A stretch of 33,823 bases of DNA, from positions 1 to 33,823 of the forward strand of contig NZ_WIQM01000002.1 in NCBI RefSeq assembly GCF_015732185.1, in the 5' to 3' direction. Made by a program: the position numbers and the translations under genes. The notes under the pieces are model-generated. The model made no database searches. It was not told the DNA's origin and worked only from the letters and a program-made list of their open reading frames with translations. Source of the DNA: Pectinatus haikarae (GTDB lineage Bacteria > Bacillota > Negativicutes > Selenomonadales > Selenomonadaceae). This document shows, one piece after another, positions 1 through 33,823 of this stretch; positions within the stretch are counted from its first letter, which is position 1; each line of letters begins with the position of its first letter.

Positions 1-1
1 C

Positions 2-1042
2 TCTTATGTGGCACCGCTTTACCTTTCTGAAATGTCTGAAAAAGAACACAGAGGTCGTTTAATTTCTATGTATCAGCTGATGGTCGATTTTGGTGTGGTT
101 ATCGCTTTTGTTTCTGACACTGTTTTAAGCTCAACTGGTAATTGGCGATTAATGCTAGGAATTATCAGTATTCCTGCATTTCTTCTTGTCTTCACAATCG
201 CTAAATTACCGGACAGTCCCCGTTGGCTTGCTTCTAAGGGTTTCACTGAACAAGCGTTGTCAGTTCTTAAATTATTGAGAGGTGATACTAATAAAGCTAA
301 AAAAGAATTCACTGAAATTATTGATAACCTAAAAATAAAACAAGAAGGTTTTTCTCTGTTTAAGGCCAATAAAAATGTTCGCAGAGCTGTATTTTTAGGT
401 ATGTTCCTCCAATTCATGCAGCAATTTACTGGTCAAAATATCATAATGTATTATGCGCCGAAAATCTTCAGTCTGGCTGGTTTTGAAAGCCATACTGATC
501 AAATGTTTGCTACGATTTTAGATGGTATGACTTTGGTTATTTTCACTTGGCTCTCTATGCAATTTATTGATAAAACAGGCCGTAAGATTGCTTTAAAAAT
601 TGGATTTTCCGTCATGTCGTTTGCACTTATCATTTTGGGATTTTGTTTATTGCAATTTGAAAATGGAAATGCTGCCAAATGGATATCGTATATGGCGGTT
701 GGAATGACAATTCTTTCCATCGCTGGATATGCAATGAGCGCTGCTCCTGTTATTTGGATCTTATGCTCTGAAATTCAGCCATTAAAAAGCCGTGATTTTG
801 GTATTGCCTGTTCTACCACAACTAACTGGATATCAAACATGATTATTGGTGCTACATTTCTTTCTCTTTTAGAAGGAATTGGGTCTGCCCAGACTTTTTG
901 GTTATATGGATTACTGAATATTTTATTCGTCTTTTTTACAATTTATATTGTGCCGGAAACAAAAGGAGTTTCTCTTGAAAAAATAGAACAAAATCTTATG
1001 GAAGGCAAAAAACTTTGTGACATTGGATATCAAAATTCTTGA
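2..1042 (+). CDS. MFS sugar porter (sugar:H+ symporter), 5'-truncated by the window
   Basis: This is the C-terminal part of an inner-membrane sugar transporter of the MFS sugar porter family (GalP/AraE/XylE-like), which imports a pentose or hexose with protons. The reading frame is open to the left edge, so the start lies outside the window. Visible family marks are APLYLSEM followed by RGRL near the start, PDSPRWL before the central cytoplasmic loop, [17 protein letters not shown] at the start of the second half, and the C-terminal PETKG-SLEKIE signature. At least eight hydrophobic segments remain. The exact substrate cannot be read; the [14 protein letters not shown] stretch resembles arabinose/galactose porters most. 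The AraC/PocR-type regulator 160 bases downstream on the same strand is a plausible regulator. No convincing terminator follows the stop. Confidence 0.9.
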
Positions 1043-1205
1043 GAAAATTAAATCAAAGGAAAAACTATATCAGGATGTATTGAAAAACAACCAATCAGAA
1101 AAACCTATATTGATGATGTAGTGAAAGTATTAATAATTATGTTGACACAATAGCAATAGTCTAATTAAAGTTTTAAATTATTCAGGGCGGAGATGTGCAT
1201 AATCG

Positions 1206-2054
1206 ATGATATCTATATTTGATATTGAAAAATTAAAAAAATTATTACAATGTTTTTATATTATTACGCACATAAGAATCACTATTTTTGATAGTGATTT
1301 ACACGAAATTATTGCTTATCCATCTCATATTCCTGAATTTTGCTATTTGGCACGGAAAAATAATTATATTGATAACGCATGTAAAGAATGTGATAAACAA
1401 GCGTGCGAAAAAGTAAAAACAACTGCCAAAACGTACATTTATAACTGCCACATGGGCTTGATAGAAGCCATCTCACCAATAAAAATTAGAAATATCGTTA
1501 TAGGATACCTTATGTTTGGACACTTAAGACAAAGTATTGAAAAAGTAAAAGGGTGGCATCTTGTTAAGTCTAATTTTGACAACTATTTATTGACTACGAA
1601 GCAATTAAGGAATTTGCAGTATGCTTACAATAATAATACCAGGTATTTCTCTGAGGAATATTTGATTGCGGCAGTACAAATTCTGGAAACAGTTGCTTCA
1701 TATGTACATGTAAATCATATGGCAGATTTAGAATATGACGCTTTACCCGTTCAAATAGATAGTTATATAACAGAACATCTCACAGAAAATCTCTCTTGTC
1801 AGTCTATTTGTGAACACTTCCAAATCAGTAGATCTAAACTCTATAAATTAGTAACAAATAATTATGGCGTAGGCATTGCCACTTATATTCGTAAATGTAG
1901 AATAGAAAAAGCAAAAATATTATTAAAAAAATCAACTTTTTCTATCAAAGACATAGCTTATTTTACCGGTTTTACAGATTATAATTATTTTACTAAAATA
2001 TTCAAAAAAATGACGGAAAAAACTCCAAGAGATTACAAAAAAACTAAGTTCTAA
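1206..2054 (+). CDS. AraC-family transcriptional regulator with PocR-like sensor domain
   Basis: This 282-residue cytoplasmic DNA-binding regulator has two parts. Residues about 5-165 look like a PocR ligand-binding domain: a Cys-rich core (ACKECDKQACEKV, then YNCHMGLIEAISPI) followed by IGYLMFGHLRQ, typical of the family that senses small hydrocarbon or polyol ligands. Residues about 185-280 form a double helix-turn-helix AraC domain (SCQSICEHFQISRSKLYKL, then IKDIAYFTGFTDYNYFTKIFKK, ending TPRDYKK). The ATG at 1206 is preceded by AGGGCGGAG at 1184-1192, spaced rather widely; nearby alternative ATG/GTG codons are out of frame. A TTGACA at 1142-1147 could be the -35 of its promoter. It may control the adjacent sugar porter; this is inference from position. 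The gene is AT-rich, and IS debris begins about 100 bases downstream. Confidence 0.85.
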   Translation: MISIFDIEKLKKLLQCFYIITHIRITIFDSDLHEIIAYPSHIPEFCYLARKNNYIDNACKECDKQACEKVKTTAKTYIYNCHMGLIEAISPIKIRNIVIGYLMFGHLRQSIEKVKGWHLVKSNFDNYLLTTKQLRNLQYAYNNNTRYFSEEYLIAAVQILETVASYVHVNHMADLEYDALPVQIDSYITEHLTENLSCQSICEHFQISRSKLYKLVTNNYGVGIATYIRKCRIEKAKILLKKSTFSIKDIAYFTGFTDYNYFTKIFKKMTEKTPRDYKKTKF

Positions 2055-2157
2055 AAGCTGTATTATAATTTAGCTATTGTCAACTAATAGCCAGAGAGAT
2101 ATTTCAACAGATACGATAATTTTATACAGATTGTAGTGATATAGTGAAGTTGTAACA

Positions 2158-2197
2158 CCTCTGTCTAATAGATTACAATAAATCTATTAGACAGAGG
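2158..2197 (+). repeat. 17-bp perfect inverted repeat covering the orfA ribosome-binding site
   Basis: The left arm 2158-2174 (CCTCTGTCTAATAGATT) is the exact reverse complement of the right arm 2181-2197, with a six-base loop (ACAATA). The right arm ends in AGAGG, the start of the Shine-Dalgarno sequence of orfA (ATG at 2204). In a transcript reading in from outside, the hairpin would hide the ribosome-binding site. Such protection from impinging transcription is known for several IS families; its use here is inference. Confidence 0.75.
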
Positions 2198-2203
2198 GAT
2201 AAA

Positions 2204-2484
2204 ATGAAGCAATATGATGAAGAGTTCAAGAAGAAAATTGTTCGACTGCATATAGAAGAAGGCCGGAGTTTAAAAAGTTTAGCCGACGAATATGGAGCTT
2301 CAAAAGCTGTCATTTCAAAATGGACCCAAAACGTAGCGAAGAATGCCAAGAAAATACTGGTAACCAAACAGAATTAGATTATATGAAAGAAAACCTGAAG
2401 CTAAGAAAACAGCTTGAAGAAATGGAAAAGGAGAATCGTTTCTTAAAAAAAGCGGCAGCATTCTTTGCGAAGGAAATCGAGTAA
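2204..2484 (+). pseudogene. IS3-family transposase OrfA (HTH protein), frameshifted
   Basis: OrfA is the DNA-binding part of an IS3-family transposase. Reading from ATG 2204 gives MKQYDEEFKKKIVRLHIEEG...SLADEYGASKAVISKW, a classic HTH_Tnp_1 domain, but the frame then ends early at the TAG at 2375-2377 (57 residues). The family-typical continuation (SEECQENTGNQTELDYMKEN, then a leucine-zipper-like ENRFLKKAAAFFAKEIE) lies in another frame and stops at 2482-2484. The switch is near 2328-2334, where ACCCAAAACGTAGC appears to lack one base. The start has a GAGGG ribosome-binding site at 2194-2198 that lies in the right arm of the hairpin at 2158-2197. The gene is therefore broken as well as truncated. 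Confidence 0.7.
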
Positions 2485-2517
2485 AAATTTATAACTTTAT
2501 TAAAAAATACCAGAGAG

Positions 2518-2541
2518 GGGGGCGGACAAAAAGTTGGACTA
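2518..2541 (+). repeat. Left half of a palindromic IS-end-like scar
   Basis: GGGGGCGGACAAAAAGTTGGA at about 2518-2538 has a near-exact inverted partner at 4028-4050. The two halves were adjacent before the IS256-family element inserted between them (see the target duplication at 2535-2542 and 4006-4013). They probably are the two ends of an older insertion sequence whose interior is gone. I do not recognise the family. Confidence 0.5.
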
Positions 2542-2542
2542 T
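2535..2542. repeat. Target-site duplication, left copy (TGGACTAT)
   Basis: This 8-bp sequence directly abuts the left inverted repeat of the IS256-family element and is repeated exactly at 4006-4013 beside the right one. An 8-bp duplication is normal for IS256-family transposition. Confidence 0.85.
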
Positions 2543-2584
2543 GAGACTGTAACTAATTATGTGTAAATAGAAAAATAAACTATT

Positions 2585-2624
2585 CCTCCTGGATTAATGT
2601 TAGAATAAATATTAATTCAGGAGG
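2585..2624 (+). repeat. Hairpin hiding the transposase ribosome-binding site
   Basis: Left arm 2585-2598 (CCTCCTGGATTAAT) and right arm 2611-2624 (ATTAATTCAGGAGG) pair over 14 positions with a single G-U wobble and a 12-base loop. The right arm contains CAGGAGG, the Shine-Dalgarno sequence eight bases upstream of the transposase ATG at 2633. Folding would block translation, a plausible way to keep transposase expression low. Confidence 0.75.
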
Positions 2625-2632
2625 CTTTTATT

Positions 2633-3875
2633 ATGGCTAGACAAAGAAGACTTTTCCCAGAACGTAAAGAATTTCTCCAAAAACTGCTGAGTGCATATCA
2701 ACCGGAAGATGCGCAGGGTGTTCAGAAACATGTTCAAGGACCTTCTCGGAGATACGCTGCAAACCATGCTGGAGACTGAGATGGATGATCATCTTGGTTA
2801 CTCCAAATACGACTATAAAAACAAGGATACGGATGATAGTCGGAACGGTTATAGCAAGAAAACCGTGACGTCTACGATGGGGAATATTCCTCTCGACATT
2901 CCTCGTGATCGGAAAGGTGAGTTCCATCCGCAGGCTATGAAGAAGAATCAGACGGACGTTTCCAATATTGAGGACCAAGTATTGTCCATGTATGCCAAGG
3001 GGATGACCACCCGGGATATCACTGCTCATCTTAAAGAAATCTATGGCGTGGATGCTTCTGCTGAAATGATTTCCCGCATGACAGAGCGTATTCTCCCGAT
3101 TGCTAAACAATGGCAGAACAGACCGCTGGCCAAGAAATACGCAATTGTCTTCATGGATGCTGTCCATTTTCATGTCAGACAGGATTCTCAGGTTGTAAAG
3201 AAGGCGGTCTATATCGCCATTGGAACTCGTCTGGATGGTTCCCGTGAGGTCCTTGGCCTTTGGATTGGCGGCAACGAAAGTGCAAAATACTGGGTTGGCG
3301 TCCTGAACGAAATCAGGAACCGGGGAACGGAAGATATTTTTATTATCTCCGTTGACGGTTTGACCGGATTTGCCGATGCCATTGGCGCAGTTTATCCTGA
3401 GGCAGAAGTACAACGCTGCATAGTCCACCAGATCCGTTATACGACCAAATTCGTCTATTACAAAGACATGAAACCATTTGTCCAAGATCTGAGGGAAATT
3501 TACCAGGCGCCCACTCTGGAACAAGCAGAGGTGGCCCTAGACGCCTTGGAAGAAAAATGGAACGATAAATATCCCTCTTCGGTTCAGTCATGGCGAAATA
3601 ACTGGCCGCAGCTATCCACTTACTTCAAATACCCATTGGAAATGAGAAAGATGATTTATACGACGAACCAGATTAAAAATTTCAATCGTCAGTTACGGAA
3701 AGTCTCTAAGAGCCGGACGATTTTTCCTACAGATGATTCCTTATTTAAGCTGCTCTATCTGGCGACCATAGAGATCACCAAGAAGTGGAGCGGCCGCAAC
3801 CGTGACTGGAATAAAATTATTTCCCAGCTTTGCATTTATTTCGATAACCGTATCGAACCAGCTGATTTGGAATAA
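2633..3875 (+). pseudogene. IS256-family (Mutator-type) transposase with N-terminal frameshift
   Basis: The natural start is ATG 2633 after an AGGAGG at 2619-2624, giving MARQRRLFPERKEFLQKLLS...QGVQ. After the CAG at 2723-2725 an extra A in AAAC (2726-2728) shifts the frame; family-like sequence (NMFKDLLGDTLQTMLETEMDDHLGY) continues one base later and runs open to 3875. Corrected, the protein would be about 413 residues, normal for the family. DDE-type residues: the first Asp is in VFMDAVHF and the second in ISVDGLTG. The third, expected as Glu in the TTN-x-IE-x-x-N motif, is Lys (codon AAA at 3675-3677, TTNQIKNFNRQLR), seven residues before the conserved Arg. An internal start at GTG 2691 would yield a 394-residue product, so a protein may still be made. 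Confidence 0.85.
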
Positions 3876-4005
3876 CGACAAAAAATAGCCCGGCTGCTGA
3901 TTGACAACCGAGGCAACTAGTGCCATTATGTTGGCATATATTTTTCGTAATTTTTGAATTTCCAGCATTAATCCATGGAGTTTACACAGAATTAGTTATA
4001 CTCTC

Positions 4006-4013
4006 TGGACTAT
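4006..4013. repeat. Target-site duplication, right copy (TGGACTAT)
   Basis: This exact copy of 2535-2542 directly follows the right inverted repeat of the IS256-family element. Confidence 0.85.
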
Positions 4014-4027
4014 CGTTATGCGATCAA

Positions 4028-4050
4028 TCCTAATTTTTGTCCGCACCCCC
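4028..4050 (-). repeat. Right half of a palindromic IS-end-like scar
   Basis: Its reverse complement reads GGGGGTGCGGACAAAAATTAGGA inward, matching the left half at 2518-2538 except for small differences. Beyond it on the outside lies an IS256 transposase stub cut off at exactly this point, as the IS3 remnant is cut at the left half. Confidence 0.5.
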
Positions 4051-4233
4051 TTATCTGCGACTATTTCTTGTCTTCTTATTTTTATAGTCATATTTGGAGT
4101 AACCAAGTTCTTCATCAAGAGCTGTCTGAATGGTTTCAGCTATGAGCATTTTAACAAAATTATGGCCATCATTCATATCTTTAATACCATACCCTTTGAT
4201 AAGCTCTTTGAGCTTGTTATTTTTTCTGTTTAC
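4051..4233 (-). pseudogene. N-terminal stub of a second IS256-family transposase
   Basis: On the minus strand the frame 4233 to 4051 reads NRKNNKLKELIKGYGIKDMN, then HNFVKMLIAETIQTALDEEL and GYSKYDYKNKKTRNSRR before a stop. This is the N-terminal region of an IS256-type transposase (compare MDDHLGYSKYDYKNKDTDDSRNG of the intact neighbour), but the sequence differs clearly, so it belongs to another element. Homology ends after NSR at the scar. No start codon with a ribosome-binding site remains: an in-frame TAG lies just upstream, and an inverted-repeat-like GGTTTACACAATTATT at 4245-4260 follows almost directly, so the leader is deleted too. The stub has no expected function. Confidence 0.75.
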
Positions 4234-4350
4234 CTAATATTGCAGGTTTACACAATTATTTCAGCACTACTTCCTATGAATAATATTTACATCTCTATTT
4301 TATAATCTGATTTTAGGAAATTGCAACTGTATTTTATAACACAAAACGAC

Positions 4351-4389
4351 CACCCATTGAGTTAGGTTTTATAGCCAATTCACTGGGTG
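4351..4389 (-). terminator. Probable terminator of the tetR-like gene
   Basis: CACCCATTGAGTT (4351-4363) pairs with AATTCACTGGGTG (4377-4389) with two mismatches, and the flanks AAACGA / TCGTTT can extend the stem. On the minus strand a short T run (CGTTTTG) follows, 20 bases beyond the tetR-like stop. It is also the boundary between the IS debris and the tetR/SDR pair. Confidence 0.45.
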
Positions 4390-4408
4390 ACTGTTCGTTT
4401 CCCTTCCT

Positions 4409-4960
4409 CTATAAATTGCCCTTTTCATTAAAATATGGCTCAATAAATTTCCAGGCCCGCTCAAAATCGTTTTGCATATCCTCATTCCAAAAATTGGCAA
4501 ACACAGGATGATGAAAGCGTGAAAACAAACCTATCATACATAAAGTTTCCTGATTGTCAGTCATGCCGGAAGCCGTCGCGAGACTGCTGACCAGGTTGTT
4601 CATATGTTTCGCAACAAGTGAAGGGTTAGCACTTAAATACTCCGTATACAGTTTGAACATAACAGGTTCAGCCTTGTAAGCATTGTATTTTGCGTTTGCA
4701 AGAGTCCAGAGCCAGTCATGAATTATCTGCTGCTGTGACTTTTTTGAATCTATTTTATAAGGAAAAAGATCTGTCAGCACTGCATCCAGCCAATTAAAAG
4801 CGAGCACTTCCCATAGCTCTGTTTTATTCTTAAAATGCCTGTATAATGCCGGCTGAGAAATATTTACAGCAGCCGCCAGAGTTGTTAAACTAACATTTCC
4901 GTAACCTTTTTCTAATAGTAATTCTTCTGCCTTTTTTAAGATTTTTTCCTTTGTATTCAT
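4409..4960 (-). CDS. TetR/AcrR-family transcriptional repressor
   Basis: This 183-residue repressor has a canonical N-terminal TetR helix-turn-helix (residues about 3-50: EKILKKAEELLLEKGYGNVS, then LAAAVNISQPALYRHFKNKTELW) and a divergent all-helical ligand-binding C-terminal half. It is divergent to an SDR oxidoreductase gene (5078), and the 117 bases between hold two identical inverted repeats that are likely its operators, so it probably represses both genes until an unknown small ligand binds. The ATG at 4960 has no recognisable Shine-Dalgarno sequence, and a good promoter (TTGTCA, 17 bases, TAAAAT) would start transcription at or next to that ATG, suggesting a leaderless message. The ligand cannot be predicted. 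Confidence 0.88.
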   Translation of the reverse strand: MNTKEKILKKAEELLLEKGYGNVSLTTLAAAVNISQPALYRHFKNKTELWEVLAFNWLDAVLTDLFPYKIDSKKSQQQIIHDWLWTLANAKYNAYKAEPVMFKLYTEYLSANPSLVAKHMNNLVSSLATASGMTDNQETLCMIGLFSRFHHPVFANFWNEDMQNDFERAWKFIEPYFNEKGNL

Positions 4961-4966
4961 ATTTTT

Positions 4967-4995
4967 ATTTTATCACAAGTTATAATTATTGACAA
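4967..4995 (-). promoter_or_regulatory. Predicted promoter of the tetR-like gene
   Basis: On the minus strand TTGTCA (4995-4990), a 17-base spacer and TAAAAT (4972-4967) fit a sigma-A promoter. The predicted transcription start falls at about 4960, the first base of the start codon. The left operator overlaps the spacer and -35 box, which predicts autorepression. Confidence 0.55.
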
Positions 4996-5003
4996 ATATA
5001 ACT
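4978..5003. promoter_or_regulatory. TetR operator 1 (AGTTATA-N12-TATAACT)
   Basis: This 26-bp inverted repeat has arms 4978-4984 and 4997-5003. It covers the -35 boxes of both divergent promoters. An identical-arm, identical-spacing copy lies at 5031-5056. Its place between a TetR repressor gene and its divergent neighbour marks it as a repressor site. Confidence 0.7.
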
Positions 5004-5017
5004 TTGCAGGCTATAAT
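4989..5017 (+). promoter_or_regulatory. Consensus sigma-A promoter of the SDR gene
   Basis: TTGACA at 4989-4994 and TATAAT at 5012-5017 are both perfect consensus with an optimal 17-base spacer, so transcription should start near 5024. Such a strong promoter makes sense if a repressor normally holds it closed; operator 1 overlaps its -35 and operator 2 lies just downstream of the start. Confidence 0.8.
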
Positions 5018-5030
5018 GACTTTATCGTTT

Positions 5031-5056
5031 AGTTATAAAAATAAAAAAATATAACT
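5031..5056. promoter_or_regulatory. TetR operator 2 (AGTTATA-N12-TATAACT)
   Basis: This second 26-bp inverted repeat has arms 5031-5037 and 5050-5056, identical to operator 1 and 53 bases away (about five helical turns). It lies between the predicted SDR transcription start and the AAAGGAG ribosome-binding site, so a bound repressor would act as a roadblock. Confidence 0.7.
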
Positions 5057-5077
5057 TTATAAAGGAGAAATAAATCT

Positions 5078-5815
5078 ATGAAAGCTCTTATCACAGGTGC
5101 AAACAAAGGTATAGGCCTTGCCATTGCAAAATCTCTCGGAAAATCAGGTGTCAAAATTCTGGTTGGAGCACGCAACGAAAGCAGGGGGCAGGAAACAGTT
5201 AAAAAATTATCATCGCAAGGTATTGCGGCAAGTTTTATAAAAATTGATCTGAATAATTTTGATACTATTCATAATGCTGCAAAAGAAATTAATGAACTTG
5301 ATCTACTTATCAATAATGCAGGAATTCCCGACAGTCATAAAACCGATCAACCTGATCTTGACCAGAAGAAAATGATATCTGACTATACTACTGATGACCT
5401 CCGCGAAACACTGGAAGTAAATTTTCTTGGTACACATGAAATGATCAAAGTTTTTCTGCCGAAACTCGTCAAAAACGGAAAAATCATAAATATCACTATC
5501 CCTATTCAGCCAAATGATTTTTGGCATCCTCTCGCCTATCAGACCAGTAAGGCAGCTCAAAATGTAATGACAATGGCCTATGCACTTGAGTTCAAAAATA
5601 TGCACAGTGAAAAACAGATTTTTGGTATAATGCCGGGGGGTGTGGCAACAGATCTCAACGGACATACTGCCGGTGCACTTGATGGTTATATCAAATCAGC
5701 GGAAGAAGCGGGCGAAATTATCGCAAAACTCGCCCTCGATACAGAAAATCACAATGGTCAAATAGTTCAATTTGACGGAAAAATCATCACTGATTACGAA
5801 GCACAAATACATTGA
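5078..5815 (+). CDS. SDR-family NAD(P)-dependent oxidoreductase
   Basis: This 245-residue cytoplasmic short-chain dehydrogenase/reductase is of the carbonyl-reductase-like type. The N-terminal Rossmann motif TGANKGIG (residues 6-13), the NNAG motif (79-82), and the active-site YQTSK (Tyr154, Lys158) are present; ARN at 31-33 after the second strand suggests NADPH use. The catalytic Ser, expected about 13 residues before Tyr154 in an SS motif, is missing: the strand reads IINITIPI, leaving Thr140 as the only nearby hydroxyl. The enzyme may use Thr or have altered activity. ATG 5078 follows AAAGGAG at good spacing. It is divergent from and probably repressed by the TetR-like gene, and it is monocistronic, ending at the hairpin at 5864-5911. 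The substrate is unknown; a role in detoxifying reactive carbonyls is a guess. Confidence 0.87.
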   Translation: MKALITGANKGIGLAIAKSLGKSGVKILVGARNESRGQETVKKLSSQGIAASFIKIDLNNFDTIHNAAKEINELDLLINNAGIPDSHKTDQPDLDQKKMISDYTTDDLRETLEVNFLGTHEMIKVFLPKLVKNGKIINITIPIQPNDFWHPLAYQTSKAAQNVMTMAYALEFKNMHSEKQIFGIMPGGVATDLNGHTAGALDGYIKSAEEAGEIIAKLALDTENHNGQIVQFDGKIITDYEAQIH

Positions 5816-5863
5816 CGATCTGAGGTCTAAACATCACGATCGCTTTTCCGAAATTTACAAAAA

Positions 5864-5911
5864 ACACGCAGTTTCAAAACACCTTGCAAATGGTGATTTG
5901 AAACTGCGTGT
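5864..5911. terminator. Bidirectional terminator between SDR and plsY
   Basis: A long stem (ACACGCAGTTTCAAAACACC paired with GGTGATTTGAAACTGCGTGT, one mismatch, eight-base loop) is flanked by an A run on the left and TTTTT on the right. It can end transcription from both convergent genes, the SDR gene (plus) and plsY (minus). Confidence 0.85.
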
Positions 5912-5963
5912 TTTTCAGATAATAAGAGAATTTCTTCAAATGGTGCAAAAAAGTTCTCGCATA

Positions 5964-6575
5964 TTACCTGCCGTTCAAATTTATCTTTGACTCATCGCCA
6001 TTAACCAGACGATGAATATTTTCCCGATGCCTGTATACTACAAAAGCCGCGGCAAGTATACCAAAGATTATATATTGCCATGGTTTATTCCAATAATATG
6101 CCTGCAAAGGCACAGAGACTGCTGCGATCATTGAGGCCAGCGAAACATATCTGGTAAACAAAACTACAATGAACCACAAGAGAAAGACACACAGCGCCGC
6201 CTGCGGCATGAGCATCGTTATAACGCCCAATCCTGTCGCAACACCCTTTCCACCCTTAAAAAAGAGAAACAACGAACACGAATGGCCAATTATAGCCATA
6301 ATTCCCCCCAGAAGCAGCGCATAAGCTGATGCTGGCTCCATTCCATTTGCTCCGGCATACATACCGATAAAAACACCGGCTGCGCCTTTGAAAAAATCCA
6401 AAATAAAAACACTGAACCCTGCTTTTTTACCTAAAACACGCCATGCATTTGTAGCCCCGATATTATGGCTGCCATATTCACGAAGATCAGTATTAAAAAA
6501 CAATTTACCGATTATAAGGCCGCTGGGAAGAGATCCTAAAATATAACCTGCAAGTAAAATAAAAAGATAACTCAC
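5964..6575 (-). CDS. plsY: Acyl-phosphate:glycerol-3-phosphate acyltransferase PlsY
   Basis: PlsY is a polytopic inner-membrane enzyme that moves the acyl group from acyl-phosphate to glycerol-3-phosphate, the first step of phospholipid synthesis. The 203-residue length is normal. All three family motifs are visible: GSLPSG (14-19), GSHNIGATNAWR (35-46), and GHSCSLFLFFKGGKGVATG (97-115), with about five hydrophobic segments and a basic tail (RHRENIHRLVNGDE). It overlaps the end of der by four bases and is the last gene of the der operon, so it is probably translated by coupling. PlsC, which adds the second acyl chain, is encoded about 5 kb away in the next operon. Confidence 0.96.
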   Translation of the reverse strand: MSYLFILLAGYILGSLPSGLIIGKLFFNTDLREYGSHNIGATNAWRVLGKKAGFSVFILDFFKGAAGVFIGMYAGANGMEPASAYALLLGGIMAIIGHSCSLFLFFKGGKGVATGLGVITMLMPQAALCVFLLWFIVVLFTRYVSLASMIAAVSVPLQAYYWNKPWQYIIFGILAAAFVVYRHRENIHRLVNGDESKINLNGR

Positions 6576-7897
6576 TCGTCATCTTCCTTTCTTCCTTTCA
6601 CAATCAGTTTCAACGGAGTACCTTCAAAACCAAAACTTTCCCGTAATTTATTTTCTATAAAACGCAGATAAGAAAAATGCATAAGCTCTGGATCATTTAC
6701 AAAAATAATAAACTTCGGTGGCTTTACATCGACCTGTGTCATGAAGTATATTTTTAATTGTTTGCCCTTATGTGCAGGAGGCGGATTCACTGAAAGTGCA
6801 TCCATTATAAGTTGATTCAGTACACTAGTCTGAATACGCATAGTCTGCTGTTCTGCCACATACTTAACCAATTCCGGCATACGATGTACACGCTGTCGCG
6901 TGAGAGCAGATATATATATAACCGGTGCATATTGAAGAAAGCCCAATTCATCGCGCAGATCTTCCGTGAAACGAAGCGGCGTTTTTGAATCTTTTTCCAC
7001 AAGATCCCATTTGTTAACGACTAATATACAGCCTTTACCTGATTCATGGGCATATCCGGCTATTTTTTTATCCTGCTCTGTAACACCGTCCGGTCCGCTT
7101 ATGAGCATCAAAACTACATCACTGCGATCTACGGCACGTAATGAACGAATTACGCTGTACCGCTCAACTGGTTCATCAATTTTGGCCTTACGCCTCATTC
7201 CGGCAGTATCGATGAGTGTATATTTTATATCATCTTTAATAAAATGTGTATCAATGGCATCACGCGTTGTTCCGGGTATATTACTGACAATAACGCGATC
7301 CTGTCCAAGCATAGCATTGACCAGCGATGACTTTCCTACATTAGGTCTGCCGATAACGGATATATGTATTTCATCCGGATCCTCAACCGCATCATCCATC
7401 TCGCCGAAAGCTTCAACTACCCGATCAAGCAAGTCACCCAGATTTAAAGAATTTGCTGCAGCGACAGGAATTGGATCACCAAGTCCCAAATTATAAAATT
7501 CATAAATATCCATTTCCTGTTTCTGTGTATCTATTTTATTTATCGTCAATATTACAGGTTTTCTGGTATTGCGCAGTATACGTGCGATCTCTTCATCAGC
7601 GCTGGTCATGCCTGAACGTCCGTCAGTCAAAAAAATGATCACGTCTGCTTCGTCAATAGCCAACTGCGCCTGAACACGCATTGAGGAAAGTATTGTATCC
7701 TGACTTTCCAGCTCTATTCCACCAGTATCGATCATAGTAAAATTTTTATCAAGCCATTCAGCATCCATATATATTCTATCGCGAGTCACACCAGGAAAAT
7801 CTTCGACAATAGAAACTCTTTTTTTCCCTATTTGATTAAAAAGGGTAGATTTACCTACATTAGGTCTTCCGACTATCGCCACTATTGGTTTACTCAA
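6572..7897 (-). CDS. der: Ribosome assembly GTPase Der (EngA)
   Basis: Der is an essential tandem GTPase needed for maturation of the 50S ribosomal subunit. Numbering from the TTG at 7897, the first G domain has GRPNVGKST (10-18), PGVTRD, DTGG (57-60) and NKID (120-123). The second has GRPNVGKSS (183-191), PGTTRD, DTAG (230-233) and NKWD (295-298). A KH-like domain follows to the end (residue 441). I prefer TTG 7897 because it gives the canonical MSKPIVAIVGRPN N-terminus and has a better-spaced AGGTG; the frame also allows a GTG at 7906. It lies 15 bases after the radical SAM gene and overlaps plsY by four bases. Confidence 0.96.
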   Translation of the reverse strand: MSKPIVAIVGRPNVGKSTLFNQIGKKRVSIVEDFPGVTRDRIYMDAEWLDKNFTMIDTGGIELESQDTILSSMRVQAQLAIDEADVIIFLTDGRSGMTSADEEIARILRNTRKPVILTINKIDTQKQEMDIYEFYNLGLGDPIPVAAANSLNLGDLLDRVVEAFGEMDDAVEDPDEIHISVIGRPNVGKSSLVNAMLGQDRVIVSNIPGTTRDAIDTHFIKDDIKYTLIDTAGMRRKAKIDEPVERYSVIRSLRAVDRSDVVLMLISGPDGVTEQDKKIAGYAHESGKGCILVVNKWDLVEKDSKTPLRFTEDLRDELGFLQYAPVIYISALTRQRVHRMPELVKYVAEQQTMRIQTSVLNQLIMDALSVNPPPAHKGKQLKIYFMTQVDVKPPKFIIFVNDPELMHFSYLRFIENKLRESFGFEGTPLKLIVKGRKEDDE

Positions 7898-7912
7898 ATT
7901 ACGCACCTGCCT

Positions 7913-9295
7913 TTATTTCGTATATGCGGCATTACTCTGCCACGTGTATAAATTATTTTCCCTTATATCTTTTACATGATTCCACCGAGTCAGCAGACTA
8001 TAAAGCGCATCTGCATCAGCAGCGACTTTCATTTCCTTCTTATATTCATCTTTTAATTTTTGCAGCGTCCAATCATCTAGGAAAATATCTTCTCCCTCTC
8101 TCAATGCTGATGCAGGTAAAATTACTCCATCGCAGTCGCCTTCCTGCTTTTTTAAAGCCTTCAATATATCCTGTCCCGTTAAAAGACCTGTAACAGTAAT
8201 ATCTTTTCCAAAAAATTCATTTTCTACAGCCAGGATATGAACGTGGAGATTATCTATATTCATATTCTTCAAAAGAGGGCGAAAAACCTTTCCTGCCGAT
8301 ATGCCACAGACAACGGTTATATTTAATAATCTTTCATATCCGTATTGATTTCCTTGATCTCTTTCCTGCTGTATCCGCCACTCATCTATAAAATTACGGC
8401 TCAAACCGATACCATTATCAAGCTGTGGAAAACCATCATAATAACAGCTTTCCGGAAAGGGATATTCTGCCGTCAAATAAAATTCATCACTGAGATAAAC
8501 AAATGAATTATCTATTTTCTTTCTAAATAATTCCTGCCATTTTTCAACTTGAGCAATAACAGCACTCATACCTTCTTTATCATACATAGTAAGCTTATAA
8601 CAGTGCTCTCTGTATTTTGTCAATCCCACCGGAACAATAGCTATGCTGAGTGCATTAGGAATCCTTGCCCCGATATCTTTTATGGTCTTTTCAAGTTCAG
8701 CACCGTCATTGAGATCAGGACATAAAACAATTTGCGTATGGTACTGCACGTCTATAGAATCAAGAATGTCCAGTTGATTTTCTATTTCACCTGCCCGTTT
8801 GCTATTCATCATGCGAGACCGTAATTTGGCATTAGTAGTGTGCACAGACAAATATAAAGGGGATAAATGCAGTCTGCGTATACGTTCAAAGTCACTCTTT
8901 CCCATATTTGTCATAGTGACAAAATTGCCATACAGAAACGACATACGATAATCATCATCCTTAACAGATAAGCTTTCACGCATATTCGGAGCTATCTGAT
9001 CAACGAAACAAAAGCAGCAGTTATTACCACAATGATGAATACCGTCAAAAACGGCTGATTCAAACTCTACACCCAATTCTTCATCATATTCTTTTTCAAA
9101 TTCGATCAATTCCTGCTGCCCGTCTTTATGCTCGACTAAAAGAGATATATCTTCTTCCGCAAAAGCAAAGCTTAAATCTATAATATCAATAAGCTGTTGC
9201 CCATTTATTGATATTATCATATCCCCGACACCTAAACCAAGCTCTTCTGCCAAACTATCTTTGTTTATTTTTATTATTGTTCCACTATAAGACAT
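7913..9295 (-). CDS. DUF512-type radical SAM protein with N-terminal PDZ domain
   Basis: This 460-residue protein belongs to the putative radical SAM family that is often encoded beside der in Firmicutes and Cyanobacteria. Residues 1-60 form a PDZ-like domain (GTIIKINKDSLAEELGLGVGDMIISINGQ). The radical SAM cluster motif follows as Cys89-x3-Cys93-x2-Cys96 (CGNNCCFCFVDQ), then MRESLSVKDDDYR typical of the family and a C-terminal DUF512 region. It probably binds a [4Fe-4S] cluster and S-adenosylmethionine; the substrate is unknown, and its neighbour der suggests, but does not prove, a link to ribosome maturation. ATG 9295 follows an AAAGGG at 9303-9308. It heads the operon with der and plsY, with its own predicted promoter. 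Confidence 0.9.
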   Translation of the reverse strand: MSYSGTIIKINKDSLAEELGLGVGDMIISINGQQLIDIIDLSFAFAEEDISLLVEHKDGQQELIEFEKEYDEELGVEFESAVFDGIHHCGNNCCFCFVDQIAPNMRESLSVKDDDYRMSFLYGNFVTMTNMGKSDFERIRRLHLSPLYLSVHTTNAKLRSRMMNSKRAGEIENQLDILDSIDVQYHTQIVLCPDLNDGAELEKTIKDIGARIPNALSIAIVPVGLTKYREHCYKLTMYDKEGMSAVIAQVEKWQELFRKKIDNSFVYLSDEFYLTAEYPFPESCYYDGFPQLDNGIGLSRNFIDEWRIQQERDQGNQYGYERLLNITVVCGISAGKVFRPLLKNMNIDNLHVHILAVENEFFGKDITVTGLLTGQDILKALKKQEGDCDGVILPASALREGEDIFLDDWTLQKLKDEYKKEMKVAADADALYSLLTRWNHVKDIRENNLYTWQSNAAYTK

Positions 9296-9316
9296 TTGTT
9301 ACCCTTTCTAAAAACC

Positions 9317-9346
9317 TTTATACAGTCAAAATAGTTCTATAAGCAA
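9317..9346 (-). promoter_or_regulatory. Predicted promoter of the radical SAM-der-plsY operon
   Basis: On the minus strand TTGCTT (9346-9341), an 18-base spacer and TATAAA (9322-9317) lie just downstream of the rpsA terminator and upstream of the ATG at 9295. The match to sigma-A consensus is reasonable but not perfect. Confidence 0.45.
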
Positions 9347-9350
9347 CTCA

Positions 9351-9383
9351 AAAAGGAGTAATGATAAACGCATTACTCCTTTT
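9351..9383 (-). terminator. Terminator of the aroA-cmk-plsC-ispH-rpsA operon
   Basis: AAAAGGAGTAATG (9351-9363) pairs perfectly with CATTACTCCTTTT (9371-9383) around a seven-base loop, and on the minus strand a run of five T follows. It lies 140 bases beyond the rpsA stop. Confidence 0.85.
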
Positions 9384-9451
9384 CTCAATAAGTTCTTAAA
9401 TTAAGACGGAACCTACTCCATCCAAGGTTTAGAAATTATTATGCATGGAAT

Positions 9452-9485
9452 GACCAGCTGTTTGTTTTTTAACAAACAGCTGGTC
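9452..9485 (-). other. Perfect 15-bp hairpin in the rpsA 3' untranslated region
   Basis: GACCAGCTGTTTGTT (9452-9466) is the exact reverse complement of 9471-9485, with a four-base loop (TTTT on plus, AAAA on minus). No T run follows on either strand, so it is not a standard intrinsic terminator. It lies between the rpsA stop and the real terminator, where it would protect the mRNA 3' end or act as a processing or protein-binding site. The function is unknown. Confidence 0.7.
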
Positions 9486-9522
9486 AAATGTTTAAATGCT
9501 ATTTCTACCGTATATTACAAAC

Positions 9523-10677
9523 TCATTCTTTTTCCACAGCATCAGCAACAGTAGAAGATTGTGCATTTTCAGCCTGCTGTTCCTGATACTGATCAAATTC
9601 TGCGGCATCAGTATCTTGCTTAACCCTTGTAATACTGAGCGCAATTTTTTTATTTTCTTTATCTATATGAATAATTTTAACTTTCACTTCATCACCGATT
9701 TTAACAACTTCATCCGCCTTGACTATATGTTTTTCTGAAAGTTCACGCATACGGATAAGCCCATCAATACCTTCTTCCAACTGCATAAAAGCACCAAAAT
9801 CAGTCAATTTTACAACTTTTCCGACCACATAGCTGCCAACAGTATATTTTTCCACTTTGGCAAACCATGGATCAGAAACAGTATCTTTTATACTGAGGGA
9901 TATACGTTTCGTTTCAGGGTCAAAACTCTTGACTAATACCTCTACCTCATCCCCGGCATTGACAATATCGGATGGATGCTTTACATGATCCCATGACAGA
10001 TCTGAAATATGTACAAGGCCGTCAATACCGCCTAAATCGACAAACGCACCATAATCAACGACTCTTTTAATACGTCCTTTTCGAACCTCTCCTTCCTGTA
10101 ATGAAGCAAGAAGTTCTATTTGTTTCTCAGCACGTTCTTCTTCCAAAAGGATCCTGTGTGAAAAAATCAGGCGCTGTTTTTTACTGTCTATTTCTATAAT
10201 ACGAGTCTGCATTTGCTGTCCCACATAACTTGCCAAATCACGAATAAAATGAAGTTCGATCTGAGACGCAGGTAAAAAACCTCTCAATCCAGAAAAAGCA
10301 ACCAGCAAACCACCCTTTATCAGCTTGGTAATTTTTATTTCAACAGAAGCCTTATCTTCATAAAGTTTTCTAGCATCATTCCACGCTGCCATTTCATCCG
10401 CACGGCGCTTAGACAGCACCATTCCATTTTCTCCGCCGATATAAACAATATAAACATTGATTTCATCACCGACGCTGACTGCATCAGATGCGTTGTCAGG
10501 TGCAGGATAAGCCAATTCTTTATTAGGCACTGGGATTTCCTGCTTATAGCCGACATCTACATATGCGGCATCACGGTCAACCATTATAACAGTTCCCTTT
10601 ATTATTTCATTTTCGGCAAAATGCCTCATCGACTCTTCTTCTAATAGACTTTGCATATCTTGTTCATGTTCTTGCAC
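9523..10677 (-). CDS. rpsA: Ribosomal protein S1 (four S1 domains)
   Basis: S1 binds mRNA and helps start translation. This 384-residue protein has four OB-fold S1 repeats at about residues 24-92, 110-175, 196-265 and 281-350. The third and fourth are the best conserved (VVDYGAFVDLGGIDGLVHIS and LTDFGAFMQLEEGIDGLI), followed by an acidic Gln/Glu-rich tail. Four domains are usual for Firmicutes, against six in E. coli. The start is GTG 10677 with a strong AAGGAGG at 10688-10694. That site and the first 37 bases lie inside the 3' end of ispH in another frame, so the two are probably translationally coupled. Many related bacteria carry ispH and rpsA as one fused gene. Confidence 0.93.
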   Translation of the reverse strand: MQEHEQDMQSLLEEESMRHFAENEIIKGTVIMVDRDAAYVDVGYKQEIPVPNKELAYPAPDNASDAVSVGDEINVYIVYIGGENGMVLSKRRADEMAAWNDARKLYEDKASVEIKITKLIKGGLLVAFSGLRGFLPASQIELHFIRDLASYVGQQMQTRIIEIDSKKQRLIFSHRILLEEERAEKQIELLASLQEGEVRKGRIKRVVDYGAFVDLGGIDGLVHISDLSWDHVKHPSDIVNAGDEVEVLVKSFDPETKRISLSIKDTVSDPWFAKVEKYTVGSYVVGKVVKLTDFGAFMQLEEGIDGLIRMRELSEKHIVKADEVVKIGDEVKVKIIHIDKENKKIALSITRVKQDTDAAEFDQYQEQQAENAQSSTVADAVEKE

Positions 10678-11489
10678 TTTTTATATACCTCCTTGATGAG
10701 CCAGTCAGGGGTAGAAGCTCCCGCCGTCACACCAATTTTTTCTATATTATGAAACCAATCATCGTCCAGCTCATCAGCTGTCTCAATATGATGTGTTGGA
10801 CATCTCTGAGCACATAATTCAGCCAGCCGAGTGGTATTGGCACTGTTCCTGCCGCCTATGACAAGCATCAGTTCAACTTCTGAAGCCAATTTTTCAGCAG
10901 CTGCCTGACGCTGTTCAGTTGCATTGCAAATTGTACACAGCACTTTTATTTCATTAGACTTATCAAGCAGTATATCTACCAATTGCTTGAATTTCGCACG
11001 AGAAAAAGTAGTTTGTGCTACTACTCCAAGTTTCTTTGCCGGCTGAATATCCTGAGCCTGAGCTGATGTTTCAACGGCAACGGCATTTTTCCCTGACCAT
11101 TCAAAAATACTTTTGACCTCAGGATGAGTTCTTTCTCCTATGATGACAACAGAGTATCCCTCATCGACAAGTGTCTTTGCCGCCATTTGCGCTCTTTTCA
11201 CATGCGGACAAGTTGCATCAACAATATTCAAACCTTTGGCTTCAGCTTTCTCATATACAGAAGGTCCGACACCATGCGACCTTATTATTATAGTTCCATG
11301 ATCTATATCATCAAGCGAATCAATAGAAACTATGCCTTCATCAGCAAGCTGTTTTACAATCTGCGGATTATGGATTATCGGGCCGAGTGTAGCTATATAA
11401 CTATCTCTTCCAGACTGCATGCGGGCCATTTTTATAGCCCGTTTTACACCATAGCAAAATCCCAGATACTCCGCTAATATTATGTCCAT
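10641..11489 (-). CDS. ispH: 4-hydroxy-3-methylbut-2-enyl diphosphate reductase IspH
   Basis: IspH is the last enzyme of the MEP isoprenoid pathway; it reduces HMBPP to IPP and DMAPP with a [4Fe-4S] cluster. Starting at ATG 11489 the N-terminus is MDIILAEYLGFCYGVKRA and the three cluster cysteines fall at 12, 94 and 188, in line with the family (Cys12 is the numbering in E. coli). The conserved GERTHPEV, QTTFS and GGRNSANT motifs are present. The frame is open to an upstream ATG at 11504, but that adds only five residues outside the family pattern. The last 37 bases overlap rpsA in a different frame, and the C-terminal NKICKVY tail looks like a remnant of that junction. It follows plsC in the operon. 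Confidence 0.94.
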   Translation of the reverse strand: MDIILAEYLGFCYGVKRAIKMARMQSGRDSYIATLGPIIHNPQIVKQLADEGIVSIDSLDDIDHGTIIIRSHGVGPSVYEKAEAKGLNIVDATCPHVKRAQMAAKTLVDEGYSVVIIGERTHPEVKSIFEWSGKNAVAVETSAQAQDIQPAKKLGVVAQTTFSRAKFKQLVDILLDKSNEIKVLCTICNATEQRQAAAEKLASEVELMLVIGGRNSANTTRLAELCAQRCPTHHIETADELDDDWFHNIEKIGVTAGASTPDWLIKEVYKKCKNMNKICKVY

Positions 11490-11540
11490 ATGATCACCAT
11501 TCATAATTACTATCTTTTATAGTATAACATAAATATAACC

Positions 11541-12152
11541 TTATGTCTTGTAAGAATTTATCAAGTTCTGAATTTGTTGCATAATCTCCGCTGTGAACCG
11601 CTGTAATTCTGCCTTATCTATTTTATCACTTTTATAATAAACAGGTTTACCATAGATGACCTTGATTGCAGGAAAAAAACTTCCCGCTTTAAAAATACGA
11701 TTTGTATTTATCACAGCTGTTGGAATAACCGGTACTTTGGCTTTGGCGGCAATAAGGGCAGCTCCATTAGCAGCTTTTTGAAGTTCCCCTGTTTTACTTC
11801 TGTGTCCTTCAGGAAACAACCCCATGCACTCTCCCCTCTGAAGTTTGCCGACAGCCATGCGTACAGCCTGCCGGTCACCGATACCGCGGCGCACCGGAAA
11901 AGAATGTAAAGTATAAAGTGCCCGTCCCAGGATTGGAACATCAAATAATTCCTGTTTCGCCATATAGGCAATCGGTCTGTCCACAAAGCAGCTGATCAGC
12001 ATGGGGTCCCAATTACTGAGATGATTTGCAGCTACTACGACGCCTCCCTCAAGCGGAACATTTTCCGTAGTATAAGCTTTTGCAGAAAAAAGCACCGTAT
12101 ATAAGAGATGAAAAAACCAACGCAAAAATCTATATCCTAAACTCAATAGCAA
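11541..12152 (-). CDS. plsC: 1-acyl-sn-glycerol-3-phosphate acyltransferase PlsC
   Basis: PlsC makes phosphatidic acid by adding the second acyl chain to lysophosphatidic acid at the cytoplasmic membrane. This 203-residue protein has a hydrophobic N-terminal anchor (about residues 5-24), the catalytic HX4D motif as NHLSNWD (His44, Asp49), the substrate-binding FPEGHRSKTG (113-122), and VPVIPTAV. The start is a TTG at 12152 close behind GGAG; a second TTG two codons on is also possible. It lies 10 bases after cmk and 51 bases before ispH, a widespread Firmicutes arrangement (cmk-plsC-ispH-rpsA). Confidence 0.93.
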   Translation of the reverse strand: MLLSLGYRFLRWFFHLLYTVLFSAKAYTTENVPLEGGVVVAANHLSNWDPMLISCFVDRPIAYMAKQELFDVPILGRALYTLHSFPVRRGIGDRQAVRMAVGKLQRGECMGLFPEGHRSKTGELQKAANGAALIAAKAKVPVIPTAVINTNRIFKAGSFFPAIKVIYGKPVYYKSDKIDKAELQRFTAEIMQQIQNLINSYKT

Positions 12153-12162
12153 TTCACTCCAA

Positions 12163-12828
12163 TTATTTTGATGCCAAAGACAATATTACATCAGTCACTT
12201 GTCTGACCGACATAGACGTAGTGTCAAGCAAAATGGCATCACTTGTTTTGATCAGAGGCGATATAGTCCTTTCCATATCTGCCTTATCCCTGTTCTCTAT
12301 GTCTTCTTTCAGTTTTAGAAGATCCACTTCATATCCTTTTTTCATCATTTGCTCAAAGCGCCGTTTAGCTCTTTCTTCTACCGACGCGGTTAAAAATATT
12401 TTCACATCTGCATTTGGCAGGACATTACTGCCAATATCCCTGCCATCCATAACAACCGCACCGTTTTCTGCCATTTTTCTCTGCAAAAACACCATTTTTT
12501 CACGTACAGGGGCAAGTTTTGCCACTTGTGAAACTACCTTGCTCACCTCAGGGGTACGCAAATGATCAGAAACATCTTCTCCATCAACATATACTTTTGT
12601 CGTTTTATCTGCATACTGCAGCCGTACATCCATATTCTTTACCGTCTTTATTATAAAATCATCTGTCAAAAAAACCGTATCATTCTCTCGTAATGCTTTC
12701 CAAGCGACAGCTCTGTACATTGCCCCTGTATCTATATAGATGTACTCTAATCCGGCAGCAACAAGCTGTGCTACCGTGCTTTTTCCTGCACCTGCCGGTC
12801 CGTCTATGGCAATCACTTTATTTTTCAT
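12163..12828 (-). CDS. cmk: Cytidylate kinase
   Basis: Cmk phosphorylates CMP and dCMP with ATP in pyrimidine nucleotide metabolism. From ATG 12828 the protein has 221 residues, the normal size, and begins MKNKVIAIDGPAGAGKST with the P-loop at 10-18. YIDTGAMYRAVAW and the conserved DGRDIGSNVLP loop follow. The frame is open further upstream to 12906, but those 26 codons overlap the aroA 3' end, do not resemble the family, and the GGGTGAG nine bases before 12828 supports the shorter form. It lies 22 bases after aroA. Confidence 0.95.
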   Translation of the reverse strand: MKNKVIAIDGPAGAGKSTVAQLVAAGLEYIYIDTGAMYRAVAWKALRENDTVFLTDDFIIKTVKNMDVRLQYADKTTKVYVDGEDVSDHLRTPEVSKVVSQVAKLAPVREKMVFLQRKMAENGAVVMDGRDIGSNVLPNADVKIFLTASVEERAKRRFEQMMKKGYEVDLLKLKEDIENRDKADMERTISPLIKTSDAILLDTTSMSVRQVTDVILSLASK

Positions 12829-12850
12829 ATAACAATGCTCACCCTGCAAA

Positions 12851-14149
12851 TTATTTTTCCAACATTTCAAGTGTAGAATAAAACTCTGGATAAGAAATCT
12901 CCACACAGTCTGCGTTATCTATAAAGACCCCGCTTCCTGCAGCACCTGCTACTGCCAATGACATCGCAATACGGTGATCATTGCAGGAATCACACTTTGC
13001 GATACGAAAACCAGAGCCGCCTTTTATGATAAGCCCGTCTTCTTTTTCTGTCAAAGCATCTGTTAATCTGCCAAATTCATGACAAATTGCCTTTATGCGG
13101 TCACTTTCCTTTACGCGTAATTCCTGTGCCCCACTGATTACAGTAACTCCCTCAGCCGCCACTGCGGCAACCGCTATAACAGGAATTTCATCAATGAGCC
13201 TCGGGATAATGTCTGCCTTTATTTCCGTTCCATGCAATTTGGCATAGCGAACATGCAAATCGGCCACAGGTTCACCACTGACATCATGCTCATTGCTAAT
13301 TTCTATATCTGCTCCCATATTGCGCAGCACATCAATTATACCTGTCCGTGTCTCATTTATGCCAACATTTTTGATAAGAACATCACTGCCCTTGATAATA
13401 CTTGCCGCAACAATAAAATATGCGGCAGAGCTGACATCCCCCGGCACATTGATACATTCTGGTGCATTTAGCTTTTTTGCCGGCCTTATTTTTATATGAT
13501 TCACCGATTTATCTAAATCGGCACCAAATGCCCTGAGCATTCGCTCTGTGTGATCTCTCGAAGGATACGGTTCTATCACCTCTGTAGGTCTGTCTGCATA
13601 CAGTCCTGCTAGTAAAACAGCGGACTTTACCTGTGCACTGGCCATAGGCATATCATAGGTTATGCCATGCAGCAGATCCTGCTGCGGAACAACTGTTATA
13701 GGCAGCAGAGAATTATTCTTCCTGCCCACTATCCTGGCACCCATGCTGCTCAAAGGATTAATGACTCTTCCCATAGGGCGGCGGCTTAAAGATGCATCAC
13801 CCGTAAAAGTAGTCAAAAATTTCTGTCCCGCCAGAATTCCCAGCATCAATCGCAATGTAGTTCCAGAATTTCCGGCATCAATTATGCCTTCCGCTTCCTT
13901 CAAACCATGCAATCCATTGCCGCAGACGACCAGATGATCTCCTCTGTCTTCCACCTTTACACCCAATGCCTGCATACATTTTACAGTACTCAGACAATCC
14001 TGTGCGCGTAAAAAATTAGTGATCTTCACAGGCGTATCACACAATCCAGAAAACATTACACTGCGATGTGACACTGACTTATCACCCGGAACAGTAATTT
14101 GTCCGCGTAATCCGGTTGAACCTGCAGCTTGTATCTCTTTAGTTGCCAT
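12851..14149 (-). CDS. aroA: 3-phosphoshikimate 1-carboxyvinyltransferase (EPSP synthase)
   Basis: AroA joins shikimate-3-phosphate and phosphoenolpyruvate in the sixth step of the shikimate pathway. The 432-residue length is normal. Visible signatures are PGDKSVSHRS (21-30), the substrate-binding DAGNSGTTLRLM, LSRRPMGRVI, and RVKESDRI followed by the C-terminal DHRIAMS. The active site resembles the class II enzymes of Gram-positives, but class assignment would need an alignment. ATG 14149 follows a GAAGGG. It is the first gene of the operon with cmk, plsC, ispH and rpsA, behind a 188-base intergenic region that holds a predicted promoter. Confidence 0.95.
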   Translation of the reverse strand: MATKEIQAAGSTGLRGQITVPGDKSVSHRSVMFSGLCDTPVKITNFLRAQDCLSTVKCMQALGVKVEDRGDHLVVCGNGLHGLKEAEGIIDAGNSGTTLRLMLGILAGQKFLTTFTGDASLSRRPMGRVINPLSSMGARIVGRKNNSLLPITVVPQQDLLHGITYDMPMASAQVKSAVLLAGLYADRPTEVIEPYPSRDHTERMLRAFGADLDKSVNHIKIRPAKKLNAPECINVPGDVSSAAYFIVAASIIKGSDVLIKNVGINETRTGIIDVLRNMGADIEISNEHDVSGEPVADLHVRYAKLHGTEIKADIIPRLIDEIPVIAVAAVAAEGVTVISGAQELRVKESDRIKAICHEFGRLTDALTEKEDGLIIKGGSGFRIAKCDSCNDHRIAMSLAVAGAAGSGVFIDNADCVEISYPEFYSTLEMLEK

Positions 14150-14299
14150 TACACATAACCCTTCAATAATAACTGTATTTTATATTACTAATCTGTCTGG
14201 CTTCTTGATTTTTCCTGCAAATAAGATAACTATGAAACAAACAAAATACATGACAAATAATAGCTCTTAACTTATTGTGCATAAAAGATAAATAATACT

Positions 14300-14328
14300 T
14301 CTATAATTAAAACAATTTTTCCTGCCAA
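14300..14328 (-). promoter_or_regulatory. Possible promoter of the aroA operon
   Basis: TTGGCA (14328-14323), a 17-base spacer and TATAGA (14305-14300) on the minus strand lie just after the flavoprotein gene and about 150 bases before the aroA ATG. I see no riboswitch-like fold or clear terminator in the rest of the 188-base gap. Confidence 0.35.
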
Positions 14329-14337
14329 CATCTGTAT

Positions 14338-15573
14338 TTACTGTTTTCCTGCCATAATACCTGCCGTATATCCCATGGAAAAAGCTGCCTGAAGATTAAA
14401 ACCACCTGTATATCCATCTATATCTGTTACTTCTCCTGCGAAAAACAACCCCTCAAGCAGTTTTGACTGCATTGTTTTAGGATCTATTTCCTTTACGTTC
14501 ACACCTCCGCAAGTAACTATAGCCTCCGGCAAAGGACGAGCTTTTTCAATGTCGAATGGTAGTTTTTGCAAAGTTTCTGTCAAATGGATTCTCTCTTTTT
14601 TAGTAATTTCATCCACAGATTTATCGCCATCTATATAAGCCAGATCAAGGACTATCGGTATAAGCCTATGTGGCAAAAGATCAATCATAGCATTTTTCAC
14701 CTGCTTGCGTGTATACTTTTTAAAATCTCTTTGTATACGTGCGTTCAGTTGCTCCGGTGTGAGTGCAGGTTTTAAATTAACAGCCAGATATACTTTCTTT
14801 TTCTCCGCTAAGGAAAGGACAATCTGCCTGCTAAGTGATAAAACAATCGGTCCCGTCACACCAAAATGTGTGAACATCATTTCCCCGAACATTTCAGCTG
14901 ATTTTTTTTCATCAGTAAAAACACTAACGCGCACATTACGCAGCGATAATCCCTGAAGGCTTTTAACCCATTCGTCATCACTCACCAAAGGAACCAATGC
15001 AGGCTGCAAAGAGATAATATTATGTCCAGCCTCCCGTGCCAATTTTGCACCTGAACCATCCGATCCTGTGACTGGATAACTGGCTCCGCCAGCTGCCAAA
15101 ACAACAGCATCAGCTTCGATTACATCATCTTTTATCTTAACACCCTTTATTTTTCCATCGTGGCTGATTATTTTTTCAACATCTGTATTAAATCTCATTT
15201 CAACCTGACAATCATACATTTTATCAGTCAAAGCTTTTACAACATCCGCAGCCTTATCACTTTGCGGAAAAACTCTGCCACCTCGTTCCACTTTTGTAGG
15301 CACGCCAATCTGTTGAAAAAAATCTATCACATCTTCATTAAAAAAATTTTTAAAAGCACTATACAAAAACTTTCCATTTCCAGGAATGTTTTTCATAAAC
15401 CCAGACAGATCCGCTGTGTTAGTAATATTGCAGCGGCCTTTTCCCGTTATCATCAGCTTCCTGCCTGGTCTATCTTTCTTTTCCAGCAAAATAACTTTAT
15501 TATCCGCTGCTGATGCCTGCACCGCAGCCATCATTCCTGCCGGACCGGCTCCTATAATTACTATATTTTTCAT
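14338..15573 (-). CDS. BaiN/YhiN (HI0933)-family FAD-binding oxidoreductase
   Basis: This 411-residue flavoprotein belongs to the HI0933-like family, annotated as aminoacetone oxidase-like or BaiN/RdsA NAD(P)/FAD-dependent oxidoreductase. The N-terminus holds the FAD-binding Rossmann motif GAGPAGMMAA (8-17), then LLEKKDRPGRKLMITGKGRCN, which is diagnostic of the family. The C-terminus has GLFFAGEVTDIDGYTGGFN and a hydrophobic end (QAAFSMGYTAGIMAG). The true substrate is unknown; the family name does not prove a bile acid role. The start ATG overlaps the TGA of the upstream pseudouridine synthase gene by four bases, so the two are co-transcribed and coupled. No obvious terminator follows. Confidence 0.9.
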   Translation of the reverse strand: MKNIVIIGAGPAGMMAAVQASAADNKVILLEKKDRPGRKLMITGKGRCNITNTADLSGFMKNIPGNGKFLYSAFKNFFNEDVIDFFQQIGVPTKVERGGRVFPQSDKAADVVKALTDKMYDCQVEMRFNTDVEKIISHDGKIKGVKIKDDVIEADAVVLAAGGASYPVTGSDGSGAKLAREAGHNIISLQPALVPLVSDDEWVKSLQGLSLRNVRVSVFTDEKKSAEMFGEMMFTHFGVTGPIVLSLSRQIVLSLAEKKKVYLAVNLKPALTPEQLNARIQRDFKKYTRKQVKNAMIDLLPHRLIPIVLDLAYIDGDKSVDEITKKERIHLTETLQKLPFDIEKARPLPEAIVTCGGVNVKEIDPKTMQSKLLEGLFFAGEVTDIDGYTGGFNLQAAFSMGYTAGIMAGKQ

Positions 15574-16304
15574 AAATTATTTTCAGTGATTACAGTAATC
15601 AACTGAGTAAGTTCCTCCTCCGTCAGTCTGCGATATTTTCCTCTTTTAAGACCCTTCATATCAAGCCCTGCAAACTGTTTTCGTTTCAATGTCAAAACAT
15701 CATTTCCTGTCGCTTCAAACATGCGGCGTACCTGGCGATTGCGTCCTTCGTGAATTTTAAGCTGAATTCTGCTGCGATTTGTACTATCATCGTATTTTAT
15801 GATCTTTACATCGGCGGGTGCCGTCACTCCATCTTTCAACATTATACCATGTCTGAGCCTGCCAAGATTTTCACTGCTTAATCTTCCCGCAATAGTTGCT
15901 GAATATACTTTTTCAACCTTAAATTTAGGATGAAGCAATTTTTGCATCAGATCACCATCATTTGTCAGAAGAATCAAGCCTTCCGTATTATTATCAAGCC
16001 TGCCTACAGGAAAAATCCTCTGTGGAATATCAGCCACTAACTGCATTATTGTCTTCCTGCCATGTTCATCTTTTACAGTAGAAATAAAACCTTTTGGCTT
16101 ATACAGAATAATATACACTTTTTCTTCTGCTTTTTTTATTATGTTCCCATCAAATCTTACCACATCTTTTATGGCGTCTACAGTAATGCCCTGCTGTCTG
16201 ACTATTTTTCCGTTGACACTTATGCGACCGCTGTCAATCAAGCTTTCTGCATAGCGACGCGAAGCAACACCGCAGCCGGCAATAAATTTTTGCAATCGTT
16301 CCAA
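15570..16304 (-). CDS. rluB: 23S rRNA pseudouridine synthase, RluB/RsuA family
   Basis: This 244-residue enzyme turns a uridine of rRNA, probably in helix 89 of 23S rRNA, into pseudouridine. It has an N-terminal S4 RNA-binding domain (residues 1-48: MERLQKFIAGCGVASRR to NGKIVRQQG) and the RsuA/RluB catalytic domain. Catalytic Asp104 lies in GRLDNNTEGLILLTNDG, KPKG at 69-72 and EGRNRQVRRM near residue 185. The start is a TTG at 16304 with GGGAG seven bases before. RluB is the usual Firmicutes assignment, but RsuA or RluE specificity cannot be excluded. It is first in a two-gene unit with the flavoprotein, driven by the promoter at 16397-16426. Confidence 0.88.
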   Translation of the reverse strand: MERLQKFIAGCGVASRRYAESLIDSGRISVNGKIVRQQGITVDAIKDVVRFDGNIIKKAEEKVYIILYKPKGFISTVKDEHGRKTIMQLVADIPQRIFPVGRLDNNTEGLILLTNDGDLMQKLLHPKFKVEKVYSATIAGRLSSENLGRLRHGIMLKDGVTAPADVKIIKYDDSTNRSRIQLKIHEGRNRQVRRMFEATGNDVLTLKRKQFAGLDMKGLKRGKYRRLTEEELTQLITVITENNL

Positions 16305-16396
16305 AATATTACTCCCAATACTAAATTATTATTTTACATTTTTATATAAATCCTTAAGTTTCTCATTAAAAATTTGGGTTCATATAGTAATACATC

Positions 16397-16426
16397 ATTC
16401 TATCCTATAAGCACACTGCATGGCAA
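16397..16426 (-). promoter_or_regulatory. Predicted promoter of rluB
   Basis: TTGCCA (16426-16421), an 18-base spacer and TAGAAT (16402-16397) on the minus strand lie between the terminator of the flagellar operon and the rluB start, and predict a leader of about 85 bases. Confidence 0.5.
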
Positions 16427-16465
16427 GCAAATCATAAAAAAAACTAATTATTAACAAAAAATAAA

Positions 16466-16493
16466 AGGCTGATACATTGATCTGCATCAACCT
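16466..16493 (-). terminator. Probable terminator of the fla-che operon
   Basis: On the minus strand AGGTTGAT pairs with ATCAGCCT (one G-U pair, 12-base loop) and is followed by the T-rich TTTATTTTTTG. It starts eight bases after the stop of the last flagellar-region gene. Confidence 0.55.
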
Positions 16494-16500
16494 GGCTAAT

Positions 16501-17097
16501 CTATTTCACTTTTTCTTTTTCATAAATTTGCACAATCATATCTACTGCTCCTCTGCCGATTGACAACATACGGCTTATCTCCTCCGCAGACATGCCTTTA
16601 TCAAGCAAAACATGCACTTTTTTCACCTTTTCTGACATAACATGTTTACTTTCCGTCTGCCTATATACTTTTTTATCAACTGCAATTGATTGACTGTCTT
16701 CATTGGAAAAAACGTCTATTCGTCCTCCATACCTGCTTTCTGAAACAGAATTCAATAGATCATCAAAATCTGCTGCATTTGATGCGTTTTCTGTGGTTGC
16801 CATTCGCAAAGAAGTTTTATTTTCTTCCTCCGCAAAAATTGCACAATAACGCCTTAATTCTTCAGTCTTTTTATCAGCAGTATCTATCATTTTCTCCAGA
16901 CGATCCAGCTGCTCATTTATTTGTTTGGAAATTCTGTTTCCTGTGTTCTCCAACTCTTTTTTCAGTTGCTGCGCAGCCTGGGCAATACCTTCTTCTGTAT
17001 CATCAGCAATATCTTTTTTATTATTGCCGCTATGCTTAAGCAATAATATAAGCAAAACGCCTACAATGATTATTACTCCTAATATTTCAGTAAACAT
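16501..17097 (-). CDS. Membrane-anchored coiled-coil/HTH protein in the swrB position (DUF6115-like)
   Basis: This 198-residue protein has one N-terminal membrane helix (about residues 5-20, ILGVIIIVGVLLILLL) and a cytoplasmic coiled coil (about 35-95, with LKKELENTGNRISKQINEQL). A low-complexity linker follows, then a C-terminal helix-turn-helix-like end (about 155-195, LLDKGMSAEEISRMLSIGRG). The same architecture and position after sigma-28 occur for SwrB (YlxL) of Bacillus, which promotes flagellar export-gate assembly and swarming, and for DUF6115 proteins. I judge it a functional analogue by position and layout, not by clear sequence identity. It is the last gene of the operon, 19 bases after the 110-residue gene. 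Confidence 0.6.
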   Translation of the reverse strand: MFTEILGVIIIVGVLLILLLKHSGNNKKDIADDTEEGIAQAAQQLKKELENTGNRISKQINEQLDRLEKMIDTADKKTEELRRYCAIFAEEENKTSLRMATTENASNAADFDDLLNSVSESRYGGRIDVFSNEDSQSIAVDKKVYRQTESKHVMSEKVKKVHVLLDKGMSAEEISRMLSIGRGAVDMIVQIYEKEKVK

Positions 17098-17116
17098 TTC
17101 GCACTCCCAAATATAC

Positions 17117-17449
17117 TTATAACTTGATATCTATATTATGTCCTCGCACCGCATCGGTCAAAACTTCATTTTCATCCTGAACTGCTTCCGCCGGATCATT
17201 TTTGCGTCTGTTTGAAGTGCCGCTGCCATCACCACCGCTTTTTCCCTGTTGGTCATTCCTGATCTTACCGCCCTCAGCTTTTTCTTTCGCATAGACCTGC
17301 ATCTGTTTTTTTTCTGATTCCTGCTGGAGTTTTTCGTTACCGAAATTCTGCGCAGTAGCCACCTGATGATTCATTTTATTTTGCATATTCCCGACTTCTG
17401 AACTGTTTGGCAGCATAGCTTGTAAATTACCAATCGGATTAACAGACAT
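17117..17449 (-). CDS. Uncharacterised 110-residue flagellar-operon protein
   Basis: I do not recognise this gene. The product is soluble, with no signal peptide or membrane segment, and is rich in Gln, Asn and Lys. The middle (ESEKKQMQVYAKEKAEGGKI) is highly charged and probably helical, followed by a Gly/Ser-rich disordered stretch (GKSGGDGSGTS) and the C-terminal end RGHNIDIKL. It sits 22 bases after fapA and 19 bases before the swrB-like gene, all on the same strand. Codon use is like the neighbours, and ATG 17449 follows GAGGGAG. The position suggests a small motility accessory protein; that is inference. Confidence 0.6.
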   Translation of the reverse strand: MSVNPIGNLQAMLPNSSEVGNMQNKMNHQVATAQNFGNEKLQQESEKKQMQVYAKEKAEGGKIRNDQQGKSGGDGSGTSNRRKNDPAEAVQDENEVLTDAVRGHNIDIKL

Positions 17450-17471
17450 ATTTTCTCCCTCACTTAAAATA

Positions 17472-19076
17472 TCAATAAGGATTCAACCTTACACATTCCT
17501 TCTCAACATCCGCTGAAAAAGAACAGTGCTGTGCTTCTGTCTGAACAGTATAAAGAAATTTCGCCACTATAATTTTAACACCAGGGTTCACTTTATCAGA
17601 CACTCTTATTTTAGCATTATCCATACTTTTCAATTGTCCCGAAATTTCTTTTAATTCGGCTTCTTCTCTTTCCAGCTTCCCTGCCAGAGGAAACTGCATT
17701 CTCTTCAGCTTAGCAAATTTTTCCTGCCGCTCTGCAGACAATTTCTCGTCTGTGCCTAGCATATTTAAAGCATTCTTAATATTCTTTAATTGTTTTTTAT
17801 CATTTCCTATACTGTCAGTTATAAGCCTATACTTTTTATTGATAATCGGATTGACTCCCACTTCAACTTTTGTAACTATATCCATAAAGTTCCCTAAAAT
17901 TTTAACATCTATCAGCACACCTGCCGTAGAATGTCCGCCTACAATTTGCCCTCTCCGGTCCTTTATAATTATTTTGCGCCCGGCATTTATCTCTGAATGT
18001 AAAGCTACATCAGCTATATATATATCTCTTTCGGCAGTAATATCCGCATTTTCAATAAAATTGGTGCGTATGTCTTCCCTGGCATATATCTTACCGCGGC
18101 GCATACCTAAAATACCGCCTTCTATATAAATATTCCTGGCTTCAACAGTACCTCCGCTCACAGTGCCGCCGATATTGACATCACCGTCAGCCCTGACAGC
18201 GAAACCATCTTGAACATTTCCCTTAATAAAGACGCTGCCGTTAAAATTTATGTTACCAGTAGATACATCTACATCACTGCTTATCTCTAGCTTGGGATCA
18301 ACAGTAATACGGTTGCCCTCTTCAATAGCCTGTCCGTCTATAGCCGCAATAAGCAGATTCTCATCTATGATTTCCGTATTTTTTCCCTTAGCAAGAGGAA
18401 TCGGCTTGCCCGGCCGGCAGATAATTTCCTGTCCCATAATATTCATGCCATTTTCGCCTTTTGTCTGCGGTATCCGTTCTGCCAGAGGATCCCCTTTAGC
18501 TACGAGAAAACATAAATTCATATCTTTATAGTTTACTTTACCATAATTTCCGCTGCTTGGCCTACCTTTTTGGGAAAAATCAATATACTTTTTTATATAA
18601 GCATTTTCACCATTTTTCGCAATTTTTCCTTGGGCAATCACTTGGCTGCACGAGGGAACTTTCACAAATTCATCTATAAGTGCTTCGTCTATACCATAGG
18701 TTATATTTTTATCCGCCAAAAGCTCCATGATATAATCTCTATCATACTGAAATTCGCCGTCATCACCTGAAAAACTTATAACAGCCTCCATCTTATCCTT
18801 GCTTATATCTATTACTGGCACAGGGATGACTTTCTCCTGTGCTGCCTCTGGTGCAACAATTTCACTTCGCACGCCCGAATGTTCTTGGATAGTTTTTAAT
18901 AAATCCGTAATTTTATAATTCTTTATCCCATGTTTTTTTAAAAGAGCACATAATAATGTAACATCTTTAAAAAAAGGGCTGTTTTCTTTTGGTACATAGA
19001 TAGTCAGAAAAACGCCCTCAGATAAAATTTCAAGCAAGAATCCTTCTTTTTCACTGCCAAATACAATGTCTGACAC
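17472..19076 (-). CDS. FapA family protein (DUF342), flagellar assembly protein A
   Basis: This 534-residue protein belongs to the DUF342/FapA family, which is common in flagellated Clostridia, Negativicutes and Vibrio. The N-terminal half carries the family core (PLAERIPQTKGENGMNIMGQ). The middle is a right-handed beta-helix-like repeat region (about residues 265-400), rich in Gly/Ile/Asp turns such as GSVFIKGNVQDGF, ADGDVNIGGTV and ARNIYIEGGI. A coiled coil (about 430-490) precedes the C-terminus. The start is GTG 19076, supported by GGAGG. In Vibrio FapA affects polar targeting of an accessory protein and glucose-linked control of flagella; the role here is not known. It follows fliA by 82 bases. 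Confidence 0.85.
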   Translation of the reverse strand: MSDIVFGSEKEGFLLEILSEGVFLTIYVPKENSPFFKDVTLLCALLKKHGIKNYKITDLLKTIQEHSGVRSEIVAPEAAQEKVIPVPVIDISKDKMEAVISFSGDDGEFQYDRDYIMELLADKNITYGIDEALIDEFVKVPSCSQVIAQGKIAKNGENAYIKKYIDFSQKGRPSSGNYGKVNYKDMNLCFLVAKGDPLAERIPQTKGENGMNIMGQEIICRPGKPIPLAKGKNTEIIDENLLIAAIDGQAIEEGNRITVDPKLEISSDVDVSTGNINFNGSVFIKGNVQDGFAVRADGDVNIGGTVSGGTVEARNIYIEGGILGMRRGKIYAREDIRTNFIENADITAERDIYIADVALHSEINAGRKIIIKDRRGQIVGGHSTAGVLIDVKILGNFMDIVTKVEVGVNPIINKKYRLITDSIGNDKKQLKNIKNALNMLGTDEKLSAERQEKFAKLKRMQFPLAGKLEREEAELKEISGQLKSMDNAKIRVSDKVNPGVKIIVAKFLYTVQTEAQHCSFSADVEKECVRLNPY

Positions 19077-19158
19077 ATTAAATCCTCCTAACTTGCCAAC
19101 GCTTGGAATTTTATTGATATTATTACAGAGAATATATTTCGATTATACTATGATCTTA

Positions 19159-19917
19159 TTAAAAAAAATCTGACTTAGATCTCGCCAGATATCCTCTCAG
19201 CCTAAGAACAGCTCTCTTATGCAGCTGGCTTATACGGGCTTCTGATAAATTCAGCGTCAGTCCAATTTCCTTCAAAGTCAATTCTTCCGAATAATACAGT
19301 GATATGATCAGCTTTTCCTTAGGCGCCAATTTATTAATAGCCTCTGTCAGTTTTTGTTTAATAAATTCACGATTAAGGCTTTTGTCCAAATCACTGCCTT
19401 GACTAACCGCATATTCTGCACTTATATAGTCTTCAAGTGACACCAGAGATGCTGTACTCATATTAGATTCCAAGCTATATAATTCGTCAAGGCTGACTGA
19501 CAAAGATTCGGCTAGTTCATTTTTAGTTGGTACCCGTTCCAGTTTAGCTTCCAGTTTCGTGTACACAGTCTCATATGTCTTGATTTTTTTCCGCAATGAC
19601 ACCGAAAGCCAATCTTTGGATCGCAGATAATCAAGAACAGACCCACGAATACGACTTCTTGCATAAGTTTCAAACTTTATTCCCAAATTGATATCAAACC
19701 TTGCTATAGCGTCCATTAAGCCGAAAAAACCACTGCTTATCAAATCATCGCGTTCAATATGAGACGGCAGATTATATGAAATATGACCCACTACAATATT
19801 CACCAATGCCAAATAATTTTCAATCAGATTATTTCGGGCAGCCATATCATTATTTTCTTTATATTTTTTCCATAAATCGGCTATATCGGTGGCAGAAAAG
19901 GATTTAGCTATTTGCAA
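19159..19917 (-). CDS. fliA: Flagellar RNA polymerase sigma factor, FliA/SigD/WhiG family
   Basis: This 252-residue sigma-28 factor directs RNA polymerase to late flagellar and chemotaxis promoters. Region 2 is clear (ENYLALVNIVVGHISYNLPS, then DLISSGFFGLMDAIARFD and FETYARSRIRGSVLDYLRS). Region 3 (ESLSVSLDEL) and region 4 with its helix-turn-helix (LTLKEIGLTLNLSEARISQLHKRAV) follow. The start is TTG 19917, supported by AAGGGGG at 19926-19932; no ATG gives a comparable N-terminus. It follows cheD across 425 bases that hold a broken small gene, and precedes fapA, matching the Bacillus cheC-cheD-sigD order. No anti-sigma FlgM gene is visible in the window. Confidence 0.93.
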   Translation of the reverse strand: MQIAKSFSATDIADLWKKYKENNDMAARNNLIENYLALVNIVVGHISYNLPSHIERDDLISSGFFGLMDAIARFDINLGIKFETYARSRIRGSVLDYLRSKDWLSVSLRKKIKTYETVYTKLEAKLERVPTKNELAESLSVSLDELYSLESNMSTASLVSLEDYISAEYAVSQGSDLDKSLNREFIKQKLTEAINKLAPKEKLIISLYYSEELTLKEIGLTLNLSEARISQLHKRAVLRLRGYLARSKSDFF

Positions 19918-20004
19918 TTTTCGAGCCCCCTTATTATCAGTTATACATAATAACTATTATTAATAATCAGCAGCAAATAGTATATGTCACAGCCATATTA
20001 CTTT

Positions 20005-20330
20005 TCATTTAATATTAATTGTCTTTTGAGCATCATTGTTCGGCAAAACACTTTGCTTTTCCTGCTCTTGTCCAAAAAACTTTTCTGTTATTTTTTTAGA
20101 AGCTCTTAAAGAGCGAACTCATCAGCAATAATATTAAAAAATTTGACAGTAATACCGTTATGAACATAAAACACATTCTTCTAAAAATCTGATAAATCCT
20201 TTATCGTATCGGCCACCATAATATTCAATGCCGATATACATCCTAAAAAAATGAATAGAATAAACACCTGCAGACATTTTTTTCTAAAAGCCCGCACCCA
20301 TATTATTCTGATGTCCATTATATCCATCAT
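20005..20330 (-). pseudogene. Small two-helix membrane protein gene, apparently broken by two +1 frameshifts
   Basis: The first frame starts at ATG 20330, eight bases after AGGTGA, and reads MMDIMDIRIIWVRAFRKKC, then LQVFILFIFLGCISALNIMV and ADTIKDLSDF before TAG at 20181-20183 (49 residues, one membrane helix). Family-like continuation appears in the +1 frame after the five-T run (RRMCFMFITVLLSNFLILLL MSS, a second helix). A second +1 switch near the TTT of CTCTTTAAG leads to RASKKITEKFFGQEQEKQSV to a TGA at 20005-20007. Removing one T from each run gives one protein of about 107 residues with two helices and a charged tail. Either the gene is decayed or only the 49-residue protein is made; sequencing error in T runs is also possible. 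It lies between cheD and fliA on the same strand. Confidence 0.5.
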
Positions 20331-20342
20331 ATCAATCACCTG

Positions 20343-20828
20343 TTAAATGGTTTTTTCACCCTTATTGATAGTCCTTATTTTATAAAGTCCTGTAGTCAGA
20401 TCCATTTCTACAGTACGACCATATGTACCGCCCAGGTCCTCACTAGCAATCTTTATACCGCATTTTTGCAAGGTTTTTTTAGCTAATTCTGCATTTCTTT
20501 TTCCGATCGCCATAATGTCCGATGCGCCGGCAAATTGGAACATTTGTGATCCACCGGCCATCTTAGCCTCTATTCTGGACTTAACAGCACCCAGCGCGAT
20601 AACTTCCTTCAACAATAAAGGAATACCCGTATCCGCAAATTTGGCGGGATTTTCATTGGCGCGGGCTTGTGTACTATCAGGCAGCATAATATGCACCAAC
20701 CCGCCAACTTTGCTTTTCGCATCATATAATGTGATTCCTATACATGACCCTAATCCGTAACTGATAATCGTAGCAGGTGATTTACCAACTTTATAATCAG
20801 CTATACCGACCTTTAACAATTCAGCCAT
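20343..20828 (-). CDS. cheD: Chemoreceptor glutamine deamidase CheD
   Basis: CheD deamidates glutamines of chemoreceptors and, when bound by CheC, is taken away from them as part of adaptation. The 161-residue protein has the papain-like catalytic pair: Cys29 in GLGSCIGI and His46 in GGLVHIMLP, with a Ser/Thr-rich strand before them. FAGASDIMAIGKRN and EDLGGTYGRTVEMD complete the family pattern. The ATG follows the cheC stop by one base, so the pair is translationally coupled, as their protein interaction would favour. Confidence 0.95.
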   Translation of the reverse strand: MAELLKVGIADYKVGKSPATIISYGLGSCIGITLYDAKSKVGGLVHIMLPDSTQARANENPAKFADTGIPLLLKEVIALGAVKSRIEAKMAGGSQMFQFAGASDIMAIGKRNAELAKKTLQKCGIKIASEDLGGTYGRTVEMDLTTGLYKIRTINKGEKTI

Positions 20829-20829
20829 G

Positions 20830-21447
20830 TCATTTCACTCCTACCGCATTCAAAATTATTTGGAGCGAACCTGAATCAGGTATCAAAAAGAAATGTCCAT
20901 TTATGCCATCATCTTCGGATAAAAACTGAGTTTCTATAACCAAAGCATGGTCTCCCATCTGACCAAGCTGAACAATAACAACATTTAAAATTGCCCCTGC
21001 CATATCAACTGCCATAGCAGGAATAGAAGGCAATAATGTTAACTTCGTATAATAAGATAATGCATTTAAATAAGCCCCTGCAAGTATATTGCCTATTTCC
21101 ATCAATGCAGATTGATCCATTTCGGTCAACTCTCCATCGGCACTTTTTTGCTCGCCCAGTAAATGTTCCACCAAATAAAAGGCACTTTCTCTTGGCATAA
21201 GGAACAGTACACTGCCAGGAGCTTTGCCATATACTCGCAGAAAAATTCCAGCCACCATAGTGTCAGGACCACCTACCAAATCAGGAACATCAGCTAGTGG
21301 AACTACAGAAACACTTGGAACATCCATATCGATTTTCTTGTTGATAAGCTGTGAGAGAGCCGTAGCCGAATTTCCAGCTCCTACATTTCCTATTTCTCTT
21401 ATTGCATCCAGCTGCATCGCTGATAGATTTAACATACTGTCCGACAC
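20830..21447 (-). CDS. cheC: CheY-P phosphatase CheC
   Basis: CheC dephosphorylates CheY-P and binds CheD, linking the response regulator back to receptor adaptation. The 205-residue protein has two copies of the E-x-x-N active site: Glu18/Asn21 in REIGNVGAGNSATALS and Glu117/Asn120 in MEIGNILAGAYLNALS, each followed at the expected distance by a proline (VPSVSVVP, LPSIPAMA). Both sites look intact. The start is GTG 21447 after GAGGTGA; an ATG four codons on is an alternative. It lies between cheW and cheD. Confidence 0.94.
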   Translation of the reverse strand: MSDSMLNLSAMQLDAIREIGNVGAGNSATALSQLINKKIDMDVPSVSVVPLADVPDLVGGPDTMVAGIFLRVYGKAPGSVLFLMPRESAFYLVEHLLGEQKSADGELTEMDQSALMEIGNILAGAYLNALSYYTKLTLLPSIPAMAVDMAGAILNVVIVQLGQMGDHALVIETQFLSEDDGINGHFFLIPDSGSLQIILNAVGVK

Positions 21448-21456
21448 ACGCTCACC

Positions 21457-21933
21457 TCATTTAATTTCACCGTTCAGTCCCAATATTTCAGATAGATTTA
21501 ACAATATAACCAGTCTGTTGTTAAGATTGCCTATACCATTGATGAACTTGTTGGATTCAGAATGCGCATCATTTTCTGTAGACGTAATTTGTTTTGAACT
21601 TGTTATATGTGCAGAATCTATAGTCAAAACTTCTGTAACAGCATCAACAATCATCCCGACTGTTATTTCTTCAAGTTTTACGACGATAATACGTGTCGCA
21701 TCAGTATATTCCGCATCGGGCAGTCCTATGCGTTTTTTCAAGTCTATTACCGGCAGTACACTGCCTCTTAAATTCATTACACCCTTTATAAAATCTGGCG
21801 TAAATGGTACGCGAGTTATATCTGTAAGACGCTTTATCTCTTCAACATTTAAAATACTCATGCCATATTCTTCACGTTTTAATTTAAATGCAACTATCTG
21901 CACTTCATTCGATGAAACCTCATGCTGCTCCAT
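21457..21933 (-). CDS. cheW: Chemotaxis coupling protein CheW
   Basis: CheW links chemoreceptors to the kinase CheA in the polar signalling array. This 158-residue protein is one CheW domain: QIVAFKLKREEYGMSILNVE, then GVMNLRGSVLPVIDLKKR and the VGMIVDAVTEVL stretch. ATG 21933 is eight bases after GGAGG. It lies 17 bases after cheA and 9 bases before cheC. Nothing unusual is visible. Confidence 0.95.
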   Translation of the reverse strand: MEQHEVSSNEVQIVAFKLKREEYGMSILNVEEIKRLTDITRVPFTPDFIKGVMNLRGSVLPVIDLKKRIGLPDAEYTDATRIIVVKLEEITVGMIVDAVTEVLTIDSAHITSSKQITSTENDAHSESNKFINGIGNLNNRLVILLNLSEILGLNGEIK

Positions 21934-21950
21934 GTGATATTCCTCCTAAA

Positions 21951-23993
21951 TTATTGCATCAAAATAGCGACATCCAAAATCAGCGCTATCTGCCCGTTTC
22001 CTAAAACAGTAGCTCCGGAAATAACTTTAATACCCGACAAAAGCTTACCCAATGTCTTAATAACTATTTCCTGCTGACCGATAAGTTTATCTACCATGAT
22101 ACCGCATTTTTTATCGCCGACATGAACTACTACTACATAAATTTCTTCATCTTCTTTGTCTTCCGCACTAACGACATTAAGGGCACGGTCCAGACGGACT
22201 ATAGGAATTATTTCACCGCGGATGACAATCGTTTCTTTATTTTGGATAGTCTTTATATCTTCAGGCGTTATATTTATCGTGCTATCAATGGCGGCTAGCG
22301 GAATAGCATAAATCTCTTCCTGAACATCAACCAGCAGCGCTTGGATGATAGCCAAGGTCAAAGGCAGTTTGATCTTGAATATACTGCCTTCATTCTTTTT
22401 CGTTTCCACATCTATAACTCCACCTAAAGCCTCAATGGTGGTACGAACGACATCCATACCCACACCGCGCCCGGATACATCAGTTATTACGTCAGAAGTA
22501 GAAAATCCCGGCAGGAAAATAAGCCGCACAGCTTCAGCATCTGTCATGTTGTCGCCGTCTTCCTGGGTAATGACACCTTTTTCGATAGCCTTATTACGAA
22601 TAATATTGGCATCTATCCCCGCACCATCGTCAGTGACCATGATAATGACATTATTACCTTCATGACGAGCGATAAGCCCTACCTTGCCGACACGTGATTT
22701 GCCTTTTGCTTCACGGTCATCAGGATGCTCAATACCATGATCCATTGAATTGCGAATAAGATGAACCAACGGATCCCCTATTTCATCAATTACCGTTCTA
22801 TCCAGCTCTGTATCTTCACCTTCGATTGTAAGATTGACTTCCTTATTAAGTTCCTTGGCCAAATCGCGGACAACTCTGGGAAATCTATTAAAAACCTGAC
22901 CGACTGTTACCATTCTTACCTTCATGACGATTGACTGCAAATCACCTGTCACACGGTCCATCTGCTCTACCGTTTCAACCAGTTCTGCTATACGGTGAGT
23001 ATTGCCGATCTGCTCAAGTCTCGTTTTATTAATGACAAGTTCCCCAACCAAATTCATCAACGAATCCAATCTCTCTATCCCAACACGGACCGACTGCCCG
23101 CTTTTCATATTGTCATGATGCTGAATTGCCTGTTTTTTTACTGCAGGTGCATTTTTTTTCACTGCAGCCGGAACTGAAGCCTTCTTTTCAACACTTATAT
23201 TCTTTTTAACAGGAGCAGGTACGTTTATCAATTTTATAATCACTTTTTTTATTTCAGAAATATTCATAAGAATAGATTCTACTTTTTGTTCTTCTTCCCC
23301 TGTCAGCAAAATAAGCTCAAATTCAAGATCAAATTTTTCCTGTTCAAGATCTTCTGTTGGCGGGATGGATTTTATAACATCACCGATCTCATCCAAAGCA
23401 GACATTACCATATAAGAACGCACTGTCTTTAATACACATGTATCCGCCAAAATGACTTTTACCTGCATAGCGCGCAATCCTGAGTCCTTAGCACTATTTA
23501 TCAAATCTAAATCTATATCAGAAAGTTCAATGTCTGTTGGGGGAACTATTGTTTCATTATCAGCTTTTTTGCCGGCAGACTCTGCTGCCTTAGGTGCCGC
23601 CGGCTGTTGATTTCCTGTAGCTATAGCATTCAACCGGTCTACTAAATCTTTGACTTCTACAGAATTTTCCGGATCGCCGTCACTGACATTATCTACCATC
23701 TGCTGCAATGCATCAATGCATTTGAACAAAACATCAACAATATCTTCATCTGCTTTTAGTTTATCATTTCTGATTAAGTCAAGGACATTTTCCATATCAT
23801 GAGTAAGCTCAGCTATAGCAGTGAACCCCATTGTCGCAGACATACCTTTCAAAGTATGTGCGCTTCTGAAAATTTCGTTTATTGCGCTCGAATCTGCGGG
23901 GTCCCTTTCGAGATCCAGGAGACGCTCATTTAATGACTGCAGATGATCTTTTGATTCTTCTAAAAACATCTCCATATACTGATTAGTATCCAT
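21951..23993 (-). CDS. cheA: Chemotaxis histidine kinase CheA
   Basis: CheA autophosphorylates in response to chemoreceptors and passes phosphate to CheY and CheB. The 680-residue protein shows the full domain order. The P1 HPt domain has phospho-His46 in RSAHTLKGMSA; a P2-like CheY/CheB-binding region lies at about 170-260 and is followed by an Ala/Lys/Val-rich linker. P3 is the dimerisation domain (about 305-365, GIERLDSLMNLVGELVINKT). The P4 ATPase has an N box (HLIRNSMDHGIEHP), G1 DDGAGID and G2 SGRGVGMDVV. P5, the CheW-like domain, runs to the end. All catalytic motifs look intact. It lies 21 bases after cheB. Confidence 0.96.
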   Translation of the reverse strand: MDTNQYMEMFLEESKDHLQSLNERLLDLERDPADSSAINEIFRSAHTLKGMSATMGFTAIAELTHDMENVLDLIRNDKLKADEDIVDVLFKCIDALQQMVDNVSDGDPENSVEVKDLVDRLNAIATGNQQPAAPKAAESAGKKADNETIVPPTDIELSDIDLDLINSAKDSGLRAMQVKVILADTCVLKTVRSYMVMSALDEIGDVIKSIPPTEDLEQEKFDLEFELILLTGEEEQKVESILMNISEIKKVIIKLINVPAPVKKNISVEKKASVPAAVKKNAPAVKKQAIQHHDNMKSGQSVRVGIERLDSLMNLVGELVINKTRLEQIGNTHRIAELVETVEQMDRVTGDLQSIVMKVRMVTVGQVFNRFPRVVRDLAKELNKEVNLTIEGEDTELDRTVIDEIGDPLVHLIRNSMDHGIEHPDDREAKGKSRVGKVGLIARHEGNNVIIMVTDDGAGIDANIIRNKAIEKGVITQEDGDNMTDAEAVRLIFLPGFSTSDVITDVSGRGVGMDVVRTTIEALGGVIDVETKKNEGSIFKIKLPLTLAIIQALLVDVQEEIYAIPLAAIDSTINITPEDIKTIQNKETIVIRGEIIPIVRLDRALNVVSAEDKEDEEIYVVVVHVGDKKCGIMVDKLIGQQEIVIKTLGKLLSGIKVISGATVLGNGQIALILDVAILMQ

Positions 23994-24014
23994 TTTTATT
24001 CCCCCAAAACTATA

Positions 24015-25058
24015 TTATTTTCTTTTTACAGCATTAACTATCGCATCAGCTATCTTGTCTATAGGCAGCACCTCATCAGCTATCCCAAGATCAATTACAG
24101 CTTTCGGCATGCCATACACTACTGAAGTAGATTTATCTTCAGCAATTATATATCCATTAACTTTTTTTATGTTTTCCATTCCATGCATTCCATCATTGCC
24201 CATTCCTGTAAGTATGACAGACACAAGCTTTCTGCCAAATGGAACAACAGATTCAAATAGCGCGTTCACCGATGGTCTGTGATTTCCAATAGGGGGATCC
24301 TGATTAAGAGAGATTATACCGCCCGCTGTATCGTAACGCACACGCATATGATAATTCCCCGGTGCTATGTAAACATGCGCAGGTTTTATGCGTTCACCAT
24401 CTTCTGCCTCTTTGACAGATACCGCAGAAAGCTGGTTTAATCTCTCTGCCAGTGATTTTGTAAAACCAGGCGGCATATGCTGAACTATCACCACCCCGCA
24501 CGGCAGATCAGCTGGCAGTCTGGTTATTACCTGCTGAAGAGCCTTTGGTCCTCCTGTTGAAGTTCCAATTGCGATTAATTTGCCTAAACTGCCAGCCGAA
24601 AAAAATGACTCAGGCAGCGATCGTCCAACCTTGTTGTGTTCAGTATATCTTATGACGGATTGCAAATTAGCCCTGGCAGCTGCATAACACTTGCCGGTTA
24701 TTTCATCACTGATAGTATCTATCCGTGAAATACTGCCTCCTGTTTTATTTATAAAATCCACTGCTCCCAGTTCCAATGCTTTTATTGTTTCTTCAGCTCC
24801 TGACCTTGTAAGGCTGCTTATCATTACAACAGGCAGTGGACATTCCTTCATAATCACTTCCAGTGCCTGCAAACCATCCATAAGCGGCATATTTACGTCA
24901 AGAGTAAGAACATCCGGTTTCAATTTCAAAACCTTTTCTATCGCGTCTTTTCCATTAATTGCTGTTCCTGCCACTTCAAAACGATTATCTAAAACAAATA
25001 AATCTGACAGGATTTTTCTCATAAAACTGGAATCATCTGCTATTAAAACACGAATCAA
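24015..25058 (-). CDS. cheB: Chemotaxis response regulator methylesterase CheB
   Basis: CheB removes methyl groups from, and deamidates, chemoreceptors when phosphorylated by CheA. The 347-residue protein has an N-terminal receiver domain with the acidic pocket (ADD, residues 7-9) and phospho-acceptor Asp54 in LTLDVNMPLMDGL. After a linker comes the esterase domain with catalytic Ser167 (GTSTGGPKAL), His194 (QHMPPGFT) and Asp289 (GMGNDGMHG). The start is TTG 25058, supported by GGAGGGG six bases before. It lies 13 bases after the PilZ gene. The methyltransferase CheR is not in the window. Confidence 0.96.
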   Translation of the reverse strand: MIRVLIADDSSFMRKILSDLFVLDNRFEVAGTAINGKDAIEKVLKLKPDVLTLDVNMPLMDGLQALEVIMKECPLPVVMISSLTRSGAEETIKALELGAVDFINKTGGSISRIDTISDEITGKCYAAARANLQSVIRYTEHNKVGRSLPESFFSAGSLGKLIAIGTSTGGPKALQQVITRLPADLPCGVVIVQHMPPGFTKSLAERLNQLSAVSVKEAEDGERIKPAHVYIAPGNYHMRVRYDTAGGIISLNQDPPIGNHRPSVNALFESVVPFGRKLVSVILTGMGNDGMHGMENIKKVNGYIIAEDKSTSVVYGMPKAVIDLGIADEVLPIDKIADAIVNAVKRK

Positions 25059-25071
25059 CGATATCCCCTCC

Positions 25072-25764
25072 TTATTTTGAAATAATCCCCTTATTGATCA
25101 GCTCTCTTTGCTTACTAAACAAATACTTCACTAATCTGTTCTGAATTGCTTTAGACAAATCAGTAAACCGACCGCCAATCAAATATTTTTCTCCATTTTT
25201 TAAAAATGCACAACGTTTTACTTCTACAAAAGTATGTATCCTGCCCACTGAAGGAATCGGCGTAGTTTCAACAGTCAATATTGTACCAAGCGGAAATGGT
25301 TCAGCAGATAAAAAGGATACGCCGTTCCCGCTCATATCCACACTGTCTGTACGAAAAGGTACCCCCAAACTGCCATCTTTAGCAGCAACTGAGATCTTCA
25401 AAGCCACTACCGCAGGTATCCGTACAAATTCCCGATTCTGACTTTTTACAACAGTAGCATTCATCGTTAATTTCCATACAGGAATAATTTTTTTATCCAT
25501 ATGACCATATCGGGCCGTAAACGAATATATATGATTTTGTTCTATGATACGTCCTTCTATTATCTGCCCTGCCCCAGGTATAACAGGCCGCAGCATTGAA
25601 TCCATTGGCAATGCAAGAAAAACATCGTCATTTTTTATATCTTCCACTCTGCTGGTATATACTTCACTTTGCTCATCATCGACATCACCTATTTTGCTGA
25701 TTTCTACACGTTGACCGATTTTTAAAACCTTTTTTGTTTCAAAAACATCAATCCGTTTCATCAC
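25072..25764 (-). CDS. PilZ-domain flagellar brake protein, YcgR-like
   Basis: This 230-residue cytoplasmic protein combines an N-terminal YcgR-type beta-barrel (about residues 12-105) with a C-terminal PilZ domain (about 108-225) that binds cyclic di-GMP. The two ligand motifs are intact: RxxxR as Arg111-EFV-Arg115 and DxSxxG as Asp143-Ser145-Gly148. YcgR/YpfA (DgrA) family proteins slow or stop the flagellar motor when cyclic di-GMP rises. Its place between flhG and cheB in the core operon shows it is part of the motility regulon. The partner, MotA or the switch, cannot be told from sequence. Confidence 0.88.
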   Translation of the reverse strand: MMKRIDVFETKKVLKIGQRVEISKIGDVDDEQSEVYTSRVEDIKNDDVFLALPMDSMLRPVIPGAGQIIEGRIIEQNHIYSFTARYGHMDKKIIPVWKLTMNATVVKSQNREFVRIPAVVALKISVAAKDGSLGVPFRTDSVDMSGNGVSFLSAEPFPLGTILTVETTPIPSVGRIHTFVEVKRCAFLKNGEKYLIGGRFTDLSKAIQNRLVKYLFSKQRELINKGIISK

Positions 25765-25781
25765 CTATTTCCTCCATAAAA

Positions 25782-26684
25782 TTATCTTGAAAAAATCAAA
25801 CGCTGCAAAAAATCACGCCAGCCTCGTTTAACTTTTAGATTGCATCCCTGCAGAATTGATTGAGCTATGACTGTGATACATTTTGCTGCTATTGTATCAG
25901 GATACGATAATAGAAGCGGATTCTGCCTCTTGATTGCATTCACCATATTGCGATCATCATAAATCACGCCAAGAGACTCTATAGAAACTCCCAAAAATTT
26001 TCTTGTTGTCGTTATAAGCTTCGAGCTGACTTCAATGCCCTCATTCTCATCATATATTCGATTAACGACAAGCTTGATATTTAAATTATCACAGCTCACC
26101 CGGCAAGCCTTCACAACAGCATATGCATCTGTAAGTGCCGTCGGTTCCGGAGTGGTAAGTAAAATAATTTCATCAGCAGCCTCCAAAAAATCCAACACAT
26201 TTCTGCCAACACCCGCACCGGTATCTACCAAAATTATATCAGCAAAAGCTTCACATTCATATAATTTTTTAATTAACAAGACACGCTCATGCATTGATAG
26301 GTCAGCTAATTGTTCAAAACCTGAACCTCCTGAAATGTACTTGATCCCCTCGGGTCCCTCCAAAATGATCGTTTCTAAAGAAATATTATCATTCAACAGA
26401 TTCATCATCGTATATTTAGAAGAACGTCCCAATATTACTTCAACATTTGCCAGTCCTAAGTCTGCATCAATAATCAGTACACTTTTTCCTGCACGGGAAA
26501 GAGCTATAGCCAAATTAACAGTAAAATTTGTTTTCCCCACTCCGCCTTTCCCGCTTGTAACAGCGATGATACGCAAAGACTCAGAAGTATTTTTTTTATT
26601 GTTCTGTAATTTTGCTGCCTCTTTCCCATGCGAAAGATTTCTATTTTCAATCATCTGCCTTAGTTTGGCAGCCTGGTCTTCCAT
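25782..26684 (-). CDS. flhG: MinD-like flagellar number regulator FlhG (YlxH)
   Basis: FlhG is a ParA/MinD-type ATPase that, with FlhF, sets flagellar number and position. This 300-residue protein begins with EDQAAKLRQMI, the DQAxxLR motif by which FlhG activates the GTPase of FlhF. The deviant Walker A is SGKGGVGKTN (44-53), and IDADLGLANVEV and DTGAGVGRNV are the switch motifs. The C-terminus is basic and amphipathic (LQGCNLKVKRGWRDFLQRLI), probably the membrane-targeting helix. It starts five bases after flhF, so the pair is co-translated. Confidence 0.94.
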   Translation of the reverse strand: MEDQAAKLRQMIENRNLSHGKEAAKLQNNKKNTSESLRIIAVTSGKGGVGKTNFTVNLAIALSRAGKSVLIIDADLGLANVEVILGRSSKYTMMNLLNDNISLETIILEGPEGIKYISGGSGFEQLADLSMHERVLLIKKLYECEAFADIILVDTGAGVGRNVLDFLEAADEIILLTTPEPTALTDAYAVVKACRVSCDNLNIKLVVNRIYDENEGIEVSSKLITTTRKFLGVSIESLGVIYDDRNMVNAIKRQNPLLLSYPDTIAAKCITVIAQSILQGCNLKVKRGWRDFLQRLIFSR

Positions 26685-26689
26685 AACAT

Positions 26690-28003
26690 CTACCTCAATA
26701 AAAGGTCTGCTAAATTTTTTGACTGTGCCGGGAAAATATCGTCCGGCACACTTTGACCATTTGTAAAATATGATAAAGTAAGCGGATATTCCTTCAACAA
26801 ATTAAGAATCATTCCTATGCTTGAAGTTTCGTCGGTTTTCGTAAAAATAACTTTGTCTGGGGCACATAAAGAAAATTTTCTTATAATATCTATTACATCT
26901 TTATACTTTGTTGTCGCACTTAAAACCAGATGTTTTTCAATATCGTCATTTACGCTCAACAAATCATGCAGCTCCATCAGCTGATAATCATTATGCTGGC
27001 TCCGACCGGCTGTATCAATCAAAATTAACTGCTTATCCCTATGTCTGTTTATAACATTTTTCAACTCTACAGGAGTATATACAATTTCCAAAGGCAATCC
27101 TATTATATCAGAATATGTTTTCAATTGATCAACAGCTGAAATTCTATATGTATCGGCAGTAATTAAAACCGCACGCAGCCCCTGCTCGAGCACGAAGCGT
27201 GATGCTATTTTTGCCAGTGTAGTGGTTTTGCCGACACCCGTTGCTCCGATGAGAGCAACAATTTTCATTTTTCCCTTTTCAATTTCTATTCCTGCGGATG
27301 TCCCCATATATTTTTCCAGATACTTTAATAAGAACTCCCGTACGTAAGGATCATCTTTATCTGCCAAAAGCTCCTGTTCGTCTTGATTCCCTATGATTTC
27401 CTGAACAATTGCCTCATTGACTTCCTGCCCCAGCAATGTCTCTTTTAAGGATATCTTCTTTTTTACCGCACTTGAACTTTTACTTTTTTGCAAGCCCATC
27501 ACGTTATCCAGAATAACCTTCATTTTGGCAAGCTCTCGTTCCATTTCCTGAATCTTTTTCTGCTGATCTATTTCAGTCGGAGAAAGAACAGATATTTTAT
27601 CATCCGCCTTTACAACATTAAGATTTTCAGCAGCCGTATTTTGCGGCAAAAAATCCTGTGCATCCAATTTATCTGATAAATCATCACGAATGTTTGCTGT
27701 CTTATAGTTTTCCAATATCTGCCTTGGCACAATAGGTCTAATATAGGATTCCTGTTTTATATTAGGTGCACCCGCAGGAACACTTTCTTTTTTACCAGAA
27801 GCATTTATCGGCGGCAGGATCTTAGCCTGTGGCGCGTCCTCAATGGCCGCGGTCACTTCAACCATTTTTTTCCCGCCATAGCCCAAAATTCCGCCCGTCG
27901 TATATTTCTTCGTGTGTAAAATGACCGCATCAGGTCCCAACTCACTTCTGACTTTATCCATAGCATCCTTCGCAGTGCGTTCTTTAAATACTTTTATTTG
28001 CAA
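26690..28003 (-). CDS. flhF: SRP-type GTPase FlhF
   Basis: FlhF is a signal-recognition-particle-type GTPase that marks where a flagellum is built. This 437-residue protein has the FlhF N-terminus (KVFKERTAKDAMDKVRSELG PDAV), a variable basic/proline linker, and the NG domain from about residue 200. The P loop is GATGVGKTTTLAKIA, followed by ADTYRISAVDQL, DTAGRSQHN and the guanine-specificity TKTDE. The start is a TTG at 28003 placed directly behind the flhA TAA, with GGTGG inside the flhA end as a ribosome-binding site, so translation is probably coupled to flhA. Confidence 0.94.
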   Translation of the reverse strand: MQIKVFKERTAKDAMDKVRSELGPDAVILHTKKYTTGGILGYGGKKMVEVTAAIEDAPQAKILPPINASGKKESVPAGAPNIKQESYIRPIVPRQILENYKTANIRDDLSDKLDAQDFLPQNTAAENLNVVKADDKISVLSPTEIDQQKKIQEMERELAKMKVILDNVMGLQKSKSSSAVKKKISLKETLLGQEVNEAIVQEIIGNQDEQELLADKDDPYVREFLLKYLEKYMGTSAGIEIEKGKMKIVALIGATGVGKTTTLAKIASRFVLEQGLRAVLITADTYRISAVDQLKTYSDIIGLPLEIVYTPVELKNVINRHRDKQLILIDTAGRSQHNDYQLMELHDLLSVNDDIEKHLVLSATTKYKDVIDIIRKFSLCAPDKVIFTKTDETSSIGMILNLLKEYPLTLSYFTNGQSVPDDIFPAQSKNLADLLLR

Positions 28004-30070
28004 TTATATTTTCACCACCCCAAGGATCTGTATTTCGACATTCGAATCTATTTCAGCCTGGGACAATACTATAACACCAGAAATAGAACGTTCCACCAAT
28101 TTTTTAAAATAAATACGTACAGCAGGGCCTGTCAGAACAATAGGCTGATATCCCAAATTCGTAAGGTCCTGCAGAACTTTATTCAATGCCGTTATGAGGT
28201 TTTTTGTAGTATTTGGATCAAGGCTGACATAAGATCCGCGTTCCGTTCTTTGTACCGCCCCTGCAATCTTATTTTCCAATTCGGGTGAAAGTGAAACACA
28301 CGGCAGAACATTGTTCTGCACATATTGACTCGTTATCTGTCTTGTCAACGCATGCCGGACATATTCAGTAAGTATATCCGGGTCCTTGGTTACTTTCGCA
28401 TAATCAGACAAAACTTCCAAAATAGTTGCCATATCACGTATAGATACTCGTTCATGAAGCAAATTTGCCAATACTTTTTGAATTTCACCAACAGTCAATA
28501 AATCAGGAACAACTTCTTCAACGACCGACGGGCTTGTCTTTTTAATATTGTCAATAAGATTTTGCGTTTCCTGCCGTCCAAGTATTTCATCGGCATGTGC
28601 CTTTATGACCTCTGTTATATGTGTTGCCAGAACAGAAACAGCATCTACCACTGTATACCCATTAAGTTCTGCTTGTTCCCGCTGCGCTTCCGTTATCCAT
28701 ATAGCTGGTAACCCAAAAGCAGGTTCTGTAGTTGCAATACCGTCAATTTCCTCCACAACAGTACCTGAATTCATTGCTAAATAATGATCAAGTATTAATT
28801 CTCCCTTTGCTATTTCAATTCCTCTTAATTTTATGATATATGCATTGGGTTTTATCTGTATATTATCACGTATGCGTATGGTAGGTACAACCAAACCAAG
28901 TTCCAGTGCGCATTGCCGCCTGATCATGACAATACGCTCCAAAAGATCACCGCCTTGCCCTGTATCGACAAGAGGTATCAGACTATATCCTATTTCCAAT
29001 TCCATAGGATCAACCTGAAGAAGCGAAATAACATTTTCCGGTTTTTTAATTTCCTCTTTGTCTTTTTCCTTCTGCTTAACCTTGTTTGTGGCTAAAGAAG
29101 CCTTCTGCGATTTATTGAGATTATAGCCTATCAACAATGCCAGTAAAGACAGCGTTAAAAATGGAATAGTCGGCAATCCCGGCGTAATGGCCAAAAACAT
29201 CAAAACACCTGAGGCAATGAAAAATATCCGCGGATTTCTAAACAGCTGACTGATCAAATCGCTGCCAAGATTGGAATTTGATGCTGCTCTCGTCACGATT
29301 ATACCGGTGGCCGTGGAAACCATCAGTGCCGGTATCTGATTAACCAAACCTTCACCCACAGTGAGCAGAGTATATTGCTGCAAAGACTGTGCTATAGAAA
29401 GATTACGCTGAACCATACCTATTATAAACCCACCAAAGATATTAATGATAATTATTATGATAGCAGCTACAGCATCTCCCTTTACAAATTTACTGGCCCC
29501 ATCCATAGCTCCGTAAAAATCCGCTTCATGCTGTATCTTTTCACGTCTTGCTCTGGCTTCTGCATCCGTTATCGCCCCTTGATTTAAATCCGCATCAATA
29601 GCCATTTGCTTGCCGGGCATAGCGTCCAAAGTAAAACGGGCAGAAACTTCAGCTACACGTTCTGCCCCTTTGGTTATAACAATAAATTGAATTATTATCA
29701 AAATAACAAAAACAATAAAACCGACTATAGGATTGCCGCCGACCACAAAATTACCAAAGGAAGTTATTATTTCACCGGCATATCCATCCAGCAAAATCAA
29801 CCGTGTTGACGAAACATTCAATGCAAGACGAAAAAGTGTTGTTATTAGCAACAATGACGGAAAAACAGAAAAATCTAATGGCTCCACATTGTAAATAGTT
29901 ACCATTACAATAGTCAATGCCAGTGTAATATTCAAACACAGCAATAAATCCAATAAAAAAGTTGGCAAAGGAATAATCATCATTATGACTATCATGATGA
30001 TTGCCAAGGCAATAACAACATCACTATATTTATTGATAAAATTTCCTGCCATTGTAGCCGGTGTTGCCAT
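28004..30070 (-). CDS. flhA: Flagellar export gate protein FlhA
   Basis: FlhA forms the nonameric ring of the flagellar type III export gate, uses proton flow and docks substrate chaperones. The 688-residue protein has eight hydrophobic segments in residues about 15-310. The cytoplasmic loop with the FHIPEP signature (FTLDAMPGKQMAIDADLNQG) lies between segments 4 and 5. A linker and the four-part cytoplasmic domain follow (about 345-688). The length is normal for the family. It starts 37 bases after flhB, and the reading frame is continuous with flhF next to it. Confidence 0.96.
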   Translation of the reverse strand: MATPATMAGNFINKYSDVVIALAIIMIVIMMIIPLPTFLLDLLLCLNITLALTIVMVTIYNVEPLDFSVFPSLLLITTLFRLALNVSSTRLILLDGYAGEIITSFGNFVVGGNPIVGFIVFVILIIIQFIVITKGAERVAEVSARFTLDAMPGKQMAIDADLNQGAITDAEARARREKIQHEADFYGAMDGASKFVKGDAVAAIIIIIINIFGGFIIGMVQRNLSIAQSLQQYTLLTVGEGLVNQIPALMVSTATGIIVTRAASNSNLGSDLISQLFRNPRIFFIASGVLMFLAITPGLPTIPFLTLSLLALLIGYNLNKSQKASLATNKVKQKEKDKEEIKKPENVISLLQVDPMELEIGYSLIPLVDTGQGGDLLERIVMIRRQCALELGLVVPTIRIRDNIQIKPNAYIIKLRGIEIAKGELILDHYLAMNSGTVVEEIDGIATTEPAFGLPAIWITEAQREQAELNGYTVVDAVSVLATHITEVIKAHADEILGRQETQNLIDNIKKTSPSVVEEVVPDLLTVGEIQKVLANLLHERVSIRDMATILEVLSDYAKVTKDPDILTEYVRHALTRQITSQYVQNNVLPCVSLSPELENKIAGAVQRTERGSYVSLDPNTTKNLITALNKVLQDLTNLGYQPIVLTGPAVRIYFKKLVERSISGVIVLSQAEIDSNVEIQILGVVKI

Positions 30071-30107
30071 AACGTATTTACTCCTTAAAATCTGATTTAG
30101 CGAATAT

Positions 30108-31241
30108 TTAAGCTAATTTTTTCTTTTTGAGTCTGTATACATATGCTAAAACTTCTGCAACAGCCTTATATAATTCCTGCGGTACAACATCTCCGATGTC
30201 AGCAGAAAGGTATAGAGCTCTTGCCAAAGGTTTATTTTCTACTATGGCTATTCCTGCATCACGCGCAATTTGTTTTATTCTCTGTGCAACAAGATCTTGT
30301 CCTTTTGCAATAATGACCGGAGCCGTCATTCCTTTTTCATATTGAAGAGCAATTGCAAAATGTGTAGGATTTGTAATGATGACATCTGCTTTTGGCACTT
30401 CATGCATCATACGCTGCAAAGACATTTGTTTTTGCTTTTGCTTTATCTTGCCCTTTATCTGAGGATCACCTTCAGTCTGCTTGAATTCATCCTTTATGTC
30501 CTGCTTACTCATTTTCAGCTCCTGCTTATGCTGCCATTTCTGATACATGAGATCCATAATTCCCAGTATGAGCAATACAGCACATATTTCAAAAGCTAAC
30601 TTAAAAATAATATCGACTATGCTTACAAGTGCCATCTGCAGATCCATAAAAATAAGCTTAGGCATTTGTATGACCTGATCTATTATATATAAATAAACAA
30701 AATACCCTACTATGAGTATTTTAGCTATAGACTTTGCCAATTCCACCAAAGAACGTTTGGAAAAAATACGACCTATGCCTGTAATAGGATTTAAGCGATT
30801 TAAATCAAAAGTCAAAGGTTCCGTAGAAAAAACAAAACCTACCTGATAATAATTGAGTGCCAGGCCTGCAAGTAATACGGCAAACATAATTGGCGCCAGT
30901 GTTTTTGCCAAAACAACCATTGTTTCCATAAACAGATGAACAACTGATTCAGCATTGAGAGGTCCCTCTAAATTAGTAAAAATCAATGCCATAAACTGCG
31001 TTAATTCCCTATAAATATAGGTACCACAATTCCATAATGTAAAAAAACCCGCCAGAATAACAATCGAAGCTGATAAATCCTGACTTCGCGCTACCTGCCC
31101 TTTATTATGCGCATCCGACATACGCTTAGAAGTCGGATCTTCTGTCTTTTCTCCGGCAAACAGCTGAATATCAAATGAAATATAGTTTTTTTTACCCTGA
31201 TATGGCTCGCAGCATCGCTGTAATATCGCCATACAATTCAT
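30108..31241 (-). CDS. flhB: Flagellar export gate protein FlhB
   Basis: FlhB controls the switch from rod/hook to filament export by self-cleavage of its cytoplasmic domain. The cleavage motif is NPTH at residues 291-294 (in ITNPTHFAIALQY), after four membrane segments and the KQTEGDPQIKGKIK linker, so it looks functional. The family-typical N-terminus (FAGEKTEDPTSKRMSDAHNKGQVARSQD) begins about residue 28. The preceding residues lie inside fliR in another frame, with no good ribosome-binding site for ATG 31241 or 31232. The true start is therefore unsure, and a non-ATG codon near 31180 behind the AGGG at the fliR end is possible. Confidence 0.93.
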   Translation of the reverse strand: MNCMAILQRCCEPYQGKKNYISFDIQLFAGEKTEDPTSKRMSDAHNKGQVARSQDLSASIVILAGFFTLWNCGTYIYRELTQFMALIFTNLEGPLNAESVVHLFMETMVVLAKTLAPIMFAVLLAGLALNYYQVGFVFSTEPLTFDLNRLNPITGIGRIFSKRSLVELAKSIAKILIVGYFVYLYIIDQVIQMPKLIFMDLQMALVSIVDIIFKLAFEICAVLLILGIMDLMYQKWQHKQELKMSKQDIKDEFKQTEGDPQIKGKIKQKQKQMSLQRMMHEVPKADVIITNPTHFAIALQYEKGMTAPVIIAKGQDLVAQRIKQIARDAGIAIVENKPLARALYLSADIGDVVPQELYKAVAEVLAYVYRLKKKKLA

Positions 31242-31977
31242 TAAAAATCACATCCAAAAAGAGTGCATAAAATGGCAGCATAATACCAATTACAAATATG
31301 CCTATAATGATCTGGGCAGGTATCCCGACAACAAAAATATTCATCTGCGGCATTGTTCTTGCCAAAACTCCGAGTCCCACATTGGTCAATAATATAGCAA
31401 ATAATACGGGTAATGCCAATTTCAACCCAGTGGCAAATACGCCGCCGATAATATCTATCATAAACATTACAATTCTACCGTCAAATTGAGCAGACATCGC
31501 CGGTACTGCCATAAAACTTTCAGACAGTGCCGATAGAATAATATAATGTCCGTTGGCCGATAAAAAAATCAGGATACACAGATTATAGAGGAAACTTCCC
31601 ACCAACGGTACCTGTTGCCCTGATGTCGGATCCATGACACTTATTGTCGCAAATCCCACCTGCATATCAATTAACTGACCGCCGACATTTATAGCCGAAA
31701 ATAGAACATATCCTACAAAACCTATCATCCAGCCTATCAGAAGCTCAGCCACCACAAGTGCGGCATATTGGTCAACTCTTTGCGGCAGGACGGGCAGACC
31801 CTGCATTTCAATTACAGGGAAGAGTACGATACTTATAAAAAACGCCGTACCCACTCTTATTTTTGCGGGAATATTAATACTGCCTAAAAATGGCGATATT
31901 AAAAATATACCGCTTATTCGTGTCAGGACCAATAGAAAAAGACCTATATGGTTCTGCAGCATATCAAATAAATCCAA
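31192..31977 (-). CDS. fliR: Flagellar export gate protein FliR
   Basis: FliR, with FliP and FliQ, forms the helical core of the flagellar export channel. This 261-residue protein is largely hydrophobic, with about six membrane segments and the family pattern RISGIFLISPFLGSINIPAKIR near the start, plus GELLIGWMIGFVG-like (here AELLIGWMIGFVGYVLF). The first codon is TTG at 31977 without a strong Shine-Dalgarno; an ATG at 31962 is an alternative. It overlaps the open reading frame of flhB by up to 50 bases and follows fliQ by 55 bases. Confidence 0.94.
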   Translation of the reverse strand: MDLFDMLQNHIGLFLLVLTRISGIFLISPFLGSINIPAKIRVGTAFFISIVLFPVIEMQGLPVLPQRVDQYAALVVAELLIGWMIGFVGYVLFSAINVGGQLIDMQVGFATISVMDPTSGQQVPLVGSFLYNLCILIFLSANGHYIILSALSESFMAVPAMSAQFDGRIVMFMIDIIGGVFATGLKLALPVLFAILLTNVGLGVLARTMPQMNIFVVGIPAQIIIGIFVIGIMLPFYALFLDVIFNELYGDITAMLRAISG

Positions 31978-32032
31978 GATTAGAACTACTGCGCCCTAAC
32001 ACAGCTTTTCCTTTCCTAAATACAGCTAACCG

Positions 32033-32302
32033 TCAGCCTATATAACGAGGCAGATCAATAAAAATACGGGACATATAATCAACCATCATAGTCAGCATCC
32101 AAGGACCGAATATAAGTATAGCAACAAAAACAGCAACTATTTTAGGAATAAATGCCAACGTCTGTTCCTGAATGGATGTTGTAGCCTGAAAAACACTCAC
32201 AAGAAGCCCTATAGCCAGTCCCAAACCAAGCATTGGTGCTGAAATCACCAAAACCATAAGTAAAGCATTTTGGCTCAAATTTATTATTGTATCACCTGAC
32301 AT
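32033..32302 (-). CDS. fliQ: Flagellar export gate protein FliQ
   Basis: FliQ is a small subunit, present in four copies, of the FliPQR export channel. At 89 residues it is the normal size, with two membrane helices (about 14-38 and 53-75) and the conserved loop VFQATTSIQEQTLAFIPKI between them. ATG 32302 follows AGGAGG at good spacing. It lies 11 bases after fliP. Confidence 0.96.
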   Translation of the reverse strand: MSGDTIINLSQNALLMVLVISAPMLGLGLAIGLLVSVFQATTSIQEQTLAFIPKIVAVFVAILIFGPWMLTMMVDYMSRIFIDLPRYIG

Positions 32303-32313
32303 TTTTCAGCCTC

Positions 32314-33066
32314 CTATTTAAAACTGACAATAAGTGAATTTATCAAAAGATGCCATCCATCTACCATGACGAACAATAACACTTTGAACGGCAGGGAAAT
32401 CATAGTTGGCGGCAGCATCATCATCCCCATAGACATTAAAGTACTGGCAACTATCATATCAATAACTATAAAAGGAATATATATCATAAACCCTATCTGA
32501 AAAGCTGTTTTCAGTTCACTGATAATAAACGCAGGAATCAAAGTAAATGTTGAAACATCCTCCTGCGTTTCCGGCCGTTCCGCCTGAGACAGATTGACAA
32601 ACAGAGCTATATCTGCCTCACGTGTCTGCTTAAACATAAATTCCCTCAGAGGTGCAGCAACATTGCTTAAAGCCTCTGTCTGAGATATTTCTCCATTAAG
32701 ATAGGGCTGCAGTCCATTTTGATTGGCTTCTCCCCAATACGGAGCCATAATATAAAAAGTCAAAAACAAAGACAACCCTATAATCACCTGACTCGGTGGT
32801 GCATTTTGGATCGAAAGCGCATTACGCAAAAATGATAATACGACAACAATTCTCACAAAAGCTGTAGTCATGACCAAAATTGCCGGAGCAATAGATAAAA
32901 TAGTGAGCAGTGCCATCACCTGCAAGGTCACTGCCAAATCCTGAGGATTATTTGATGAGCCTATTCCTATGTTGACATTTGCCGAAGGCAATGGCGCTGC
33001 CAGCAAATGAGATGGGATAAGTATAAAAATTGCTGATAATATTAATATTTTAAGGTATTCTTTCAA
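32314..33066 (-). CDS. fliP: Flagellar export gate protein FliP
   Basis: FliP makes up most of the FliPQR export pore. This 250-residue protein has a cleavable signal peptide (residues 1-23, ending SHLLA-A), as is usual for FliP, and four membrane segments. The signature RIVVVLSFLRNALSIQNAPPSQV lies at about 67-89, and a second family motif (IPFIVIDMIVASTLMSMGMMMLPP) at about 197-220. It lies 17 bases after fliO. Confidence 0.96.
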   Translation of the reverse strand: MKEYLKILILSAIFILIPSHLLAAPLPSANVNIGIGSSNNPQDLAVTLQVMALLTILSIAPAILVMTTAFVRIVVVLSFLRNALSIQNAPPSQVIIGLSLFLTFYIMAPYWGEANQNGLQPYLNGEISQTEALSNVAAPLREFMFKQTREADIALFVNLSQAERPETQEDVSTFTLIPAFIISELKTAFQIGFMIYIPFIVIDMIVASTLMSMGMMMLPPTMISLPFKVLLFVMVDGWHLLINSLIVSFK

Positions 33067-33083
33067 AACGTGAAAACCTTTCT

Positions 33084-33635
33084 TTATTTATGATATTTGT
33101 TTTTAAAAAACTCTGGCAGTCTTTTGGATATTTTATCCAGAGAGTTTAATTGCTGACCGAAAATCCCCAATGGATTTTTTTCAAGAGATTCATCCGGAAA
33201 TGATAAATGTAATTTTTCTATTTCCTGCATATCCTTTATTTCCTGCAAAAGTGTTATATTATGATCAGTAACTCCCAAAATCATAATATGACCCGCAATC
33301 TCCACAACACAAATGGATTTATTAGGTCCTAAAGGCAAACTCATCAATAATGCCCCATTGCCATTACTTTTAAACTGTTTACCAAAACGATCTCCCAGAT
33401 AATGTGACACATAATATGCCAAAGCCACAACAAAAACAAATATAACTACCAAACTAAGTAAATAACCAAAGGTGGATATCCATGACGCACTGGTCGGATG
33501 CGGATCAGCGTTTTGATATTGAGATAAATAGCCGCCTGATGAAGAATCACCGGCGGCTAAAACGAAAACTACAGGTATAAGCCAACAGAATAAAAATACA
33601 GCCGCAGAAAACACAAAAATTCTATACTTTTTCAT
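33084..33635 (-). CDS. fliO: Flagellar biosynthesis protein FliO
   Basis: FliO helps assemble the FliP ring and is not part of the final pore. This 183-residue protein has an N-terminal signal-like segment (residues 5-28) and an exported low-complexity stretch (GDSSSGGYLSQYQNADPHPT). One membrane helix follows (about 55-78), then the FliO cytoplasmic domain (about 95-150, SLPLGPNKSICVVEIAGHIM ILGV). FliO is poorly conserved, so the call rests on topology, this core motif and its place before fliP. Its start overlaps the cheY stop by one base. Confidence 0.9.
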   Translation of the reverse strand: MKKYRIFVFSAAVFLFCWLIPVVFVLAAGDSSSGGYLSQYQNADPHPTSASWISTFGYLLSLVVIFVFVVALAYYVSHYLGDRFGKQFKSNGNGALLMSLPLGPNKSICVVEIAGHIMILGVTDHNITLLQEIKDMQEIEKLHLSFPDESLEKNPLGIFGQQLNSLDKISKRLPEFFKNKYHK

Positions 33636-33823
33636 CAGCCTACAGCTTTGCGAACAGCTTCTAAAACTCTATCAGGCTGGAAAGGTTTTACAATAAAATC
33701 ACGAGCTCCTGCCTGAATTGCTTCGATAACCATAGCCTGCTGCCCCATAGCACTGCACATGATAACTTTTGCATTTGGATCAGCTTTCTTTATCTCCTTA
33801 ACAGCAGTTATCCCATCCATTTC
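33635..33823 (-). CDS. cheY: Chemotaxis response regulator CheY, truncated by the window edge
   Basis: The C-terminal 62 residues of a stand-alone receiver protein are present: EMDGITAVKEIKKADPNAKV, then the Ser of MCSAMG and the conserved Lys in FIVKPFQPDRVLEAVRKAVG. The phospho-acceptor Asp lies outside the window. It sits directly upstream of fliO, the usual Bacillus and Clostridium location of cheY (often between fliY/fliN and fliO). CheY-P binds the motor switch to change the direction of rotation. Confidence 0.93.
   Translation of the reverse strand, partial: EMDGITAVKEIKKADPNAKVIMCSAMGQQAMVIEAIQAGARDFIVKPFQPDRVLEAVRKAVG

Follow-up and report, generated by a model that had tools for sequence, protein, structure and literature searches.

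Our analysis indicates that the gap between cheD and the sigma-28 gene fliA of Pectinatus haikarae most likely (probability roughly 0.87) holds a broken flgV, which mutation has disabled in a Pectinatus species still carrying its flagellar genes. The case looks like ordinary gene loss and points neither to a new gene nor to a frameshift mechanism. The window analysed is the whole stretch of 33,823 nucleotides at positions 1 to 33,823 of contig NZ_WIQM01000002.1 (assembly GCF_015732185.1), and the features discussed here are collected in Table 1.

Reading frames and lesions in the cheD-fliA gap

The genes around the gap follow each other on the minus strand in the order a presumed cheW, cheC, cheD, gap, fliA, an ORF that we take to be FapA-like given its position, an ORF of 110 codons and the gene for a DUF6115 protein. 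The reading frames of cheD and fliA are uninterrupted, and in the FliA protein sigma-70 region 3 of Pfam scored just below its cut-off. The 110-codon ORF gave no match in a Pfam scan and occupies the position where FlgV operons reportedly carry YjfB. A transposase-like ORF, named by eye, lies near the contig end at window positions 2691-3875. The species is represented by one assembly (G000; 3.1 Mb, 17 contigs, 99.6% complete), which carries flagellin and FliF genes.

Table 1. Features of the P. haikarae window in and around the cheD-fliA gap.
Feature	Position	Strand	Basis
cheD, intact	20343..20828	minus	directly upstream of slot; Pfam CheD, E 2.2e-36
AGGTGA, likely ribosome-binding site for the ATG at 20330	20336..20341	minus	sequence; role inferred from spacing
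Probable flgV remnant (type-1 FlgV), three frames in series	20005..20330	minus	profile, alignment, literature
Piece 1: N-terminus and membrane helix 1; stop TAG 20183-20181	20181..20330	minus	A2 match 20330-20148 (E 5.4e-17)
Lesion 1: junction of inferred 8-base deletion	20188..20189	minus	alignment with P. cerevisiiphilus
Piece 2: membrane helix 2, second frame; stop TAA 20098-20096	20096..20188	minus	A2 match 20194-20105 (E 4.4e-6)
Piece 3: charged tail, third frame; stop TGA 20007-20005	20005..20109	minus	sequence
fliA (sigma-28), intact, TTG start	19159..19917	minus	sigma-70 regions 2 and 4, both above the Pfam cut-off
Presumed FapA-like gene, sigma-28 sub-module	17472..19076	minus	ORF
110-codon ORF	17117-17449	minus	between FapA-like and DUF6115 genes
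DUF6115 protein gene, sigma-28 sub-module	16501..17097	minus	Pfam DUF6115, 1.4e-06

In agreement with an earlier note on this DNA, the cheD stop codon (TAA, 20345-20343) is followed by a ribosome-binding site-like AGGTGA and an ATG, and three minus-strand frames in series encode a first helix, a second helix and a charged tail. Counted from a GTG start at 20339, piece 1 comprises 52 codons. Both membrane helices are encoded, in different frames, and piece 2 has kept the helix-2 arginine of the family (IFRRM). A profile built from the three intact slot genes of other Pectinatus, with P. haikarae left out (A2), matched pieces 1 and 2 and, with E values up to 0.001 allowed, nothing else in the 3.1 Mb of the genome; these matches rule out chance ORFs as the source of the three-frame series. 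The A2 profile did not match piece 3, for which the support lies in its end (NNDAQKTINIK-stop versus NNNAGKADNIK-stop in P. cerevisiiphilus).

The way in which the frame was broken differs from what the earlier note had assumed, namely two +1 frameshifts with one extra T in each of two T runs. Dropping these Ts restores the frame on paper; comparison with P. cerevisiiphilus shows losses of 8 and of net 5 bases instead. In a DNA alignment with the nearest named relative, P. cerevisiiphilus DSM 20467 (FliA 83% identical), the same landmarks enclose 25 bases in P. haikarae and 33 in P. cerevisiiphilus, and the 8 missing bases sit immediately before a T5 run. They would amount to one ATTT repeat plus spacer, and the deletion probably took place between two ATTT repeats. 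From lesion 1 to the tail stop, P. haikarae has 184 bases compared with 189 in P. cerevisiiphilus, a net difference of -5, and as judged from this alignment lesion 2 is a net 5-base loss somewhere between 20188 and the tail stop. Together the two losses would have split the flgV frame, so that at most a 52-residue one-helix fragment would be produced, from which no FlgV ring is expected.

The slot gene in Pectinatus, Selenomonadaceae and other lineages

Five Pectinatus genomes, P. haikarae included, were compared. Intact genes, with lengths of 112, 121 and 127 codons, were found in the cheD-fliA gap of three of the four others (G001, G004 and G003, which is P. cerevisiiphilus). This supports the earlier proposal of a motility-linked gene whose product is a small membrane protein with two helices. 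The earlier note had also reasoned that this proposal would fall if relatives had no open frame there or if the similarity were confined to the first 49 codons; the relatives do have the frame, and the similarity extends further. In the fourth genome (G002) the slot gap measures only 106 nt and the gene is gone, with no A1 (see below) or A2 match anywhere in the genome at E up to 0.001, for which a separate loss of flgV is the best reading.

The A1 profile, built from 23 slot proteins, was matched in 101 of 121 Selenomonadaceae genomes, and FliA, called at E up to 1e-40, was present in 109. All 101 A1 best matches occurred in FliA-positive genomes (Fisher P 1e-11), with none in the 12 FliA-negative genomes, and every one of them was located on the fliA contig at a distance of 303-1170 bases from fliA (lowest coordinates compared) and was free of internal stops. 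The eight FliA-positive genomes without an A1 match comprise two with the divergent Pectinatus form (G001 and G004), three in which a two-helix ORF was seen by eye in the slot (G075, G101 and G136), one with an 84-nt gap in an assembly that is 79% complete (G005), G002 with its lost gene and P. haikarae with its broken one. The A1 profile itself finds one of the three intact Pectinatus copies, weakly (E 6.3e-4). Overall, a two-helix protein precedes fliA in 106 of the 109 FliA-positive Selenomonadaceae, and the copy of P. haikarae is the sole broken one seen.

In a collection of 111 fliA loci, cheD was recognised in 86, two being those of P. haikarae itself. In 80 of the other 84 cheD-fliA loci the slot contains a same-strand ORF that is 60 or more codons long and encodes a membrane helix, with two helices in 78 of the 80, a count that is biased upward by the picking of slot ORFs, which favoured longer ORFs with more helices. 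Duplicate slot proteins in this set are L003/L032, since P. cerevisiiphilus was counted twice, and L011/L038. The four loci without a slot ORF (L005, L018, L080 and L089) have gaps of 106, 84, 19 and 72 nt. Two slot proteins from two Selenomonadaceae genera (L015, 331 codons; L019, 321 codons) have a long acidic N-terminal extension ahead of the two helices. Among the 25 fliA loci without a recognised cheD, of which L067 was left unjudged, eight have a two-helix protein with a tail before fliA, namely the spirochaete records L071, L097, L100 and L101, the Fibrobacter-labelled L087 and L093, and L106 and L068. L061 carries the second half of a two-helix slot protein at a contig edge, and no slot protein was seen in the other 15.

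Profile comparison by hhalign gave probabilities of 95, 97, 94 and 95% for A1 against the Pectinatus, Clostridia, Peptococcaceae and spirochaete sets, respectively, the match with the profile of four spirochaete slot proteins having an E of 4e-8. Since hydrophobic hairpins can match through composition alone, a decoy test was run with 16 hairpins cut solely from membrane proteins of the P. haikarae window. The 63 slot proteins tested outside A1 all scored higher than the best decoy (22.7 to 208.8 versus at most 18.6), L038 among them being identical to the A1 member L011, and L003 and L032 to each other. This test, a fairer measure than the count of two-helix ORFs, took in six of the eight slot proteins from loci without cheD, with L097 and L068 left out. 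At the weak end, single sequences reached hhalign probabilities of 15% (L093) and 17% (L075), and the claim of homology there leans on the slot position.

Correspondence to type-1 FlgV

FlgV type 1, the family of Borrelia BB0268, has been described as a basal-body ring protein, with the ring located at the junction of the MS and C rings (Zamba-Campero et al., 2024; PMC11607428). According to the type-1 description it forms a two-helix hairpin in the inner membrane, the second helix carrying an arginine, and has a polar, disordered cytoplasmic tail that ends in a short conserved peptide in many lineages. The gene is reported to lie always in the flagellar superoperon, together with sigma-28, FapA, YjfB and a membrane/helix-turn-helix protein, and to occur mainly in Spirochaetes and Firmicutes, B. 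subtilis being given as lacking it (PMC11607428). The slot gene matches type-1 FlgV in its anatomy, its context and its relation to unnamed spirochaete slot proteins, with the named BB0268, HP1033b and C. jejuni FlgV lying outside the comparison. Two membrane helices, the helix-2 arginine, the disordered polar tail and the neighbourhood of sigma-28, FapA (presumed in P. haikarae) and membrane/helix-turn-helix genes are common to both (PMC11607428). A new family is ruled out by this match, and the gene is therefore not undescribed, as the earlier note had called it; nor is its suggestion of a lineage-specific protein supported, as FlgV has been reported from Firmicutes, Spirochaetes and others.

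Two helices were found in intact Pectinatus and Selenomonad copies by hydropathy and AlphaFold. The models place them at residues 2-24 and 29-56 in a Selenomonas-type member (block means mostly >90) and at residues 4-41 and 48-95 in the P. cerevisiiphilus slot protein (pLDDT about 80), and the tails appear disordered, with pLDDT <50 at residues 79-108 and 89-104, respectively. The helix-2 arginine is invariant in 28 of 28 rows of one alignment (A5) and 24 of 24 rows of another (A7). Nine residues before it, P. cerevisiiphilus and G001 have D or E, as do many rows of A7; G004 has N there, and several other rows show H, Q, G or A. In P. haikarae the D at this position falls in piece 1 and the arginine itself in piece 2. 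Where type-1 FlgV has a conserved polar residue towards the end of its second helix, many Selenomonad rows have E, and Pectinatus shows no clear counterpart. The superoperon context is represented by fliA directly after the slot, with the FapA-like, 110-codon and DUF6115 ORFs next.

The locus differs from type-1 FlgV loci in the chemotaxis genes that separate the flhF-flhG region from the slot in P. haikarae, in the broken P. haikarae copy and in the intact Pectinatus copies, none of which (0 of 3) has the conserved C-terminal peptide that is also missing from P. haikarae. A loose F-x-[PL]-[LFMA] motif near the C-terminus was present in 51 of the 80 slot proteins, two of these cases being false, as in L003 and its duplicate L032 the motif falls within helix 2, while slot proteins of other lineages have different endings or none visible. 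The peptide is not universal, and since it is absent or different in much of the slot set it is of no use here for telling members from non-members. FlgV types 2 and 3 of the Campylobacterota are likewise two-helix motor ring proteins, encoded between flhG and fliA (104-118 residues in H. pylori and C. jejuni; PMC10655999), but are described as being without the helix-2 arginine (PMC11607428) that the slot proteins here have.

The idea that the slot protein docks sigma-28 itself was considered earlier and dropped in light of the FlgV papers. SwrB of B. subtilis, whose gene is said to lie near sigD, is also a small membrane protein. However, P. haikarae has a separate DUF6115 gene, which we take to be SwrB-like, and the slot gene is therefore not SwrB. 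SwrB has been called monotopic (PMC4526659).

Age of the break, alternative readings and consequences

At the DNA level, pieces 1 and 2 share 76-86% identity with P. cerevisiiphilus, as do the coding flanks, and the tail shares 51-59%. Because pieces 1 and 2 are still as similar as coding flanks, the break in flgV is probably young relative to the split from P. cerevisiiphilus. Of the three fates that the earlier note had offered for the gene, recent loss is the supported one, with its recency deduced from this similarity. Five of the 20 residues that are invariant in the three intact copies are changed in piece 1 (K16R, W19C, S26F, V37I and G41D); in CheD and FliA together, 10 of 286 columns of this kind are changed (P 0.0014), which leaves an excess in piece 1 that is qualified by the fast evolution of FlgV in general. 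A lineage comparison for extra change gave 6:3 versus 10:10 in CheD and FliA, which is not significant (P 0.45).

The unchanged residues of piece 1 have codons identical to those of P. cerevisiiphilus in 24 of 27 cases where 13.8 were expected (P 5e-5), a higher share than in cheD and fliA; over six species pairs, this test gave P values of 5e-5, 0.009, 0.010, 0.019, 0.43 and 0.45, uncorrected for multiple tests. The synonymous difference from P. cerevisiiphilus is 0.27 at 20330-20187, compared with 0.74 and 0.70 in cheD and fliA. Close to the junction of cheD and flgV there may be a constraint on the DNA itself, and the excess of identical codons could be a sign that something in piece 1 is still under selection. 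A promoter scan found 3 promoters versus 3.7 expected from shuffles, and the RNA fold of piece 1 had a z of -1.8, with 12 of 200 shuffles equally stable. Separately, the fliA leader and first codons (19961-19903) are 97% identical to P. cerevisiiphilus, the top 60-column identity in the aligned 5.2 kb except for one window with only 7 aligned bases; by eye, this part aligns poorly with other Pectinatus.

The codon excess would also fit a gene that works in pieces, with the 52-residue helix-1 fragment, perhaps together with a re-initiated helix-2 peptide, keeping some FlgV function. The start region is intact, and an ATG of the second frame is found at 20176-20174, four bases after the TAG. However, the tail frame contains no ATG or GTG and a single TTG, 13 codons from its end, conserved residues of piece 1 are changed, no such interruption occurs in the 101 family matches, and the sister species G002 has no gene at all, which together make continued function in pieces unlikely.

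The lesions being length losses of 8 and 5 bases, slippage and homopolymer error are both improbable explanations. Programmed slippage at T runs, by which the earlier note had thought one protein might still be expressed, could draw on the T5 run at the first junction; yet P. cerevisiiphilus and G004 share this run and have one open frame there, the T run at the second junction is, as aligned, shorter in P. haikarae than in P. cerevisiiphilus, and the -8 and -5 differences explain the frame changes, so that this mechanism is barely credible. An intact gene hidden by sequencing or assembly errors might be considered with a single assembly of the species, but it is very improbable, given that homopolymer errors do not typically produce an 8-base deletion or a net loss of 5 bases, that the assembly is nearly complete in few contigs, and that no other interrupted flagellar frame, be it of export, sigma-28 or chemotaxis genes, was noticed by eye in the ORF lists of the window.

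With flgV broken in this way, P. haikarae would make no functional FlgV and, like the G002 species, would still build flagella without it. Loss of flgV leads to fewer and shorter filaments in Borrelia (PMC11607428) and to fewer flagella and poorer motility in Helicobacter (PMC10655999). No published flgV loss in Pectinatus was found in the open-access literature searched, and the words Negativicutes, Pectinatus and pseudogene are absent from the main text of PMC11607428. Firmicutes FlgV was described there in 2024 from genome context, and no test of its role in Firmicutes was seen in the literature consulted.

The practical gain is the annotation of flgV. As none of 13 slot proteins scored above the curated cut-off of any Pfam or NCBIfam model, the gene is easily left hypothetical; a search of solved structures gave a best E of 0.26. 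Hypothetical genes are marked in a figure of Eubacterium and Roseburia motility loci (PMC3720852). For the genus, we tentatively consider, at somewhat less than even odds, a stepwise loss in Pectinatus that still have flagellar genes, in which the docking peptide was lost in the genus ancestor and later one species had the gene deleted and another had it broken. The frequent lack of the C-terminal peptide across the slot set weakens the idea that peptide loss led to gene loss; if the stepwise loss is true, Pectinatus would offer a natural comparison for the role of the FlgV tail. Since the slot gene accompanies fliA in nearly all FliA-positive Selenomonadaceae, species without the gene but with flagellin and FliF represent natural knock-outs of flgV.
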